Shown piece by piece: positions 1 to 64,000 of a stretch of 64,000 bases of DNA. The number at the start of each line of letters is the position of its first letter. Position 1 is the stretch's first letter. Position numbers and translations under genes: made by a program. Under the pieces are notes generated by a model that worked only from the letters and a program-made list of their open reading frames with translations, made no database searches and had not been told where the DNA came from. The stretch spans positions 248,001 to 312,000 of the forward strand of contig NZ_VOEJ01000002.1 of the NCBI RefSeq assembly GCF_007846085.1. The letters run 5' to 3'. Source of the DNA: Mucilaginibacter pallidiroseus. GTDB lineage: Bacteria > Bacteroidota > Bacteroidia > Sphingobacteriales > Sphingobacteriaceae.

Positions 1-22
1 GGTTTGATTAATAGTACCTGCA

Positions 23-595
23 ATGTTAAACATGGGTAAATACACACGTTTATATTTGCCTGCAATACTAAGCAGCGCACTTTTACTTGGTGCCTGTGAG
101 AATGACCTGAACAAGGTGCGGGCCGTAACTGCCGCCGACGCTACCAAGGCCATCACTATCACCAAAAACGTGAGAATTACATACAGCGATTCTGCTTATG
201 TAAAGGCTGTATTAACGGCGCCTGTGCGTTACGAATACGCAAAAAAGCCACCTGTCGACCAAATGCCCAACGGGGTAAAAATCATCTTCTACAATAAAAA
301 CCTGACGGTAGGTGGCGATGTCATTGCCGATTCATGCACCCGCTATGAAGATAAAAACCTGGTAGTCTTTAGGCATAATGTTATAGCAACCAACACTGAA
401 GGAGTTAAATACCGCTCTGAAGAACTGATCTGGAACTCAAAAACCAAAGAAGTTTACTCCAACCAGTCCGTAGTAATGACCAAGCCAGATGGCCAACAAA
501 TGACCGGTACTAAATTCACCAGCCAGGAACTTCGCAACCCCAGGTTTGAAAACGCAACGGCCATCGTTCACATGGATAACAGCGTGGCCGAATAG
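23..595 (+). CDS. lptC: LPS export periplasmic protein LptC (lipoprotein form)
   Basis: LptC belongs to the Lpt bridge that carries lipopolysaccharide from the inner to the outer membrane. The 190-residue product starts with a basic stretch and a hydrophobic segment ending in a lipobox, LLGAC, with the lipidated Cys at residue 25. The remainder is beta-rich and fits the OstA-fold repeats of LptC (for example GGDVIADSC and YRSEELIWNSKTKEVYS). A second ATG at 32 would give an equally good lipoprotein signal, so the start is uncertain by three residues. It is followed on the same strand by a PpiD-like chaperone, consistent with an envelope biogenesis cluster. The upstream part of any operon lies outside the window. 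Confidence 0.85.
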   Translation: MLNMGKYTRLYLPAILSSALLLGACENDLNKVRAVTAADATKAITITKNVRITYSDSAYVKAVLTAPVRYEYAKKPPVDQMPNGVKIIFYNKNLTVGGDVIADSCTRYEDKNLVVFRHNVIATNTEGVKYRSEELIWNSKTKEVYSNQSVVMTKPDGQQMTGTKFTSQELRNPRFENATAIVHMDNSVAE

Positions 596-651
596 TTTTT
601 TACTGAGATAATTACGCAATATTTTGTGCTATAGAATTTTAGTAAAAATTG

Positions 652-659
652 TATCTTGC
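652..659 (+). promoter_or_regulatory. Candidate -7 element upstream of ppiD-like gene
   Basis: TATCTTGC resembles the Bacteroidota -7 consensus TAnnTTTG and lies about 35 bases before the ATG at 695. A TTTTG about 25 bases further upstream is spaced slightly too far for an ideal -33 element. This is motif matching only. Confidence 0.3.
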
Positions 660-694
660 GCCTCTTTTTTGAGTATATAAAATTATAAAGTTAT

Positions 695-2800
695 ATGGGT
701 ATAATGGGTTTTTTGCGAGAGCGAATGGGAAAGATTCTCGCAATTGTTATTGGATTGGCACTTTTTGCTTTCATTATTGGTGAGGTAGTAAAGTCGGGCA
801 GTTCATTTTTCAGAGATAGCGCTAATGAAGTGGGCGAAGTAAATGGTAAAGCCATTTCTTACCAGGAATTTAACGAAAGGCTTGATGCTTCTACACAGCA
901 GTTCCGCCAGCAATCTGGCCAGGAGCTTACTCCTCAAATAAACAGCTACCTGCAGGAAACTACCTGGAACCAGCTATTAACCCAGCAACTTTTGGGTAAA
1001 GAGATGGATAAATTGGGTATTGTTGTAGGCGATGCCGAAATACAATCAATGATATCAGGTAACAACCCTGACCAAGCCATTGCCCGCCAGTTTGTTGATG
1101 AAAAAGGCCAGTTTGATAAATCAAAACTGAACCAGTTTTTACAATACATCAACAGCGGTAAAGCTGATGCTGCACAAATGGACCAATGGGCCAACTTTGT
1201 TAAGCAGGTTATTGAAGGCCGCAAATCACAAAAATACATGGCTTTGGTTACCAATGGCCTGTATGTAAACTCACTTGACGCAAAAGATGATTACCTGGCT
1301 AAAAACAAGCTGGTAAACTTTAAATACTCAACTTTACCATACGCGTCTATACCAGACAGCCAGGTAAAACTTACCGATGGTGATTACAGCGCTTACTACA
1401 ACGATCACAAACACGAGTTTATCAACAAACAGGAAACCCGTAATTTCGACTACGTAAGCTTTAATGCTGCTGCTTCAAAAGAAGACTCGGCTGCTGTGAA
1501 AGCGCTTGCAGAAAAACTTGCTGCTGATTTCAAGGCTTCAACTAACGATTCGCTCTTTGTACAGGTTAACGCCGAAACTAAAGCCCCTATTGCGTCTGTA
1601 CGCAAAGGCCAGTTAGAGCCAACGCTTGACTCAGTTATGTTTGGTGCTCAAAAAGGCTTCATCTACGGCCCTTACCTATCAAATGGAAGCTACAAGGTTG
1701 CCAAGCTTGTTGCAAGCGAAGTTGGACCAGACTCTGTTAAAGCACGTCACATCTTGATTAACCCGGCTACAGAAGGTGGTATTGACAAAGCTGTTGCTAA
1801 AGCAGATTCATTAAAGAAACTTATTGCAGGCGGCAAATCATTTGCTGACCTTGCTAAGATATACTCTGTAGATAAACAATCTGGCGAGAAAGGTGGCGAC
1901 CTTGGTACTTTTGGCCGTGGCGCCATGGTGCCTGCGTTTGATGAAGCAGTGTTTAATAGCAAACCAAACGAACTTAAAACGGTAACTACCCAGTTTGGCG
2001 TGCACCTTTTCGAGGTACAGAGTCAAAAAGGTTCATCTAAAGTGGTTAAAGTAGCCGTGGTTGATAAACCTTTACAACCAAGCAGCAAAACACAGGCAGC
2101 TGTTTACAGCAAGGCTCAATCTTTCCTGAGCAGCCTAAACAAAGATAATTTTGATGAGCAGGCTAAAAAATCAGGCTTAACTATTAAAAAAGCTGATGAT
2201 GTAACTGCTACTGCAGCAGCATTGCCAGGCCTTGATAACGCACGCGACGTTGTTAAATGGGCGTATAAGGCAGAACAAGGTGATTTTTCTGATCAGGTAT
2301 TCACAACCGGCGATCAGTTTATAGTTGCCCGCTTAACAGCTGTAAAACCTAAAGGCCAGTTATCATTAGATAACGTTAAAAAACAAATTGAGCCTGCTGT
2401 TATGAACATGGCTAAAGGCAAAAAATTAACCGAAAAGTATAATGCTGCTTTAAACGGTGCCGGTTCAATTGACCAGGTTGCCCAAAAAGCTGGCAGCACA
2501 GTAGTGCCTGTACAAAACATAGTGTTTGCTAACCCGGTTATTCCAGGTTCTGTTCCGGAGTACAAACTTATCGGTTCAATCTTTGGTTCACAGCCAAACA
2601 AATTGTCAAAACCGGTTGAAGGTGCTGCAGGTGTGTACGTGTATGTTGTTGACAGCTTTGTTAACCCTGCACAGCTTACCAACGCGGTTCGTGAAAAACA
2701 ACAGCTATCACAAGCATTGGTACAACGCTCGGAAGGTTTGATACTTGACGCCCTGAAAGATAAGGCTAATGTAAAAGATAACCGCGCTAAGTTCTACTAA
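695..2800 (+). CDS. PpiD-like membrane-anchored peptidyl-prolyl isomerase / chaperone (SurA_N + parvulin)
   Basis: This 701-residue protein has one N-terminal transmembrane segment (about residues 13-31, ILAIVIGLALFAFIIGEVV) and a short cytoplasmic start, so the bulk is periplasmic. The part up to about residue 340 fits the SurA_N-type chaperone region. A parvulin rotamase domain follows at about 348-437, starting KARHILI and containing GGDLGTFGRG and FGVHLFEV. The C-terminal part resembles the second half of PpiD. The family assists folding of outer-membrane and secreted proteins at the inner-membrane exit. It lies 99 bp downstream of lptC and is followed by a strong hairpin terminator. Length and domain order match Bacteroidota PpiD homologues. 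Confidence 0.9.
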   Translation: MGIMGFLRERMGKILAIVIGLALFAFIIGEVVKSGSSFFRDSANEVGEVNGKAISYQEFNERLDASTQQFRQQSGQELTPQINSYLQETTWNQLLTQQLLGKEMDKLGIVVGDAEIQSMISGNNPDQAIARQFVDEKGQFDKSKLNQFLQYINSGKADAAQMDQWANFVKQVIEGRKSQKYMALVTNGLYVNSLDAKDDYLAKNKLVNFKYSTLPYASIPDSQVKLTDGDYSAYYNDHKHEFINKQETRNFDYVSFNAAASKEDSAAVKALAEKLAADFKASTNDSLFVQVNAETKAPIASVRKGQLEPTLDSVMFGAQKGFIYGPYLSNGSYKVAKLVASEVGPDSVKARHILINPATEGGIDKAVAKADSLKKLIAGGKSFADLAKIYSVDKQSGEKGGDLGTFGRGAMVPAFDEAVFNSKPNELKTVTTQFGVHLFEVQSQKGSSKVVKVAVVDKPLQPSSKTQAAVYSKAQSFLSSLNKDNFDEQAKKSGLTIKKADDVTATAAALPGLDNARDVVKWAYKAEQGDFSDQVFTTGDQFIVARLTAVKPKGQLSLDNVKKQIEPAVMNMAKGKKLTEKYNAALNGAGSIDQVAQKAGSTVVPVQNIVFANPVIPGSVPEYKLIGSIFGSQPNKLSKPVEGAAGVYVYVVDSFVNPAQLTNAVREKQQLSQALVQRSEGLILDALKDKANVKDNRAKFY

Positions 2801-2822
2801 GCTAAATTTAAAGTAATTTTAC

Positions 2823-2860
2823 ATCCGGCAATTGCGTTATAGCATTGCCGGATTTTTTAT
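2823..2860 (+). terminator. Rho-independent terminator after the PpiD-like gene
   Basis: The 10-bp perfect stem ATCCGGCAAT / ATTGCCGGAT with an 11-base loop is followed by a T-run. It sits just after the stop codon at 2800. Confidence 0.85.
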
Positions 2861-2871
2861 TTTAAGGCACC

Positions 2872-3387
2872 ATGGAAATACAGGAAAACATTATAAATAA
2901 AGTTGCCCAAAGCGGGCTGGTTACGTTAGACCCTGCCCAGTTTTACGTTGCGGGCGAGCGCGTTGTATATGATATTACCGATAACCTTTTTCATGGCCTT
3001 ATGCTGCGCGAAAAAGATTTCCGCGAGTTTGTAAAGGGACACGACTGGAGCCAGTATCAGGACAAGTATGTGGCCGTTACCTGCACCGCTGATGCCATTG
3101 TACCCGCCTGGGCATATATGCTTTTAGCTAACCGTATGGCCCCTTATGCCAAAGAAGTTGTTTTTGGGGATGCAGAATTATTGGAAACTGTTTTATTTTT
3201 AAAACAGATGGCTAACCTTGATGTAGAACAGTACCGCGACCAACGCCTGGTAATAAAAGGCTGCGGCGATATAGATGTCCCAACATCGGCTTATGTGGAG
3301 CTTACCAAGAAATTAACTCCCGTGGCCAAAAGCCTCATGTTTGGCGAGCCATGTTCAACAGTACCAATTTATAAACGTAAGGATTAA
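2872..3387 (+). CDS. DUF2480 family protein
   Basis: The 171-residue cytoplasmic-looking protein has no signal peptide or membrane segment. It matches the Bacteroidota-specific DUF2480 family as I recognise it, with VVYDITDNLFHGLMLREKDFR near the N-terminus, a central AWAYMLLANRM segment and a C-terminal GCGDIDVPTSAYVELT block. No catalytic function is established for the family. It starts 12 bases after the preceding terminator. The next gene on the same strand starts 44 bp after it, and two more small DUF genes follow in close order, so the three may be co-transcribed. Confidence 0.8.
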   Translation: MEIQENIINKVAQSGLVTLDPAQFYVAGERVVYDITDNLFHGLMLREKDFREFVKGHDWSQYQDKYVAVTCTADAIVPAWAYMLLANRMAPYAKEVVFGDAELLETVLFLKQMANLDVEQYRDQRLVIKGCGDIDVPTSAYVELTKKLTPVAKSLMFGEPCSTVPIYKRKD

Positions 3388-3431
3388 ACTGTTTAGGCAT
3401 CTTACTGTCTATGCGTTTTAAATAATTTTAA

Positions 3432-4214
3432 ATGACGAAACACTTTATCGCCCTGTTAACAACAATTATTTGTTTTACTGTGGCGGCGCATAGCCAGGAG
3501 GTTACTAAAACTGCCAATAACGCATTTCAGCCCGGCGAACAAATAACTTACAAACTTAAATACGGCATCTTTTCGGCAGCCGAGGCCGTGATCAAGGTGG
3601 AGAATACGCCTAACAAATATGAGGGTAAACCTGCCATGCATATTGTTGCCGATGCCAAAACTTTAGGCACCTTTAACTTTCTATTCAATGTGCGTAACAA
3701 ATACGAAAGTTTTATCGACACCAAAACACTTGAGCCGTACTACTACACCGAAAACCGTAAAGAGGGCGGCTATAAACATAGCGATAAGGTTACGTTTGAC
3801 CACCAGACTAATAAAATAACTGCCGACAAGGGCGTGTACCCTTTCACCGGTAACGTGTTCGACTTTTTATCGGCATATTACTATACCCGAAATATTGATG
3901 TATCGGGCCTAAAAATAAATGATAAACTGGAGTTGAGATACTTTCTCGAGGATGGTGTCCACTCGCTCACCGTAACATATTTGGGAAAAGAACAGGTTAA
4001 GTGCGGACTTGGTACGTTTAATTGTCTTAAATTTAACCCCACAATTATCCCCGGTCGTATATTCCGTAAAAACAGCAAGTTGTATTTATGGATAACTGAT
4101 GACGCTAACCGCATCCCTGTAAAGGCACATGTGGAGCTAATTGTGGGTAGTTTGGTAATGGATCTGTCGCAGGCAAGCGGATTAAAATACCCGCTAAATC
4201 CTGTAAAAAAATAA
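3432..4214 (+). CDS. DUF3108 domain-containing secreted protein
   Basis: The 260-residue protein begins with a clear signal peptide (MTKHFIALLTTIICFTVAAHSQ, cleavage after about residue 20). The mature part fits DUF3108, a periplasmic beta-rich family: FQPGEQITYKLKYGIFSAAEA early, then FNVRNKYESFID and a C-terminal LWITDDANRIPVKAHVELIVGS block, which is the family's most recognisable stretch. A role in envelope or outer-membrane processes is likely but no reaction is known. Only 5 bp separate it from the next gene, implying one transcript. Confidence 0.8.
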   Translation: MTKHFIALLTTIICFTVAAHSQEVTKTANNAFQPGEQITYKLKYGIFSAAEAVIKVENTPNKYEGKPAMHIVADAKTLGTFNFLFNVRNKYESFIDTKTLEPYYYTENRKEGGYKHSDKVTFDHQTNKITADKGVYPFTGNVFDFLSAYYYTRNIDVSGLKINDKLELRYFLEDGVHSLTVTYLGKEQVKCGLGTFNCLKFNPTIIPGRIFRKNSKLYLWITDDANRIPVKAHVELIVGSLVMDLSQASGLKYPLNPVKK

Positions 4215-4219
4215 AAGCA

Positions 4220-4786
4220 ATGATGATTGAAGTTGGCAACGTGCTGTTGCATGAAGATGTTGTAAAGGAAAACTTTGTTTGTAATTTAACAAAATGCAAA
4301 GGTGCCTGCTGCCTTGAGGGCGACTCTGGTGCGCCGCTTAATCATGACGAGTTGGGCATACTGTCTGAGATCTACCCGAAGGTAAAACCATACATGACCG
4401 CCAAAGGTATTGCCACCATTGAACGTGAAGGCACCCATGTTACCGATTTTGAAGGCGATTATACCACACCTTGTGTAGACACCAACAAGGAGTGCGCTTA
4501 TGTAACCTGGGAAAACGGCATCACCAAATGCGCAATTGAGAAGGCATACGAGCATGGAGATATTACCTGGCAAAAGCCCATATCATGCCACTTATACCCT
4601 ATCCGGATAACGGCATACCCTGAGTTCGACATTTTAAACTACGACCGCTGGAGTATTTGTAGCCCGGCTTGCAGTTTTGGTAACGAGCTTAAAATATCTG
4701 TACACCAGTTTTTAAAGGGCCCGCTTATTCGCAAATATGGCGAAGAATGGTACAGCGAGTTAGAAGACACAGTTGCAGGCATCTAA
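4220..4786 (+). CDS. DUF3109 cysteine-rich protein
   Basis: The 188-residue cytosolic protein is rich in cysteines arranged in clusters: C21, C26, C30 and C31 at the N-terminus, then CVDTNKEC, TKCAIEKA, a CHLYPIRI motif and a C-terminal CSPACSFG. This is the DUF3109 pattern and resembles YkgJ-type proteins proposed to hold zinc or an iron-sulphur cluster. The metal is an inference from cysteine spacing. It overlaps no neighbour but starts 5 bp after the DUF3108 gene. Function unknown. Confidence 0.8.
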   Translation: MMIEVGNVLLHEDVVKENFVCNLTKCKGACCLEGDSGAPLNHDELGILSEIYPKVKPYMTAKGIATIEREGTHVTDFEGDYTTPCVDTNKECAYVTWENGITKCAIEKAYEHGDITWQKPISCHLYPIRITAYPEFDILNYDRWSICSPACSFGNELKISVHQFLKGPLIRKYGEEWYSELEDTVAGI

Positions 4787-4862
4787 AAAACTGAAGCTTT
4801 TTCAATTTATTTGGATAATATTGTAGATTGTAAGATCCCCCGATTTTATCCATATAAGAACA

Positions 4863-5999
4863 ATGAAAAAAGCGCTGATTACAGGTATTACCGGGCAGGA
4901 TGGTGCATATTTAGCCGAATTTTTACTCAAAAAGGGTTATGAGGTACATGGCGTAAAGCGCCGGTCATCGTCATTTAATACCGACCGTATAGATCATTTA
5001 TATCATGACCCGCATGAGCAGGGTGTAAAGTTTCATTTACATTACGGCGACCTGAGCGACTCTACCAACCTTATCAGGCTGGTGCAGGAAATACAACCCG
5101 ACGAGATTTATAACCTGGGTGCGCAAAGCCATGTTAAAGTGAGTTTTGACACACCCGAATATACCGCCAATACCGACGGCATTGGTGTATTACGAATACT
5201 TGAGGCAATACGCATTTTAGGATTAACCAATAAAACACGTATATACCAAGCGTCCACATCGGAACTGTATGGTTTGGTGCAGGCCGTTCCGCAGTCAGAG
5301 TCCACTCCCTTTTACCCACGGTCGCCATACGCCGTTGCCAAACTTTATGGCTACTGGATAATTGTAAATTACCGTGAAGCTTACGGTATGTATGCCTGCA
5401 ACGGTATCCTTTTCAATCATGAAAGCCCTATCCGAGGCGAAACTTTTGTTACCCGCAAAATTACACGTGCTGTGGCAAAAATCGCTTTGGGCTTGCAGTC
5501 TACACTTTACCTCGGTAACCTTTCGGCTCAGCGCGATTGGGGGCATGCTAAAGATTACGTAGCTGCCATGTGGCTTATGCTGCAGCAGGACGTTGCCGAA
5601 GATTATGTGATAGCTACAGGCATTACCACCACAGTACGCGACTTTGTGCGCATGGCCTTTGCCGAACTGGGTATCGAGATTGAGTATAGCGGGAAAAATG
5701 AAAATGAGCGCGGGGTAATCATAGATATTGATGAAGAACGCACCCGTGAGTTCGGCCTGAACCTGGAGGCGTTGAAATTCGGCCAAACGGTTGTTAAAGT
5801 TGACCCGGCTTATTACCGCCCTACCGAGGTTGAGCTGTTAATTGGCGACCCGACCAAGGCTAAACAAAAGCTTAACTGGCAGCCCAAATATGATTTGCAG
5901 GCATTGGTTACCGATATGGTTATAGCCGATTTAAGCCTGGCCAAAAAAGACGAGCACCTGCGTAAAGGCGGCTACTCAACATTAAATTATTTTGAATAA
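4863..5999 (+). CDS. gmd: GDP-mannose 4,6-dehydratase
   Basis: This short-chain dehydrogenase converts GDP-D-mannose to GDP-4-keto-6-deoxy-D-mannose, the first step to GDP-fucose and other deoxy sugars for surface polysaccharide. The 378-residue protein has the NAD(P) Rossmann motif [15 protein letters not shown] near the start, the [15 protein letters not shown] segment typical of GMD, an ASTSELYG active-site strand and the catalytic YAVAK (Y156, K160). The [17 protein letters not shown] stretch is diagnostic for GMD against other epimerases. The usual partner, GDP-fucose synthase, is not adjacent. The next gene is a RemB/Wzi-like outer-membrane protein 23 bp downstream. Confidence 0.95.
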
Positions 6000-6022
6000 A
6001 AGGCCTCGGCCAAAAACTACAT

Positions 6023-7639
6023 ATGAGAAAAAGTTTACTAAGCATAGGTGTACTGCTGCTGGCAGGCGGAATAACAAAAGCCCAATCGGTATACCAGCCG
6101 TACTCTTATGATTTTTATCAGAAATTTAATACTGATGCCTACTCAACCAAAACGCGGCTGCATACCGCTATGAAACCGTATTTGGTTGACGACTCTTTAC
6201 TGCGCGCCCGTTACGATTCGCTGATGGATGTTAATAAAGAGTATGCAACAAAGCATCCTGCTTTACGGCCATTTTTTTATGGCCACACGGCGGAAGTACA
6301 GCGTAATGGCTACACTTTTTACGGTGATATACTCCCTGATTTTGTGATTGGACGCGACTTTTCAAATGACAGAACAACTCACCTGTCATCCTTAGGCATA
6401 CAATTAGGTGGTACCGTAGGCAGTAAATTATCTTATAACATTAGCGGTTTTTTAAATAACAGTATCTTCCCGGATTACATACAAACTTATGTTAACCAGG
6501 TTGGCGTGATACCGGGCATGGCACAGGCCAGGGTTTTGGTTGATAATCCGAACTCATATAACTGGCGATACATTACCGGAACGGTATCATACACGCCAAA
6601 CAAATATTTCAATTTCTCTGCCGGGCGAGACAAAACGTTTATAGGCGATGGCTACCGCTCGGTGTTGTTGTCAGATTATGCGACGCCTTACCCATTTTTT
6701 AAGGTAACAGCTAACGTGGGCAATGTTAAATACATGTCTATGTGGGGCTATTTTAACGACCCGGCTTTAACAAGCGATCATTTTATTGATCGTAAAAAAT
6801 GGGGCGTTTTCCACTACCTGGATTGGAACGTTAACAACCGCCTGTCGTTTGGTTTCTTCGATTCGGTAATATGGGCAGATACGGATGATGCCGGCAACAA
6901 ACACGGCTTCGACTTTAATTATGTAAACCCATTCATATTCCTAAGACCTGTTGAGGCTTCTAATGGTTCGCCGGACAATGCTGTTATCGGTATAACAACA
7001 AAATATAAAATAAGCGATATGGTAACTGCCTATGGGCAGTTTTCGTTGGATGAGTTTCAGGCCAAAGAGTTTTTTAATATCCCGGGCAGCTCACGCAACA
7101 AATTTGGATACCAGGTGGGCTTAAAGGGCACAAACCTGTTCAAGGTAAACAACCTGAACTTTATGGTTGAAACCAATACCGTAAGGCCATATACATTTTC
7201 GGAAAGAGCATCAATCATTAATTACTCTGCCAACAGCGAGCCACTTGCACATCCATGGGGTGCCAACTTACGCGAGGTTGTGGGTATTTTGAACTACAGT
7301 TACAAACGCTTTGACTTTATGGCCGAGGCAGATTACGGCCGTTATGGACTTGATAATAACGGTGCCAACAACGGTAAGGACATATTTTTACCTTACACCG
7401 AGCCGGTTAACCGCGATAATAACAACATTGGCCAGGGCTTAACAACCAACATGGTGTACCTGCAAGGTAAAGTGGCCTATGTACTTAACCCGCGTACCAA
7501 CCTGCGTATAGAACTTGGCGGCATTTACCGCAATGAAAAAAACGCGCAGTTTAATGATAAAACCTCAATGATAACGCTCGGCCTTCGCAGCTCGTTCCGC
7601 CAGATATACAACGACCTGGCGAGCTATAGGCCGCATTAA
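6023..7639 (+). CDS. RemB-like / Wzi-fold outer-membrane protein
   Basis: The 538-residue protein has a signal peptide (MRKSLLSIGVLLLAGGITKA) and a mature part rich in alternating aromatic and polar beta-strands, typical of an outer-membrane barrel. The segment GRDKTFIGDGYRSVLLSDYATPYPF is split around GDGYRS, a signature I recognise from Flavobacterium gliding-motility protein RemB and its Wzi/capsule-assembly-like relatives. A C-terminal strand series ending in GLRSSFRQIYNDL also suits a barrel. A role in surface polysaccharide binding or gliding is inferred from family and from the adjacent gmd gene. It is followed by a terminator hairpin. Confidence 0.7.
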   Translation: MRKSLLSIGVLLLAGGITKAQSVYQPYSYDFYQKFNTDAYSTKTRLHTAMKPYLVDDSLLRARYDSLMDVNKEYATKHPALRPFFYGHTAEVQRNGYTFYGDILPDFVIGRDFSNDRTTHLSSLGIQLGGTVGSKLSYNISGFLNNSIFPDYIQTYVNQVGVIPGMAQARVLVDNPNSYNWRYITGTVSYTPNKYFNFSAGRDKTFIGDGYRSVLLSDYATPYPFFKVTANVGNVKYMSMWGYFNDPALTSDHFIDRKKWGVFHYLDWNVNNRLSFGFFDSVIWADTDDAGNKHGFDFNYVNPFIFLRPVEASNGSPDNAVIGITTKYKISDMVTAYGQFSLDEFQAKEFFNIPGSSRNKFGYQVGLKGTNLFKVNNLNFMVETNTVRPYTFSERASIINYSANSEPLAHPWGANLREVVGILNYSYKRFDFMAEADYGRYGLDNNGANNGKDIFLPYTEPVNRDNNNIGQGLTTNMVYLQGKVAYVLNPRTNLRIELGGIYRNEKNAQFNDKTSMITLGLRSSFRQIYNDLASYRPH

Positions 7640-7662
7640 TCAATTAATTAGTTCTTATACTA

Positions 7663-7697
7663 CAAAGGCTCTGTGAAACGCAGGGCCTTTGTTATTT
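7663..7697 (+). terminator. Rho-independent terminator after RemB-like gene
   Basis: AAAGGCTCTG and CAGGGCCTTT form a stem with a 7-base loop and one offset base, followed by TGTT. It lies 24 bases after the stop codon. Confidence 0.6.
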
Positions 7698-7707
7698 AGA
7701 CAATATG

Positions 7708-7790
7708 CTCACTGTCGTGCTGAACTTGTTTCCGCAACTCATCAAGCAGGCTAATTAAGCATGTGGGATGTCGATATGCACCGGCATGAC
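7708..7790. repeat. 83-bp intergenic direct repeat, copy 1
   Basis: This unit starts CTCACTGTCGTGCTGAACTTG and ends ATGCACCGGCATGAC. It matches the unit at 7832-7914 along its length with scattered differences. Both lie in the gap between the RemB-like gene and the convergent 129-residue hypothetical gene. The rest of the 7640-7978 gap holds a terminator and no recognisable gene. Confidence 0.75.
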
Positions 7791-7831
7791 TGAGGTTGAA
7801 TTGAATGGGGTACAAAGTATTTTTAGGCATC

Positions 7832-7914
7832 CTCACTGTCATGCTGGACTTGTTTCAGCAACCCATCAAGCATGCTAACCAATGATATAAGATACTGATA
7901 TGCATCTGCATGAC
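7832..7914. repeat. 83-bp intergenic direct repeat, copy 2
   Basis: The second unit starts CTCACTGTCATGCTGGACTTG and ends ATGCATCTGCATGAC, the same length as copy 1. The start (GTCATGC) and end (GCATGAC) are inverted to each other, so each unit can fold back on itself, as mobile REP-like repeats do. Confidence 0.75.
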
Positions 7915-7978
7915 CCGCAAGTTATTTAAGTTTAAAATATATTAGAGATTAGCTTTACGCTAAACAAGGCGTTTAAAT

Positions 7979-8368
7979 CTATTGAGTAAGCGTAAATTCA
8001 ACCCGAGCATCGTAAATAAAGTACTGGTAAATCTTCCTGTACACTTTATCTAACTCGTAAAATCGCATTTCAATCACATCAACTATCTGATCGTCTTTTT
8101 TTATTCGACCATCAATAGCAACTACACCCAATATTATCCGGCCACTTTGTATATCTGTAACTATACTTTTTTCTAACATTTCAATTAACTCTAATGATGG
8201 GGGACAATCATTATCATCATCTATATAGGCAGCTCTTGGAACGATTTTATGATCAGCATTAATGCTGGCGCCAAACGGAAAAAATTCTCCCGCATCTAAC
8301 AGGAACAACTCAGCTTGCTCTTTAATAATTTTAATTAATTGACTTTTCTTTGAGTCCATCAACGGCAT
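7979..8368 (-). CDS. Hypothetical protein, 129 residues
   Basis: The product is soluble, without signal peptide or membrane helix, and acidic in the middle (YIDDDNDCPPSLELIE). It contains an FFPFGASIN motif near residue 30 and a C-terminal DVIEMRFYELDKVYRKIYQYFIY block. I recall similar FxPFG-type small proteins being common and uncharacterised in Bacteroidota, but no function can be assigned. It follows the bPH-like membrane protein gene with a 10-bp gap, so it is probably the third gene of a tilS operon. The other two genes of that operon overlap. Confidence 0.6.
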   Translation of the reverse strand: MPLMDSKKSQLIKIIKEQAELFLLDAGEFFPFGASINADHKIVPRAAYIDDDNDCPPSLELIEMLEKSIVTDIQSGRIILGVVAIDGRIKKDDQIVDVIEMRFYELDKVYRKIYQYFIYDARVEFTLTQ

Positions 8369-8378
8369 TAGTAGTAGA

Positions 8379-8867
8379 CTAGTTCGCTCTACTCATCTCT
8401 TCCTTGATGGCGCGCAAAAACTCGTTTGCGTGTTGGGAACCAATAATATAAAGCAACCCGTCGCGGTCGGTAAGGTGGATGGCATCTTTGCCGGCAGTAT
8501 AAAAACGGATAGTACCTTTGGTATGCAGGTTGTAAACCGGGTTATTCACAAAGTATCGGCTGTAAGTGCCCTTTTCGGCTTTAACTATGCTGTTGAGGTC
8601 AATTTTCACCAGGCGGGTTGTCCACAAGCCATCAAGCAAGATACTTTTATTGATAACCCTTGTGCGAAAGTGACGCACAAACCCCAATATGATAGATATG
8701 GTAATGATAACAAAGCCAACAACAGCCAGCAAATCGCCGTTGCGTTCGCGGCCATCCGTAAAAAGGTAAGCAGCAAAGCAAAACATGGCCAGCACCAGGC
8801 GTATGGTTATAGGGATCCATTCGCGGCCCAGGTACTGCTTTTCGCAAAATACTTCGTTATTACTCAT
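8379..8867 (-). CDS. Hypothetical membrane protein with PH-like tail
   Basis: The 162-residue protein has two predicted transmembrane helices at about residues 19-37 (TIRLVLAMFCFAAYLFTD) and 45-64 (LLAVVGFVIITISIILGFV). A soluble C-terminal part of mainly beta character follows (TIRFYTAGKDAIHLTDRDGLLYIIGSQ). This layout resembles bacterial PH-domain membrane proteins, but the match is by pattern only. Its ATG overlaps the tilS stop by 4 bp, indicating translational coupling. Function unknown. Confidence 0.6.
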   Translation of the reverse strand: MSNNEVFCEKQYLGREWIPITIRLVLAMFCFAAYLFTDGRERNGDLLAVVGFVIITISIILGFVRHFRTRVINKSILLDGLWTTRLVKIDLNSIVKAEKGTYSRYFVNNPVYNLHTKGTIRFYTAGKDAIHLTDRDGLLYIIGSQHANEFLRAIKEEMSRAN

Positions 8868-10198
8868 ATCTTAATTAGTTCGAATATAGCAACTTTTTTA
8901 GTGTTCTTGTCAACTTTATAGCGGTCGTCGGGCCGATAGCCGCATACCCATACAACGTCTCCATTGCCGTTTATCAATAACGGCAATTCATGCTTTTTAT
9001 GCAATGGCACCTTTTGGTGGATAAAGAAGTCGCTTAATTTTTGCCTGGTTTTCATGCCCAGCGGCCTGAAGGTATCTCCCTGCCGCCAGGGCCTTAACGT
9101 AAGCGGATAAATCAACTTATCTGCATCAATTGAAACAGCCATTGGGTTGCCTTTTACAATAAGCCCGCTATCGTCATGCAATACGGTTACATTGTAATTG
9201 CCGTAAATTACTTCGCGAGTATCAGCATCTATAAATAAATCACCGACTAAATTCTTATTGGTCTTCGTCAGAATAAGCACCTCACGATCAATTACCGCCG
9301 TATATCCTATGCCATGAAACTGCCTCCCCGAGTGCTTATCAAGCGCAGATATAATATCATCTACAACGTTGCCGGCAAATCCGTAGGGTTGCAATAACTT
9401 AAATAATAACAAATGCTGTGGGTTGAGCTTTCTTATCTGCTCAAGCGATATGTGTAGTTCATCCTGAACTTGCACTATGATTTCGCGTTTCAAGCTATCA
9501 ACCGTATTATTCAACAGAATCTCCAACTCCCTGAAGTGGCGCAGCGTATGCTCAAACGTATCCTCGAGCGATGGGTTGAGCTCCTGCAATAGTGGCACTA
9601 CTTTATGCCTGATCTTGTTGCGGGCATATTTGATTGATGCGTTTGAACTATCCTCCACAAATTTTAAACCATCCTGCTCAACGGTAGTCTGTATTTGTTG
9701 ACGGGTTAAAAACAACATTGGCCTTACCAATTTGCCGTTTATGGGCAAAATACCGTGCAGGCCCGCAATGCCTGTCCCGCGAGTAAGGTTTAACAATATT
9801 GTTTCAATTGTGTCGTTTTGGTGGTGCGCAAGGGCAATCACGTGGTAACCTGCGGTTTGTGCAATTTCATCAAACCATTGGTAGCGCAAGTTGCGCGCTG
9901 CCATTTGTATAGATACCTTGTTATCAATAGCGTATTGCTGGGTATCAAAATTGGTCGTATGAAACGGAACGTTAAGCTCCCGGGCCAGGTTGGCAGTAAA
10001 TTGCTGATCGGCCATGGCTTCGGAACCACGTAACATAAAATTGCAATGAGCTATACCAAAGTTGTAGCCGGCCTGTTTAAGCAAATGAGCCATCAAAACC
10101 GAGTCGATACCGCCGCTTACGGCAGCAAGCACTTTGGTTTGTTTGGTAAAAAGCTTGTTTTGTTCAATAAAATCAACAAATTGATTAACAGGGAGCAT
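8864..10198 (-). CDS. tilS: tRNA(Ile)-lysidine synthetase
   Basis: TilS attaches lysine to C34 of the tRNA-Ile CAU anticodon, switching its reading from AUG to AUA and its charging from Met to Ile; it is essential. The 444-residue protein carries the PP-loop ATP pyrophosphatase motif SGGIDS at residues 28-33, then HCNFMLRGSEAMADQQF and ALAHHQNDTIETILLNLTRGTG, all diagnostic. The C-terminal domain ends with the TilS_C pattern LRPWRQGDTFRPLGMKTRQK and KVPLHKKHELPLL. It heads a minus-strand operon with two hypothetical genes, the first overlapping its stop by 4 bp. Confidence 0.95.
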   Translation of the reverse strand: MLPVNQFVDFIEQNKLFTKQTKVLAAVSGGIDSVLMAHLLKQAGYNFGIAHCNFMLRGSEAMADQQFTANLARELNVPFHTTNFDTQQYAIDNKVSIQMAARNLRYQWFDEIAQTAGYHVIALAHHQNDTIETILLNLTRGTGIAGLHGILPINGKLVRPMLFLTRQQIQTTVEQDGLKFVEDSSNASIKYARNKIRHKVVPLLQELNPSLEDTFEHTLRHFRELEILLNNTVDSLKREIIVQVQDELHISLEQIRKLNPQHLLLFKLLQPYGFAGNVVDDIISALDKHSGRQFHGIGYTAVIDREVLILTKTNKNLVGDLFIDADTREVIYGNYNVTVLHDDSGLIVKGNPMAVSIDADKLIYPLTLRPWRQGDTFRPLGMKTRQKLSDFFIHQKVPLHKKHELPLLINGNGDVVWVCGYRPDDRYKVDKNTKKVAIFELIKI

Positions 10199-10249
10199 AA
10201 CCCAAAATTATTAATTTAATAACCCCTGCAAAAAACTAATTTTGCCATC

Positions 10250-12820
10250 GTGATAAAATATCTGTTCAGTTTTTTCCTGGTGCTAATATGCTTTACGGCT
10301 TTTGGGCAAAAAAAATCCATAATAAGGGTTACAAAGTCCAAAAGCATATATTACACGCAACGTAACGGAAAAAATGTAGCCATTGTTTACGATGGTACTT
10401 TTGTGCACCAAAACTCGGTAATGCAGGCCGACAGCGCCTTTCTTAACCAGGTAGAGAACGTGATGGATGCCTACGGCAACGTGCATATCACACAAGGCGA
10501 CACCCTAAACATTTACTCGGACAAGCTTAATTATAACGGCAATACCAAAATTGCAACCCTTACCGATAATGTGCGCATGATTGACAGGGACGCCATTTTA
10601 ACCACAAACTATTTAACTTACAGCACAGCCACCAAAATAGGCACCTACACCGGTGGCGGTAAATTGATTAATAAAGACAACACCCTCACAAGCAAAAACG
10701 GCTATTACTTTACTTCAACACGTGATGCCTACTTCAGATACAACGTGGTAATGGTAACGCCCGAAGCACTTATTAAAACAGATACGCTGCGCTACAACGC
10801 CGCCAGCAAGCTGGCTTATTTCCTGGGGCCATCAAACATTTATGATGCAAAGGATAAAAAGGATACGCTTTATACCGAAAACGGCACTTACGATACAGCC
10901 ACCGAACAGGCGTTTTTTGGTAAAAACAATCTTTATAAATCGGGTAGTAAAAGCCTGAAGGGCGACAGCTTGTTTTATGATAAAATAAAAGGTTATGGCC
11001 GCGCCATAAAGCATGTTATATTCCATGATAAGGAGCAAAACATAACCCTTTACGGCGACCTGGCCAATTATTACAAAGCGCAGGAACTTACCGTTGTAAC
11101 CCGCGACCCATATGTTGTAATTGTAACCGAAGAAAAGGACACCACAAAAACGGATTCGGTAGCCTCAAAACCACAGCTCGCAAAAAAAAGTGGTAGTAAT
11201 GCGGTAAAATCTGCCGATACAAAGCAGGAAATTGCAGACGCGCCCCCGGCCGGCACCATGCCTGTTAAAGCATTGCAAAACATACCGGCAAATGTTTCGC
11301 TGGCAGATACCAGTAAAATTAACGATGCTAAAAAAGCGCTCAAGAACATGCCCACTTTGCCGGTTAAATCTGTGTCAGGCGTTCCACTCAAGATTTCGGC
11401 GGTGGATACGGCAAAGTTAGATAGCGCAAAAAAAGTACTGAAATCCATGAGCCCGGAGCAAATAAAAGCTGCGCAGAAGAGCGCTACTGCTGCTGTTAAC
11501 AAAGCTGCGCCAAGTGTTATAAAGAGTATGCCTGGCTTACCCATACCCACAGGTAGCAGCGTTAAAAAGCTCACCAGTAATTTAGAGCCTGTAAAGCCGA
11601 TCGGCAAGGAAAAGGTAAAGCGCGATTCGATATTCCTGTCAGCCGACTCATTAAAAACCCAAATAGTAACCTACAAGGTTTTGAAAGAAATGCAAGCTCG
11701 TGCGCGCATGCCTCGTACGCGCGATACCAGCATAAAAGCCAAGACAACCACCAAGGCGCCTGCAAAAGTAAATTCGAAGTTTTTAACTTTGAGGCACCCC
11801 GGCACAGGCCCCGACAGCAGTTACCTCCATCGTGACTTTTTTGGCAAACCGAAGCCTGTTACTGCAGCTTCCAAACCGGGCGACACTACCGCAGCCAAAG
11901 GACAGAAAAAAGCCAAACGTGTTGAACAGGAAGTTGAGGATCCTGTATTTATGTTTAGCAAGGTTAACCTGGCAGATACGGCACGGATAAGAATTGTGAT
12001 AGCCTATCATAGTGCCAAGCTCTTCAAATCTGACCTGCAGGCCAAGGCAGACTCAATGTTTTACAGTTATGCCGACTCGACCGTTACAATGTTTGTGCAG
12101 CCTATTTTATGGACACAGGGCTCCCAGCTTTCGGGGGATACTGTTGCGCTGCAGATGAAGAATAAAAAGCTGAATAACCTTTACATGTATCCTTCATCTT
12201 TCATTGTAAATATCGAAAAAACCGACTCGACGCATTTTAACCAGATAGCGGGCAAGCGCATGAGAGGCTTTTTTAAAGATGACAAGCTCGACCGCATGTA
12301 TGTAACCGGTAATGCCGAGAGTATATATTTTGCAAGGGATAGCGGGATTGTGAAGGAAATGGTAAGATCATTAAGCAGCCGCATGCGGGTTTCGTTTAAA
12401 AACAACAGCGCGTCGCAGGCTTACTTCTTAACCAAGCCCGAACACAGGTATGGCCCGTTGAATAAATTTGGGCCTGATGAGCAGATTTTAAAAGGCTTTA
12501 TCTGGAAACCAAAAGAGCGGCCGGTATCTAAAGAATCGATATTGCCATCATACAACCGCAAGTATAATCAGCAAACACAAAAGCCGACTATTGTTAAGAA
12601 ACCGGGCACAACAAATGGGTTGCCGCAAAAAGGCGGTGCGCAAAAGCCTACAACAGATACTTTAAAAAACAAACTGCCAACGCAGCCACTGCTTAAAACA
12701 AGCAAGGATAGCTTAGGCAATAAATCTCAACCCGTGAAAACTCAAAAGGATAGCCTGCCTGTAAAATCGCAGCCCGCAATTAAGCCAAAGGCCGATAGCA
12801 CTGCTGCTAAAAAGCCGTAG
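10250..12820 (+). CDS. OstA-like (LptA-fold) periplasmic protein, large form
   Basis: The 856-residue protein has a signal peptide (IKYLFSFFLVLICFTAFG) and a GTG start at 10250, with no in-frame ATG nearby. The region after the signal, up to about residue 300, shows repeated OstA-type strands such as ADSAFLNQVENVMDAYGNVHI, TLTDNVRMIDRDAILTTNYL and YSDKLNYN. About residues 300-560 are a low-complexity Lys/Ala/Pro/Thr-rich linker. A second OstA-like region at about 590-760 follows (FKSDLQAKADSMFYSYADS) and then a Lys/Pro/Gln-rich tail. OstA/LptA proteins form the periplasmic LPS bridge. This is a large Bacteroidota variant, so bridge function is inferred. Confidence 0.75.
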   Translation: MIKYLFSFFLVLICFTAFGQKKSIIRVTKSKSIYYTQRNGKNVAIVYDGTFVHQNSVMQADSAFLNQVENVMDAYGNVHITQGDTLNIYSDKLNYNGNTKIATLTDNVRMIDRDAILTTNYLTYSTATKIGTYTGGGKLINKDNTLTSKNGYYFTSTRDAYFRYNVVMVTPEALIKTDTLRYNAASKLAYFLGPSNIYDAKDKKDTLYTENGTYDTATEQAFFGKNNLYKSGSKSLKGDSLFYDKIKGYGRAIKHVIFHDKEQNITLYGDLANYYKAQELTVVTRDPYVVIVTEEKDTTKTDSVASKPQLAKKSGSNAVKSADTKQEIADAPPAGTMPVKALQNIPANVSLADTSKINDAKKALKNMPTLPVKSVSGVPLKISAVDTAKLDSAKKVLKSMSPEQIKAAQKSATAAVNKAAPSVIKSMPGLPIPTGSSVKKLTSNLEPVKPIGKEKVKRDSIFLSADSLKTQIVTYKVLKEMQARARMPRTRDTSIKAKTTTKAPAKVNSKFLTLRHPGTGPDSSYLHRDFFGKPKPVTAASKPGDTTAAKGQKKAKRVEQEVEDPVFMFSKVNLADTARIRIVIAYHSAKLFKSDLQAKADSMFYSYADSTVTMFVQPILWTQGSQLSGDTVALQMKNKKLNNLYMYPSSFIVNIEKTDSTHFNQIAGKRMRGFFKDDKLDRMYVTGNAESIYFARDSGIVKEMVRSLSSRMRVSFKNNSASQAYFLTKPEHRYGPLNKFGPDEQILKGFIWKPKERPVSKESILPSYNRKYNQQTQKPTIVKKPGTTNGLPQKGGAQKPTTDTLKNKLPTQPLLKTSKDSLGNKSQPVKTQKDSLPVKSQPAIKPKADSTAAKKP

Positions 12821-12824
12821 GCTC

Positions 12825-13400
12825 TTATTTATTTAAGAAAGCAATAAGTTGATCAACAGCACGGCCCCGGTGGCTGATGCTGTTTTTTTGTTCCATGCTC
12901 ATTTGCGCAAAGGTGACATCGTAACCAAGGGGCTCAAATATAGGGTCGTAGCCAAAGCCTTCGTTGCCGCTGCGTTCTGTACGGATATTGCCTTCTACCA
13001 CACCCTCAAAAAAGTGCTCATGGTTATCCCAAAGCAATGATATCAAGGTTTTAAACCGGGCCGAGCGGTTTTTTACGCCCTTAAGCTTTTTGAGCACCAA
13101 ATCGATATTTGCCTGGTGGTTACCATGTGTGCCGGCATACCTGGCCGAGTAGATGCCCGGTTCGCCGTTAAGCGCATCTATCTCCAGCCCGCTATCATCA
13201 CCAAAACAGTTCAGCTTGTATTTATCAAAAATGTAGTGGCTTTTTAGTGATGCGTTCTCCGCAAAGGTAAGCCCGGTTTCTGCAATGTCATCGGTACAGC
13301 CAATGTCATCAAGGCTCAATAGCTTTATTTGACCGTTTATGCGGGCTTGCACCTCTTCCAGTTTATGGCGGTTATTTGTGGCAAATACTAATTGCTGCAT
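12825..13400 (-). CDS. rdgB: Non-canonical purine NTP pyrophosphatase (RdgB/HAM1)
   Basis: This house-cleaning enzyme hydrolyses dITP, XTP and related deaminated nucleotides to monophosphates, keeping them out of DNA. From the ATG at 13400 the 191-residue product starts MQQLVFATNNRHKLEEV, the family's substrate-binding N-terminus. It continues with FGDDSGLEIDALNGEPGIYSARYAG, GNEGFGYDPIF and the C-terminal SHRGRA signature. An upstream ATG at 13427 would add nine residues and overlap the preceding gene; the 13400 start matches the family better and sits 2 bp after that gene's stop. Confidence 0.93.
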   Translation of the reverse strand: MQQLVFATNNRHKLEEVQARINGQIKLLSLDDIGCTDDIAETGLTFAENASLKSHYIFDKYKLNCFGDDSGLEIDALNGEPGIYSARYAGTHGNHQANIDLVLKKLKGVKNRSARFKTLISLLWDNHEHFFEGVVEGNIRTERSGNEGFGYDPIFEPLGYDVTFAQMSMEQKNSISHRGRAVDQLIAFLNK

Positions 13401-13402
13401 CG

Positions 13403-13990
13403 TTATAAGTTTTTCATCTGTTCCCAAAACGCCTTTTTCAGCTCGTTGCTTGGCATCATCTCTTCAAAGTCGACACTAAACAAAGTATCCCCTGCCGATG
13501 ATTTAAATACTTTGTTTACCGGCGGCCTTCGGGTACCTTCAGGCAACGCCTTATCGCCCATTATCAGTAACTTTTGCGGTGCAAAAAAAGCATTGAAATC
13601 TGCAATTGCTGATGTTGGGTAATTATTGACGTTGAGTATGGCCACATCAACCAGGCCCAAGCCTTTGCGCGTAAGCATACTTTCCAAAGCAGCTAAGTGT
13701 GCCGGTGCAATAAACTCTGCATCGGTATATTTTACCAATATCAAAAACTTTTTATTGTTGCTACCCAGATAATTAAACGTTGCAGCAGGCGTTTCTACTG
13801 GAGTTGGTGCTACGGTTGGCGGTTGTGATTTAGGAAGTTCTGGTATGGCTTCTGCCTCAGGTGCAGTTTCGGCAACCTCTTCGGCAGTGTTGGGCATAGC
13901 TTTCAAACCTCTATCCTGCGGTAGCAGGTAAATGTCATCCGGCATAATAAAGCGGTAGGCATTAGGGTTTTCAACTTTCATATTTAACAT
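13403..13990 (-). CDS. Hypothetical protein upstream of rdgB
   Basis: The product is 195 residues from the ATG at 13990, or 192 from the ATG at 13981 (MKVENPN). An N-terminal part ends in PDDIYLLPQDRG, a Glu/Pro/Ala-rich linker spans about residues 35-75, and an alpha/beta domain follows (KKFLILVKYTDAEFI, LGLVDVAILNVNNYP, QKLLIMGDKALPEG). The layout loosely recalls replisome accessory (psi-type) subunits, but I cannot support that. No signal or membrane segment. It is 2 bp upstream of rdgB and so almost certainly co-transcribed. Confidence 0.65.
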   Translation of the reverse strand: MLNMKVENPNAYRFIMPDDIYLLPQDRGLKAMPNTAEEVAETAPEAEAIPELPKSQPPTVAPTPVETPAATFNYLGSNNKKFLILVKYTDAEFIAPAHLAALESMLTRKGLGLVDVAILNVNNYPTSAIADFNAFFAPQKLLIMGDKALPEGTRRPPVNKVFKSSAGDTLFSVDFEEMMPSNELKKAFWEQMKNL

Positions 13991-14135
13991 TTTTTAACCA
14001 AAAGTAAGTAAAGCAATTAAGGCATTATAGGCATATTAGTACACCGGTTTTATCATGCCTTATTATTGATAAATTTTACCGAAATTCGCATTTTAAAGGC
14101 TTTACAAAAGTCCGCATTATTATTTTATAAATTCA

Positions 14136-15515
14136 ATGAAGAAATTATTTCTGTCGTTTTTTAGTGCTGCTCTGATGCTCTCGGCTACCCAGGCCCAAAC
14201 TATTGATAAAATTGCTGCAAAAGTTGGTAGCGGTATTATCCTGCAATCAGACATCGAACTGCAATACGCGCAATATATCATAAGCGGCCAACCGCCAAGC
14301 CCGAGTGCAAAATGCCAGCTACTGCAAATGCAGCTTACACAAAAGTTACTGGCGCAACAGGCTGTAATTGATAGCGTGCAGGTAAAAGACGAAGAAGTTG
14401 ACGCGGACGTGGAAAGGCGTATGCGTACGTTTATTGCCAGAGCAGGCGGACAGGAAAAACTCGAGCAGTTTTTGGGCCGTTCGGTTATCCAATACAAAGA
14501 TGAGATACGCCCGGACATTAAGGAGTCGCTTATTGCGCAGCGTATGCGTGGTAAAATCACCGAGAACGTAAACACTACTCCGCAGGATGTTCGTAATTAC
14601 TTTCAAAGCATTTCTAAAGACAGTATCCCAACCTATAACAAAGAAGTTGAAATTGGCGAGATCGTTTTTCAACCGAAACTGAGTAAAGAAGAAAAAGCTT
14701 TTTACCGTGAAAAAGCGGAAGAATTACGCCAAAGGGTAAAGAAAGGCGAAGATTTTGGTGCTTTAGCAAGGCTTTACTCGCAAGACCCTGGTTCGGCCCC
14801 CGAAGGTGGCGACCTTGGCTTTTTTGACAGGCAGCAGATGGTGAAGGAGTTTACCGCAAATGCATTTAAACTTAAGGCAGGTGAGATTTCGCCGGTGTTT
14901 GAGTCGGACTTTGGCTTTCACTTTTTACAGGTTATTGAGCGCCGCGGCGAACAGGTACATGCCCGCCACATATTAATTGCACCTGTAATAACGGAAGCCA
15001 GCCTTGACCGCACAAAGAAAACTGCCGACAGCGTTTACCGCGCGCTTACAACAGCGCCTAAGTTTGATTTCTCGAGTGCAGCCTTATTTTACTCGGACGA
15101 TAAAGAAACCAAGTACAATGGTGGCATGATGCTTAATGCAGACAATGTGCAAACACGCACAACGCTTATACCTACCGATAAGCTTGACCCGCAGGTTGCA
15201 CTTGTTGTTGACACCATGAAAGTGGGACATCTTGCCAAACCAATTTTATATACCGATCAGCAAACCGGTAAAAAAACATACAGGATACTTTACCTAAAAT
15301 CTGTAAATGATGCGCACAAAGCCAACCTTGAACAGGATTTTGCAAGGTTAAAGGAAAAGGCAATGGATATGAAGTTGACCAAAACCGTGTCTGACTGGTT
15401 TGACAAACGCCGCAAGGAAACTTTTATAGAGATTGATCCTGAATACAGGGACTGTGAAGTACTTAAAAACTGGATCACACCTAAAGTAACAGCACAAGCC
15501 ACACCGGCCCAATAA
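14136..15515 (+). CDS. SurA-like periplasmic peptidyl-prolyl isomerase
   Basis: The 459-residue protein has a signal peptide (MKKLFLSFFSAALMLSATQAQ). The SurA_N chaperone domain (about 22-165) contains DKIAAKVGSGIILQSDIELQ. Two parvulin domains follow: the first at about 170-265 with GGDLGFFDRQQM and FGFHFLQV, the second from about 274 starting VHARHILI and less well conserved. SurA escorts outer-membrane proteins through the periplasm. With the PpiD-like protein at 695 this is the second parvulin chaperone in the window. The MoxR ATPase gene begins 5 bp after its stop. Confidence 0.92.
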   Translation: MKKLFLSFFSAALMLSATQAQTIDKIAAKVGSGIILQSDIELQYAQYIISGQPPSPSAKCQLLQMQLTQKLLAQQAVIDSVQVKDEEVDADVERRMRTFIARAGGQEKLEQFLGRSVIQYKDEIRPDIKESLIAQRMRGKITENVNTTPQDVRNYFQSISKDSIPTYNKEVEIGEIVFQPKLSKEEKAFYREKAEELRQRVKKGEDFGALARLYSQDPGSAPEGGDLGFFDRQQMVKEFTANAFKLKAGEISPVFESDFGFHFLQVIERRGEQVHARHILIAPVITEASLDRTKKTADSVYRALTTAPKFDFSSAALFYSDDKETKYNGGMMLNADNVQTRTTLIPTDKLDPQVALVVDTMKVGHLAKPILYTDQQTGKKTYRILYLKSVNDAHKANLEQDFARLKEKAMDMKLTKTVSDWFDKRRKETFIEIDPEYRDCEVLKNWITPKVTAQATPAQ

Positions 15516-15520
15516 AGCCT

Positions 15521-16483
15521 ATGCAATACAGCTCTGAAGTTGAAGCCGCCGATGCTTTAAGGGCGGCTTACCGGCAAATACGCGGGGAAATTGGCAAAGT
15601 CATCATCGGGCAGGATGAAGTGATTAAATATGTGCTGATTTCTATTTTTAGCAACGGACATTGCCTGTTAGTAGGCGTTCCCGGCCTTGCCAAAACTTTG
15701 CTGGTGCAAACTGTTGCCCAGGTGCTGGATCTTGATTTTAAGCGCATACAATTTACCCCCGACCTGATGCCGACCGACATTATCGGAGCGGAGATTTTGG
15801 GCGAGGACCGTAACTTTAAATTTATACCCGGCCCTGTTTTTTCAAACATCATCCTGGCCGATGAAATTAACCGTACCCCACCAAAAACCCAGGCTGCACT
15901 TTTAGAGGCTATGCAGGAAAAAGCGGTAACCGCCGCAGGGCTTACACACAAACTGGCTAAGCCATTTTTTGTATTGGCTACGCAAAACCCAATCGAGCAG
16001 GAAGGCACATACCCGCTACCGGAAGCACAGCTTGATCGCTTTATGTTTAACGTGGCATTGAGCTACCCTTCATTTAAAGAAGAATTGCAGGTGGTAAAAA
16101 ACACTACAGGCACAAGCAGTGCTGATGTTAAAAAGGTTTTAAACGCCGAGCAGATAGTTTATTTCCAGCAATTGGTGCGCAACATCCCGGTGGCCGATAA
16201 TGTACTGGAGTATGCTGTAAAATTGGTGGCTAAAACAAGGCCCGGCAGCGAGTTTGCTACCCCACAGGTAAAACGCCTCCTTAACTGGGGCGCAGGGCCA
16301 AGGGCATCACAATTTTTAGTATTAGGAGCGAAGTGCCACGCTGTACTAAACGGTAAGTATTCGCCGGATATTGAGGATGTGCAGGCAGTGGCTAAACCAA
16401 TATTGAGCCACCGTATTGTGAGAAGTTATCACGCCGAGGCAGAGGGCCTCAGCGCGAATGATATTATAGAGCAGCTGTATTAA
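15521..16483 (+). CDS. MoxR family AAA+ ATPase
   Basis: The 320-residue protein has the MoxR/AAA_3 layout: Walker A GVPGLAKTLL, the RIQFTPDLMPTDIIGAEIL stretch that defines the family, Walker B ILADEINR, and sensor region ATQNPIEQEGTYPLPEAQLDRF. A lid domain forms the C-terminus. MoxR ATPases act as chaperone-like factors in maturing metal-dependent or surface complexes, usually with DUF58 and VWA partners. None of those partners is adjacent here; the downstream gene runs convergently. It lies 5 bp after surA, so the two may be co-expressed. Confidence 0.92.
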   Translation: MQYSSEVEAADALRAAYRQIRGEIGKVIIGQDEVIKYVLISIFSNGHCLLVGVPGLAKTLLVQTVAQVLDLDFKRIQFTPDLMPTDIIGAEILGEDRNFKFIPGPVFSNIILADEINRTPPKTQAALLEAMQEKAVTAAGLTHKLAKPFFVLATQNPIEQEGTYPLPEAQLDRFMFNVALSYPSFKEELQVVKNTTGTSSADVKKVLNAEQIVYFQQLVRNIPVADNVLEYAVKLVAKTRPGSEFATPQVKRLLNWGAGPRASQFLVLGAKCHAVLNGKYSPDIEDVQAVAKPILSHRIVRSYHAEAEGLSANDIIEQLY

Positions 16484-16500
16484 ACAGCTGCTTTTTTGTT
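16470..16500. terminator. Hairpin terminator between MoxR gene and NTF2-like gene
   Basis: AGCAGCTGT and ACAGCTGCT form a 9-bp perfect stem with a 5-base loop, followed by TTTTTTG. It overlaps the MoxR stop codon and precedes the convergent gene's stop at 16501. Confidence 0.75.
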
Positions 16501-17367
16501 TTATTCAACTGTAGAGAAGATCTCAACCAACAGGTTCCATTTGTGGTCGGCACCTATTTCCCAAATACGCACATAGTTGTAGTTGTTAACGATGTTGCCT
16601 TTTTTGATGCGGGCTTTACCATAACTATAAGCAAGGTCGGCACTGCTTGAGCGGCCTGCATTGATAGTTTCGGCACTAATGCTTACACCCTCGTTGTCCA
16701 GGAATTTCATGATCTTGTCCGGGCCAACTATAGGCTCAAAACCAGGAAAGTAAAAGTGCGCCTCTGGGCTTAAAAACTCTTTGTAAGCAGCCAACGCAGG
16801 GTATGTTGCAAGGGCTTTGTTAAGCAGGTTATCGGTACCCACAATAATATTTTTACCGGCGAAAGGGTCTTTACTTGCCGCTTTTTGTTTGCTCAAGTCA
16901 GGCTCTTTAAAATCAGTTTGCATTTCGCCTTCGGGCTCCGGGTGCGGCATACCAACGTTTATAAGCAATTTCCACTTGTTCTCGGTGTCCAGGCGCCATA
17001 TGGAAACATACTGGCCAAATACTTTATCGTCATCAGTTTTACCGTTTTGGTAAACGTATGGGCCGGCAGTAAAACCCAAATCACCGTTAGCTGATATGCG
17101 GGCAAACTTAGGCTCGGCAATCAGCTTGCCTGGTTGCTTATCGATTGATCCATAAAACTCAGTTATTTTAACCGGCTGTGGTTTAAATACGATTCCTTCA
17201 TAGTCGGCTACAGCCAGAAAACCAGCCTTCATACCTTTCTTTTGAACTATGTTGTCAAAGTTTTGCTCGGCCTTTACTACCTGGTCAACCGTTACCTGTT
17301 TGTTTTGTGCAAATGCAGCCGACGTTAGTGCGGAAGCGATGATAGCTGAAAATATTAGTTTTTTCAT
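16501..17367 (-). CDS. Secreted protein with two tandem NTF2/SnoaL-like domains
   Basis: The 288-residue protein has a signal peptide (MKKLIFSAIIASALTSAAFA). The mature part appears to be two copies of an NTF2-like fold: residues about 28-150 ending VSIWRLDTENKWKLLINV, and about 170-288 ending YVRIWEIGADHKWNLLVEIF. The shared W-x-hydrophobic...KW-x-LL-hydrophobic ending is the basis for the duplication call. NTF2-like folds bind small ligands or serve as enzymes in many settings, and no specific reaction is visible here. It has its own upstream spacing and no obvious operon partners. Confidence 0.65.
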   Translation of the reverse strand: MKKLIFSAIIASALTSAAFAQNKQVTVDQVVKAEQNFDNIVQKKGMKAGFLAVADYEGIVFKPQPVKITEFYGSIDKQPGKLIAEPKFARISANGDLGFTAGPYVYQNGKTDDDKVFGQYVSIWRLDTENKWKLLINVGMPHPEPEGEMQTDFKEPDLSKQKAASKDPFAGKNIIVGTDNLLNKALATYPALAAYKEFLSPEAHFYFPGFEPIVGPDKIMKFLDNEGVSISAETINAGRSSSADLAYSYGKARIKKGNIVNNYNYVRIWEIGADHKWNLLVEIFSTVE

Positions 17368-17445
17368 TTGTATAGTGCGTAGATTTAAGCGGGCAATATC
17401 ATTATGTAATGCGCCGGCTGCCCTACCGGCATGTTTCTTTCAGTA

Positions 17446-18936
17446 TTATATTCGTACCCAATCTGTGGTACCCTGCTTGCTGTCATTCAATTGGAAGCCT
17501 GCATTTTTCAGCCCCTCGCGGATCTTGTCAGACGTAGCGTAATCTTTATTTGCCTTGGCTTCGTTACGTAACTTTATGATAAGTTCCAGCAACTGATCGG
17601 TATCGCCGCCGCTTGCGTCTTCCTGTTTCAAACCTAAAACATCGAAAAAGAAATCGTTGTAAGTTTTCTTCATCCTGGCAAAGGTATCAGCAGAAACCTC
17701 ACCGGCTTTCCGTGTGCCCACAGTAAATGTGTTGATCCACTTAGACAGATTATTTAATGCCTCTAACGTTTTGGGCGAATTAAAATTGTCATTCATTCCA
17801 CGATAGCAATCATCACAAAATGTATTGATTGCTGCATCAACTTCGGCATCAACAGCCGTTGTTTCCTTTTGTTCGAGCGCGGCTAATTTTTTAGCAGATT
17901 CTGACAATTTCTTGTAAAAACTTTCTGCAGCCTCAATAGCATCGTTCGAAAAATCGATTGTACTGCGGTAGCTTGCCTGCATAAAAAAGAAACGTACCAC
18001 CATTGGGCTATAGCCCTTTTTAAGCAACGGATGGGTGCCTAAAAACAGCTCATGCGGCAAAAAGCTGTTGCCTAATGATTTCGACATTTTTTGCCCGTTA
18101 ATAGTAAGCATATTGGTATGCAGCCAATAATTAGCAGGCACCTTACCGCAACTTGCTATGTTTTGGGCAATTTCATTAGTATGATGCGTTGGCATCAGGT
18201 CGATACCGCCGCCATGTATATCAAACTGGTGACCAAGATATTTATTACTCATGGCCGAGCACTCGAGGTGCCAGCCCGGGAAACCCATGCCCCAGGGCGA
18301 TGGCCATTGCATCAGGTGCTCGGGCTTGGCTTTTATCCACAGCGCAAAATCAAGCTTGCCATGTTTGTCGTCCTGGCCGCCAAGGCTACGGGTATTGTTA
18401 AGCATATCCTCCAGCTTGCGGCCGTTAAGCATGCCGTAATCTTCTGTCTGGCTGTATTTCTCCACATCAAAGTAAACAGAGCCATCAACCTCATAAGCAA
18501 GCCCTCGTGCCATGATATCCTTTACCAGCTCAATTTGCTCGATGATGTGGCCGGTAGCGGTAGGCTCAATGCTTGGTGGCAAGGCGTTAAATATCTCCAT
18601 CACTTTATGGAAATCAACTGTGTACTTCTGTACAATTTCCATCGGCTCTAATTGAGCCAGCTTAGCTTTTTTTGATATTTTATCTTCTCCGTCGTCGGCA
18701 TCGCCCTCAAGGTGGCCGGCATCTGTAATATTACGCACATAACGCACCTTATAACCTAAGTGGTTAAGGTAACGGAAAATCAAGTCGAAAGAAATAAACG
18801 TGCGGCAGTTGCCTAAGTGCACATCACTATATACTGTTGGGCCGCAAACATACATGCCTACATGGGGCGCTTCTAGCGGCTTAAATTCTTCTTTAGAACG
18901 GGTTAAAGTATTGTAAACAAATAGTTTTTGTTCCAT
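17446..18936 (-). CDS. cysS: Cysteine--tRNA ligase
   Basis: This class I synthetase charges tRNA-Cys. The 496-residue protein shows the zinc-binding Cys31 in MYVCGPTVYSDVHLGN, with HLGN (40-43) as the HIGH motif. It also has the LECSAMS and THHTNEIAQ segments that supply the other zinc ligands, and KMSKSLGN at about residue 280. The KLDFALWIKAKP stretch is a family signature. The C-terminal region is the DALR-type anticodon domain. Length matches bacterial CysS. It stands alone on the minus strand. Confidence 0.97.
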   Translation of the reverse strand: MEQKLFVYNTLTRSKEEFKPLEAPHVGMYVCGPTVYSDVHLGNCRTFISFDLIFRYLNHLGYKVRYVRNITDAGHLEGDADDGEDKISKKAKLAQLEPMEIVQKYTVDFHKVMEIFNALPPSIEPTATGHIIEQIELVKDIMARGLAYEVDGSVYFDVEKYSQTEDYGMLNGRKLEDMLNNTRSLGGQDDKHGKLDFALWIKAKPEHLMQWPSPWGMGFPGWHLECSAMSNKYLGHQFDIHGGGIDLMPTHHTNEIAQNIASCGKVPANYWLHTNMLTINGQKMSKSLGNSFLPHELFLGTHPLLKKGYSPMVVRFFFMQASYRSTIDFSNDAIEAAESFYKKLSESAKKLAALEQKETTAVDAEVDAAINTFCDDCYRGMNDNFNSPKTLEALNNLSKWINTFTVGTRKAGEVSADTFARMKKTYNDFFFDVLGLKQEDASGGDTDQLLELIIKLRNEAKANKDYATSDKIREGLKNAGFQLNDSKQGTTDWVRI

Positions 18937-19121
18937 GCGGACAAACTTACGATTTTTTAGATTTGAAGCTGAAAGGATATATTGGTTTATATAAATGCCT
19001 ACGTTTGTATGACTGTTTAAAACGGGGGGCGAAGTGCAAGTTTTGCTCTGTCAGGCACAAGCTCAACGGCATTTTGGCAAGGTGGCACAACATCGGCAAA
19101 TTAAACAGACTGACAGCACAA

Positions 19122-20243
19122 TCATTTTGAAGGGTTTAATAAAAGCTCTGTTACAACCGGGAAATGATCGGATAGTTTGCGCACCAGCACCTGATAGCTA
19201 CCTACATTAATTTGCTGGCTTGCCATCACAAAATCAATTTGGTAATTGGGGAAAGCGCCGTTATACGTACGGCTTAGGCCACCGCCTTTTTCCCTGAAAG
19301 CGTTTTTCATGCCCTTGCTCATATAATTAACCGCAAAAGATGCAGGCGTGTCATTAAAGTCGCCACAAAAAATATACGGATAGGGGCATTTTGCGGCATG
19401 AGCCTTTACTATTTTAACCTGTGCGCTGCGCTTTATAAATGCTTTTCGCAGCTTTATAAAAACATCTTTTGTACCTGTGTAATTCACCTTAAAATGCTTG
19501 GTTACGCCTTCGAGATAAGCGTAATTGGGCGGCTTAAAACCAACCGACTGCAGGTGGACGTTATAAATCCTGAATATTTTTCCATCCTTTTTTATGTCGG
19601 CATAAATGCTTTGGTTGCCGCTACTGAGCTTATTTAGCTGCACCATGCCATGAGCTACAATAGGGTACTTCGAAAAAATTGCCATGCCTGCCGATTCACC
19701 CTCTACCGACTCAAAAGGTTCATAATAATAATCATCGGCATGCAGTACGGCCTTTATGGAATCGATCATATCATATTGGCCGCGCGTTTTAGTGTAAAAC
19801 TCCTGTGCGCAAAACACACCCGGCTGCTGCTCCTCAATCAGTTTCAAAAACTGGTGCTTGGTATTTGGGTCGTTATCATAACCCCATGGTTTAAAATTAT
19901 GAACGTTATACGTCATTAACGATACCATATTAACCTCAGGCGGGTAGCTGGCACCACTTGGTGGGCGTATGCCAACATTATTAAGCAGCACGTTCCAGCC
20001 TGCTAAAATGCATATCACCGGTAGCAGCACATGCCATCTTTGCCTGATTAACCAGTAGGCCACCATCACCAAATTGGCAACCAGTAAAATTGGAAATGCT
20101 AAACCAAAGAAAGCGAACAGCCAAAACTTTGCCGGATCTACAACAGGAGCTAAATAACTTAACAGTAAACCTAAACCTAACGCGCAAGTGAAAAACAGGA
20201 AAATTTTATCAATTAACGGTAAGCGTTTGTTATTAACTTTCAT
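19122..20243 (-). CDS. Membrane-anchored endonuclease/exonuclease/phosphatase-fold protein
   Basis: The 373-residue protein begins with three hydrophobic segments (about residues 12-30, 37-63 and 70-88), then an EEP-superfamily domain. Visible motifs are SLMTYNVHNFKPWG, QEFYTKTRG, VHLQSVGF, the metal-binding CGDFNDTPAS and, at the end, SDHFPVVTELLL. The order N...E...H...GDFND...SDHxP is that of Mg-dependent phosphodiesterases and nucleases. The substrate cannot be read from sequence. Its start overlaps the stop of the upstream rhomboid gene by 11 bp, so the three minus-strand genes here form one operon. Confidence 0.85.
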   Translation of the reverse strand: MKVNNKRLPLIDKIFLFFTCALGLGLLLSYLAPVVDPAKFWLFAFFGLAFPILLVANLVMVAYWLIRQRWHVLLPVICILAGWNVLLNNVGIRPPSGASYPPEVNMVSLMTYNVHNFKPWGYDNDPNTKHQFLKLIEEQQPGVFCAQEFYTKTRGQYDMIDSIKAVLHADDYYYEPFESVEGESAGMAIFSKYPIVAHGMVQLNKLSSGNQSIYADIKKDGKIFRIYNVHLQSVGFKPPNYAYLEGVTKHFKVNYTGTKDVFIKLRKAFIKRSAQVKIVKAHAAKCPYPYIFCGDFNDTPASFAVNYMSKGMKNAFREKGGGLSRTYNGAFPNYQIDFVMASQQINVGSYQVLVRKLSDHFPVVTELLLNPSK

Positions 20244-21117
20244 TACTGTTGCTTGCCCTGAAAAGGGTATCTTTTTCTTGTTTGCTTAAACTATCGTAAC
20301 CCGAGCTGGAAATTTTATCTAAAATACGATCTACCTCTTCCTGCCCTGGCTTGCCCGATGATTTCTTTTGCGGGGAATTGCGCGATACAACCTTCATGGC
20401 AGGCTGTTTCTTTTTAAATATTTTACCGGCAGATGTTACCCAGTCGCTCCCCTTTTGCAGTTGCCTAATATAGGCAAATCCCATTAAAGCTCCGCCCAGG
20501 TGCGCAATTTCGCCGCCAGGGTTGGAGCCTGCAATCATTAAAAAATCAAACACTACTAAAAATATAGCAAGCCATTTAAGTTTTACAGGACCAAATAAAA
20601 ATAGTTGAATGGCATAGTCGGGCAGCAGGGTTGCCGTTGCAATTACAATAGCCATTACACTTGCCGATGCACCTACTACCGTTGCCCCTGCAGCTGAATT
20701 GCTGTTTGTAAACGCAGGTATAAGATTGTATGCCGCTATGAACAGTATGCCCCCGGCTAAACCGCCCATAAGGTAAAGGCCCACTGTACGCTTGTTGCCA
20801 AGGTATTCTTCAAAGATTTGGCCCATCCAGTAAAGCCAAAGCATATTGAATAATATATGCAGCACGCCGGCGTGCATAAACATATAGGTGAAGGGTGTCC
20901 AGAAACGGTATAAAAGTTTGGGTAGATAGGCCGGCAGTAGCAGAAAGTCATTAGCGTAACTATCTATTACGCTGCCGCCAAAACCTGTAAACAATTGCTC
21001 AACTACTGACGAAACATTTATCAGCAGGAAAACAATTACATTGATGCCAATAAGCGTATTAATACGACTATCAGACTTTGATATTTTGTATTGAATATTT
21101 TGCCAAATGGTACTCAT
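20233..21117 (-). CDS. Rhomboid family intramembrane serine protease (long form)
   Basis: The 294-residue polytopic protein carries rhomboid motifs: HAGVLHILFNMLWLY with the conserved His and Asn of helix 2, VVGASASV with the catalytic Ser in a GASA rather than the usual GxSG context, and the catalytic His in EIAHLGGALMGF. A cytoplasmic basic tail of about 80 residues (KKKQPAMKVVSRNSPQKK onward) follows the last helix. Rhomboids cut single-pass membrane proteins within the bilayer. It is the second of two adjacent rhomboid genes and overlaps the downstream EEP gene. Confidence 0.9.
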   Translation of the reverse strand: MSTIWQNIQYKISKSDSRINTLIGINVIVFLLINVSSVVEQLFTGFGGSVIDSYANDFLLLPAYLPKLLYRFWTPFTYMFMHAGVLHILFNMLWLYWMGQIFEEYLGNKRTVGLYLMGGLAGGILFIAAYNLIPAFTNSNSAAGATVVGASASVMAIVIATATLLPDYAIQLFLFGPVKLKWLAIFLVVFDFLMIAGSNPGGEIAHLGGALMGFAYIRQLQKGSDWVTSAGKIFKKKQPAMKVVSRNSPQKKSSGKPGQEEVDRILDKISSSGYDSLSKQEKDTLFRASNSNES

Positions 21118-21162
21118 GGCCTGTGTGTCTATGAAATATTATTTATCATTTAACTACCATTG

Positions 21163-21876
21163 CTAATAAAAATTGTTTGGCTTTTTAACCCCCCAAAGCT
21201 TAATTAACAAAAAGCCGAACAATGCCCCGCCAAGGTGCGCAAAGTGTGCCACATTATCGCCAGAGAAACGGCCCACGCCCGAGAATAATTCTATAGCCAC
21301 GTAACCTATTACAAAGTATTTTGCCTTGATGGGTACTGGTATAAACATAACCATCATTTCCAGATTTGGGAACAGTACGCCAAAGGCAACCAGCAAGCCA
21401 AATATAGAACCCGATGCACCCAGCATAGGGAAATTGTAGAGCGCGTAAAGTGCCTGTGCATTGGCTGGGCCACCGTAGTTGAAGTATGATGCTTCCACGC
21501 CAGGATTCGGAATGGTGTATGAACCTGCTATAGCATGTATTTGCAAAGCCTGTACGGCCATGTATAACACGTAACCACCAAGCCCGGTTATGAAATAGTA
21601 ATTGAAAAAGCGTTTTGAACCCAAAGTGTACTCCAGTAAAGGCCCGAAAGAAAACAGCGCAAACATATTAAAGAATATATGCGCTATGCCGCCATGCATA
21701 AACATGTAAGTTATGGGCTGCCATGGCTTAAATAATGGCGAAGCCGGATAGTAGGCCGCCAGCAGTACGGTTAAATTAACTATACGCTCTAAAGCAAACG
21801 TTGCTATAAAAAAGATGATATTGATTATAAGTAAATTTTTAACAACGGGCGGGGTATTGGCAAATGGCGACTGCAT
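21163..21876 (-). CDS. Rhomboid family intramembrane serine protease (short form)
   Basis: The 237-residue polytopic protein has MHGGIAHIFFNMFALFSFG (helix-2 His/Asn), the catalytic MLGASGSIFGLL with a canonical GASG, and the His in VAHFAHLGGALFGF. It is close in layout to its downstream neighbour, from which it is separated by 45 bp, but lacks the long basic tail. The two probably arose by tandem duplication with divergence. It lies 31 bp downstream of mutL on the same strand, so mutL may be the operon's first gene. Confidence 0.92.
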   Translation of the reverse strand: MQSPFANTPPVVKNLLIINIIFFIATFALERIVNLTVLLAAYYPASPLFKPWQPITYMFMHGGIAHIFFNMFALFSFGPLLEYTLGSKRFFNYYFITGLGGYVLYMAVQALQIHAIAGSYTIPNPGVEASYFNYGGPANAQALYALYNFPMLGASGSIFGLLVAFGVLFPNLEMMVMFIPVPIKAKYFVIGYVAIELFSGVGRFSGDNVAHFAHLGGALFGFLLIKLWGVKKPNNFY

Positions 21877-21907
21877 AGGTTAAATATAATTCTTTTAAGC
21901 TTAAAAG

Positions 21908-23767
21908 CTATTTTTCAAAACGTTCGGCCAGTTCGGCCAGCGTCACGGTACTTATAACGGGTTTGCCGTTAAGGGCAAGGTTTGGCATCTGGCAGGCAAA
22001 AAGCTGGTCAACCAGCTGGTTCATTTCTTCTAACGATAGTTTGGTGCCTACTTTAATGGCAGCATTACGCGCCAAAGAACGGGCAAGGTTATCACGCTTA
22101 TCTAACTTTAAAATCTCGAGGTTGTTTTTAAAGCCTTCCAATAAATGCTCAAGCAATTCATGCTCATTGGCGTTGCCTATATCTGCCGGTATGCCCTCAA
22201 CTACTACCGTGTTGCGGCCAAACTCGCGTATGTCAAAACCTAGGGCGCGAATGTCCGGCAATAACTGGCGCAAAAGCTCAAAATCGCTGCTATTTAACGT
22301 GACAGATTGCGGAAACAGGCTTTGCTGGCTAATACCGCTATGGTTTTGCAATTGCAGTAAAAACCGTTCATATAATATCCGCTCATGCGCAGCCTGCTGG
22401 CTTATCAGCATAAAGCCCGATTTTATCTGCGACATAATATAACGGTTATGGATCTGGAAAAATTGGCGTTCGCTGCTTTTGGTTATCTCCTGTTCGTCAA
22501 CTGGTATAGATTTCTCAGTATGTATCTCGTGTTGCAGCGTTTCTTCCTTTTTAGCTATCTCATAAAGCGTGTCCCAATTACGGGGAATAGCCGACCGATG
22601 ACCACCCGGGTTGGCATCACGTAAAAAGGGTATTTCCCTATCGGCCTTTTTCTCGTTAGAAAATGGGTTAAAATCGGGATTGAAGGCAATAGAGGGTTGC
22701 ACAATTTCTTCGAAAGGTTTGTGCGTTATCAGGTGCCCTATACTGTTCTCCTGGTCAAAATCAAGTGTTGGCGTGATATTGTACTTACCCAACGAGCGTT
22801 TTACCGCCGAACGGATAATCGCATAAATTGACTTCTCGTCCTGGTATTTGATCTCCGTTTTTGTAGGATGTACGTTGATATCTATCTTGCTCGGGTCGAT
22901 ATCGATAAAAAGCACATACAGCGGGTAGGTTTCGTCGGGCAGTAGTTCTTCGAAAGCCGTTAGCACCGCATGGTTAAGGTAAGCATCTTTGATGAAACGA
23001 TTGTTTACGAAAAAGAATTGCTCGCCCCTGGTTCGGCGTGCAAACTCAGGCTTGCCTACAAAACCACGCAGATTAATGATGGTGGTATCTTCCTCCACCG
23101 GCACCAAGCGCTGGTTATAGTTATTGCCCAACAGGTGCACAATACGCTGCTTAAGCGATGCCGAAGGCAGGTGGTAAACCTCCTGCCCATCATGGTGCAG
23201 CGTAAAAAATATTTGCGGGTTAGCCAGCGCCACACGCTGAAATTCGTCAATAATATGGCGCATCTCCACCGGGTTGCTTTTTAAAAAGTTACGGCGGGCA
23301 GGTGTGTTATAAAAAAGGTTTTTGATTGAGATAGATGTACCAGTTGGTGCCGAACATGCCTCCTGGCTCAACACTTCAGATCCTTCGATAAGGATACAGG
23401 TACCTAACTCATCTTCGTGGCGGCGGGTTTTTAACTCAACCTGTGCAATAGCCGCGATTGATGCCATGGCTTCACCCCTGAAGCCCATTGTACGTATAGC
23501 GAACAGATCGTCGGCCTTCCGGATCTTTGATGTTGCGTGGCGCTCAAAGCACATGCGTGCGTCGGTAACGCTCATACCGCAGCCATTGTCAATTACCTGT
23601 ATAAGTGCTTTACCGGCGTCTTTAAGTATCAATTGTATCTTGTCGGCACCGGCATCTATTGCGTTCTCCACCAATTCTTTTACCGCCGATGCCGGCCTTT
23701 GCACAACTTCGCCTGCGGCTATCTGGTTGGCTACGGCATCCGGTAAAAGCTGAATTATGTCTGGCAT
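21908..23767 (-). CDS. mutL: DNA mismatch repair protein MutL
   Basis: MutL couples MutS mismatch recognition to downstream strand removal. The 619-residue protein has the GHKL ATPase motifs ELVENAIDAGA, DNGCGM and GFRGEAMASI, and SIKNLFYNTPARRNFLK as expected. A poorly conserved linker spans about residues 330-430. The C-terminal dimerisation domain has ISQQAAHERILYERF at the place where endonuclease-type MutL has DQHAxxExxxxE; the leading Asp and His are Ser and Gln here. The end PNLALNGKPVI replaces the CPHGRP motif. These changes suggest a non-nicking MutL. Confidence 0.95.
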   Translation of the reverse strand: MPDIIQLLPDAVANQIAAGEVVQRPASAVKELVENAIDAGADKIQLILKDAGKALIQVIDNGCGMSVTDARMCFERHATSKIRKADDLFAIRTMGFRGEAMASIAAIAQVELKTRRHEDELGTCILIEGSEVLSQEACSAPTGTSISIKNLFYNTPARRNFLKSNPVEMRHIIDEFQRVALANPQIFFTLHHDGQEVYHLPSASLKQRIVHLLGNNYNQRLVPVEEDTTIINLRGFVGKPEFARRTRGEQFFFVNNRFIKDAYLNHAVLTAFEELLPDETYPLYVLFIDIDPSKIDINVHPTKTEIKYQDEKSIYAIIRSAVKRSLGKYNITPTLDFDQENSIGHLITHKPFEEIVQPSIAFNPDFNPFSNEKKADREIPFLRDANPGGHRSAIPRNWDTLYEIAKKEETLQHEIHTEKSIPVDEQEITKSSERQFFQIHNRYIMSQIKSGFMLISQQAAHERILYERFLLQLQNHSGISQQSLFPQSVTLNSSDFELLRQLLPDIRALGFDIREFGRNTVVVEGIPADIGNANEHELLEHLLEGFKNNLEILKLDKRDNLARSLARNAAIKVGTKLSLEEMNQLVDQLFACQMPNLALNGKPVISTVTLAELAERFEK

Positions 23768-24034
23768 TAAAGTTCCCCTCTGCGCCTGTCAAGGCGTATC
23801 AAATTAAAGTTGCTAAATTAATTATTTGATTGCATAACTTTATTGTTCAGCGCCCGTATAGTTGCGTTTATGAGACAGGGCAGATATAAGCATGCTTTTA
23901 AAAATGGCTCATAAAACCGCAAAAAGGGCTATTAGTGAGTTATGCCAAAAGGAAATATTTTTTTACGCCCATAACTTTATCTTTACATCCTTGTATATAC
24001 TATTTATCACATCTACCCCCGCCTGTAAAAACAT

Positions 24035-25666
24035 ATGAAGAAATTATGGCCTTTGTTGTTACTACTAACAGCAGCCTGTAAGAAAAAAGAATATAACGCC
24101 GACCTACTGGTTAAAAATGCGGTGGTTTACACGGTCGACAGCAATTTCACAACGGCAAATGCCTTTGTGGTAAGCGGCGGCAAAATCATATCTGTTGGGA
24201 ATATAGATACCATTGAGAAAAAATACCTGGCCCGTGAAGTTGTTGATGCCGGTGGAAAAGCTGTTTACCCGGGGTTTATAGATGCGCACGCACACTTTTA
24301 TGAATACGGCATGGGCCTGCAGGAAGTTAAGCTTGCTGGTACAAAAAGCTGGGAAGCCGTTTTAGATACGGTAAACTCATACTCGCGCACGCACACCGAA
24401 AGCTGGATAATTGGTAACGGATGGGACCAAAATCAATGGACCGAAAAATCATTCCCTAATAAAGCAAAGCTCGACTCATTGTTCCCGGTGCGCCCGGTTA
24501 TTTTGAGCCGTATAGACGGGCATGCTGCTATAGCAAACCAGGCAGCGCTCAACATAGCAGGTATTACCCCCGGCCAAACTATAATTGGCGGCAGTATTGA
24601 AACAGTAAACGGAAAACTTACCGGTATATTGATTGATAATGCCGTTGGTATTGTTACCCGCAAGATACCTGCTCCTACCGAGCAGATTATTCAGGCTGCG
24701 TTGCTTGATGCGCAACGCAATTGCTTTGAAGTTGGCTTAACTACGGTTGATGATTGCGGCCTGCCTTATACCATGGTAAGCACCATTGCTGCACTGCAAC
24801 ACAAGGGCGACCTTAAAATGCGCATGTACCTGATGCTGGCCGATCAGCAGGAAAACTACGACTACTTGTTTAAACGAGGTGTTTACAAAACGCCGAGCCT
24901 AAATGTACGGGCATTTAAAGTTTATGCAGATGGTGCGCTGGGATCGCGCGGGGCATGTTTGCTTAAACCCTATGCCGACCAAAAAAACTGGAACGGGTTT
25001 TTACTGAGCCAAAAAACACATTTTGAAGAGGTAGCCAAAAAAATAGCTGCCAAAGGTTTCCAGATGTGTACGCATGCCATTGGCGACTCGGCAAACCGCG
25101 TTATGTTAAAAATTTATGCCGATGCGCTTAAGGGCAAAAACAACAAGCGCTGGCGGATAGAACATGCGCAGGTGGTATCGCCCGACGATATCAAATACTT
25201 TGGCGAAAACAACGTTATCCCATCTGTACAACCTACGCATGCCACATCCGACATGAGTTGGGCGGTGAAACGCCTTGGTGCCGACAGGCTTAAAACGGCA
25301 TATGCCTACAAACAATTAATGCAACAAAACGGTTGGATTGCGCTGGGTACAGATTTCCCTGTAGAAAACATCAACCCGCTATATACATTTTATGCCGCTG
25401 TAGAGCGTAAAGATTTAAAAGGCAACCCACAGGGTGGCTTCCAGATGGAGAACGCACTTACCCGTACCGAGGCTTTAAAAGGCATGACCATTTGGGCTGC
25501 CAAGGCCAACTTTGAGGAAACTGAGAAAGGCAGCATTGAGACAGGCAAATACGCCGACTTTGTAATATTGGATAAAGATATAATGAAAGCTAAAGGCAGC
25601 GAACTGCCAAATGTTAAAGTGATAAAAACATATATAAATGGTGCTAAGGTTTATGAAAAGAAATAA
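24035..25666 (+). CDS. Amidohydrolase family protein (YtcJ-like), lipoprotein
   Basis: The 543-residue protein opens with a short basic and hydrophobic stretch ending LLTAACKKKEYN, a likely lipobox with Cys at 15. The metal-dependent hydrolase fold follows: FIDAHAHFYEYGMG (metal HxH), GNGWDQNQW, VYADGALGSRGACL, THAIGDSAN and ALGTDFPVENINPL, which together are the YtcJ/Amidohydro_3 signature. These enzymes hydrolyse amide or related bonds of small, mostly unknown substrates. Its stop overlaps the next gene's start by 14 bp, so the two are co-translated. Confidence 0.9.
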   Translation: MKKLWPLLLLLTAACKKKEYNADLLVKNAVVYTVDSNFTTANAFVVSGGKIISVGNIDTIEKKYLAREVVDAGGKAVYPGFIDAHAHFYEYGMGLQEVKLAGTKSWEAVLDTVNSYSRTHTESWIIGNGWDQNQWTEKSFPNKAKLDSLFPVRPVILSRIDGHAAIANQAALNIAGITPGQTIIGGSIETVNGKLTGILIDNAVGIVTRKIPAPTEQIIQAALLDAQRNCFEVGLTTVDDCGLPYTMVSTIAALQHKGDLKMRMYLMLADQQENYDYLFKRGVYKTPSLNVRAFKVYADGALGSRGACLLKPYADQKNWNGFLLSQKTHFEEVAKKIAAKGFQMCTHAIGDSANRVMLKIYADALKGKNNKRWRIEHAQVVSPDDIKYFGENNVIPSVQPTHATSDMSWAVKRLGADRLKTAYAYKQLMQQNGWIALGTDFPVENINPLYTFYAAVERKDLKGNPQGGFQMENALTRTEALKGMTIWAAKANFEETEKGSIETGKYADFVILDKDIMKAKGSELPNVKVIKTYINGAKVYEKK

Positions 25667-27476
25667 GCGGGGCTGCTACAGCCTGCTTTTGTTGGGATTT
25701 ATATTAGTTAATTCGGCTTGCGCGCAACAGCCACCATTCGTATTTACAGGTAAAGCCTATGTACAGGAAGCAAAATCTGCCGAGCAGGAAACATTTTTAT
25801 TTAATAACGAAAAAGGTATTGTGCCGTTGCGCAATCTTGATAATAATAAGGTAGCCAGCATTCACTTTTCATCGGTTTACGCTACAGCTTTTGATAGCCT
25901 GCTTAATAAGTACGCCAAAATACAATCTTTTAACGGTAGCGAATACATGGGCGTAAAGCCATTTGATATGCTGGCGCAGGATACCAAGTTTTACAACACA
26001 CTTGTTGTCCAATTAACAGACGCAGAGATTAATAACCATCAGATCATAGGTTTTATAAACGAAACCAATAAGGTGAAAGATGTTGTAGTATCGTACCTGG
26101 GCAACAGTACTTTTTTGAGGCAGCTTGATAACGTCACAGCCCCCATTATCTGGTCGTCGCGCCTGTCTCCTGTATCCGCTATGTTTAGCGCACAGGCAAT
26201 TTTTGGCGGTGTAGCTGTTACCCAAAAGCTTAACAAAACTTACACTGGTAAATATGTAGCCAATACCGGTTTTACTACAAGTAAAACGCGTTTGCAGTAC
26301 ACTGTGCCCGAAGATGCCGGTATCAATAGTGACAACCTCAAGGAAATAGACAAGATAGCAGCCGAAGCTATTACCAACCGTGCTACGCCGGGCTGCGTAG
26401 TTTTAGTTGCAAAAGATGGCAAAGTTATATACAACAAGGCATACGGCTATCACGAATACAATAACCAGATCCAAAACAAGATAACCGATATCTACGATGT
26501 GGCATCGATGACCAAAATCTCGGCCACTACGATGGAGCTGATGCAATTATACGATCAGCAACGGCTCAATCTTGATTCTACATTGGGTACATATATGAGC
26601 ATGACCCGCAATACCAACAAAAAAACTTTGAAGGTAAGTGAGTTGCTGATGCACCAGGCCGGGTTGATACCCGATATATCTACCTTTGAGGTAGTAAAGC
26701 CGTCGGACCATAGTGTAGATTCGTCTGCCGCATTTCCGACCAAGGTAAACCAGGGATATTACCTGCGCAAAAACTATTTTGATGACGTAATGCTGCAGGC
26801 CATGCTACGATCTGCTGTTAAAACCCGCGGCCAGTACGTTTACAGCGATGTAGGTATGCTGTTTCTGCAGCAAATTGCCGAGGCTATTACCTCAACACCG
26901 CTTAATGTTTACGTACAGCAAAAGTTTTATAACCCGCTTGGTATGCAAACTGCCGGCTTCTTGCCGCTTTACCGTTTCCCGGTTGATCGTATCCCGCCTA
27001 CAGAAAATGATGTTAAGGATCGCAAAGCTTTAATTGATGGTTACGTGCACGACCCAACTGCAGCCCTTATGGGTGGCGTTGCCGGCCACGCCGGCTTGTT
27101 TGCCAGCGCAAATGATATTGCGATACTTTATCAGATGATGCTTAACCGCGGTACTTATGGTGGCGTACAATACATCAAGCCCGAAACGGTTAACATGTGG
27201 ACAGCCAAGCAATCGCCGATAAGCCGTCGCGGCTACGGTTTTGATCGCTGGGACCCGATAGCCGACAGGCATTACCCATCGAAACTTGCATCAGACCAAA
27301 CCTACGGCCACACCGGTTTTACCGGTACCTGCGTTTGGGTCGACCCGAAATATAACCTGGTGTATGTATTCTTATCCAACCGTGTATATCCAAACGTTGG
27401 CAACAAATTAGGCAGCATGAATATTCGCCCGCGCATACAGGATGCTATTTATGATGCAATACTAAAGGGAATGTAA
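25653..27476 (+). CDS. Beta-lactamase-fold serine hydrolase with GH3 C-domain-like N-terminus
   Basis: From the ATG at 25653, preceded by AAGGT inside the upstream gene, the product is 607 residues with a signal peptide (MKRNKRGCYSLLLLGFILVNSACAQ). An ORF extension to 25638 lacks a signal-like start. Residues about 30-205 resemble the C-terminal domain of GH3 glycosidases (FNNEKGIVPLRNLDNNKVASI). A class C beta-lactamase/PBP4-like domain follows from about 215: catalytic SMTK at 285-288, YSD at 397-399, and HTG at 553-555. Known Bacteroidota fusions carry a full GH3 plus this domain; the GH3 N-terminal catalytic domain is absent here. Substrate unknown, perhaps a cell-wall peptide or ester. 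Confidence 0.8.
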   Translation: MKRNKRGCYSLLLLGFILVNSACAQQPPFVFTGKAYVQEAKSAEQETFLFNNEKGIVPLRNLDNNKVASIHFSSVYATAFDSLLNKYAKIQSFNGSEYMGVKPFDMLAQDTKFYNTLVVQLTDAEINNHQIIGFINETNKVKDVVVSYLGNSTFLRQLDNVTAPIIWSSRLSPVSAMFSAQAIFGGVAVTQKLNKTYTGKYVANTGFTTSKTRLQYTVPEDAGINSDNLKEIDKIAAEAITNRATPGCVVLVAKDGKVIYNKAYGYHEYNNQIQNKITDIYDVASMTKISATTMELMQLYDQQRLNLDSTLGTYMSMTRNTNKKTLKVSELLMHQAGLIPDISTFEVVKPSDHSVDSSAAFPTKVNQGYYLRKNYFDDVMLQAMLRSAVKTRGQYVYSDVGMLFLQQIAEAITSTPLNVYVQQKFYNPLGMQTAGFLPLYRFPVDRIPPTENDVKDRKALIDGYVHDPTAALMGGVAGHAGLFASANDIAILYQMMLNRGTYGGVQYIKPETVNMWTAKQSPISRRGYGFDRWDPIADRHYPSKLASDQTYGHTGFTGTCVWVDPKYNLVYVFLSNRVYPNVGNKLGSMNIRPRIQDAIYDAILKGM

Positions 27477-27487
27477 CCCATACTGAT

Positions 27488-27529
27488 TCAAATGAAGAAA
27501 GCCCGATATGCCGGGCTTTCTTCATTTGA
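27488..27529. terminator. Bidirectional hairpin terminator
   Basis: An 18-bp perfect stem, TCAAATGAAGAAAGCCCG with its reverse complement, encloses a 6-base loop just after the hydrolase stop codon. It carries T-rich flanks in the stem and could stop transcription from either side. Confidence 0.8.
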
Positions 27530-27534
27530 ACCAT

Positions 27535-27620
27535 GTCATTGCGAGCGTTAGCGTGGCAATCTCGTCGCGTTTATATGGCCGGCGATGAGATTGCCACGTC
27601 GCTGCGCTCCTCGCAATGAC
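27535..27620. repeat. REP-like palindromic repeat, copy A
   Basis: The unit begins GTCATTGCGAGC and ends GCTCCTCGCAATGAC, so its ends are inverted repeats. The interior carries GAGATTGCCACGTCGCTGCG. It is 86 bp long and lies between convergent genes. Related units occur at 29769, 29867 and 29976. Confidence 0.85.
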
Positions 27621-27647
27621 GCGGTTAATCGTGCGCTGATCCCAATC

Positions 27648-28919
27648 TTAATCAATCCACTCAAACTTAGTATAAGGCACCAAAACGTCGGGGATTTTGA
27701 TACCTTTTTCAGTTTGGTTGTTCTCTAACAAGGTAGCCACAATGCGCGGCAGGGCCAGGGCGCTACCGTTGAGCGTATGGGCCAATTGCGTTTTACCTTC
27801 CGCATTGCGGAAACGAAGTTTTAGTCTATTGCTTTGAAACGTTTCGAAGTTGGATACTGATGATACCTCCAACCAGCGTTGTTGTGCTGCGCTCCAGGTT
27901 TCCATATCGTAGGTTAGTGCGCTTGCAAAACCCATGTCGCCGCCACAAAGGCGCAAAACACGGTACGGCAAGCCCAACTTTTGTAACAAGCCCTGCACGT
28001 GTGCACTCATGCCTTCCAACACATCGTATGAATTATCAGGGTGCACTACCTGCACAATCTCCACTTTATCAAACTGGTGCAAACGGTTTAGTCCACGCAC
28101 ATGCGCACCGTATGAACCAGCCTCACGACGGAAGCATGGGGTATGCCCGCAGTGCTTTACAGGCAATTCCTCACCTTTCAATATCACATCACGAAATATG
28201 TTGGTAACAGGTACCTCTGCAGTTGGTATCAAAAATAACTTATCCTCACCTACAAAATACATCTGCCCTTCTTTGTCAGGTAGTTGGCCGGTGCCAAAGC
28301 CCGATGCCTCATTAACCATAAGCGGTACGCTCACTTCGCTGTAACCGGCTTTCTCGGCCTCGTCAATAAAAAAGTTTATTAGTGCGCGTTGTAGTTTGGC
28401 GCCTTTATTTTTGTAAACAGGGAAGCCCGCGCCGGTAATCTTAACGCCTAATTCAAAATCGATTAAATTATACTTGGCAGCTAATTCCCAATGGGGTAAT
28501 GCGCCTGCAGGTAATTCTGGTTTGCTCCCATTTTCGAGTACCACTTCGTTTTCTTCCGGCGTTAAACCTTTGGGTACTGATGAGTGAGGCAAGTTGGGCA
28601 ATAAAACAAGTTTGTCCTGCAGCTCAACCTCTACGGCAGCAAGCTCCTCACCTAACTGTTTTATTTCCTCTTTCCATTTACCGGTGTTGGCTTTAATGGT
28701 TTCGGCTTCGTCTTTTTTACCATTGCGCATCAACTCGCCAATTTGCTTGGCAGCTGCGTTAGCCTGCGACGATACGTTATCTAACTGGTTTTGTGTTTGG
28801 CGGCGTTTTTCATCCAATCCAATCACGTCCTCTACCAATTCGGGCTGTTTAAAATTCTTAACAGCCAAACGTTCTAAAACCTTTTCGCGGTTATCGCGGA
28901 TATAACTAACTTGCAGCAT
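27648..28919 (-). CDS. serS: Serine--tRNA ligase
   Basis: This class II synthetase charges tRNA-Ser and tRNA-Sec. The 423-residue protein starts with the long coiled-coil tRNA-binding arm (about residues 1-110, heptad-like with LDEKRRQTQNQLDNVSSQANA). The catalytic core contains PTAEVPVTN (motif region), CFRREAGSYGAHVRGLNRLHQF (motif 2, split around GAHVRG) and TLNGSALALPRIVATLLEN (motif 3 with its Arg). Length and ordering match bacterial SerS. The flanking gap upstream has no other feature of note. Confidence 0.97.
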   Translation of the reverse strand: MLQVSYIRDNREKVLERLAVKNFKQPELVEDVIGLDEKRRQTQNQLDNVSSQANAAAKQIGELMRNGKKDEAETIKANTGKWKEEIKQLGEELAAVEVELQDKLVLLPNLPHSSVPKGLTPEENEVVLENGSKPELPAGALPHWELAAKYNLIDFELGVKITGAGFPVYKNKGAKLQRALINFFIDEAEKAGYSEVSVPLMVNEASGFGTGQLPDKEGQMYFVGEDKLFLIPTAEVPVTNIFRDVILKGEELPVKHCGHTPCFRREAGSYGAHVRGLNRLHQFDKVEIVQVVHPDNSYDVLEGMSAHVQGLLQKLGLPYRVLRLCGGDMGFASALTYDMETWSAAQQRWLEVSSVSNFETFQSNRLKLRFRNAEGKTQLAHTLNGSALALPRIVATLLENNQTEKGIKIPDVLVPYTKFEWID

Positions 28920-29029
28920 TGTTTTTTATTTAACAGGCAAATATAACAGTTTGCAGTTTGTAGCAGGCAGTTTGCAGTTTTTTTGTAGGCGCACCGGCGA
29001 ACTGCAGACCGGCAACTGCAAACACAAAA

Positions 29030-29749
29030 ATGACCGGAAAACTTTACTTAGTGCCCACTCCTATAGGTAATCTTGAAGACATGACCTTCAGGGCTATCCG
29101 TGTTTTAAAGGAGGCTGATCTAATTCTTGCCGAAGACACACGCACATCGGCACCAATGCTTAAGCACTTTGATATTCAAAATAAGGTGTTTGCACACCAT
29201 CAGCACAACGAGCATCAATCCAGCAACGAGATCATCAAGTTTTTGCTTATGGGCCAAAACATCGCGCTGATTTCTGATGCAGGTACACCGGCTATTTCGG
29301 ATCCCGGTTTTTTCCTGGTGCGCGAGGCATTGAAGTTTAACATAGCTGTTGAGTGCCTGCCTGGTGCCACCGCCTTTGTGCCTGCGCTGGTAAACTCAGG
29401 TTTCCCTACCGACAAGTTTTGCTTTGAAGGCTTCCTACCATTAAAAAAAGGCCGCCAAACACGTTATAGACAATTGGCTACAGAAGAACGCACGCTGATA
29501 CTGTATGAGTCGCCGCACCGTTTATTAAAGACACTCGATGAAATGGCCGAGCATTTCGGGGCCGACAGGCAGCTTTCGGTATCTCGCGAGCTTACCAAAA
29601 TGTTCGAAGAAACGGTACGCGGCACCGTAACCGAAGTAAAAACACACTTTGAGAACAACCCGCTAAAAGGCGAGTTTGTGATATGCGTAGCCGGCGCAGA
29701 GCCGGTCGAGAAGAAAAAGAAAAAATACGTGGATGATGAGGATGAGTAA
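29030..29749 (+). CDS. rsmI: 16S rRNA (cytidine-1402 2'-O)-methyltransferase
   Basis: RsmI methylates the 2'-O of C1402 in 16S rRNA using S-adenosylmethionine, fine-tuning decoding. The 239-residue protein starts MTGKLYLVPTPIGNLEDMTFRA and has EADLILAEDTRTS, LISDAGTPAISDPGF and CLPGATAFVPALVNSG, all TP-methylase (tetrapyrrole fold) signatures specific to RsmI. FEGFLPLKKGRQTRY and LYESPHRL complete the family pattern. A Lys/Asp-rich tail ends the protein. It precedes three REP-like repeats and lnt. Confidence 0.96.
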   Translation: MTGKLYLVPTPIGNLEDMTFRAIRVLKEADLILAEDTRTSAPMLKHFDIQNKVFAHHQHNEHQSSNEIIKFLLMGQNIALISDAGTPAISDPGFFLVREALKFNIAVECLPGATAFVPALVNSGFPTDKFCFEGFLPLKKGRQTRYRQLATEERTLILYESPHRLLKTLDEMAEHFGADRQLSVSRELTKMFEETVRGTVTEVKTHFENNPLKGEFVICVAGAEPVEKKKKKYVDDEDE

Positions 29750-29768
29750 TATGATCAGCCAGTTATAT

Positions 29769-29841
29769 GTCATTGCGAGCTGCAGCGAAGCAACCTTATC
29801 GCTTGTTTAATTAACGTAAGGCGATTACTACTCGCTATGAC
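29769..29841. repeat. REP-like palindromic repeat, copy B (shorter)
   Basis: The unit begins GTCATTGCGAGCTGCAGCGAAGC and ends CTCGCTATGAC; it is 73 bp and more diverged than the others. It belongs to a run of three units in the gap between rsmI and lnt. Confidence 0.8.
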
Positions 29842-29866
29842 ATTATAGAGATATAAATAAAAGAAT

Positions 29867-29950
29867 GTCATTGCGAGCGGCAGCGAAGCAATCCCGTCGC
29901 TTGCTTAGTGCACGCCAGGATTGCCACGTCGCTACGCTCCTCGCAATGAC
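29867..29950. repeat. REP-like palindromic repeat, copy C
   Basis: The 84-bp unit runs from GTCATTGCGAGCGGCAGCGAAGC to GCTCCTCGCAATGAC. It is nearly identical to copy D apart from a few bases in the middle. Confidence 0.85.
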
Positions 29951-29975
29951 ATTAAAGGCAAAACATAGAAACCGT

Positions 29976-30061
29976 GTCATTGCGAGCGGCAGCGAAGCAA
30001 TCCCGTCGCTTGCTTAGTGAACGCGAGGTGATTGCCACGTCGCTACGCTCCTCGCAATGAC
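29976..30061. repeat. REP-like palindromic repeat, copy D
   Basis: The 86-bp unit runs from GTCATTGCGAGCGGCAGCG to GCTCCTCGCAATGAC and ends 16 bases before the lnt start codon. Its position means the lnt leader RNA carries, or begins just after, a long hairpin. Confidence 0.85.
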
Positions 30062-30077
30062 ATATTTATATAATATA

Positions 30078-31682
30078 ATGAAAAAAAACATACTCCTTTC
30101 TATACTCTCCGGGTTATTGCTTTGGATAGCCTGGCCGCCTACGTCATATACCACTATCCTGCTGTTTGTGGGGCTGGTGCCTATGCTAGTGGCGATAGAA
30201 AACATCATAAAATCCACCGCGGCTAAAAAGGGCAAAAAGATCTTTAATATCACCTTTCTTGGCTTTTTTATATGGAACACGCTATGCATTTACTGGGTTT
30301 ATAATGCACTTAAAATGATAGGGCCAATTGTGGCGGCCCCAATTACGCTTATACCTTACGCGCTTGGGCCTTTGCTTATGAGCACCGCATGCTGGCTTTA
30401 TTACCGTATGAGGCTGGCTAGTAGTCGGCCTATATCTTTAGTTGCACTAGTTTGTTTTTGGATAGGTTATGAGTACCTGCACCAAAGTTGGGACCTGAAC
30501 TTTCCCTGGATGACACTTGGCAATGGTTTTGCCGTTTCGCACCAATGGATTCAGTGGTACGAATATACGGGCGTTTACGGTGGCACCATCTGGATATGGA
30601 CAGTTAACATCCTTGCATTCCTTATATATATTGGCTTGCGCGAGGCGCAAACATCAAAGTTGCGTATTAAGCTTTTTACCGCTTTAGCGCTCGTATTGAT
30701 ATTACCGCTCGGCCTGTCGCTTTACAGGTATTATAATTACCAGGAACAAACCAATCCGTCAAACGTGGTGGTTGTGCAGCCCAATATCGACCCATATGAA
30801 AAATCGGGCAGCATTCCGGTCTACACGCAAATACAAACGCTTACCCAACTATCCGACTCACTGGGCCAGCGCAACACCGAATTTTTCATCTGGCCCGAGA
30901 CTGCCATACCGCAGTATATCGACGAGGAGCATATGCTAACCGACAATAACTATTTGCAGGTAAAGCGCTTTTTAAATAAGTACAAAAATGGCAACGTTAT
31001 AACCGGCGGCGAAACCTACCGCACATATGCAAACCGCGTTAATGCAACGGCTTCACCAATGCCAGGCGGTGGTTTTTGGGATCACTACAGCTCGGCCATT
31101 AATATCGAAAATTCATCAAAACTACAGTTCTACCATAAATCACGGTTGGTGCCAGGTGCGGAGTCGTTACCATTTGGCAGCACCTTTTCGTTTTTAAAAC
31201 CGGTATTTGAGCATTTGGGTGGGGCAACCGGCAACTACACCATGCAGGACAAACCGGGTGTTTTTTACAGCCAAAGTGGAATTGGTGCGGTACCTGTTAT
31301 TTGCTACGAATCTATCTGGGGCAACTGGGTGGCCAGCGCCGTAAAAGACGGCGCGCAATTTATTGCCATAATCACTAACGACGGTTGGTGGGAAAATACA
31401 TCCGGAAAAGATCAGCACCTAGATTATGCCAAATTACGCGCAATCGAAACGCGCAGATGGGTATGCCGCTCGGCCAACACCGGCATTTCGGCATTTATCA
31501 ATCAGCGTGGCGACGTGGTTAAACGCTCAGAGTGGTGGGTTAAAACAGCCCTAAAGCAGGATATTAATTTAAGCAGCGATATTACCTTTTACGTTGAGCA
31601 TGGCGACTACCTGCCAAAAGCAGGTACAATCCTGGCGCTAATGGGCATTGTATTCGTAATCATAAAACTGAGAAGAAAATAA
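30078..31682 (+). CDS. lnt: Apolipoprotein N-acyltransferase
   Basis: Lnt adds the third acyl chain to the N-terminal cysteine of lipoproteins at the inner membrane. The ATG at 30078 gives MKKNILLSILSGLLLWIAWPP, the expected first helix; the ATG at 30057 lies within the preceding repeat and is unlikely. The 534-residue protein has several N-terminal membrane segments and a C-terminal nitrilase-fold domain with FFIWPETAIPQ (catalytic Glu), HKSRLVPGAE (Lys) and PVICYESIWG (Cys). A final hydrophobic segment follows near the C-terminus. All catalytic residues are present. Confidence 0.95.
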   Translation: MKKNILLSILSGLLLWIAWPPTSYTTILLFVGLVPMLVAIENIIKSTAAKKGKKIFNITFLGFFIWNTLCIYWVYNALKMIGPIVAAPITLIPYALGPLLMSTACWLYYRMRLASSRPISLVALVCFWIGYEYLHQSWDLNFPWMTLGNGFAVSHQWIQWYEYTGVYGGTIWIWTVNILAFLIYIGLREAQTSKLRIKLFTALALVLILPLGLSLYRYYNYQEQTNPSNVVVVQPNIDPYEKSGSIPVYTQIQTLTQLSDSLGQRNTEFFIWPETAIPQYIDEEHMLTDNNYLQVKRFLNKYKNGNVITGGETYRTYANRVNATASPMPGGGFWDHYSSAINIENSSKLQFYHKSRLVPGAESLPFGSTFSFLKPVFEHLGGATGNYTMQDKPGVFYSQSGIGAVPVICYESIWGNWVASAVKDGAQFIAIITNDGWWENTSGKDQHLDYAKLRAIETRRWVCRSANTGISAFINQRGDVVKRSEWWVKTALKQDINLSSDITFYVEHGDYLPKAGTILALMGIVFVIIKLRRK

Positions 31683-31685
31683 GCC

Positions 31686-32540
31686 TTATGCTTCCTGCCG
31701 GTTGATGATGAATTCCAGCAAATCGTTGATAGGCTGTTTCATGATCTTACCAACCTGCACATTGTTGATACCACATATGGCCTTAAGCTCATCCTTAAAA
31801 ACAGATGCAATCGAGCCTACAAAGTGGCACTTATATTTATCGTAATTGGAGTAGCATTTTATATTAGTATCCACAAACTCCTGTAGGGCATTTTGCAGTA
31901 AGTCCTGCCCGTAAGATGTATGTCTTATATCAGAGAGAAATTTTGAGAACGAAGCCAGGTAAGAATTGGCGCGCTGTTTTTGGTAAACGTTTTTTATGAC
32001 GGTTTCCTTGTCCAGGTGATAAGCGTCTTTGAAGCGCTCATTGATATCAGCAGGCATCCTGCCATACAAATAATCAGTAATCAACGCCTTACCAAACCAG
32101 GTGCCCGAACCTTCGTCGCCCAAAACATAACCCAGGCCATGCTGCCCGTCATGTATTTCCTCACCGTCGAAAAAAGATATGTTTGAGCCGGTGCCCAATA
32201 CGCAGCAAAAGCCTTTTTCGTGCCCGCAGGTAGCATAGGCTGATGCCAGCAGGTCGCTATCGATACTGATGTATGATTTGCCAAAAAAAACGCTTAGCGC
32301 GTTCGATACTATTTCGTGCCTGTCGGCGCTTGAGCATCCTGCGCCGAAAAAGTAAATTTCGGTAATATTGGGTGCATACGCTATCATATCCGGCAATTGC
32401 TCCTGTATAATCTTGGCAATTTCCTTTTCTGTTAAAAAGTAAGGATTTAACCCGGCAGATTTAAACGCTATAGGTTCGCCGTTGGGATTAGATAGTAACC
32501 AGTCTGTTTTTGTTGATCCGCTGTCTGCAACTAAAATCAT
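31686..32540 (-). CDS. BadF/BadG-type N-acetylglucosamine kinase-like ATPase
   Basis: The 284-residue protein opens with the actin-fold phosphate-1 loop LVADSGSTKTDWLL and has a phosphate-2-like VLGTGSNISFFDG and a DEGSGTWFGKAL segment. These define the BadF/BadG/BcrA/BcrD ATPase family; soluble members of this size are usually annotated as N-acetylglucosamine kinases in cell-wall sugar recycling. The substrate is therefore an inference from size. Its start codon overlaps the stop of the upstream response-regulator gene by 4 bp, so the two are translationally coupled. Confidence 0.85.
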   Translation of the reverse strand: MILVADSGSTKTDWLLSNPNGEPIAFKSAGLNPYFLTEKEIAKIIQEQLPDMIAYAPNITEIYFFGAGCSSADRHEIVSNALSVFFGKSYISIDSDLLASAYATCGHEKGFCCVLGTGSNISFFDGEEIHDGQHGLGYVLGDEGSGTWFGKALITDYLYGRMPADINERFKDAYHLDKETVIKNVYQKQRANSYLASFSKFLSDIRHTSYGQDLLQNALQEFVDTNIKCYSNYDKYKCHFVGSIASVFKDELKAICGINNVQVGKIMKQPINDLLEFIINRQEA

Positions 32541-32920
32541 GCAATAAGTTCTTCGAGAGCCTGGTGTGTTAGTGGCTTATGAATGAATTGAGCAACGTAT
32601 TTGTTTTGAGTGGATTTGCTCATGTCAGTTGGGTCAAGGGATGACGAAAGCATGAATATTTTCACAGCTTCTTTGTTCTCCATGTGGATCTTTTCAAACT
32701 CATGCAAAAATTCAAACCCCGACATTTGAGGCATACGTATGTCCAAAAAAATAACATCAGGTACAACGCTGCCATTTTGTAAAGCTTCAATAGCCTCTGT
32801 TGGCGATTGATGCACTACAATAGTTTCGGCAAAGTTGCCGCTTTCCAATATCTTGCGCGTTACAAAATTATCGATGTAGTTATCATCGATGAGCAAACAT
32901 GTTTTAAAGCGCACAGGCAT
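32537..32920 (-). CDS. Single-domain response regulator
   Basis: The 127-residue protein is a lone receiver domain. TCLLIDDNYIDNF carries the acidic pair, VIFLDIRMPQMSGFEFL carries the phospho-acceptor Asp, MLSSSLDP supplies the switch Ser, and FIHKPLT carries the conserved Lys. No output domain follows. Such CheY-type proteins in Bacteroidota act through other partners. No kinase gene lies next to it. It overlaps the sugar-kinase gene by 4 bp. Confidence 0.92.
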   Translation of the reverse strand: MPVRFKTCLLIDDNYIDNFVTRKILESGNFAETIVVHQSPTEAIEALQNGSVVPDVIFLDIRMPQMSGFEFLHEFEKIHMENKEAVKIFMLSSSLDPTDMSKSTQNKYVAQFIHKPLTHQALEELIA

Positions 32921-32960
32921 CCTTTAACTTAACTTAAACTATTTAACAAGTATAAATATT

Positions 32961-34280
32961 TTATTGAATATTTATACTATTTGTTATTTGTTTCAGTGTG
33001 ATTTCGGCCATCTTTGACTGGTATAGTGCAGAGTAAAATACCGACTGTGCATTTAAAAAGTTACGCTGTGCCTCGCGAATTTCTAATGGTGTAATATTGC
33101 CTAAGCGATACTTTTCAAGAGATATTTGCATGCTTTTACGGGCAAGCTCAACATTGCTGCGGCCAAGCTTTATAAGGTCGAGACCTGACAGATAAGCTAC
33201 GTAAAAATTACTGATCTGCGCCTCAACATCCAATTGGGTTTGCTTGGCACTCAACTCGGCATTGCTTATCTGCAGTTTTGCCACACGCTCGCGCCGCCAT
33301 TGGTTAAAGCCATCAAAAATATTTATAGAAGCCGTAAAGCCGTAATTTAAACCACGCGCATTTTGCCTTAGTGTAAAGCCCGCAGGTGTGCTACTATTGC
33401 TAAACTGGTAGCCCGATGTTAACCCTACAACGGGGTACCGGGTAGATTTTACCTGCCTTAAATTGATTTCGGCAAGGCGCTTGTTTATTTGCGAAGCTAT
33501 AATAGCCGGGTTTTGCGTTTGTGCCTTGGAGATAACGTCGCCTAACAAAAGCTTGTCATCAACAATGATCGTATCGCCCACCTCAAAATCTGTTTGCAGG
33601 TTGCGGATAAGCAACTGGTTAAGTTGAATTTTAGTTGTTCGATACTGCTGTAACTGGCTTATCAATGCAGCTGTATCTGTGTTTAAATTTACCTGCGCGG
33701 TGTAAACATCCAGTTTAGATACCCTGCCTACTGTAAACTTATCGTTAGTGTAACGCAATTGCGTGCGCGATATATCAATAGCACCCTCAAGCGCCCGTAT
33801 TTGCCCGCGCTGGCTTATCAGGTTATAATAGGTGTTAATTACGTTAGCAATGGTACTTTGTATCGTGTCCCGCAGACGCACGCCGCCAAGTTTGTCCAGT
33901 TGTTTAAGCTGATCGTAATTGGCAAACATGGCAAAGCCGTCAAAAACAGTCCAGTTAAGGTTTACGCCATAATTATTATTTGTGCTATGGGCGTTACTTA
34001 TGTTTCGTGCGGTACCGTCTGTACGGGTTTGGTTAGTAGTTTGTATACCATTGGTATTGGTGTAATCACCAGAAACTACCGGCAGGAAGCCGGCATTACC
34101 TAACGTTACGTTGGTAGATGCAATAGTTTGGTTATTTTGCGATAGCTTAATGTTGTAATTATTCTGTAAAGCAATTGCCACCGCATCTTTCAAACTAAGC
34201 TTTGGCAACTCCTGTGCGCTTGCTGTAAATGCCGTACTTACAGCGCAAAAAATCAAGCAAATGGTTTTATTGATCTTCAT
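32961..34280 (-). CDS. TolC-family outer-membrane efflux protein
   Basis: This is the outer-membrane channel of a tripartite RND pump. From the ATG at 34280 the product is 439 residues with a signal peptide (MKINKTICLIFCAVSTAFTASA); an ATG at 34298 would overlap the pump gene. The mature part shows the two OEP repeats, with LSLKDAVAIALQNNYNIKLSQ at the start of the first and GDVISKAQTQNPAIIASQ at the start of the second, and long alpha-helical barrel segments. It is the last gene of the three-gene efflux operon, starting 4 bp after the pump stop. Confidence 0.92.
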   Translation of the reverse strand: MKINKTICLIFCAVSTAFTASAQELPKLSLKDAVAIALQNNYNIKLSQNNQTIASTNVTLGNAGFLPVVSGDYTNTNGIQTTNQTRTDGTARNISNAHSTNNNYGVNLNWTVFDGFAMFANYDQLKQLDKLGGVRLRDTIQSTIANVINTYYNLISQRGQIRALEGAIDISRTQLRYTNDKFTVGRVSKLDVYTAQVNLNTDTAALISQLQQYRTTKIQLNQLLIRNLQTDFEVGDTIIVDDKLLLGDVISKAQTQNPAIIASQINKRLAEINLRQVKSTRYPVVGLTSGYQFSNSSTPAGFTLRQNARGLNYGFTASINIFDGFNQWRRERVAKLQISNAELSAKQTQLDVEAQISNFYVAYLSGLDLIKLGRSNVELARKSMQISLEKYRLGNITPLEIREAQRNFLNAQSVFYSALYQSKMAEITLKQITNSINIQ

Positions 34281-34284
34281 GTGC

Positions 34285-37200
34285 TTAAAGTTTTTCAATT
34301 AGTAAAGGCTGTTTTGGTTCTTCAACCTCTTCCTGTTCGTGATCAGGGTCGCGGCGCGTTTTCGCTGCAAATACCATGTACATAGTTGGGATAACGTAAA
34401 GCGTTAGCACCAGCGAAAATAACATACCGCCTATAATTACAATACCCAAGGATACACGACTTTTGGCACCCGCCCCAAGGGCAAGCGCAATTGGCACCGA
34501 TCCTAATACAACGGCTAAACTGGTCATCAAAATAGGGCGCAAACGTGCTGTTGCCGCCTCTACCACCGCCTCGTACTTGCTTAGGCCGTGCTCCATACGC
34601 TGGTTAGCAAACTCAACAATCAGGATACCGTTTTTGGTAACAAGGCCAACCAAAGTTATAATGCCTATCTCACTGAAAATATTAAGCGTTTGGTTAAAGA
34701 ACCATAATGAAAGAAACGCCCCCGACACCGCCAGTGGCACGGTTAGCATTACAATAAATGGGTCAATGAAGCTTTCAAACTGTGCGGCCAGTACCAGGTA
34801 TATCAGCAATAGTGCAAAGCCAAATGCGAAAAGAATGTTTGATGAACCTTCGGCGTAATCTCGTGACGGGCCGGTAAGGTCGGTGCTAAAAGTGTCATCA
34901 AGCAGTTTTGCCTTGATGCGTTCCATCTCGGCAATACCATCACCAACAGTGTTGCCCGGCGCAAGCCCGGCCTGTACCGTGGCCGACTTGTAACGATTAA
35001 AGTGATAGATGGATGGTGGCGTAGCGCTTTCGGCAACTTTAACCACGTTATCTAACTGCACCAGCGTTCCTTTCGAGCTGCGCACATAAACTGATTTTAA
35101 GTCAAGCGGCTGATCGCGGTTGGCACGATCTACCTGTGCAATTACCTGGTATTGTTTACCATTTATCAGGAAATAATCTAACCTGCCGGCGCTGTAATAT
35201 AGTTGCAGTGTTTGGGCAATATCCGCGACTGATACCCCTAAATCCCGCGCACGGTCGCGGTCGGTTGTAACGCGTAGTTCGGGCTTTGTAAACTTCAAGT
35301 TTACGTCAGATCCCTGGAAAACCGGGCTTTTAGAAACCTCTGCAAAAAACTCGGGCAGTACCTTACGTATCTTTTCAAAATCCTGGTTTTGAATTACAAA
35401 CTGCACGGGCAATGACGTACGCGCACCGCTACCACCGCCGCTAATGGTTTGCTCCTGCACCACAATGGCCCGTGCATCGGGCATTTTTCTTAATTTTGCA
35501 TTCAGCCAATCGGCAATTTGCTGCTGGCTGCGTTCACGTTTATCCGGCGCTACCAAACCTATACGCCCGAAACCCGAGTTGGCCGAACCACCACCGCCGA
35601 AAGATGGCGATACAATTTCGATGTTAATGTTTGATTCAGGAATAGAGTCGGTAACCAGCTGGGCAACCTTATCCATGTAATTGGTCATGTACTCGTACGT
35701 GGCACCTTCCGATCCCGTAACAGAGTAACGTAGTAAGCTGCGATCGTCAAGCGGGGCAAGCTCTGAAGGGGTCACCTTTACAAGAATGCCCGTGATCAAA
35801 AACGATGCTGCCAGAATAACGAAAGACACCCAGCGCTTTTTCATAAAGCTTACCAAGGTTTCGGTATAACCATTGGTCATGGCTTCAAAGAACGGTTCGG
35901 TTTTCTCGTAGAATTTTGATTTCTTTTGATTTTTACGGATCAGCTTAACGTTAAGCATCGGCGTTAAGGATAACGATACAAAGGCCGATATCAATACCGA
36001 TCCAGCTACCACCACCGCAAACTCCCGGAACAAACGGCCCGTGAAACCCTGTAAAAATATAATGGGCAAAAACACGGCAGCCAGCGTTACCGATGTGGAG
36101 ATTACCGCAAAGAAAATCTCTGCCGAACCCTCAAACGCCGCCTTACGGATAGCCATGCCATCCTCTATTTTTTTGTAGATATTCTCTGTGACTACAATAC
36201 CATCATCCACCACCAAACCTGTGGCCAGCACTATACCCAACAAGGTTAGGATATTGATAGAAAAGCCGAACACATACATGATAAAGAATGCCCCTATCAA
36301 TGACACCGGTATATCTATCAGCGGGCGGAAAGCAATAAGCCAATCCCTAAAGAAAAGATAGATGATGATAACCACCAATATAAATGATATCAGCAAGGTT
36401 TCCTTTACCTCCGTTATGGAGTTGTTGATGAAGCGGGTATTATCAAGTGCTACCTTAACGGTAATGTCCGGTGGTAAATCTTTTTTAATCTGCTCGAGGC
36501 GGATGTAAAAGTCTTCCGCTATTTGTACGTAGTTGGCGCCCGGCTGCGGCACAACGGCCAAACCCACCTGCGGCACGCCTGATTCCTTAAAGGATGTTTC
36601 CTCGTTTGCCGAGCCCAATACGGCATATCCAATATCGCTCAGCCTTATCACACGGTTGCTGTCGGCACGGATGATCAGGTTATTAAAATCCTTTTCATTG
36701 GTTAACTTACCAAGGGCGCGTATGGTAATCTCGGTATTGTTACCTTCAATTTTACCTGCAGGCAACTCCACGTTTTCACGGCCCAAAGCAGTGCCTATGT
36801 CTGTAGCGGTAAGCCCTAACGCCGAAAGCTTGGCAGGATCAATCCATAGGCGCATGGCATACTGGCGCTGGCCCTGTATATTTATTGCACTTACGCCGGG
36901 TATGGTTTGTAAACCCTCCTGCAAAACGTTCTCGGCAAAATCATTAACCTGGGTTATGTTACGGGTTTTACTGCTAACTGTAAGGGTAATGATCTGATCG
37001 GCATTTGCATCAGCCTTTGTTACAACCGGCGGCGCGTTAATATCTTGCGGCAGCTGGCGCTGGGCCTGGCTTACTTTATCGCGCACGTCATTGGCCGCCG
37101 TTTCCAGGTCGGCATCAAGATTAAACTCCACCGTAATGTTACTGCTACCTACCGAACTCGTTGAAGATATGTTACGGATACCCGGCACACCGTTTATGGC

Positions 37201-37407
37201 TTTCTCCAGCGGCTCTGTTATTTGTGACTCAATTACATCGGCGTTGGCACCCGAGTAACTTGTTGATACCGAAATAATAGGCGGATCTACAGACGGAAAA
37301 TCCCTTACGCCCAAAAACTTGTAACCAATAATACCAAACACCACAATAACAACAGACATTACCGTTGCCAGCACAGGTCGTTTTATACTTACCGACGATA
37401 AACTCAT
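34285..37407 (-). CDS. RND efflux transporter permease (AcrB/MexB-type)
   Basis: The 1040-residue inner-membrane transporter has the usual RND build: a first helix with RPVLATVMSVVIVVFGIIGY, a docking/porter domain, a central helix bundle, a second porter domain and a final bundle. The proton-relay segment GLVVDDGIVVTENIYKKIEDG is the family signature. FAVVVAGSVLISAFVSLSLTPML is typical of HAE-1 pumps. The C-terminus ends in a charged tail (RRDPDHEQEEVEEPKQP). The substrate range cannot be read from sequence. It lies between its adaptor (7 bp upstream) and TolC partner. Confidence 0.95.
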   Translation of the reverse strand: MSLSSVSIKRPVLATVMSVVIVVFGIIGYKFLGVRDFPSVDPPIISVSTSYSGANADVIESQITEPLEKAINGVPGIRNISSTSSVGSSNITVEFNLDADLETAANDVRDKVSQAQRQLPQDINAPPVVTKADANADQIITLTVSSKTRNITQVNDFAENVLQEGLQTIPGVSAINIQGQRQYAMRLWIDPAKLSALGLTATDIGTALGRENVELPAGKIEGNNTEITIRALGKLTNEKDFNNLIIRADSNRVIRLSDIGYAVLGSANEETSFKESGVPQVGLAVVPQPGANYVQIAEDFYIRLEQIKKDLPPDITVKVALDNTRFINNSITEVKETLLISFILVVIIIYLFFRDWLIAFRPLIDIPVSLIGAFFIMYVFGFSINILTLLGIVLATGLVVDDGIVVTENIYKKIEDGMAIRKAAFEGSAEIFFAVISTSVTLAAVFLPIIFLQGFTGRLFREFAVVVAGSVLISAFVSLSLTPMLNVKLIRKNQKKSKFYEKTEPFFEAMTNGYTETLVSFMKKRWVSFVILAASFLITGILVKVTPSELAPLDDRSLLRYSVTGSEGATYEYMTNYMDKVAQLVTDSIPESNINIEIVSPSFGGGGSANSGFGRIGLVAPDKRERSQQQIADWLNAKLRKMPDARAIVVQEQTISGGGSGARTSLPVQFVIQNQDFEKIRKVLPEFFAEVSKSPVFQGSDVNLKFTKPELRVTTDRDRARDLGVSVADIAQTLQLYYSAGRLDYFLINGKQYQVIAQVDRANRDQPLDLKSVYVRSSKGTLVQLDNVVKVAESATPPSIYHFNRYKSATVQAGLAPGNTVGDGIAEMERIKAKLLDDTFSTDLTGPSRDYAEGSSNILFAFGFALLLIYLVLAAQFESFIDPFIVMLTVPLAVSGAFLSLWFFNQTLNIFSEIGIITLVGLVTKNGILIVEFANQRMEHGLSKYEAVVEAATARLRPILMTSLAVVLGSVPIALALGAGAKSRVSLGIVIIGGMLFSLVLTLYVIPTMYMVFAAKTRRDPDHEQEEVEEPKQPLLIEKL

Positions 37408-37414
37408 AGTTTGG

Positions 37415-38497
37415 TTATTTGATAACTTTTAAAACTTTAAGCGGCGACTTATCGCGTATTTGTATCAAGCCGGATACTACCACGCTGTCTCCCGGCTTAA
37501 GGCCGTCGGTAATTTGAATTTGGGTATCGGTACGCAAATCTGTTTTTACATCACGCGCAGCAGCAACGCCATTCTTGAGTACAAAAACTTTGCTGCTCTT
37601 TAAATCAGGTATCACGCTTTGTGTAGGTACCATAATGGTATTAGGTATCTGATCGAGCGTTAGGTTGATCTTTGCAAACGCACCAGCCGTAAGCTGGTTG
37701 TTAGGGTTAGGCGCCTTAGCCCTAACCGTAATGGTGCGAGATGCAGCATCAAGTTCCGGCTCAACAGCATACACCGTGGCTTTAAAGTTATCGCGTGAGC
37801 TGGCAATAGTAAACTGCACCTGGCTACCTTTACCTATAAGCGGTAGGTAACGCTCGGGCACAGAAAAGGTTAGCTTAGCCGGATCGATATTTACCAATGT
37901 GGCGATTGGCGTAGTAGGCGAAAGGTAGCCGCCCGGGCTCACACTGCGCAAACCTATAACACCACTAAATGGTGCTCGTATTTCGGTGCGGGCAATTTGC
38001 GCTTTTACCACATCAGCCTGTGCCCTCAAAGTAGCCAACGACGATTGCGACGTTTCATACTCCTGCTTACTTACTGCTTCTTTCTGGTAAAGTATCTTAT
38101 TACGATTGTCGATATCCTTTGCCAATACAATTTGCGCCTGCACCTGTTGAAGTGATGATTGCAGATCGGCATTATAAACTTTTACCAGCAGCTGCCCTTT
38201 TTTTACGCGCGTGCCTTCGTCAAAATAAATACCTGTTATACTGCCGGCCGTTTGGCTAACCAGGTTTACCCGTTCGTTGGCATCAATACTACCGGTTATA
38301 TCTATCTGGTTGCGCACCGCGGTATCTTTTACTACAAGTATATTTACTGCAACCGGGCCGTTGTTGCCCCTGCCTTTTCCTTTACCACCGGTAGCGGCGG
38401 CATTGGTTTGCTTTGCTTTCGAGCCAAAAAACTTATTGTAAAACAAAAACGCAACTACCAGCGCAATAAGGGTAAATACTATGTATCGTTTTTTCAT
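37415..38497 (-). CDS. RND efflux periplasmic adaptor (membrane fusion protein)
   Basis: The 360-residue protein has an N-terminal membrane anchor (RYIVFTLIALVVAFLFYNKFF) and then a Gly/Lys-rich linker. The MFP core follows: a lipoyl half with DITGSIDANERVNLVSQTAG, an alpha-hairpin (about 110-165) and the second lipoyl half IRAPFSGVIGLRSVSPGGYL. Beta-barrel and membrane-proximal domains come next. It links the pump to the TolC channel. First gene of the operon with 7 bp to the pump gene. No regulator gene is adjacent; the upstream gap of 234 bp is shared with the divergent M61 peptidase. Confidence 0.94.
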   Translation of the reverse strand: MKKRYIVFTLIALVVAFLFYNKFFGSKAKQTNAAATGGKGKGRGNNGPVAVNILVVKDTAVRNQIDITGSIDANERVNLVSQTAGSITGIYFDEGTRVKKGQLLVKVYNADLQSSLQQVQAQIVLAKDIDNRNKILYQKEAVSKQEYETSQSSLATLRAQADVVKAQIARTEIRAPFSGVIGLRSVSPGGYLSPTTPIATLVNIDPAKLTFSVPERYLPLIGKGSQVQFTIASSRDNFKATVYAVEPELDAASRTITVRAKAPNPNNQLTAGAFAKINLTLDQIPNTIMVPTQSVIPDLKSSKVFVLKNGVAAARDVKTDLRTDTQIQITDGLKPGDSVVVSGLIQIRDKSPLKVLKVIK

Positions 38498-38731
38498 GTG
38501 TTTATATGGGCGGGGCAGCTATATTTTTATCTTTTGTGTCGTGTTAAATTAATCTGTTTAATTTCAGACTTTTAATTGGTTACGTTAATAATAATTGGTT
38601 TTACGGGGGCGAATAACCTTGTAACAAAACTAACCGCCGAAAATGTATTTTGATTGCTTGTATCAACGATTTTACATCTTTAATTAAAAAGGCACCCTTT
38701 ACTAACTTTAAATAAAATTATACCTTGCCGA

Positions 38732-40531
38732 ATGAAAAATTTTCGAATTGCAGCGCTGGCTGCTTTAACACTACTTTTTATGAGCACTATTCCTGTCAGC
38801 GCAGCTGTACCGGCTAAAATTTCTTACAAAGTTTCATTTCCTGATGCGCAGGCACATTATGCAGATATAGAGATGACCGTCAGCGGGTTGCAGCAGCCAT
38901 CCCTTGAGGTTAAAATGCCTGTTTGGGCTCCCGGCTCATACCTAGTTAGGGAATTTGCAAAAAACATCGAATCGCTATCGGCCACGGCTAATAACAAGGC
39001 TGTTACAGCAACCAAAATATCAAAAAACACCTGGAAAATAGCAACTGCTGGAATTGGCTCGGTAACTGTTAAGTACAAGGTTTACGCGTTCGAGCTGTCG
39101 GTGCGTACAAGCTTTGTTGATGCATCGCACGCGTTTTTATCAACCACAGGTATTTTTCTGTACCCAAAAGGGATGATTAACCAGCCATCAACCATTAAAA
39201 TAATACCTTATAAGGATTGGGATAAAGTATCAACCAGCCTTGAAAAGGTAGGTGGCGATGCCTTTACCCTTACTGCGCCTAATTATGATATCCTTTTTGA
39301 CTCGCCTATTGAGATAGGCACGCAAGACATTTTTGGCTTTGAAGTAAACGGTGTTAAATACGACGTTGCCATGTATGGCGGCGGCAATTATGATAAAGCG
39401 CGCCTGTCTGCAGATATGGCCAAAATAGTTGAAGCCGAAACCGGCGTATTTGGCGAAAACCCCAACAAACACTACACTTTTATAGTACACAACCGCCAGC
39501 GTAACGGCGGTGGTTTGGAACACTTAAGCTCTACCGTATTAGGCGCATCGCGCGACCAGTATGGCAGCGAGCGCGGCTACCAGGGCTTTTTAAGCCTGGT
39601 GGCTCATGAGCACTTCCACCTGTGGAATGTAAAACGACTGCGCCCTATTGCATTAGGCCCGTTTGATTACGATAACGAAAATTACACCACCAACCTTTGG
39701 ATTGCTGAAGGCTTTACCGCTTATTACCAAAACCTGATGCTGCGCCATGCGGGTATTGTGCCGGAAGATGGTTTCTTATCAGCAATGGTTGGCGACATCA
39801 ATACTGTTGAAAATACACCGGGTACTAAGGTACAACCACTTGCCGAGTCGAGCTTTGACGCTTGGATCAAAGGTTATCGCCCTAACGAGAATTCGGTTAA
39901 CACCGGCATCTCCTACTACGATAAAGGTGCTGTTATAGGTATGCTGCTTGATCTGGAGATCATCAATAGCTCGGCAGCCAAATCATCGTTAGATGATGTA
40001 ATGAAGTACATGTACAATACCTACTACAAAGGCAAAGGCCGCGGATACACCGATGCCGAATTTAAAGCCGGTTTTGAAAAATTTGCAGGTAAAAAATTAG
40101 ATGCTTTTTATGCCGATTACATTAATGGCCTCGCAGCTATCGATTACAACAAATACCTGGGCTATGCCGGTTATAAACTTACTGACGAGCTTGCCGGCAC
40201 CAATGAGCCTACGCTTGGTGTAAACCTTGGTAAAGCCGGAAGTAAAATAACCGTAATGGCCGTGTTGCGCGACGGGCCAGCCTGGAAAGACGGTATAAAC
40301 GTAGGCGACGAGATTGTTGCTGTTGACGGCACACCGGTTACTGACCAGGCCGAGATTATGAAAAACAAAAAAATAGGCGATAAGATCAATATAACTGTTA
40401 ACCGTGATGGTAAAGCTTACATTTTACCGGTTACGTTGCTGCGTAATCCTCGCCAAAAAAACAAAATAGAATCATTATCAGCACCTACAGAAAAGCAACT
40501 TGCCGTACGCAAAAAATGGCTTAAATTATAA
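38732..40531 (+). CDS. M61 family metallopeptidase with PDZ domain
   Basis: The 599-residue secreted protein has a signal peptide (about residues 1-26). An N-terminal beta-domain (about 30-190, with KMPVWAPGSYLVREFAKNI) precedes a gluzincin domain bearing HEHFH (H292, E293, H296), followed by WNVKRLRP and a WIAEGFTAYYQ with the third zinc ligand Glu. A PDZ domain lies at about 495-560 (GPAWKDGINVGDEIVAVDG). M61 enzymes are glycyl/alanyl-type aminopeptidases. A weak -7-like TACCTTGC lies 4 bases before the ATG. It is followed by a strong terminator. Confidence 0.94.
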   Translation: MKNFRIAALAALTLLFMSTIPVSAAVPAKISYKVSFPDAQAHYADIEMTVSGLQQPSLEVKMPVWAPGSYLVREFAKNIESLSATANNKAVTATKISKNTWKIATAGIGSVTVKYKVYAFELSVRTSFVDASHAFLSTTGIFLYPKGMINQPSTIKIIPYKDWDKVSTSLEKVGGDAFTLTAPNYDILFDSPIEIGTQDIFGFEVNGVKYDVAMYGGGNYDKARLSADMAKIVEAETGVFGENPNKHYTFIVHNRQRNGGGLEHLSSTVLGASRDQYGSERGYQGFLSLVAHEHFHLWNVKRLRPIALGPFDYDNENYTTNLWIAEGFTAYYQNLMLRHAGIVPEDGFLSAMVGDINTVENTPGTKVQPLAESSFDAWIKGYRPNENSVNTGISYYDKGAVIGMLLDLEIINSSAAKSSLDDVMKYMYNTYYKGKGRGYTDAEFKAGFEKFAGKKLDAFYADYINGLAAIDYNKYLGYAGYKLTDELAGTNEPTLGVNLGKAGSKITVMAVLRDGPAWKDGINVGDEIVAVDGTPVTDQAEIMKNKKIGDKINITVNRDGKAYILPVTLLRNPRQKNKIESLSAPTEKQLAVRKKWLKL

Positions 40532-40549
40532 GCTACGCGCTTAGCTGGC

Positions 40550-40590
40550 AAAAATCCCCTTATGTCACAAACCTTAAGGGGATTTTTTAT
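40550..40590 (+). terminator. Rho-independent terminator after M61 peptidase
   Basis: AAAATCCCCTTA and TAAGGGGATTTT form a 12-bp perfect stem with a 12-base loop and a following TT run. Confidence 0.85.
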
Positions 40591-40704
40591 GCTATAACAA
40601 TTCACTTTATGGTTGACGAAAGTGTTATCTGGTATTAAAGGTGAACAAGCTAATTATGGCACGGTTATTAATATACTATATACCTAACACTAAAATCAAC
40701 CTTT

Positions 40705-40860
40705 ATGAACAACCTATTGTACGTTATCGCCGTAATATTAGTAGTATTTTGGGCACTTGGCCTTGTTTTTTCAATAGCAGGCAATCTTATTCACCTGTTG
40801 TTGCTTATTGCCGTTATCATGGTTTTACTTAAAGTTATTCGCAGGCCAACCGCCGTTTAA
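40705..40860 (+). CDS. Small Lmo0937-like membrane protein (51 residues)
   Basis: The 51-residue protein starts MNNLLYVIAVILVVFWALGL and is nearly all hydrophobic, with two membrane segments (about 4-24 and 28-43) joined by SIAGNLIH, and a basic end (VIRRPTAV). This is the pattern of the Lmo0937 family of tiny membrane proteins, often linked to stress responses; that link is family-level knowledge only. It lies 9 bp before the PAS-domain gene on the same strand. A longer frame at 40641-40832 overlapping it in another register is a shadow. Confidence 0.75.
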   Translation: MNNLLYVIAVILVVFWALGLVFSIAGNLIHLLLLIAVIMVLLKVIRRPTAV

Positions 40861-40869
40861 TGTAAGGTT

Positions 40870-41550
40870 ATGCAAGTTTCGTTAACACCTCAGTTACTTG
40901 GCGACCTTATTGAAAAGGGCTACAGTTATATGCTGGCGAATACTGTAGCAGGTAATAGCACCGAAACTACAATTGTGCTTAAACCTGTGCGCAAGAAGCC
41001 ATCGTTATTGAGTTTACCTAATGGATATGAAGCCTACTACCGTATTACAAGAGAGCCTATGCAGTTGGCTTGCGGTGTGGATGCTACTACCGTGCTGGTA
41101 GATTATGAAACCATCAGCGGCAATATTACCGGTGAAGACATATTCGAGGACAGTTATTTTAGGATGAGCGAGGACTTTTTTAAGCAGGTGCTTGATAGCC
41201 TTGAAGACTATGCCGTGATAACGACCGACAAAAATGGCGATGTTAACAGCTGGAACCATGGTGCGCAACATGTACTTGGCTACAGTGAGCATGAGATAAT
41301 TGGACATAGCGCTCAGATTTTCTTTACGCCTCAAGACAGAGAGAAACGCGCACCCGAAAAAGAGCTAAGCACTGCTTTAAAAGATGGCCGTGCAGTTGAT
41401 GAGCGCTTCCATTTGCGCAAAGATGGGTCTCAGTTTTGGGGAAGCGGCCTGGTATTCCCTTTGTATGATGAGGAGGAAAAACACCGGGGTTACACTAAAA
41501 TAATGCGCAACCTGCGCGAAGAGCGGGAAGCAAGAAAAAGTACTATTTGA
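40870..41550 (+). CDS. PAS-domain protein without an output domain
   Basis: The 226-residue protein has an N-terminal region of about 95 residues of unknown type. A PAS domain follows at about 108-216, with VLDSLEDYAVITTDKNGDVNSWNHGAQHVLGYSEHEIIGH in sections and the PAC-like KDGSQFWGSGLVFPLYDEE. It ends soon after KIMRNLREEREARK, where a coiled coil and kinase would normally begin, but no kinase, cyclase or DNA-binding domain follows. It may act as a free sensor binding a partner. It is 9 bp downstream of the small membrane protein, which suggests co-expression. Confidence 0.8.
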   Translation: MQVSLTPQLLGDLIEKGYSYMLANTVAGNSTETTIVLKPVRKKPSLLSLPNGYEAYYRITREPMQLACGVDATTVLVDYETISGNITGEDIFEDSYFRMSEDFFKQVLDSLEDYAVITTDKNGDVNSWNHGAQHVLGYSEHEIIGHSAQIFFTPQDREKRAPEKELSTALKDGRAVDERFHLRKDGSQFWGSGLVFPLYDEEEKHRGYTKIMRNLREEREARKSTI

Positions 41551-41555
41551 TATAA

Positions 41556-41594
41556 AACAAGAGCGCCCGTTTTTTTAACGGGCGCTCTTGTTTG
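41556..41594. terminator. Bidirectional terminator
   Basis: AAACAAGAGCGCCCGTT and its reverse complement form a long stem with a short T-rich loop between the convergent PAS and M56 genes. Confidence 0.85.
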
Positions 41595-41614
41595 TAAGGT
41601 ATAGGTTAATATTG

Positions 41615-43576
41615 TTACAGTTTGAATTTAGCATTTTTGGTTTCAACCAAAACAACGCCGTTTAAGCCCTTAGCTCCATATTTCAAAATTGCATTCTTAT
41701 CCTTTATTACGCTAATGCTTTTGATGTCATTAGGATTGATTCCCTCAATACTTGCTGTTTCTTTTCCGTTAAGTATGTAAAGCGGCGCAAACTCGCCGTT
41801 CTTATTTCCGCTGATAATAACCGTATTTTTTTTGCCGTCTGCGGTATCAATAGTGCTTGCCGTAAATGCGAATGACTGATTTGTAGCGGGCACTTTGCCA
41901 ACCCGTTGTACTGGTTTACCGTTCGCTTCTGCTAATGAGAAAGTTATAGGTACAGTATATTGCACCCTAACCGGCTTACCACTTTGCATACCTGGCTTCC
42001 ATTTAGGCGAAGCGGCTAAAACCCTTACTGCCTCTTCGTCCGTACCGCTGCCAACACTCCGTACAACCTTCATGTTGCTAAGGGAACCGTCCTTCTCAAC
42101 AACAAATGTTATAATAACCCTACCCTGCACATGATTATCTCGTGCCTGTTGTGGATAGTTTAAGTTTGTGACAATGTATTTTTCAAATGCCTGTTGCCCG
42201 CCGGGAAAACCAGGCGATTGCTCAACTGCGGAAAATACGGCTCCGCTTGCAGGCGATGCAGCCTTGTCAACATTATTGTCGGCGCTTAATGCAAATTGGA
42301 TAGGTACGGCATATTGAACCCTAACCTTGTGTTTGTTTTGAATGCCCGGCTGCCATTTAGGCGATGCTTTCATTACACGCAGTGCCTCGGCATCTATATT
42401 TCGGCTAACGCTTTTCGCAACTTTAATATCAGATAACGAACCGTCTGCTTCAACAACAAACGTAAGTACCACCCTACCCTGTACGTTATTTTCACGCTCG
42501 GCTTTTGGGTATTTTATGTTTTTGGCTAAGAACTTACCAAATGCCTCGTCGCCACCCGGAAACTCTGGCGCATGCTCAACCTCTGTAAAAAGCTCCCTGC
42601 CCGGCACCGTGTCAAGCTCGATTTCTTGAATGCTTTTGTCGGCGGCAATCTCCTTGTTTGTTGCGTCCTTAGCATTTGCATCAGGTATTACTGATTGCGC
42701 GGTACGGTCAAACACCTCATCGGCCCTGTCATGAATAGCAACAACAGCCTTACTGTTATTTATTGTGGCTGATGATAAGATCAGCATCAGCATAAATAAT
42801 GGTGCAGACAAGCCGTATTTAATCAGCTTGATGCGCTGCGATTTATTCTTCTGTAACATAACAATACGTTTTTTTAATAAGCTATGGTTAAAGAAAGGGT
42901 TGATGAGGCTATGGGCTGGTGCATTAAAAGTTTGGTTAAGCAGCAGCATCGCATAGTCGGCTTTGCTTGCGCCGGCTTTTACTGCGTAGCTATCGGCAAT
43001 GTACTCGTGTATGTGCTTTATGGCGTAGCGGTACAGATAAACAACAGGGTTAAACCAATTAATAATCATCACAGCTTCAATAATCAATATATCTGCCGAA
43101 TGCCACTGGCGTGCATGCACTTCCTCATGCTGCTTAATCACATCGTTACCTTCCTCATGCTCGGTTAAGCGAATGGTGCTGAAGAAAGAATAAGAAACCT
43201 TTGACGGGCGCTTGATCATCTGCTTCACCTCGAACAACTGCCAAACCAGCCTAATGGCGAGGAATACCGCACCGGCTGCATATAGCAGGGTAACTATTTC
43301 GCCAATGGTTATGGGGTTATTTTTAAGCGGTGCAAAGGTGACAATCATATCCGGCGACGTTGTGCTGTATATGGTTGTTTGCATTTGCTTTGTTATAAAA
43401 AGATCCTGCACCCAGCGGGCCTGTACCAGCGGGATGATGAACGATAGCGTAGCCGCACCCACCAAATAAATGCGGTTTAATTGAAAAAATGTTTCCCGGC
43501 GGAGCAATAGTGCATAGAACCCGAAAAACAATATCAGGTATATGTTTACCAATAATAAATAATGCCACCAGGTCAT
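41615..43576 (-). CDS. BlaR1-type M56 peptidase fused to two TonB C-terminal domains and a TonB-plug-like tail
   Basis: The 653-residue protein starts with membrane helices (about 3-21, 34-55, 93-112) and an M56 metallopeptidase carrying HEEVH (H150, E151, H154). A fourth helix lies near 255-272. Two TonB C-terminal domains follow at about 340-430 and 455-548, each starting PGFPGG/PEFPGG and containing VQGRVxxTFVVExDGSLS. The tail (about 595-653) has INPNDIKSISVIKDKNAILKYGAKG, which resembles a TonB-receptor plug. M56 proteins sense envelope stress and relieve BlaI-type repression by proteolysis. The gene lies 2 bp downstream of blaI. Confidence 0.85.
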   Translation of the reverse strand: MTWWHYLLLVNIYLILFFGFYALLLRRETFFQLNRIYLVGAATLSFIIPLVQARWVQDLFITKQMQTTIYSTTSPDMIVTFAPLKNNPITIGEIVTLLYAAGAVFLAIRLVWQLFEVKQMIKRPSKVSYSFFSTIRLTEHEEGNDVIKQHEEVHARQWHSADILIIEAVMIINWFNPVVYLYRYAIKHIHEYIADSYAVKAGASKADYAMLLLNQTFNAPAHSLINPFFNHSLLKKRIVMLQKNKSQRIKLIKYGLSAPLFMLMLILSSATINNSKAVVAIHDRADEVFDRTAQSVIPDANAKDATNKEIAADKSIQEIELDTVPGRELFTEVEHAPEFPGGDEAFGKFLAKNIKYPKAERENNVQGRVVLTFVVEADGSLSDIKVAKSVSRNIDAEALRVMKASPKWQPGIQNKHKVRVQYAVPIQFALSADNNVDKAASPASGAVFSAVEQSPGFPGGQQAFEKYIVTNLNYPQQARDNHVQGRVIITFVVEKDGSLSNMKVVRSVGSGTDEEAVRVLAASPKWKPGMQSGKPVRVQYTVPITFSLAEANGKPVQRVGKVPATNQSFAFTASTIDTADGKKNTVIISGNKNGEFAPLYILNGKETASIEGINPNDIKSISVIKDKNAILKYGAKGLNGVVLVETKNAKFKL

Positions 43577-43578
43577 GA

Positions 43579-43950
43579 TTATTTTTCTTTAAGTTTTTCA
43601 ATCAATTTCATGATATCATCGGCCTCTTTCAAATCAATTTTCTCTTTCTTCACAAAAAAGGAAAGCATCCTGTTTACAGAGTTATCGAAATAGCCGGTCA
43701 GCAATTTATCTGCCGCGAAGGTTTTGTATTGCTCCTTGCTTATCACAGGGTGGTACTCGTGGCTTTTGCCATAAGCCGTATGCCCTACAAAGCCTTTGGT
43801 TTCTAATATCCTGATGATAGTTGATACCGTATTGTAGGCTGGTTTTGGCTCAGGCAGCACATCAAGCACGTCCTTAACAAAACCTTTTTGCAACTGCCAA
43901 AGCACCTGCATTATTTGTTCTTCGGCGCGGGTTAATTCTTTAATTTCCAT
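43579..43950 (-). CDS. BlaI/MecI/CopY family transcriptional repressor
   Basis: The 123-residue protein is a penicillinase-repressor family member: an N-terminal winged helix with LTRAEEQIMQVLWQLQKGFVKDV and PKPAYNTVSTIIRILETKGFVGHTAYGKSHEYHPVIS, followed by a helical dimerisation tail (FFVKKEKIDLKEADDIMKLI). It represses its own operon and is inactivated by the co-encoded M56 sensor. Target genes beyond the operon are unknown. A 16-bp perfect palindrome at 44011-44026 in the divergent gap could be its operator. Confidence 0.9.
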   Translation of the reverse strand: MEIKELTRAEEQIMQVLWQLQKGFVKDVLDVLPEPKPAYNTVSTIIRILETKGFVGHTAYGKSHEYHPVISKEQYKTFAADKLLTGYFDNSVNRMLSFFVKKEKIDLKEADDIMKLIEKLKEK

Positions 43951-44010
43951 TTGAAATACAATTGTTTGTTCTAATAATTATCTAAGGTAGAAGATGTATT
44001 TCATAATAAC

Positions 44011-44026
44011 AACTAAATATTTAGTT
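44011..44026. promoter_or_regulatory. 16-bp perfect palindrome, candidate BlaI operator
   Basis: AACTAAATATTTAGTT is self-complementary over 16 bp and lies in the gap between divergent blaI (start 43950) and the MBL/beta-CASP gene (start 44084). A weaker ACAATTGT palindrome lies at about 43960. Assignment to BlaI is by position only. Confidence 0.45.
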
Positions 44027-44083
44027 TTGTTTAAAATAAACTTTATCTATGCAGCTTGGTTTCCTATCACAACCAATTCACAA

Positions 44084-45487
44084 ATGGAGATTATTTTTCA
44101 CGGCGCTGCCCGTAATGTAACCGGCAGCAAACACCTTTTAAAACTCGAAAACGGCACTACTATATTGCTCGACTGCGGCATGTTCCAAGGCTTGGGCGAA
44201 CGCACCGAAGGCATGAATGAGCATTTTGGTTTCCAGCCAAAAACTGTCGACTATCTTATCTTATCGCACGCACACATAGATCATTGTGGACTGATACCCC
44301 GTTTGGTTAAAGAGGGCTTTGAAGGCCAGATATTTTGCACACCTGCCACAATGGACCTTGCACGTATCCTATTAATGGATGCTGCCAAAATACAAACGCA
44401 GGATACCGAATATAGTAACAAAAGCCGTGAGGGTAAGGGCCTCGAGCTTGAAGTACCGCTGTTTGATGAAGATGATGCCATTGCTGCGTTAGGATTATTT
44501 AAAACAGTAGAGTACCACGAGGAATATCATCTTAACCCTGATTTGAAGTTTAAATTTACAGACGCAGGGCATATCCTTGGAAGCGCGGCCGTGCACATCA
44601 AGATAACCGAGAACAATAAGGACTTTTACATAACCTTTAGCGGTGATGTTGGCCGCTACGGCGACTTATTACTTAAAAGCCCTCAAACGTTCCCGCAGGC
44701 TGATTATATCTTACTGGAATCGACCTATGGTGACAGCCTGCACAAAGACGCCGGTTCCATTGAAGACGCCTTGCTGGAAATTATAACTGAAACTTGTGAG
44801 CGGAAGCGCGGCAAATTAATTATACCGGCTTTCAGCGTTGGCCGTACGCAGGAATTGCTTTATGCTCTCAACGCGCTTGAGCTAAAGGGTAAACTCCCGG
44901 ATGTAGCTTACTACGTAGATAGCCCCCTATCGGCACAGGCAACGGAAGTTTTAAAAAACCACCCGGAAGTATATAACAACGGCGTTAAAGAGGTATTAAA
45001 AATAGATGATGATCCGTTTGGCTTTAAAGGCTTAAGGTTTGTTGAGTCAACAGCCGAATCAATTGCTTTGAACGATGATGCAAGGCCTTGCGTTATCATT
45101 TCATCATCGGGCATGGCCGAGGCCGGACGTGTGAAGCACCATATAAAAAACAACATCGGCAATCAAAAAAACACCATACTGATGGTGGGCTATGCCGAGC
45201 CAAGTTCATTAGGTGGCCGCCTTGCCCGGGGCGAAAAAGAGGTTTACATTTTTGGCGATCAGTACCAGGTAAATGCCGAAGTACGCTCCTTAAAAAGCAT
45301 GAGTGCCCACGGCGACTATGAAGACCTACTTCACTTTATTTCATGCCAGGATCCGGCTGTAGTAAAAAAGATTTTCCTGGTACATGGCGAGTATGAGGTA
45401 CAACAAAGCTTTGCGGAGCGGCTAAAAGAAAATGGGTTCCAAAATGTCGAAATTCCTTACCAGCATGAAAAGGTAGTACTGGAATAG
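44084..45487 (+). CDS. MBL-fold/beta-CASP RNA-specificity nuclease-like protein
   Basis: From the ATG at 44084 the product is 467 residues starting MEIIFHGAARNVTGSKHLL. An earlier ATG at 43994 would put the candidate operator inside the gene. The metallo-beta-lactamase motif HAHIDHCGL, a GHILGSAAVHI segment and FSGDVGR supply metal ligands. A beta-CASP domain follows (ILLESTYGDSLHK, IPAFSVGRTQELLYAL), then the RNA-specificity domain (SSSGMAEAGRVKHHIKN, SAHGDYEDLL). This is the CPSF73/YSH1-like bacterial family of RNA-processing exonucleases. The target is unknown. Confidence 0.92.
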   Translation: MEIIFHGAARNVTGSKHLLKLENGTTILLDCGMFQGLGERTEGMNEHFGFQPKTVDYLILSHAHIDHCGLIPRLVKEGFEGQIFCTPATMDLARILLMDAAKIQTQDTEYSNKSREGKGLELEVPLFDEDDAIAALGLFKTVEYHEEYHLNPDLKFKFTDAGHILGSAAVHIKITENNKDFYITFSGDVGRYGDLLLKSPQTFPQADYILLESTYGDSLHKDAGSIEDALLEIITETCERKRGKLIIPAFSVGRTQELLYALNALELKGKLPDVAYYVDSPLSAQATEVLKNHPEVYNNGVKEVLKIDDDPFGFKGLRFVESTAESIALNDDARPCVIISSSGMAEAGRVKHHIKNNIGNQKNTILMVGYAEPSSLGGRLARGEKEVYIFGDQYQVNAEVRSLKSMSAHGDYEDLLHFISCQDPAVVKKIFLVHGEYEVQQSFAERLKENGFQNVEIPYQHEKVVLE

Positions 45488-45501
45488 GGCAAAATATACT
45501 T

Positions 45502-45534
45502 AAGCCGGCGTTTTATAAAGCGCTGGCTTTTTTG
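45502..45534. terminator. Hairpin terminator after the MBL gene
   Basis: AAGCCGGCG and CGCTGGCTT form a 9-bp stem with one G-T pair and a loop of about 13 bases, followed by TTTTTG. Confidence 0.7.
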
Positions 45535-45539
45535 CTTAA

Positions 45540-46484
45540 TTATCTCCTGGCTATCTTCTCTTTTCTTAACAGCTCTATTATCTTATCTGTACGCAACTCA
45601 CGTCCCTGGGGAACAAGGTGATACTCGGTATCGTAAAATAAGCTATCTGCAAACAGCGCATCTTTGGGATGATTGAGTATTTTGATCTTTATGCCCGACT
45701 GCATATCGCGTTCATAGGCGTCAATCACTTTTGCATTGGCGTTGTAGAGCGACTGTGGAAAGCTTGGGTAGATGAAATAAACCGCCATGCCGTTTTTATC
45801 AGCATAGTCCTTAAAATCATTCAGCAATTGAATGTTGGGGTTGAGCTTGTATTTAAGATCGAACGTTTTAAGAAACTCATGCGACGGATGCGGATCAAAA
45901 CTGCGCACCACATCGCCATTCTCGTTAAACGATGACCGGGAATAAACAACGTTGGTTGGAAAGCCCTTCCTTTGAACGTGCAGCAAAGTAGATAAAGTGA
46001 CGGTAAGGTTTCTTTGCAGATCTTCTACAAAAAAATCATGCAGCCATTGCTGTGGTGTTTGCTTAAAGTATTTTCCTGCAGGCGGGTAAATGCGCAGCGC
46101 TTCTTTTTTAGCGGCGTAGGAACCATCATTACTTAAATAATACTCGCTTGAAATGATGATGATATCCTTCAGCCGGGCAGTGCGCCTGGCCTCATTCAAT
46201 ATAAAATCAAGCCCGAGGCTTCCAGTTGTGCCCAGGTTTACGGTGGGCAGGCCCGTACTATCCTGTATACGCTTGCTGTTTATACCGAAGGCAATATTTG
46301 AGCCGCCGCAAAAAATAATGCGCGGCGATTGGTGGCTGTCGGCAAAGTGATGTTTATCAACCATGGCCCCCATATAGCCATCGTTACCTTTGGCCTTGGC
46401 GGGAAAATAATTGCGGTTGCAGATAAATACAACCGCTGTTAGGGCAACTGCAAAGGCAAACAAGGTTGTTATAAACTTTCTCAT
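45540..46484 (-). CDS. SGNH/GDSL-like protein, partner of the MBOAT acyltransferase
   Basis: The 314-residue protein has one N-terminal hydrophobic segment (FITTLFAFAVALTAVVFIC) and then a periplasmic domain with IIFCGGSNIAFGINSK early (a GGSN in place of GDS), TVNLGTTGSLGLDFIL, and a C-terminal DTEYHLVPQGRELRTDKI carrying the Asp/His pair. This resembles the SGNH-like accessory proteins (AlgJ/DltD-like) encoded next to MBOAT transferases. It probably transfers or removes an acyl group on an exported glycan; the glycan is unknown. It follows the MBOAT gene by 12 bp. Confidence 0.7.
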   Translation of the reverse strand: MRKFITTLFAFAVALTAVVFICNRNYFPAKAKGNDGYMGAMVDKHHFADSHQSPRIIFCGGSNIAFGINSKRIQDSTGLPTVNLGTTGSLGLDFILNEARRTARLKDIIIISSEYYLSNDGSYAAKKEALRIYPPAGKYFKQTPQQWLHDFFVEDLQRNLTVTLSTLLHVQRKGFPTNVVYSRSSFNENGDVVRSFDPHPSHEFLKTFDLKYKLNPNIQLLNDFKDYADKNGMAVYFIYPSFPQSLYNANAKVIDAYERDMQSGIKIKILNHPKDALFADSLFYDTEYHLVPQGRELRTDKIIELLRKEKIARR

Positions 46485-46496
46485 CCTTCTGCTGAC

Positions 46497-47957
46497 CTAA
46501 AATTGAAAGTAAACAAATTGTTGCTGCACACCGGTAAAGTAAAACGTAAGTACGGCTATGCTTATATAAAATGCCCATCGCGCCGGTTTGGGCCAACGCA
46601 TGCCGGTACCGGCTATGGCAAACTGTTCCTCACGACCCAACCACTCCATCAACATGAACATGATTGACAAGATGATTATGGCAACCACATGAAATGATGC
46701 GCCCTCGAAAGCCTCGCCGGAAGGAACAGTCAGTATTGATCGTGAGAAGATTTTGCCAATGTAACTAAATGCCTGCCCAATGCTTTCGGCACGGAAAAAA
46801 ATCCAGGCAAAAACTGTCAGGCTAAATGTCAGTAGCATTTTAAGAAACTCCGAAAGCGATGGTAGCAGCCTGCCTTTGGCAACAATTTCCATATTACTAC
46901 GGTTGCGGTTGGTCAACAGCAGGGGCAAAAAGTACACGGCGTTTAAAAAGCCCCAAGCTAAAAATGTCCAGTTGGCGCCATGCCAAAATCCGCTTACCAA
47001 AAATATAATAAACGTATTGCGGATGCGCTGCCACAAACCGCCTTTGCTGCCGCCAAGTGGTATATACAAATAATCTTTAAACCATGAGGATAGCGAGATA
47101 TGCCATCGGCGCCAAAACTCGGCAATATCACGGGAGAAGTACGGGTAAGCAAAGTTGCGCAACAGCTCCATGCCAAACAGCCTTGCCGTACCCAATGCAA
47201 TATCTGAATAGCCCGAAAAATCACAATAGATCTGGATAGTAAAAAACAAAGCGCCCATTACCAGTACACTGCCGGGGTACTGCTCGTGGTGGTTAAAAAT
47301 CATGTTGGCAAACTCGGCGCAATTATCAGCAATGGCAATTTTTTTGAAAAGCCCCCATAGTATTTGCTTTAAGCCATTAACGGCCTGGCTGTAGTTAAAC
47401 CTGCGCTTTTGCTGTATCTGAGGCAGTAAATGCGTAGCCCTTTCAATAGGCCCGGCAACCAACAACGGAAAAAAACTCACAAAAACCGAATACTCGATGA
47501 AGCTTTTTACCGGCGTAATGCGCCCGCGATAGATATCGAACACGTACGACAAACCGTGAAATGTGTAAAACGAAATTCCCACCGGCAATATCACGTTGAT
47601 TGTGTTAAAACCGGCCCGCATCCCAAAGTGCGAAAGCAAGTCAGAAAAAGATCCGGCAAAGAAGTTATAATACTTGAATACCCCTAGAAACCCAAGGTTG
47701 ATACCTACACTTAGCCAAAGCCAAAACTTTTTGCCAGCCGTAGTTTTAGCTGCGAAGATTTTTGAACCTGTAAAAAAATCTAACAGGGTCGAAAATATCA
47801 GGAGAAATAGAAAACGGTAATCCCAACAGGCGTAGAAAAAATAGCTTGCCACCAGCAACAGCAGGTTTTGCAGCGTCAGGTTTTTTTGGGTAACAAACCA
47901 ATACAAGGCAAATACAACCGGTACAAACAGCGCAAAATTAAGGGAATTGAACAGCAT
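46497..47957 (-). CDS. MBOAT family O-acyltransferase (AlgI-like)
   Basis: The 486-residue polytopic protein begins MLFNSLNFALFVPVVFALYW, the AlgI-type start. YFFYACWDYRFLFLLIFSTL, VGISFYTFHGLSYVFDIYRG and AEFWRRWHISLSSWFKDYLYIPLGG (split around the invariant region) mark the family. The catalytic His lies in the FLVSGFWHGANWTFLAWG stretch. It moves acyl groups from the cytoplasm to a periplasmic glycan. Bacteroidota use such pairs to acetylate exopolysaccharide; the pairing with the SGNH-like gene downstream supports this. Confidence 0.92.
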   Translation of the reverse strand: MLFNSLNFALFVPVVFALYWFVTQKNLTLQNLLLLVASYFFYACWDYRFLFLLIFSTLLDFFTGSKIFAAKTTAGKKFWLWLSVGINLGFLGVFKYYNFFAGSFSDLLSHFGMRAGFNTINVILPVGISFYTFHGLSYVFDIYRGRITPVKSFIEYSVFVSFFPLLVAGPIERATHLLPQIQQKRRFNYSQAVNGLKQILWGLFKKIAIADNCAEFANMIFNHHEQYPGSVLVMGALFFTIQIYCDFSGYSDIALGTARLFGMELLRNFAYPYFSRDIAEFWRRWHISLSSWFKDYLYIPLGGSKGGLWQRIRNTFIIFLVSGFWHGANWTFLAWGFLNAVYFLPLLLTNRNRSNMEIVAKGRLLPSLSEFLKMLLTFSLTVFAWIFFRAESIGQAFSYIGKIFSRSILTVPSGEAFEGASFHVVAIIILSIMFMLMEWLGREEQFAIAGTGMRWPKPARWAFYISIAVLTFYFTGVQQQFVYFQF

Positions 47958-48042
47958 AATAGTGCCGGCAGGTTGGGTTAATTGCTGCTAATATACATCA
48001 TTGCTTTTACCGCCTAAAATACCTTGCTTATCGGCACTTACG

Positions 48043-48723
48043 CTACTTCTTTAGTGCCGACTTTACCGCCGGGAAGATCTTATCGACCCACCAGCGGTAA
48101 GCTTTGCCCGAAGGATGAAGTTTATCCATGCTAAGCGTTTCTTGATCCTCGGCGATATCACGGGAGAGGCCGGTAATATTTACGTACGTGGCACCGGCGG
48201 CTTTAGCTGCATCCTTATTTATTTGGTTATAGGCATCAATCTCGGTAGCAATTTTTTGCAGGTTGCGGCCGTTTGCAAATGGCGTAACACCCCAGTCGGG
48301 TATGGAAATCACAATGACATGTTTGGCCACGCCGCCCGCGTATACAATAGCAGAATCCAGCAGTTGGGCAAATTGCGTGCGATAGTCATCAATATTTTTT
48401 TGCTGGTATTGGTTATTCACGCCGATAAGGAGGGTAACAAAATTGTATTGCTTGCTTACCTTGTTATCGTTTAAGTTTTTCAGTATTTCGTCTGTACGCC
48501 AGCCATTTTGAGCAATTAGCGCCGGGCTTGCTGTTTTAAAGCCTTTGGCATTTAAGCGCTTTACAAGTTGATACGGGAAAGTTTGCGCCGTAGCAACGTT
48601 ACGGCCAACGGTATAAGAGTCGCCGAGAGCCAGGTAAGTAAGCGAATCTGTGGGCATAACCTGCCCCCTGCCAATATTGACAGTGAGTAAGCAAACCAAC
48701 AAAATCAGCCAACCACGTTTCAT
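48043..48723 (-). CDS. SGNH/GDSL hydrolase (secreted)
   Basis: The 226-residue protein has a signal peptide (MKRGWLILLVCLLTVNIGRG). It carries the SGNH blocks: YLALGDSYTVGRNV (block I Ser), QNGWRTDEIL, VTLLIGVNNQYQ (block III Asn) and DKLHPSGKAYRWW (block V Asp and His). These esterases act on acyl or acetyl groups. It is closely similar to the gene just upstream, whose stop overlaps its start by 4 bp. The pair looks like a tandem duplication. Substrate unknown. Confidence 0.88.
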   Translation of the reverse strand: MKRGWLILLVCLLTVNIGRGQVMPTDSLTYLALGDSYTVGRNVATAQTFPYQLVKRLNAKGFKTASPALIAQNGWRTDEILKNLNDNKVSKQYNFVTLLIGVNNQYQQKNIDDYRTQFAQLLDSAIVYAGGVAKHVIVISIPDWGVTPFANGRNLQKIATEIDAYNQINKDAAKAAGATYVNITGLSRDIAEDQETLSMDKLHPSGKAYRWWVDKIFPAVKSALKK

Positions 48724-49427
48724 TTATTTAGGTGTTGTTTAACAATTGGCAAAAGCGCATCTACCCAAAGCCTGTACATTTTCCCGGATGGATGCAGCTC
48801 GTCGTCAGCCGTTAATGATGCGTCATTTGCTGCTTTCTTGGATATAGGAGTGATGTTTACATAAGCCACACCTGCCCTGTCGGCCTCCTGTTTATTTATA
48901 TAATTGAACTGATCAATCTCAGCACTAATCTGCCACCTGTCGCGCCCTTGCGCAAACGGTGTTACACCCCAGTCGGGTATGGATAGTACAAATACATGCT
49001 GCACGTTACCGGCGGCATAGTCAATGGCAATATTTAGCAACTTTATAAATTCGGCCCGGTAGGTTTCTTTACTGTAACCACGGTACTGGTTATTAACACC
49101 AATAAGCAAGGTTACGATACCAAACTTTTTGCCCTTTGAACCACTCGCATTAATGGCCGCCAGCAATTCATCGGTTGTCCACCCTGTTCGGGCTATTATT
49201 ACCGGATTTTCAAACGCTTTTAACTGTGCGCCCAACTGGTATGGAAAACTGTTTGCAGGCAATACAGATTCGCCTATGGTATAGGAGTCGCCAAGCGCAA
49301 GATACCCCGAACCGTTACCCGCTGTTGTTGGTGTATTTACAGTTGTATCCTTGCCTGGTTCTGTCATTGCTTTGGCGCAGCCCAATAAGCTCAGTGCTGC
49401 CAATAAAATTAAATGGACTATCCTCAT
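48720..49427 (-). CDS. SGNH/GDSL hydrolase (lipoprotein)
   Basis: The 235-residue protein has a signal with lipobox LSLLGCAKA (Cys about 17). SGNH blocks are YLALGDSYTIGESV, ARTGWTTDELL, VTLLIGVNNQYRG and DELHPSGKMYRLW. It parallels the downstream paralogue throughout (SIPDWGVTPFAQGRD against SIPDWGVTPFANGRN). The main difference is the anchor: this copy is a lipoprotein, the other secreted. Its start overlaps the lipB stop by 4 bp, so lipB and both hydrolases are translated as one unit. Confidence 0.88.
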   Translation of the reverse strand: MRIVHLILLAALSLLGCAKAMTEPGKDTTVNTPTTAGNGSGYLALGDSYTIGESVLPANSFPYQLGAQLKAFENPVIIARTGWTTDELLAAINASGSKGKKFGIVTLLIGVNNQYRGYSKETYRAEFIKLLNIAIDYAAGNVQHVFVLSIPDWGVTPFAQGRDRWQISAEIDQFNYINKQEADRAGVAYVNITPISKKAANDASLTADDELHPSGKMYRLWVDALLPIVKQHLNK

Positions 49428-50161
49428 CCAATCATCTCCATACCAAAAAGTACGGAAATATGCTTTTTAAGGATTTGTTTCGTTTCGTTTATATCAACCG
49501 GGCGACCAAGCTCCTGCTGTAGTGAGGTAACCGCCTTATCATCTATCCCGCAGGGAACGATATTTTTAAAATAGCTAAGATCCGTATTCACATTCATGGC
49601 CAGCCCATGCATGGTAACCCATCGGCTGCAGCGTACGCCCATTGCACATATTTTACGGGCGCGTTCGTTATCAGCATCAAACCATACACCGGTGTAGCCC
49701 GGGTAGCGGCCTGCGGTAAGGCCGTAGTCTGCAAGGGTAAGTATCACGGCTTCCTCAAGGGTACGCAGGTAAAGGTGTATATCGGTAAAAAAATTATCCA
49801 GATCAAGTATGGGGTAACCCACAATTTGCCCGGGCCCGTGATAAGTGATATCCCCACCACGGTTTATAGGGTAATAAACAGCCTGTTTGTCCTTAAGCCC
49901 CTGCTCGTCAAGCAACAAGTGCTCGGGCTTTCCGCTTTTGCCAAGTGTGTAAACGTGTGGATGCTCACAAAAAATAAAATAGTTTGGCGTAATAATCTCT
50001 TCCGGATCGGAATCTGTTGCGCCCGCCAGTGTGGCTACCTGCCTGTTGCGTATTTCCGATTTCAGTTTTACCGTTTCGCCAAAAATAGCTTCCTGACGGT
50101 TCCATGCTTCCTGGTAATCGGTTAAACCCCAGTCCTCAAAAAAAACCTGTTTGTTCTTCAT
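49424..50161 (-). CDS. lipB: Octanoyl-[ACP]:protein N-octanoyltransferase
   Basis: LipB moves octanoate from acyl carrier protein to the lipoyl domains of pyruvate and oxoglutarate dehydrogenases and GcvH. The 245-residue protein has the family motifs HPHVYTLGKSGKPEHLL, RGGDITYHGPGQIVGYPILDL, and the later GVWFDADNERARKICAMGVRCSRWVTMHGLAMNVN in sections. The catalytic Cys lies in IVPCGIDDKAVTSLQ. A Glu/Arg-rich N-terminal extension is common in Bacteroidota. The PPTase gene lies 6 bp upstream on the same strand; both act on carrier-protein pathways. Confidence 0.95.
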   Translation of the reverse strand: MKNKQVFFEDWGLTDYQEAWNRQEAIFGETVKLKSEIRNRQVATLAGATDSDPEEIITPNYFIFCEHPHVYTLGKSGKPEHLLLDEQGLKDKQAVYYPINRGGDITYHGPGQIVGYPILDLDNFFTDIHLYLRTLEEAVILTLADYGLTAGRYPGYTGVWFDADNERARKICAMGVRCSRWVTMHGLAMNVNTDLSYFKNIVPCGIDDKAVTSLQQELGRPVDINETKQILKKHISVLFGMEMIG

Positions 50162-50167
50162 CTCAAA

Positions 50168-50806
50168 TTATCCCTTCACGTAACCAATCATGTAATCTTC
50201 GTACTGCAAATAGCTCACTTCGTAATTGATGTCCGTATTACCTTTATGCAGACGCGCATCTAAAAACCCATGGCCTTCAAAATCAAACGGCTTTAAATGA
50301 ATATTATCCGCAAATGATACTTCTTTTTGGCCATAGCATTTATAAATGGCTTCTTTGGCGCACCAGCAAACATAAAGCTGATTTATTTTATGGCGGGGAT
50401 TTATAAATGCCAGTTCTTCGGGCCGCATAAATTTATTGGCAATCCTTTCCACCTTTTGCTTCACCTGTTCTATATCAATACCAACGGGGCGGCTTTTGCT
50501 TATCATCACGGCAGCATAATCAAACGAGTGACTTAGCGATATATGGTAAGGCAGGCTTACAAGGTAAGGTTTGCCATGAGCGTCAACCTTGCAATCAATA
50601 TATTCCTCGGTACCAAGCATTTTACGGAGCAGCACGCGCGTTCCAAGCCAGTGCAAATAGCGCTTGCCTTCGCTTAGCTGCCGGGCAAAGGCCTTCTCGG
50701 CCTCGTCCAGTTGTAGTTGTTTATAAAGGTCATCGGCGCTTTCTTCAATGCGCCAAAGAGCAAATTCGGTATCGTCATCAACCTGTTGCCTGAAAGCTAT
50801 AGCCAT
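50168..50806 (-). CDS. 4'-phosphopantetheinyl transferase (Sfp type)
   Basis: This enzyme converts apo carrier proteins to the holo form by adding phosphopantetheine from CoA. The 212-residue protein is a pseudodimeric Sfp-type member, with RPVGIDIEQVKQK (the Asp pair that binds Mg) and CWCAKEAIYKCYGQ (the WxxKEAxxK signature). ISLSHSFDYAAVMIS precedes these as expected. It is the first gene of the minus-strand operon with lipB and the two SGNH hydrolases. Confidence 0.92.
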   Translation of the reverse strand: MAIAFRQQVDDDTEFALWRIEESADDLYKQLQLDEAEKAFARQLSEGKRYLHWLGTRVLLRKMLGTEEYIDCKVDAHGKPYLVSLPYHISLSHSFDYAAVMISKSRPVGIDIEQVKQKVERIANKFMRPEELAFINPRHKINQLYVCWCAKEAIYKCYGQKEVSFADNIHLKPFDFEGHGFLDARLHKGNTDINYEVSYLQYEDYMIGYVKG

Positions 50807-50965
50807 GACGGTAAAGTTGCGAAAACGTTAACAAATTTATATCAACCAAATATAATAATTAGTGGCAGGCTCTCAGGCTACTTAAGGGCTCCATAAAATG
50901 TGCGGGCACCTGTAACAATGCGTAAAAAAATTACGTCAAACTAGTAACCAAATCACAATTTTAAA

Positions 50966-51082
50966 ATGAAACGAATTTACATAGCCGCGGCGATTTTAAT
51001 AGCTGTGGCCTTAACAGAAAGCTGCATGAAAATGCGCCTGGCCACTACAGGCAGGGTTAACAAAAGCCAGGAAATAAGATAA
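50966..51082 (+). CDS. Very small predicted lipoprotein (38 residues)
   Basis: An ATG at 50966 opens a 38-residue frame starting MKRIYIAAAILIAVALTESC, a plausible lipoprotein signal with Cys at 20 but a non-ideal lipobox (LTESC). The mature peptide is 18 residues and basic. No homologue is recognisable. It lies alone between the divergent PPTase gene and dcd, so it could also be chance coding. Confidence 0.4.
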   Translation: MKRIYIAAAILIAVALTESCMKMRLATTGRVNKSQEIR

Positions 51083-51141
51083 CCCGACTTGCCGAAGCCA
51101 GAATACAGGCGTACTTATTAACCTTTGTGCGCAACACTTTT

Positions 51142-51172
51142 TTGCCTGCTATGCTTATTTATGATAATTTTA
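51142..51172 (+). promoter_or_regulatory. Candidate promoter of dcd
   Basis: TTG at 51142-51144 and TAATTTTA at 51165-51172 are 20 bases apart, close to the Bacteroidota TTG-N19-21-TAnnTTTG consensus. The implied start of transcription lies about 10 bases before the ATG at 51189. Confidence 0.45.
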
Positions 51173-51188
51173 GCGCTTTAAAACGGCA

Positions 51189-51725
51189 ATGATATTATCT
51201 GATAAACGCATTCTTGAAGAAATAGAAAAGGGCACCATTATTATTGAACCCTTTAACCGCGATAGGCTTGGTACCAACTCGTACGATGTACACCTGGGCA
51301 AATATCTGGCTACTTATAAGGACCGCGTTTTAGATGCCAAGCTACATAACGAAATCGTAAGCTTTGAAATCCCTAAAGAAGGCTACATATTACAACCCAA
51401 TACGCTTTACCTTGGTGTAACGGTTGAGTATACCGAGACACATGCCCATGTGCCTTTTTTGGAAGGTAAATCGAGCACCGGGCGTTTGGGTATTGACATA
51501 CATGCCACCGCCGGCAAGGGCGATGTTGGCTTTTGCAACACCTGGACATTGGAGATATCATGCGCGCAGCCGGTTAAAATATATGCAGGCATGCCTATTG
51601 GTCAGCTTATTTATTTTGCGGTTGAGGGCGAAATTGAAACCCTTTATAATACCAAGAACAACGCCAAGTACAATAACAAAACCACGCGCCCTGTTGAGAG
51701 CATGATGTGGAAAAACAAGTTTTAA
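51189..51725 (+). CDS. dcd: dCTP deaminase
   Basis: Dcd converts dCTP to dUTP, feeding dTMP synthesis. The 178-residue protein starts MILSDKRILEEIEKG and has the NSYDVHLG loop, FLEGKSSTGRLGIDIHATAGKGDVGF in sections (substrate loop and catalytic Glu region), and the C-terminal YNNKTTRPVES typical of the monofunctional enzyme family. Length matches the dCTP deaminase/dUTPase trimer family. Confidence 0.95.
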   Translation: MILSDKRILEEIEKGTIIIEPFNRDRLGTNSYDVHLGKYLATYKDRVLDAKLHNEIVSFEIPKEGYILQPNTLYLGVTVEYTETHAHVPFLEGKSSTGRLGIDIHATAGKGDVGFCNTWTLEISCAQPVKIYAGMPIGQLIYFAVEGEIETLYNTKNNAKYNNKTTRPVESMMWKNKF

Positions 51726-51796
51726 TATTTCAGGTTAGTATAAGAGACACAGGCGTTTACCGTTATTGTTAAACAGCCTCCTTTATATAAACCAAT

Positions 51797-54244
51797 ATGT
51801 TTAAACGATTTGCCTGGTGCATGGTAGCTGCAATTAGCAGCCTGGCCATATATAGCTTTGTTATTGCCGACGACCCTATTGCCAAAATACGGCAGCAGCT
51901 TGATAAATGGACCGACAAGCATCCTATTGAAAAGGCTTATGTACATTTTGATAAGCCTTATTATGCTGCAGGCGATGATATATGGCTAAAGGTTTACGTA
52001 ACAAGCGGCAGCTATAACCAGGCAACTACCATAAGCGGCATAGTCAACGTCGACCTTATTGATGCCCGCGATTCCATCAAACGATCCTTAAAACTCCAGC
52101 TTAAAAACGGTGTAGCCTGGGGGGATATAGCTTTGCCCGATACCCTTAGTGCCGGCAATTACCGCCTGCGCGCCTATACCAATTACATGCGCAATGCTGG
52201 CGGCGAATACTTTTTTGAAAAAGCAATTCTCATCATCAATGCTGTTGGCAAGATATACGCCAAACAACCTGTTGCAGGCGCTGTAGGTACGCAGGTAGCT
52301 ACAGCTGCCAATAAAATTGATATCCAGTTTTTCCCTGAAGGCGGCAGCCTGGTTGCTGGTGTACCCACAAAAGTTGCGTTTAAGGCTGTAAGTAGCTCCG
52401 GCCTCGGTGCCGATGTAAGCGGAACCATAATAAGCTCGCAAGGCAGGCAGGTGGCAACCTTTAGCAGTACGCACCTGGGTATGGGCTATTTTACCATTAC
52501 CCCGCAAGCCAGCGTTACCTACACGGCTAACGTAAGCACGGCGGACGACATGCAAACAACTGCTGCATTGCCTAAAGTCGCTTCATCCGGTTACGTACTC
52601 AACATCATGGATCAAGGCAACGCTATACAGGTTAAAGTATCCGGCAGCAATAATTTGCTAAATCAAAACGCTTCGCTTACCCTGGTGGCGCAAACGGCAG
52701 GTAAAATATATTATGCAGGCGTCATAAAACCGGGTACTGTCACTATCGAAAAAAATAAGTTTCCTACCGGTATAGCGCAGTTTACGCTGTTCTCGGCAAC
52801 GGGCGAACCTTTAAATGAACGACTGGTATTCATCAAAAACGCAGACAGGCTGAATCTTGCGTTGTCTACAGATAAGCCAACATACTCACCTCGCGAGAGA
52901 GTAAGACTTAATTTATCTGCCTTTAGAACGGGACAAAAACCTGCCGCTGGGAGTTTCTCGGTATCTGTTATAAACGAAACAAAAGTGCCGGTAGATGAAA
53001 GCAACGAGAACAGCATTTTTGCAAGTTTGCTGCTTACATCAGATATTAAAGGCTACGTTGAGCAACCTGCATATTATTTTAATAACCCGAACGAAAAGAC
53101 AGCGGCAGATCTGGATTTGTTGATGATAACACAAGGCTATCGAAGATTCGATTGGAAGCAGGTATTAAATAGCAGCGCAGCTACAGATACATTTACTCCC
53201 GAGCAATCATTAAAAGTGTCGGGCACAATCACTACAGACAGTGGCAAGCCTGTACCAAACGGCAAAGTACAGCTAATTGATTTCGACGATGCTGCAAATG
53301 TATTGGATACCGTTACAGATGCGCAGGGGCGCTTTAATTTTGACAACCTTGAATTTGCCGATAGCGTGCGTTTTATTGTGCAGGCGCGCAACGCAAAAAA
53401 CAAACGCGATGTAGTGATCCACCTCGACTCTATTGCCCCCGCGCCTACCAATAGCAGCCATGTAAAACCCGACTTTGAAATTACAAGCAGCGACAAATTA
53501 TCCGTTTATGCGGAAAGCAGTAAGGCACTTTACTCGGCACAACTAAAATATGGGTTAGGTAACCATGTGATATCATTACGCGAAGTGGTGATCCGTGAGA
53601 AAAAACAGGCGCTAAAACACTCGGCCAATTTAAACGGACCAGGCAACGCGGACCAGGTAATTTACGGTAAAGATCTAAGACTGATGGGCTGCATTCGCAT
53701 AGGCGATTGCTTACAGGGGCGCATACTGGGTGTGGTGTTCAGGAACGGCATCCCCTTCTCTACCCGTGGCGGCGGCCCCATGCAGGTTATTATTGATGGT
53801 GTATATGTTGATGCAAGCTTTATAAACAGCATCAACAATAATGATGTACAATCTATTGAAGTTTTACGAAACGTGGGCACCATAGGCGTTTACGGCGGCA
53901 GGGCAGGCAGCGGAGTATTGCTCATCACCACCAAACGCGGCGACGAGCCCGAAGAGTATACTGGCCCTGTTAAAGGTCGCGGGATTAAGCCATATTACCC
54001 TAAGGGGTTATATAAAGCGCGTACTTTTTACTCGCCTGCCTACAATAAGAGCGGCGTAAACAAAGAAATTGCCGATCTGCGCACCACTATTTACTGGAAC
54101 CCCGATGTACAGCCCGGCACAAATGGTAAAGCCATACTTGAATATTTTAACGCAGGTTCAAAGGGCACCTATCGCGTAATTGCCGAAGGTATTGACAGCG
54201 ATGGTAACATAGCCAGGAAAGTTTACCGTTACAGGGTTGAGTAA
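51797..54244 (+). CDS. Large secreted protein with macroglobulin-like domains and a TonB-plug domain
   Basis: The 815-residue protein has a signal peptide (about residues 1-24) and then KAYVHFDKPYYAAGDDIWLKVYV, a macroglobulin MG2-like strand set typical of Bacteroidota plug proteins. Beta-sandwich regions follow up to about 480, then a carboxypeptidase-regulatory-like segment (VSGTITTDSGKPVPNGKVQLID). A TonB-receptor plug domain lies at about 620-715 (LQGRILGVVFRNGIPFSTRGG, NNNDVQSIEVLRN, YGGRAGSGVLLITTK). It has no room for a 22-strand barrel. Probably periplasmic or outer-membrane-associated; role unknown. Confidence 0.85.
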   Translation: MFKRFAWCMVAAISSLAIYSFVIADDPIAKIRQQLDKWTDKHPIEKAYVHFDKPYYAAGDDIWLKVYVTSGSYNQATTISGIVNVDLIDARDSIKRSLKLQLKNGVAWGDIALPDTLSAGNYRLRAYTNYMRNAGGEYFFEKAILIINAVGKIYAKQPVAGAVGTQVATAANKIDIQFFPEGGSLVAGVPTKVAFKAVSSSGLGADVSGTIISSQGRQVATFSSTHLGMGYFTITPQASVTYTANVSTADDMQTTAALPKVASSGYVLNIMDQGNAIQVKVSGSNNLLNQNASLTLVAQTAGKIYYAGVIKPGTVTIEKNKFPTGIAQFTLFSATGEPLNERLVFIKNADRLNLALSTDKPTYSPRERVRLNLSAFRTGQKPAAGSFSVSVINETKVPVDESNENSIFASLLLTSDIKGYVEQPAYYFNNPNEKTAADLDLLMITQGYRRFDWKQVLNSSAATDTFTPEQSLKVSGTITTDSGKPVPNGKVQLIDFDDAANVLDTVTDAQGRFNFDNLEFADSVRFIVQARNAKNKRDVVIHLDSIAPAPTNSSHVKPDFEITSSDKLSVYAESSKALYSAQLKYGLGNHVISLREVVIREKKQALKHSANLNGPGNADQVIYGKDLRLMGCIRIGDCLQGRILGVVFRNGIPFSTRGGGPMQVIIDGVYVDASFINSINNNDVQSIEVLRNVGTIGVYGGRAGSGVLLITTKRGDEPEEYTGPVKGRGIKPYYPKGLYKARTFYSPAYNKSGVNKEIADLRTTIYWNPDVQPGTNGKAILEYFNAGSKGTYRVIAEGIDSDGNIARKVYRYRVE

Positions 54245-54289
54245 CAATGCACAGGGCGTTTTTAAACTGTATTAATCAAGGTTTTTAAT

Positions 54290-54297
54290 TAAATTTG
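54290..54297 (+). promoter_or_regulatory. Candidate -7 element of clpS
   Basis: TAAATTTG fits TAnnTTTG and lies 8 bases before the ATG at 54306. No good -33 element is seen at the expected distance, so this is weak. Confidence 0.3.
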
Positions 54298-54305
54298 CCT
54301 TTGAT

Positions 54306-54587
54306 ATGCCAACTGAAGTACAGGAAGAAACGTTTACCCTTGAGGAAGTACTGGCGGGGCTTAAAGAAATGCACCGCCTGATTTTATGGAACGATGACCA
54401 TAATACTTTTGAACATGTAATTAATTGCATGATTAAATACCTTGACTATACCGAACCACAAGCCGAAAAAATTGCCTGGAAGGTACATAACGAAGGCAAA
54501 TGCGCCATACTTGAGGGATCCTTTACCGAAATGGAGGTTTACCGCAAGATATTAAAACAGGAAGGCTTAACTGTTAGCGTGGAGTAA
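54306..54587 (+). CDS. clpS: ATP-dependent Clp protease adaptor ClpS
   Basis: ClpS delivers N-degron substrates to ClpAP or ClpCP. The 93-residue protein carries LILWNDDHNTFEHVINCMIKYL (split around NDDHNTFE), the conserved N-degron pocket region, and KVHNEGKCAILEGSFTEMEVYR, the ClpA-contact end. Size and motifs match the family. A bidirectional terminator follows 73 bp downstream. Confidence 0.93.
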   Translation: MPTEVQEETFTLEEVLAGLKEMHRLILWNDDHNTFEHVINCMIKYLDYTEPQAEKIAWKVHNEGKCAILEGSFTEMEVYRKILKQEGLTVSVE

Positions 54588-54660
54588 CTGATTAATATTT
54601 TCCTCTATTCCAATTTACGTTTTTACGTAATTTAGTTTAATCGACAACTTGATTATATAA

Positions 54661-54694
54661 AAAGAGCCGGTAATAATCATTACCGGCTCTTTTG
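54661..54694. terminator. Bidirectional terminator between clpS and YtxH-like gene
   Basis: AAAGAGCCGGTAAT and ATTACCGGCTCTTT form a 14-bp perfect stem with a 4-base loop. Confidence 0.85.
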
Positions 54695-54705
54695 CATGAA
54701 TAGCA

Positions 54706-54936
54706 TTATTTATGCTCTTCAATAATATCCTCAATATCGCTTTTATGCTTTTTTAGTTTAGCCTCTTTCTTTTTAAGGTAATCTTGCGCATGCGATTTTA
54801 ACTCGTCAGCAGCTTCTTCAATTTCACTTCTTTTTTTGATAAATAAGTAAGTGATTGCACCCGCGAACATTGCCCCAATCAGCAGCCCGGATATCAAGAT
54901 TCCACTATTGTCTTTGTGTTTGAATGGATTTTTCAT
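54706..54936 (-). CDS. YtxH-like small membrane protein
   Basis: The 76-residue protein has an N-terminal transmembrane helix (GILISGLLIGAMFAGAITYLFI) and then a long charged helix rich in Lys and Glu (RSEIEEAADELKSHAQDYLKKKEAKLKKHK). This is the YtxH/gas-vesicle-like pattern, linked to stress in other bacteria. No catalytic motif. It is the last backbone gene before tRNA-Val and the island. Confidence 0.7.
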   Translation of the reverse strand: MKNPFKHKDNSGILISGLLIGAMFAGAITYLFIKKRSEIEEAADELKSHAQDYLKKKEAKLKKHKSDIEDIIEEHK

Positions 54937-55037
54937 AATGTTAGCTTTATTTGAACAACGCCATTATAGCCATTTGGTTTGTGAAAACAACATTTGGTGC
55001 ATGGCGGATTTGGTTGATGAGGTAATTATCTATAACA

Positions 55038-55072
55038 AAAAAGCCTCTCAGATTTCTCTAAGAGGCTTTTCA
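55038..55072 (-). terminator. Terminator of tRNA-Val
   Basis: On the minus strand AAAAGCCTCT and AGAGGCTTTT pair across a 12-base loop, with a T-run, 2-3 bases after the tRNA CCA end. Confidence 0.85.
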
Positions 55073-55073
55073 A

Positions 55074-55151
55074 TGGTGGGAGTTACTGGGTTCGAACCAG
55101 TGACCCTCTGCTTGTAAGGCAGATGCTCTGAACCAGCTGAGCTAAACTCCC
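55074..55151 (-). tRNA. tRNA-Val (anticodon TAC)
   Basis: The minus strand folds as a 78-base tRNA with encoded CCA: acceptor GGGAGTT paired with AACTCCC, D-arm GCTC...GAGC, anticodon arm CTGCC-TTACAAG-CAG with anticodon TAC (reads GTA and GTG/GTT by wobble), and T-arm CTGGTTCGAACCAG. A terminator follows it. The integrase gene starts 128 bp from its 5' end, marking this as a likely integration site; the tRNA itself is intact. Confidence 0.96.
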
Positions 55152-55162
55152 TTGTAAAAAAG

Positions 55163-55254
55163 GGACTGGTTAATTGGTAGTTATGGGGCCAGTCCAGACA
55201 GCTACTGGCCATCATTCAATGTGTTGTGGTAAAATTTGCAAGCATTTGCAAGCA
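55163..55254. repeat. Inverted and tandem repeats between tRNA-Val and the integrase
   Basis: GGACTGG (55163-55169) pairs with CCAGTCC (55189-55195), and GGCCAGT (55187-55193) with ACTGGCC (55204-55210). TTTGCAAGCA is then repeated twice in tandem (55235-55254), 25 bases before the integrase ATG. Such arrays often serve as integrase arm sites; that role is an inference. Confidence 0.5.
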
Positions 55255-55278
55255 ACCAAGCCATAAAGACACTTTTTT

Positions 55279-56538
55279 ATGGTTTTCCCGCATTTAGTTT
55301 TAGATGACCGCAGAGCGAAATCAAATGGAACGTACCCGATAGTTATCCGGGTAACTCACAATCGTAGAACCGCAGCATTTCCAGTAGGTATCTCGGTAAA
55401 AAAGGAACATTGGGACGAACACAATTGTACGTTGCTCAAATCACATCCTAATTATAAAAGTCTGCATACTGCTATAAACAACGCTTATCACAAAGTACAG
55501 AAGTCCACAGAAGAATTATTAAACAACCAGCAGTTTACTTTAAAGGCGTTAAAAGAGAAAATTAGAGTACAGCCGGTAATTGAAGTTGAAGCTACCAAGC
55601 TGCTTACTTTTAATGAATATGCTAACCGGCTAATAAACGACCTATACCAGAATAATAAAGTAGGGAATGCCATAGTTTACCAAACAGCAGTAAACCGCCT
55701 CATATCGTTCGCTAACTTTACCGAATTGACGTTTGAGCAAGTAAATTATCGCCTACTTGAAAACTTTAAGAACAAGCTGGTTAGCGATGGTGTAAAACCA
55801 AATACCGTAAGCAACTATTTCCGCACACTTCGGGCCATCTTCAATAAAGCTATAAAAGAAAAGCTGGTGAGCAGGGACGCTTATTACTTTACTGATATTG
55901 CATTTAAGCCTGAACGCACGGCCAAACGTTCAATAAGTAAGGAAGCGGTAATAAAATTTGTAAACTACAGTCCTGAAACCAGTAAACAGGAGTGCAATGC
56001 AAAAGATTATTTCATTTTAAGTTTTTCGCTAATAGGCATATCCTTTACAGACCTTGCGTATCTAAAGCCATCAAATATTAAAGCAGGTCGTTTGGTTTAT
56101 AAGCGGCGCAAAACTGGCAGAACTTACGACATTAAGCTAACCACCTCAGCTGTAGCAATTTTGAAAAACTTTGAAGATGTAACCAGCGGATATTTATTGC
56201 CCATACTTCCAAAGGCTATTAAAGAAGACAGCTTACAGGCTAAAAATATTATTTTACAATGGATAAAGACCACTAACAAGTATTTGAAAAAAATATCCGG
56301 CAACCTTAAAATTGGTAAAGTTACCACTTATGTCGCCCGGCATACTTGGGCTACCTTAGCTAAACGGATGGGATACTCAAACGAATTAATTGCTGAGGCG
56401 ATGGGGCACCAGTACGGGAACCGGACAACTGCAATTTACTTGGATGATTTTGAACAGCATGTCATTGATAATTTAAACAGTGCGATACAAGAATTTGTAA
56501 CAAAAGCAAATGACTCTTTCTTAAAAGTGGGGCGGTAA
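55279..56538 (+). CDS. Tyrosine recombinase / integrase
   Basis: The 419-residue protein has an arm-binding-like N-terminus (FPHLVLDDRRAKSNGTYPIVIR, VTHNRRTAAFPVGISVKKEHWD), a SAM-like core-binding domain (about 105-210) and a catalytic domain. The catalytic Arg II lies in TTYVARHTWATLAKR, the box III His in EAMGHQYGNRT, and the nucleophile Tyr in AIYLDD. At box I, where Arg is usual, the sequence is LIGISFTDLAYL without Arg, as I recall for one Bacteroidota subfamily. It sits 128 bp from tRNA-Val and is presumably the island's own integrase. Confidence 0.92.
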   Translation: MVFPHLVLDDRRAKSNGTYPIVIRVTHNRRTAAFPVGISVKKEHWDEHNCTLLKSHPNYKSLHTAINNAYHKVQKSTEELLNNQQFTLKALKEKIRVQPVIEVEATKLLTFNEYANRLINDLYQNNKVGNAIVYQTAVNRLISFANFTELTFEQVNYRLLENFKNKLVSDGVKPNTVSNYFRTLRAIFNKAIKEKLVSRDAYYFTDIAFKPERTAKRSISKEAVIKFVNYSPETSKQECNAKDYFILSFSLIGISFTDLAYLKPSNIKAGRLVYKRRKTGRTYDIKLTTSAVAILKNFEDVTSGYLLPILPKAIKEDSLQAKNIILQWIKTTNKYLKKISGNLKIGKVTTYVARHTWATLAKRMGYSNELIAEAMGHQYGNRTTAIYLDDFEQHVIDNLNSAIQEFVTKANDSFLKVGR

Positions 56539-56591
56539 AAACTTTACGTATTAAAGAGCTAAAAATTGCAAATTGAATGCGTAAACAGTAT

Positions 56592-56639
56592 AAATGCTTG
56601 AAATAACGTTAAAAGAAATTGCCGGATTTTCAAGCATTT
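56592..56639 (+). terminator. Candidate integrase terminator
   Basis: AAATGCTTGAAA and TTTCAAGCATTT form a 12-bp perfect stem with a 24-base loop, then TTTGTTT. It lies 53 bases after the integrase stop. Nothing else is recognisable in 56539-56823 apart from an imperfect palindrome near 56800. Confidence 0.55.
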
Positions 56640-56823
56640 TTGTTTAAGTGACGCAATCGGTGACATTATAGTAAGCTATATAGTGCAGGAAAGACTTACA
56701 TCGTTTTAGAATAAAAACCTTTTCAGCAGTATTAAAATTTAATTAGTTTAATCAAAATTAGATTAACGTATAAAATGGTGGCAAATAATAAATAAAACAA
56801 CACCATGTTGATGTTTCAGCATA

Positions 56824-57327
56824 TCACTTAAAAAGATAAAACCAAAGTTTTTTAAAGATTGAAAGCTCTTCTATAATCGCATATTTCAAAAGTTCAGAAA
56901 GCACTACTTGTTTGAGTTTGAAAAATTCTATTTTTTTGTCCGCTACAGTGTTTTGTTCGTAAATGCAATCAGAAAAACCATCAGTAAGTGTCTCAAATTT
57001 TTGGGAGTCGATTTTGGGGTAAATTCTGACCAAACTCACCAAGTAAGTAGTTAAATCTGTTAAAGAATTAACAACATCATTTTGTTGATTTGACCCAAAA
57101 TTGCTTTCGTTAAGTTTTCCATCAATGTAATCAAGATAAGTTTCAATTGGTTCAAAACATACCTTATTGAACATTAAAATCTTAACTTCAATTTGTTTCG
57201 AAAGGAAAAGAGAGTAATAAGTAAAAACTATAGAAATAGCAGAAATAATAATAGCGAGCCAAGCTACGATATCAGAAGTCGAAATACCCGAAACTACCTT
57301 CTCATACTGGAAACTACTAGATTCCAC
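56824..57327 (-). CDS. Single-pass membrane protein, last gene of the STAS/GHKL cassette
   Basis: The 167-residue product starts at a GTG that overlaps the preceding stop by one base (TAGTG); no in-frame ATG fits. It has one clear transmembrane helix at about residues 20-42 (IVAWLAIIISAISIVFTYYSLF), then a soluble helical region of about 110 residues and a short hydrophobic end (FKKLWFYLFK). No homologue is recognised. Tight coupling to the DUF4325-like gene suggests it is the membrane-side output or effector of the operon. That role is inference. Confidence 0.7.
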   Translation of the reverse strand: MESSSFQYEKVVSGISTSDIVAWLAIIISAISIVFTYYSLFLSKQIEVKILMFNKVCFEPIETYLDYIDGKLNESNFGSNQQNDVVNSLTDLTTYLVSLVRIYPKIDSQKFETLTDGFSDCIYEQNTVADKKIEFFKLKQVVLSELLKYAIIEELSIFKKLWFYLFK

Positions 57328-57656
57328 TACAAATTAATATTGTATATCGCCTCCAAAATTCCCCAATTTTTGTAAAACAAATTTTTGAATGGCTCTGGCG
57401 CATCAATTGCGAAACGATTTTGAATGATATCTTTCTTTTTGTAAATCTTGAAAATGTCGCTAAACATTCCTTTGATAAAAGAATCGTTAATAGATTTGAC
57501 TCGTGTTGAATCAATCTTAATTATAAAAGAATTGTTTTGCTTTAACTCTTCAAGCAAATGAAATTTTTCAGCATAATCATTTCCATTATACCTACCGAAA
57601 ATAGCATCAGTGTCTGGAGGTGACACTAGCTTATTTAAATCTAATATTTTTTCCAT
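57327..57656 (-). CDS. DUF4325/STAS-like small protein
   Basis: The 109-residue soluble protein contains the segment SFIIKIDSTRVKSINDSFIKGMF, which follows the STAS-like DUF4325 pattern: a beta-strand, a short turn with Ser/Asn, then a helix. It starts 2 bp after the upstream GHKL gene's stop and its own stop overlaps the membrane-protein gene. STAS-like proteins of this size act as partners whose phosphorylation or binding switches a GHKL kinase; the analogy to SpoIIAA is inferred from gene pairing. Confidence 0.65.
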   Translation of the reverse strand: MEKILDLNKLVSPPDTDAIFGRYNGNDYAEKFHLLEELKQNNSFIIKIDSTRVKSINDSFIKGMFSDIFKIYKKKDIIQNRFAIDAPEPFKNLFYKNWGILEAIYNINL

Positions 57657-57658
57657 CT

Positions 57659-58948
57659 TTAAAGAGTCTGCAAAGATACATCATTTAAAGGAATAATTGT
57701 TTCAATAAGTACGCCGGGAAACTGATATTTCAAATGCTTCAAATTTTCTAAATTTGGACTGGAAAGTAAATTCCCTTCTTGATTTAAGGTAATTTGTTTT
57801 CTTTCTCTATCAATTAAGAAGCTCTCAGACATCGCTGAATTATTGTTTAAATAAATGCCAGTGTTTCCGCTTATAACAGAAATTTGCGAACGTGGATTTA
57901 ATAATTTGACCTTTTCTATAAAATCTATCAATCCATGTCCTCTGCTTTCATCCTCTTTTAGCTTGGAACTTATCCCCTCTTGGAGTGCTAATAACGTATA
58001 AATTGATTCTATCGTATGGTTTTGTCTTTGTTTTCTTATGTCGTCTTTATTACTAAACCCAAAATTCAATTTAACTGTTTTTATGTATTGTATTACATTT
58101 TGCGGCAATTCCGCTAATGACAATGTCTGATATATTGTTGGACCAAAATTAAATATCAATATTGATATTTCTTTTTTTGCCTTGCTGTAAAATCCACATA
58201 AGGTACCCAAATCAGTTTCCGTCGCATGTAAATTAATGTTGTCAAATTGCTCTCCCACAGTAGAATTTATGGCTTGAGCGATATCAAACGGTAACTGGTA
58301 ATTGTTATCATTCAAACTGATTCCAATCGCCTTTTGAACCATATCAGTAATTTCTTTAGCCCTCGCATAATATGGTTGATTACCGGCACTCCCAGTAGTT
58401 CTGTTGATTCTTACTCTTTCGTTTATTAAAAATTCGTGCTCATTTTCCACCGAAGAAGAAACATTCGATTTTAGGCTTTTTAGTATTTCGATTTCCTCAT
58501 CTGGCAGATTAGGGTGACTAACAACCCACTGACGTCGCTTGCCAATTTCCCAACATAGGGTATCAATTAGATATAATGCTCCAAATGACACATGTCCATT
58601 GAATGTCAGCCTTGGATTCTGATTTAAAGTTTTCGCATGTCTCAACAGAATCAGCAAATCTTTTAATACCCTATCCGTGTTGCTGCTAATTGAAAAATCG
58701 TTATCAAACTTTATTACAGATGATTTCAATTCCCAAAAGTGGAGGTTATTAACAGCACAAAACACTTCGATATCATTATTGAACTTTATTTTTGAGCGTT
58801 TATATCGTTCTATACTGCTTTTACCTACGCTGAATTTTAAATTTCCGTTATGTAATTTATCCTTACGTTTCGTTCTGTTAAATAAACTTTTCTTAGCTTG
58901 TCTTATTTGAATTGAGTCGCTCTTATTGAGTTTGTGGTAAACCGCCAT
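57659..58948 (-). CDS. STAS-like plus degenerate GHKL ATPase protein
   Basis: The 429-residue protein has a basic N-terminus and, at about 75-145, a stretch (NPRLTFNGHVSFGALYLIDTL) that resembles a STAS fold. A GHKL-type region follows: an N-box-like EQFDNINLHA at about 236, IFNFGPTIY at about 266 where D-x-G-x-G would normally bind ATP (the Asp is Asn), and a DESRGHGLIDFI G2-like motif at about 337. The C-terminus is unassigned. No membrane segment. The altered G1 motif suggests weak or absent ATP hydrolysis. It is the second gene of the cassette, 21 bp after the lipoprotein. Confidence 0.65.
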   Translation of the reverse strand: MAVYHKLNKSDSIQIRQAKKSLFNRTKRKDKLHNGNLKFSVGKSSIERYKRSKIKFNNDIEVFCAVNNLHFWELKSSVIKFDNDFSISSNTDRVLKDLLILLRHAKTLNQNPRLTFNGHVSFGALYLIDTLCWEIGKRRQWVVSHPNLPDEEIEILKSLKSNVSSSVENEHEFLINERVRINRTTGSAGNQPYYARAKEITDMVQKAIGISLNDNNYQLPFDIAQAINSTVGEQFDNINLHATETDLGTLCGFYSKAKKEISILIFNFGPTIYQTLSLAELPQNVIQYIKTVKLNFGFSNKDDIRKQRQNHTIESIYTLLALQEGISSKLKEDESRGHGLIDFIEKVKLLNPRSQISVISGNTGIYLNNNSAMSESFLIDRERKQITLNQEGNLLSSPNLENLKHLKYQFPGVLIETIIPLNDVSLQTL

Positions 58949-58969
58949 TTTAAATTGATAGCTCGAATA

Positions 58970-59593
58970 TTATTGTTTTTGATTACACATTCTGAATACC
59001 TTATAATTAATGTCAAGGTATAAAGTATCAATTTGCAACTTATTGTCACCATGCATGTTAATTCTATACTTATGTATCAACTTATATACCATGGCCAAAT
59101 CTTCCTTTGTAGATACTGCAATGGAATCGGCAAATGTCGTGTAAGTTGGCAGATTGTAGTACTTTGTTTTTAAAAGCTTATAATAATAAGCTGTCTTCAA
59201 AGCGATGCTCTTAATTTCATTCGATGTTATTTTTTCGCTTCTTTTTTGCCCACAAAGCACAACAATCTTTTTCCCATAAGAACTTAAATTTACAGCCTTT
59301 AAAGCATAATTAAATTCCTTCTTAGATGAATCCGATAATTGGCTTTCGGTATTTTTTCCAAAGAGTTTGAACGTCGAATCATTAGACGGACTTAATTCGT
59401 CTATAACATCCATTTTCAAAATTGTATCTACAATCCTGTAAGAAATCGGCTTATAGTTGTTCATCACTGGGAGGTTTTCATCCAAATAATCTCTTACATT
59501 ATCAATTATTACCTTGTGCCTATTATCACAACCGACAAGCGCTAACAACGAGATTACAATAGAAAAGTGCTTAGGTTTTTTAATAATCATCAT
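58970..59593 (-). CDS. Lipoprotein, first gene of the STAS/GHKL cassette
   Basis: The 207-residue protein has a basic start and hydrophobic segment ending LLALVGC, with the lipidated Cys at 22. The mature part is charged with no recognised domain (DNVRDYLDENLPVMNNYKP, KMDVIDELSPSNDS, later YKLLKTKYYNLPTY). It probably sits on the periplasmic face or outer membrane. It is 21 bp upstream of the GHKL gene on the same strand, and the first gene in that direction. Whether it belongs functionally to the cassette is open. Confidence 0.6.
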   Translation of the reverse strand: MMIIKKPKHFSIVISLLALVGCDNRHKVIIDNVRDYLDENLPVMNNYKPISYRIVDTILKMDVIDELSPSNDSTFKLFGKNTESQLSDSSKKEFNYALKAVNLSSYGKKIVVLCGQKRSEKITSNEIKSIALKTAYYYKLLKTKYYNLPTYTTFADSIAVSTKEDLAMVYKLIHKYRINMHGDNKLQIDTLYLDINYKVFRMCNQKQ

Positions 59594-59756
59594 CTTGTTA
59601 TTTCAAATTTAATGATAAAATCTGATTGTCCTATATGTATCTGTCTTAAATTAAAACATGGTTAAAGTAACACGTGTTTTTTAATATGTAACTACAAGTA
59701 ACTTGTAAATGTAGACTTTTGGTTATACTTTAATGTGAGATTAAAAACAGTACAAA

Positions 59757-60060
59757 ATGCGTATAAAATATAATCGCACATCGACTTTAAAACAATCAGG
59801 CACACGCTTTACTGCCGATAGTGAAGATATGATTCGGTGTTAATGGTAAGGTTTCAGCAACAATTGCTTTTAAAGGGAGTCCTAAAAAAATTGATTTAAC
59901 TAAGTTGATAGAAGATGGAAAGGTTGCTGAGATTTTAACTGATGAATTAGTCGCATTGGCCGTAATACCGGCTACGTAATAGATACTCTTCTTTGATTGG
60001 ACGAGAGAAAGATTAATGTTCCTTTACGTAATATTGGTTTGCAATCTTGCTCAAACGGAT
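59757..60060 (+). pseudogene. Decayed serine recombinase (resolvase family) fragment
   Basis: Three short frames together read like the N-terminal part of a serine recombinase. From the ATG at 59757 the frame starts MRIKYNRTSTLKQSGTRF and stops after ADSEDMIRC. A second frame follows (VNGKVSATIAFKGSPKK, KLIEDGKVAEILTDEL), then a third with GRNTGYVIDTLL, a stop where Trp is usual, and LDERKINVPLRNIGLQSCSNG. The frames match the resolvase order (catalytic-Ser region, then GRN, then NIGLQS). It has at least one frameshift and one nonsense change and lacks the C-terminus, so it is inactive. Confidence 0.75.
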
Positions 60061-60082
60061 ACGTACATTTTCGGTGTACTGC

Positions 60083-60874
60083 TTAATTGTTAACGCCTTT
60101 TACTATCGGTAGTGCTTTATTAACATCATATTGGTTAGAACAGATAAAAGATAGGAGTTTAAAAATGTTGGTTTTTGCTTCTAAATAGCCATTGCTCCTT
60201 TCATTCGTGCCGGGCATCAAATATAAATCCCGGTTAATCTCAATCGCAATAGACATCACTCGTTTATCTTGCTGATAATAAACTCTTGGGACTATCGGAT
60301 AAGAATATGGCGTGATTATCTTTACGGTATAGCCGAGCATTTTTAAGCCTACAATCGTAAGCTTATATAAGCTTCGCGGTGTATGATAATCATCTAAACC
60401 AATATGGAAGTCAAAGCGGGGCGTATCGTGGTTTACATAGCGTTTAAATGGCTCATTGGTAAACGAGCGGCAATCTATTATTAAGGCTTCGCCATTGATA
60501 GATAGTTTATCGGCTACTGCATTAGACAATTTTAAATGATGAGGGTAATAGTAATCGTTTAATATTTTAGTATTAACCTCATGAGTTACTTTTCTAAGGT
60601 GGATTTCGCCAACTTTAGCAGTTTGTGTACTCCCTATATCTAATTCCCCCAACACTTCATTTTTTTCGTTTCCAAACCTTTTCACATCGCAGAACAGCCT
60701 GCTAAAATTAGCCTTAACAGTTATTGAATCAGGTAAATAAAAAAGGTCGTCAATAAACCAATCTGTTAACCCTAACATCTCATTTTCTAAAACCTGATTT
60801 GTCACTAAGTAGCCTGTGTAATCAGGGATGTTAGTTGAAGCATAAGGTATATGAAGAATGGTATTTTTTGTCAT
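60083..60874 (-). CDS. N-formylglutamate amidohydrolase-like protein
   Basis: The 263-residue soluble protein starts MTKNTILHIPYAST and has DWFIDDLFYLPDS, FSRLFCDVKRFGNEKNEVLG and a RKVTHEVNTKILNDYYYPHH segment. IDCRSFTNEP and FHIGLDDYHTPRSLYK follow, with IEINRDLYLMP near the end. These match the N-formylglutamate amidohydrolase (HutG-type) family, which hydrolyses N-formyl-glutamate in histidine breakdown; the real substrate of this island copy may differ. No hut genes are nearby. A perfect palindrome lies 11 bases upstream of its start. Confidence 0.8.
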   Translation of the reverse strand: MTKNTILHIPYASTNIPDYTGYLVTNQVLENEMLGLTDWFIDDLFYLPDSITVKANFSRLFCDVKRFGNEKNEVLGELDIGSTQTAKVGEIHLRKVTHEVNTKILNDYYYPHHLKLSNAVADKLSINGEALIIDCRSFTNEPFKRYVNHDTPRFDFHIGLDDYHTPRSLYKLTIVGLKMLGYTVKIITPYSYPIVPRVYYQQDKRVMSIAIEINRDLYLMPGTNERSNGYLEAKTNIFKLLSFICSNQYDVNKALPIVKGVNN

Positions 60875-61300
60875 AACAGCTGCCTTTGAAAATTTTTCAA
60901 ATTTGATTACTTAATTAATTGTCGGATTATGTACTAAGAATCTTTTGAGTGGGGCTAATTTTGCCTAATTAAGTATCAAATTCATTATTAAATTTAATAC
61001 TGACAGGTATTAAGGATTTAATAGGGACATGTTTAAGGCCGTTATGGGTAAGGTAAAGTGGGGTTTTGGAACATATAAAATTAGTGGGCCGTATTCTTGG
61101 GCCTTAAACAAAAGTCAGTTCATCTTTTTAAATTTATTAATTAATAATGCCAATTGACAATTAGCTTTCGTTTAAGTGTGACCGTTTTGGATATGCTATC
61201 AGGAAGTTTTTCATTTTTCAAAAGTTGCCTTTGGGATAGGTAAACATCCTGCCATTATGCTAAATATAATAGCAGGAAAATACTTATGAAAGAATGATAG
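60875..61300. other. Gene-poor stretch with inverted repeats
   Basis: No confident gene lies here. It contains the 17-bp palindrome (60885-60901), a 10-bp perfect inverted pair GTTTAAGGCC (61031-61040) and GGCCTTAAAC (61100-61109), and a hairpin CCTGC...GCAGG at 61248-61276. A 42-residue plus-strand frame (61029-61157) starts MFKAVMGKVKWGFGTYK and is aromatic- and Gly-rich; it could be real but has no recognised match. Confidence 0.5.
60885..60901. promoter_or_regulatory. 17-bp palindrome upstream of the amidohydrolase gene
   Basis: TTTGAAAA-T-TTTTCAAA is perfectly symmetric about one base and lies 11 bases before the start at 60874. It could be an operator. Confidence 0.4.
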
Positions 61301-61495
61301 TTAAACGTCTTTTAGCGATTTTGCTAAAAGTGCATAATACAAAGTTTCATAAATCGCCTGCCCCCTGTTGTCATGTTTAAAATGAAACGAGTTTGACGCA
61401 ACGACTTTGTATCCGTCCTCTGATGCTTCATCTAACTTTTCAGTAAAGGAGTTAATGTCGTCGTCCTCAATTACAAGATGTTCCTTGGCATTCAT
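61301..61495 (-). CDS. Hypothetical small protein, 64 residues
   Basis: The soluble 64-residue product (MNAKEHLVIEDDDINSFTEK, then GYKVVASNSFHF and ETLYYALLAKSLKD) shows a pattern of a helix, the GYKVV strand and a C-terminal YYALL strand. That pattern is loosely like DUF4177-type small proteins, but no family call is supported. It lies 9 bp after the membrane-protein gene, likely in one unit. Confidence 0.45.
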   Translation of the reverse strand: MNAKEHLVIEDDDINSFTEKLDEASEDGYKVVASNSFHFKHDNRGQAIYETLYYALLAKSLKDV

Positions 61496-61504
61496 ATATA
61501 TATA

Positions 61505-61843
61505 TTAATTGTTGTAATACGGCTGCATAAATAAACTGTAGAATAAGTATCCTATGATGAAGATAATGGGCAACACCACAGACAGTACTAATAAAATCAA
61601 CCATATCCCTAAAACGAGATGTAACGCTCTTTTATTAAACATCATTAGTGCCCCGAGTAATATTACGCCCAATCCCATTAGTAAACGTAATGCTAAGTCA
61701 ATTTTGTAAGCTCTTATAGAAACATACAAGGTCGTTAACATCAATATTATCAATAGCAATAGTCCGCCAATAAAAAACAACCCGTAACCCGTTTCTTTAA
61801 GGTCATATTTAATATTCTGATACGAATTTTTATTATTAAGCAT
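61505..61843 (-). CDS. Hypothetical membrane protein, about 112 residues
   Basis: From the ATG at 61843 the product has three hydrophobic helices: GLFFIGGLLLLIILMLTTLYV, LLMGLGVILLGALMMF and LGIWLILLVLSVVLPIIFIIG, with a short polar start. An ATG at 61900 would add 19 residues and approach the XRE operator. No family is recognised. Transcribed away from the XRE gene. Confidence 0.55.
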   Translation of the reverse strand: MLNNKNSYQNIKYDLKETGYGLFFIGGLLLLIILMLTTLYVSIRAYKIDLALRLLMGLGVILLGALMMFNKRALHLVLGIWLILLVLSVVLPIIFIIGYLFYSLFMQPYYNN

Positions 61844-61900
61844 AATGTTGATGATATGGTCGGCTAACACAATATTAATGATAGTATTTGGCTTTACCAA

Positions 61901-61945
61901 GCAATGCTTAGTAAAGCAATACTAAGGGATGTCGTCCTTAGTGCT
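61901..61945. promoter_or_regulatory. Operator-like repeat array between the XRE gene and the membrane-protein gene
   Basis: Half-sites CTTAGTA (61907-61913), TACTAAG (61920-61926) and CCTTAG (61936-61941) form inverted pairs. The 15-base units around AGCAATGCTTAG and AGCAATACTAAG are direct repeats. This is a plausible XRE binding site and would control divergent transcription. Confidence 0.5.
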
Positions 61946-61946
61946 T

Positions 61947-62186
61947 ATGCGCGGCGGCCCTAAAAGTGAAATAGATTTGTTTGTAATAGACACAGTTAAG
62001 AAGCTGCGTCTTGAAAACAAAATGAGTCAAGCAGTTCTCTCTATTAAGTTAAATGTTTCGGATGCTTTCATAGGACAAATTGAAAATCCAAAAAACAGGA
62101 GTAAATACAGCATTGAGCAATTAAACAAGTTAGCAGCAATATTTAATTGTTCCCCAAAGGATTTTTTACCTAACAAACCAATTTAG
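61947..62186 (+). CDS. XRE-family helix-turn-helix regulator
   Basis: From the ATG at 61947 the product is 79 residues (MRGGPKSEIDLFVIDTVKKLR). The HTH lies at SQAVLSIKLNVSDAFIGQIEN, with IEQLNKLAAIFNCSPKDFL after it, which is the Cro/CI helix order. An alternative ATG at 61929 would overlap the operator array. XRE regulators of islands often control integration or toxin genes. It probably represses its own promoter and that of the divergent gene. Confidence 0.85.
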   Translation: MRGGPKSEIDLFVIDTVKKLRLENKMSQAVLSIKLNVSDAFIGQIENPKNRSKYSIEQLNKLAAIFNCSPKDFLPNKPI

Positions 62187-62449
62187 TATTACCATCTAAA
62201 TATGGCCCATGGCTCGACTATTAATCTGTTGAGTCAATTTCGGTAATTAATTATCGGAAAAATCAAGCGTCAGGCAAAGTATAACATAGCGAGCTTTACG
62301 AAACTTGATAAGGTATTTAACTATAGTCTACGAAACTTTTAGTCTGGAATTACTATTTAACATCGCCTTGTAATTACTGTACCCCCGGATATAAATTGTT
62401 GCTTCAATCAACACCGGGGGGCGTATAGTATTAGGTAAAATAGGTTAGC
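62187..62449. other. Gap with a GC-rich inverted repeat
   Basis: No gene is visible. CCCCCGG (62382-62388) and CCGGGGG (62414-62420) form a stem separated by 25 bases. It lies downstream of the convergent genes and lacks a T-run. Confidence 0.45.
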
Positions 62450-63658
62450 TTATGCGGCTATCATCTTTTGATAAGTAAATTCAAATCCCTCTGGTATCTC
62501 TTTCCTTAAAAATTGAAATTTTGTATGCTTATTTACTTGAATGTTACTTATTTTACCCTCTGCGGTCAAAAGTTGATAATAAAAATCTTGCTTTGCAACA
62601 TCGGACATTAGCGAACACCAAGTCTCAATTTCTTGGTAATTTACAATGCAACCTGCTTTATCACGATAGCTAATGCACATCGTATCTTCGTAAGGAAACA
62701 TTTCTACCGTGTCGGTTAAATCAACTTCAATTTCAGTTGTTCCGATACTTTCAAGCTTGGCGTCAGAGCCTAAAGCTTGTTCAATCAGTTCGTCGTTTAT
62801 TTTATCGTATTGGTTAGTTGTTGAAATTATTTCTGCCATGGGTGATAACCTTGCTTTTTCCTCGGTGTGGAGTCTTTCATCGCCATTAAAAACAGATAGT
62901 AATTCGTTTAAGTCTTCTATATTCTTTGCCGAAAAATCAGTTAATGTGGCGTTGTCAAGTACCGATTGGGGCGTTGTCAACCCCTCGGCGATTGTTATTA
63001 AATCGGCTTTCATAGGTAAATCAATTGTTGGTGATTGAATGCCCAGTTGTCCATCGCTCAGGGTTAAATCTATTGATGATGAAAAATCTGATACAGCAAG
63101 CACCTCGCGATTTCCAATTGGCAGACTTGTCGGTACAGTAACGTTCAATTTCCCTAACACCTCAAACAAAAGAGCTTTTAACTCCTCAATCTCTTTTTGT
63201 TGAGAAGCAATTGTACTCTTCGTGCTATTTGGTTTTACAAACTTTGAAGTAGCGGCGCTCTTTACAATAAATCCATCTGCTGCCCACTTTTTGATGAACA
63301 GTAATTCGTCAGGGTGATAAAAGGATTTTTGTGAGGTAGCAATGTCAAACGATTGAACCATCCGATAAACATTGCTTGTATTACCGGGATAATAGTTTCT
63401 TGCCTTGGTTATAATGCCGCTATCAATCAACCTGTTGATAATAAGCGCCAGTTCACTACCCTTAATTCCAAAAAACCAGCAATGATTTTTTGAATGTACT
63501 TGGTATCCTCCATCCTTGTGGTAGTAGTTTATTTGGTGAATGATAAATTCTGCCTTCGGTTTAAATTTTATCGAAAGGTCAGCAAATAATAAATCTAAAT
63601 TTAACCCTAGTGGGGTATTTAAGACGATTTTCCCGCCCGCTTTTTGTTCTGTATTCAT
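62450..63658 (-). CDS. Hypothetical 402-residue protein with winged-helix-like N-terminus
   Basis: The N-terminal 110 residues (VLNTPLGLNLDLLFADLSIKF, then GIKGSELALIINRLIDSGIITKARNYYPGNTSNVYRM) look like a winged-helix DNA-binding fold as found in replication or regulatory proteins. A Lys-rich linker, an acidic low-complexity region (about 190-290) and a C-terminal domain of unknown type (AGCIVNYQEIETWCSLMSDVAKQDFYY) follow. No signal peptide or membrane segment. It could be a replication or maintenance protein of the element; that is inference. An inverted repeat (63695-63712) lies in its leader. Confidence 0.55.
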   Translation of the reverse strand: MNTEQKAGGKIVLNTPLGLNLDLLFADLSIKFKPKAEFIIHQINYYHKDGGYQVHSKNHCWFFGIKGSELALIINRLIDSGIITKARNYYPGNTSNVYRMVQSFDIATSQKSFYHPDELLFIKKWAADGFIVKSAATSKFVKPNSTKSTIASQQKEIEELKALLFEVLGKLNVTVPTSLPIGNREVLAVSDFSSSIDLTLSDGQLGIQSPTIDLPMKADLITIAEGLTTPQSVLDNATLTDFSAKNIEDLNELLSVFNGDERLHTEEKARLSPMAEIISTTNQYDKINDELIEQALGSDAKLESIGTTEIEVDLTDTVEMFPYEDTMCISYRDKAGCIVNYQEIETWCSLMSDVAKQDFYYQLLTAEGKISNIQVNKHTKFQFLRKEIPEGFEFTYQKMIAA

Positions 63659-64000
63659 GTCTGTTTAATATTATCTTTTCCTACTAATCCGTTACTTGAT
63701 TATTAAATCAAGCAAGCTCCCACGTTAATATAAACACCGTATTAAAAACTTTATAAGTAATTTAAATTCAGCTAATTGTATTATTTTGTGTAAACCCTTT
63801 TAAGCAAAAATAATCCGAAAATCCCCAAAGTCAAGTTTTTTTTCAAATAAATAAAGACGACAATGATAGCGGGGAGGGGCGGTGGATGAATACCTTAAAA
63901 CCTCTGATTAAACCCTTTTGAAAACCATCACATATATAGTTTACAGTAAATAGTAATAGAAATAATAATTAATATTAAGTATTATATGAGGAGGTTATGT
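63659..64000. other. AT-rich leader region with an inverted repeat
   Basis: No gene is visible. CTTGATT (63695-63701) and AATCAAG (63706-63712) form a 7-bp inverted repeat with a 4-base spacer, 37 bases upstream of the 402-residue protein's start. The rest is AT-rich with a poly-T run near 63840. Confidence 0.4.

Follow-up and report, generated by a model that had tools for sequence, protein, structure and literature searches.

An M56 membrane protease with TonB-type and SusC-type ectodomain modules, paired with BlaI in Mucilaginibacter pallidiroseus, and a candidate regulon of outer membrane genes

Introduction

In the BlaR1/MecR1 and BlaI/MecI systems of staphylococci (MEROPS family M56), a membrane metalloprotease with an HExxH motif stands beside a Penicillinase_R repressor, and PMC7593790 describes the BlaR1 mechanism as an antibiotic-sensing route through protease and repressor. 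The same source also describes a route from receptor to transcription, which works through an ECF sigma factor with its anti-sigma factor and regulated proteolysis.

The locus described here lies in a 64,000-nucleotide stretch of the Mucilaginibacter pallidiroseus genome, the whole of which is called the window. It resembles the staphylococcal systems in its pairing of protease and repressor genes, in the fold of the protease and in having a palindrome ahead of the operon, but the sensor ectodomain consists of two TonB C-terminal (TonB_C) domains and half of a plug, no beta-lactamase-like domain having been found there, and the candidate targets are envelope genes, with no beta-lactamase among the named families. 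With the energy transducer of the ExbB/ExbD/TonB system it shares closely related C-terminal domains of matching fold, whereas its N-terminus is an M56 protease instead of a TonB anchor and its operon partner is blaI. The tail has its homologue in SusC/RagA TonB-dependent receptors, where the corresponding segment forms the C-terminal half of the plug; the protein differs from these receptors in lacking the barrel, the first half of the plug and a TonB-box motif. Like cell-surface signalling (a TonB-dependent transducer, a FecR-like anti-sigma factor and an ECF sigma factor), the locus would couple receptors to transcription by regulated proteolysis, but a repressor and an M56 protease would replace the sigma and anti-sigma factors, and the receptor-side parts would reside in an inner-membrane protein.

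BlaI of Bacteroidetes is mentioned in existing papers, among them PMC4026382 and PMC8986121, and M56-BlaI pairs, TonB_C domains and plug domains are each already known. For their combination, and for the modular spread, palindrome and gene set reported below, no precedent was found among the matches listed in the literature, where coverage seldom extended to subscription journals.

Results

Protease and TonB_C domains

The original prediction was of a single chain joining a BlaR1-type protease, two TonB C-terminal domains and a plug-like end, and the first two of these parts were confirmed (Table 1). The 653-aa open reading frame matched the Pfam profiles Peptidase_M56, with 33.2 bits where 31 is the cut-off, and TonB_C (1.7e-40, over two stretches). 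In the predicted structure, residues 3-232 matched S. aureus BlaR1 (8exs; Z 13.1, rmsd 4.9, 200 residues aligned) and residues 334-432 a TonB C-terminal domain (6i97_D; Z 10.7, rmsd 1.9, 89 aligned), and the top of the PDB list for the M56 part consisted of five BlaR1 entries. H150, E151 and H154 were invariant across 63 aligned sequences, and the HExxH motif was kept in all 80 relatives. By profile, motif, fold and adjacent repressor gene, the protein is a BlaR1-type antirepressor protease, which presumably cleaves BlaI.

Table 1. Features of the blaI-M56 locus, in window coordinates
Feature	Position	Strand	Basis
Terminator-like inverted repeat followed by T-rich sequence	41559..41589	-	judged by eye
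BlaR1-like M56 membrane protease, 653 aa; ectodomain of two TonB_C domains and a half-plug	41615..43576	-	ORF, Pfam, model, PDB comparison
Half-plug tail, residues 585-650	41627..41824	-	NCBIfam, own-genome matches, PDB profile, Foldseek
TonB_C copy 2, residues 471-548	41933..42166	-	Pfam; likeness to ExbD-linked TonB
TonB_C copy 1, residues 353-430	42287..42520	-	Pfam; likeness to ExbD-linked TonB
Membrane and protease part, residues 1-274	42755..43576	-	model helices; BlaR1 match
Zinc-protease motif HEEVH, residues 150-154	43115..43129	-	alignment
blaI (Penicillinase_R repressor), 123 aa	43579..43950	-	Pfam, 2.7e-30
MBL-fold/Beta-Casp/RMMBL gene, divergent	43994..45487	+	Pfam
Candidate BlaI operator AACTAAATATTTAGTT, perfect 16-bp palindrome	44011..44026	.	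upstream-region comparison

The AlphaFold2 model, for which the window protein was aligned with 62 of its 80 relatives, had a mean pLDDT of 78.8 and a pTM of 0.45, so that the relative placement of the domains is not confident. Values for the TonB_C copies exceeded 90, bar one block of ten at 87, and those for tail residues 601-650 were 84-89, while stretches such as 298-323, 433-443 and 551-591 fell below 50. A modelled helix at residues 249-274 precedes the ectodomain.

A search of Pfam at E≤1 returned only TonB_C, M56 and Plug, with no penicillin-binding sensor domain, and the reading of the protein as a beta-lactam sensor was rejected on this ground. There was likewise no TonB-type anchor at the N-terminus, which is occupied by the M56 part, and comparison with the TonB of the same genome by BLASTP gave good E-values only over the C-terminal domains. 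The gene for that TonB (L008) adjoins an ExbD gene (Pfam 4.1e-18). Its C-terminal domain was 62% identical to TonB_C copy 1 over 106 aa and 64% identical to copy 2 over 104 aa; when the comparison was confined to the domains, the copies were 65% and 66% identical to TonB and 60% to each other. In E. coli TonB, the last strand of this domain pairs with the TonB box, and the corresponding strand reads VRVQYSVP in the ExbD-linked TonB and VRVQYAVP and VRVQYTVP in the two sensor copies. Judged by sequence, the copies are close relatives of the C-terminal domain of the ExbD-linked TonB, and putative binders of TonB boxes.

The tail as half of a SusC/RagA plug

The plug-like tail had been predicted at about residues 595-653. 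The likeness to a plug was borne out, as homology to that of SusC/RagA proteins, but the tail corresponds to the C-terminal half alone, and a whole plug is not present. The Pfam Plug match (20.5 bits at residues 576-641) lay under the cut-off of 23.9 and is weak by itself, but the identity of the tail is backed by two NCBIfam SusC/RagA models, TIGR04056 (5.2e-13, residues 593-650) and the signature TIGR04057 (1.8e-8), both of which scored under their whole-protein cut-offs. The alignment covered positions 38-107 of the Plug profile, which identifies the tail as the C-terminal half; neither a barrel nor the first half of the plug was found in the M56 protein by Pfam.

When used alone as a query, the tail gave 24 other matches in its own genome, the best at 8.4e-13 and 42% identity. 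One of these was an M56 paralogue (L006), and the other 23 lay in open frames of 802-1192 aa, so that the genome holds some twenty SusC-type plugs resembling the tail. Alignment with 18 of the matches revealed a shared block of SusC form, PLYVVDG...INPNDIESISVLKD...YGxxGxNGVILITTK. A profile of 59 tails, searched at E≤0.01, retrieved 20 distinct PDB sequences, every one named as a TonB-dependent receptor; the best was a SusC (1.8e-20), and chains of SusC and RagA scored about 1e-20. The plug motif was retained in the tails of 58 relatives, which were 24-51% identical to that of the window protein.

Structural comparison pointed in the same direction. In the full model, residues 585-650 matched the SusC Bt1763 (6zlt_B) with Z 4.6, rmsd 3.6, 65 residues aligned and 37% identity, a score that is weak alone and counts only together with the sequence match. 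A model of the tail by itself, from an alignment of 59 sequences (the window protein and 58 of the 62 tailed relatives), had a pLDDT of 79.6 and a pTM of 0.62. Its 29 best Foldseek rows were TonB-dependent receptors or their complexes, none with an E-value below 0.001, and VIA-align gave a modest score against 6zlt_B (Z 5.0, rmsd 2.7, 70 aligned). The fold predicted for the tail is thus that of a plug's second half, with the sequence profile providing stronger evidence of homology than the structural match. A failure to fold in this way, which had been named as grounds for dropping the original prediction, was not seen in the models. A chance likeness to plugs was rejected on the combined NCBIfam, own-genome, PDB profile and Foldseek results.

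The blaI operon and a candidate operator

A gap of 2 bp separates blaI from the M56 gene that follows it, and a blaI gene was upstream of M56 in 77 of the 80 relatives; in two of the three others (L016 and L017), the M56 start lies 42 bases from the edge of the locus. The terminator-like repeat, which was missing from a simple computed scan, stands just past the M56 stop. No sigma/anti-sigma pair was present at the locus, where the pair is blaI-M56 and the immediate neighbours are the MBL gene and a PAS gene. The start of the MBL gene that is conserved among relatives, as inferred from N-termini, is at 44084, and this would put the palindrome between the MBL gene and blaI.

The palindrome, AACTAAATATTTAGTT, lies 60 bp ahead of the blaI ATG. 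In the form AACTAAA-N2-TTTAGTT it was exact in 25 of 78 blaI upstream regions and had one mismatch in 28 more; the resulting 53 of 78 compares with 0.15 expected from 20 rounds of mononucleotide shuffling. The distance from palindrome to start codon ranged from 16 to 161 bp, although these upstream regions are related and the 53 matches are therefore not independent events. The form AACTAA-N4-TTAGTT occurred at 4 exact sites in the 4.25-Mb genome, against 1 for the reversed pattern, and at 141 sites against 38 across 31 genomes of the genus. It was absent from two of the 31, and in G003 it fell below the control (1 site against 8).

A shorter form, ACTA-N6-TAGT, was found upstream of 8 of 21 blaI genes of other Bacteroidia (a count that omits a 22nd, L202), leaving 13 without it, and seven of the eight carried it in two or three copies. 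As a marker on its own this form was rejected as too loose (36 sites against 186 for the control). Sites of the type AACTA...TAGTT precede two BlaI genes in the M. pallidiroseus genome, so that a given target may belong to either BlaI, and the blaI of L005 is preceded by three tandem copies of AACTA-N6-TAGTT. We infer from this distribution that the palindrome is a BlaI binding site, and treat it as a candidate operator.

Relatives and modular spread

Genome contigs were scanned with peptides taken from the query, and 406 relatives were found, of which 80 loci, mostly named Mucilaginibacter, were kept. These are akin to each other, and the share of them carrying TonB_C is inflated, since TonB_C peptides were among those used in the scan. 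In the 81 proteins (the window protein and its relatives), TonB_C domains numbered one to three and tails none to two, with a tail in 63. The commonest arrangements were one TonB_C with one tail (30 proteins), two with one (28), two without a tail (10) and one without a tail (6); rarer were three TonB_C without a tail (2), three with two tails (2), one with two (2) and two with two (1). Among the 18 tailless proteins, L047 continues past the edge of its locus, and four (L036, L049, L052 and L076) have a tail in a different frame directly downstream, accompanied in three of the four by an out-of-frame TonB_C. These early-stopping frames may be pseudogenes, and so cases of loss, or may reflect sequencing errors.

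In other Bacteroidia, 20 regions yielded 22 M56 frames. Five had the tail without TonB_C (L190, L200, L203, one of L204 and one of L205), L193 had it weakly, seven had TonB_C without the tail (L192, L196, L197, L198, L199, L206 and L208), nine had neither and none had both. The occurrence of the modules singly, or not at all, points to modular variety, and a one-off fusion was rejected on the basis of the varied architectures in both sets. L204 and L205 are tandem blaI-M56 arrays, in each of which one M56 protein ends in a half-plug and the other in a long charged repeat tail.

The M. pallidiroseus genome itself carries four M56 genes, every one with a blaI nearby: that of the window, L006 with two half-plug stretches, L005 with two weaker TonB_C matches, and L007 with neither module. 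In a family search, M56 was above the cut-off in 31 of 60 genomes of a phylum sample and in 8 of 45 of a class sample.

Genes marked by the palindrome

Sites of the palindrome were gathered into 61 clusters, 58 among the matches listed in 13 other genomes and 3 from the M. pallidiroseus genome. None of these 61 listed clusters fell inside a long open reading frame (more than 150 aa, extending 120 bp beyond both sides), and at 55 of them the gene that follows belongs to a recurring family, of which there are seven: BlaI or the neighbouring MBL gene (13), TPR proteins (12), CarboxypepD_reg/OMP_b-brl_3 barrels (10), CarboxypepD_reg_2 (7), FtsX/MacB (6), GLPGLI (5) and DUF6624 (2). Within the first family, BlaI was at 12 of the listed clusters and MBL at 10, nine of the latter being shared with BlaI and one without it. 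CarboxypepD_reg-type genes follow 17 of the 61 listed clusters, ten in the barrel family, and the six clusters without a recurring family were L141, L143, L153, L175, L179 and L181. Families were named from scanned representatives, which included three BlaI and both DUF6624 proteins, and for MBL genes outside the M. pallidiroseus genome the name rests on their resemblance to the one in the window.

Five complete barrel-type open reading frames, of 799-940 aa, were inspected for domains. OMP_b-brl_3 was present in four, TonB_dep_Rec was above the cut-off in two and Plug in one, and the fifth (L245) had CarboxypepD_reg matches only. In L150, L151 and L180 there is a 4-bp overlap between a GLPGLI gene and a CarboxypepD_reg-type gene. 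The GLPGLI protein at L102:2131-3036 (minus strand) has a C-terminal extension, IDPSRIASINVNK, which by eye resembles the start of the plug motif.

The four exact sites in the M. pallidiroseus genome stand ahead of blaI, a TPR gene, a MacB-like permease gene and a GLPGLI gene. Sites with up to one mismatch were not in excess (19, including the 4 exact, against 42 for the control), and a large regulon drawn from one-mismatch sites was rejected for this reason. Eleven of the 15 one-mismatch sites, picked by eye, were inspected, and three precede families of the gene set. One lies 28 bp before the L240 barrel gene (OMP_b-brl_3), after which comes a GLPGLI gene; another lies 30 bp before a CarboxypepD_reg_2 gene, and the third 48 bp before a further GLPGLI gene. 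Given the lack of excess, these three rest on the identity of the genes downstream. Of the others, L212 and L218 lie within long open reading frames, L210 within one of 127 aa, and L217 within one of 102 aa while also standing 2 bp ahead of another gene; L211, L213, L214 and L219 precede genes outside the set. Taken as a whole, the sequence comparisons make a BlaI regulon of outer membrane genes a well-supported proposal.

Behind one palindrome, in G002, is a gene for a secreted-looking protein of 212 aa (L220:4363-5001, minus strand, the same as L179:1322-1960, minus strand). It comprises one TonB_C and one half-plug tail, making it a soluble twin to what the sensor carries outside the membrane. 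A search for stand-alone proteins of this kind gave, among the matches listed, one clear case and one possible (a 214-aa frame, 37% identity).

TonB-box-like motifs

A SusC-type TonB-box-like pattern matched 4 of 105 M56 proteins (1 of 81 in the set of relatives, 3 of 24 others) and none of the 105 when reversed. The pattern scan did not find the motif in the window protein, nor in any candidate target protein longer than 300 aa; as it matched only 6 of the 18 SusC proteins of the same genome, its absence from the window protein is weak evidence. In those 6 of 18, the motifs (LNEVVVTGY, LSEVVVVGYGTQ) lie 72-75 residues ahead of the half-plug. Two other M56 paralogues of the genome have TonB-box-like motifs in their ectodomains, and that at L005:3657-5990 (plus strand) carries LNEIVVTGYGTG. 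The L005 M56 protein has a SusC-type TonB-box-like motif, GLNEIVVTGYGTG, between its two TonB_C stretches.

Discussion

The architecture, the homology of the parts, the operon, the palindrome and the gene set, as observed by sequence analysis and structure prediction, bear on what this gene pair might do. The reading that we prefer, at a probability of about 45% and so a little short of even, is that the BlaI-M56 pair controls outer membrane genes, and senses TonB-linked proteins by docking through its TonB_C domains and half-plug. BlaI would occupy the AACTAA-N4-TTAGTT palindromes and repress its own operon together with the outer membrane gene set. By analogy with BlaR1 (PMC7593790), the M56 part would be embedded in the inner membrane, its protease facing the cytoplasm, and on a periplasmic signal it would cut or otherwise inactivate BlaI, freeing the palindromes and switching the gene set on. 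The ectodomain, probably periplasmic, would dock on the periplasmic face of TonB-linked proteins of the outer membrane, where the TonB_C domains may vie with TonB for the TonB boxes or substitute for it there, and a receptor-like surface may be offered by the half-plug. The sensor might then report the number of receptors, or of TonB contacts, that are free or disturbed.

The original prediction had the chain contacting TonB-dependent receptors and linking their occupancy to relief of BlaI repression. Contact of the ectodomain with receptors is plausible, and is made more likely by the kinship of the TonB_C domains to the cell's own TonB and by the palindromes before CarboxypepD_reg/OMP_b-brl_3 barrel genes; that receptor occupancy is the signal can only be conjectured. 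Docking on TonB boxes or plugs is favoured because the domains are still close to those of working TonB and SusC proteins, and because the candidate targets include barrels of the TonB-linked type. The soluble twin in G002 and the TonB-box-like motifs in M56 proteins point the same way, and agree with sensing of TonB-linked proteins. Weighing against this reading are the low pTM of the full model, the rarity of TonB-box-like motifs among M56 proteins (4 of 105, the window protein not being one of them), the failure to find the motif in candidate targets longer than 300 aa, the tail's lack of a TonB box, a barrel and the first half of a plug, and the genomes in which palindromes were absent or fewer than in the control.

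A wider and more doubtful proposal is that the BlaR1-like proteases of Bacteroidota keep a general watch on the TonB system, their ectodomains of TonB C-terminal domains, half-plugs and TonB boxes vying for TonB docking surfaces and so setting the levels of receptors and helper proteins through BlaI. If true, this would be a route from receptor to gene apart from ECF sigma/FecR signalling. If BlaI-M56 pairs with TonB-derived sensors do a similar job, a widespread and unexplained gene pair of the Bacteroidota would gain a function.

The main rival to receptor docking, which we consider rather unlikely, accepts that the BlaI-M56 regulon is real and takes TonB_C and the half-plug as general periplasmic binding modules, sensing damage to peptidoglycan or to the envelope such as that caused by antimicrobials or misfolded barrels. 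Such a role is compatible with a gene set that counts a permease of the MacB/FtsX type and a TPR protein among its members, and with the many M56 proteins of Bacteroidia that have TonB_C alone, the half-plug alone or neither, and the BlaR1 route responds to an antibiotic, as described in PMC7593790. General binding modules, however, do not sit easily with TonB_C copies that are as near to the ExbD-linked TonB as to each other, or with the 17 of 61 listed clusters before CarboxypepD_reg-type genes, the barrel family among them.

Docking could also occur within the chain, in cis: the half-plug, or a TonB box in the case of paralogues, would rest on TonB_C and keep the protease off until displaced by a competitor such as free TonB or a receptor. 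Both modules share one chain in 63 of the 81 proteins, the L005 motif lies between TonB_C stretches, three further M56 proteins contain such a motif, and in SusC proteins the motif can precede the half-plug at a near-constant distance; but half-plugs exist without TonB_C, no TonB-box-like motif was found in the window protein, and the model (pTM 0.45) gives no confident placement of one domain on another, and we judge this arrangement improbable. That TonB_C and the half-plug are evolutionary passengers with little role in signalling, recombined from the abundant TonB and SusC genes, is very improbable, for although donor genes are plentiful in the genome, copy numbers vary and four relatives have the tail out of frame directly after M56 (by loss or sequencing error), the plug motif is kept in 58 tails despite identities as low as 24%, half-plug tails recur on M56 proteins of other Bacteroidia, and G002 retains both modules as a separate secreted-looking protein behind a palindrome.

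Elsewhere in the window, an 815-aa protein encoded at 51797-54244 (plus strand) carries MG2, a CarboxypepD_reg match below the threshold and, over residues 620-707, a Plug domain, and with no barrel profile it represents a second barrel-less plug. A phage-type integrase gene at 55279-56538 (plus strand) possibly marks the edge of a mobile element.
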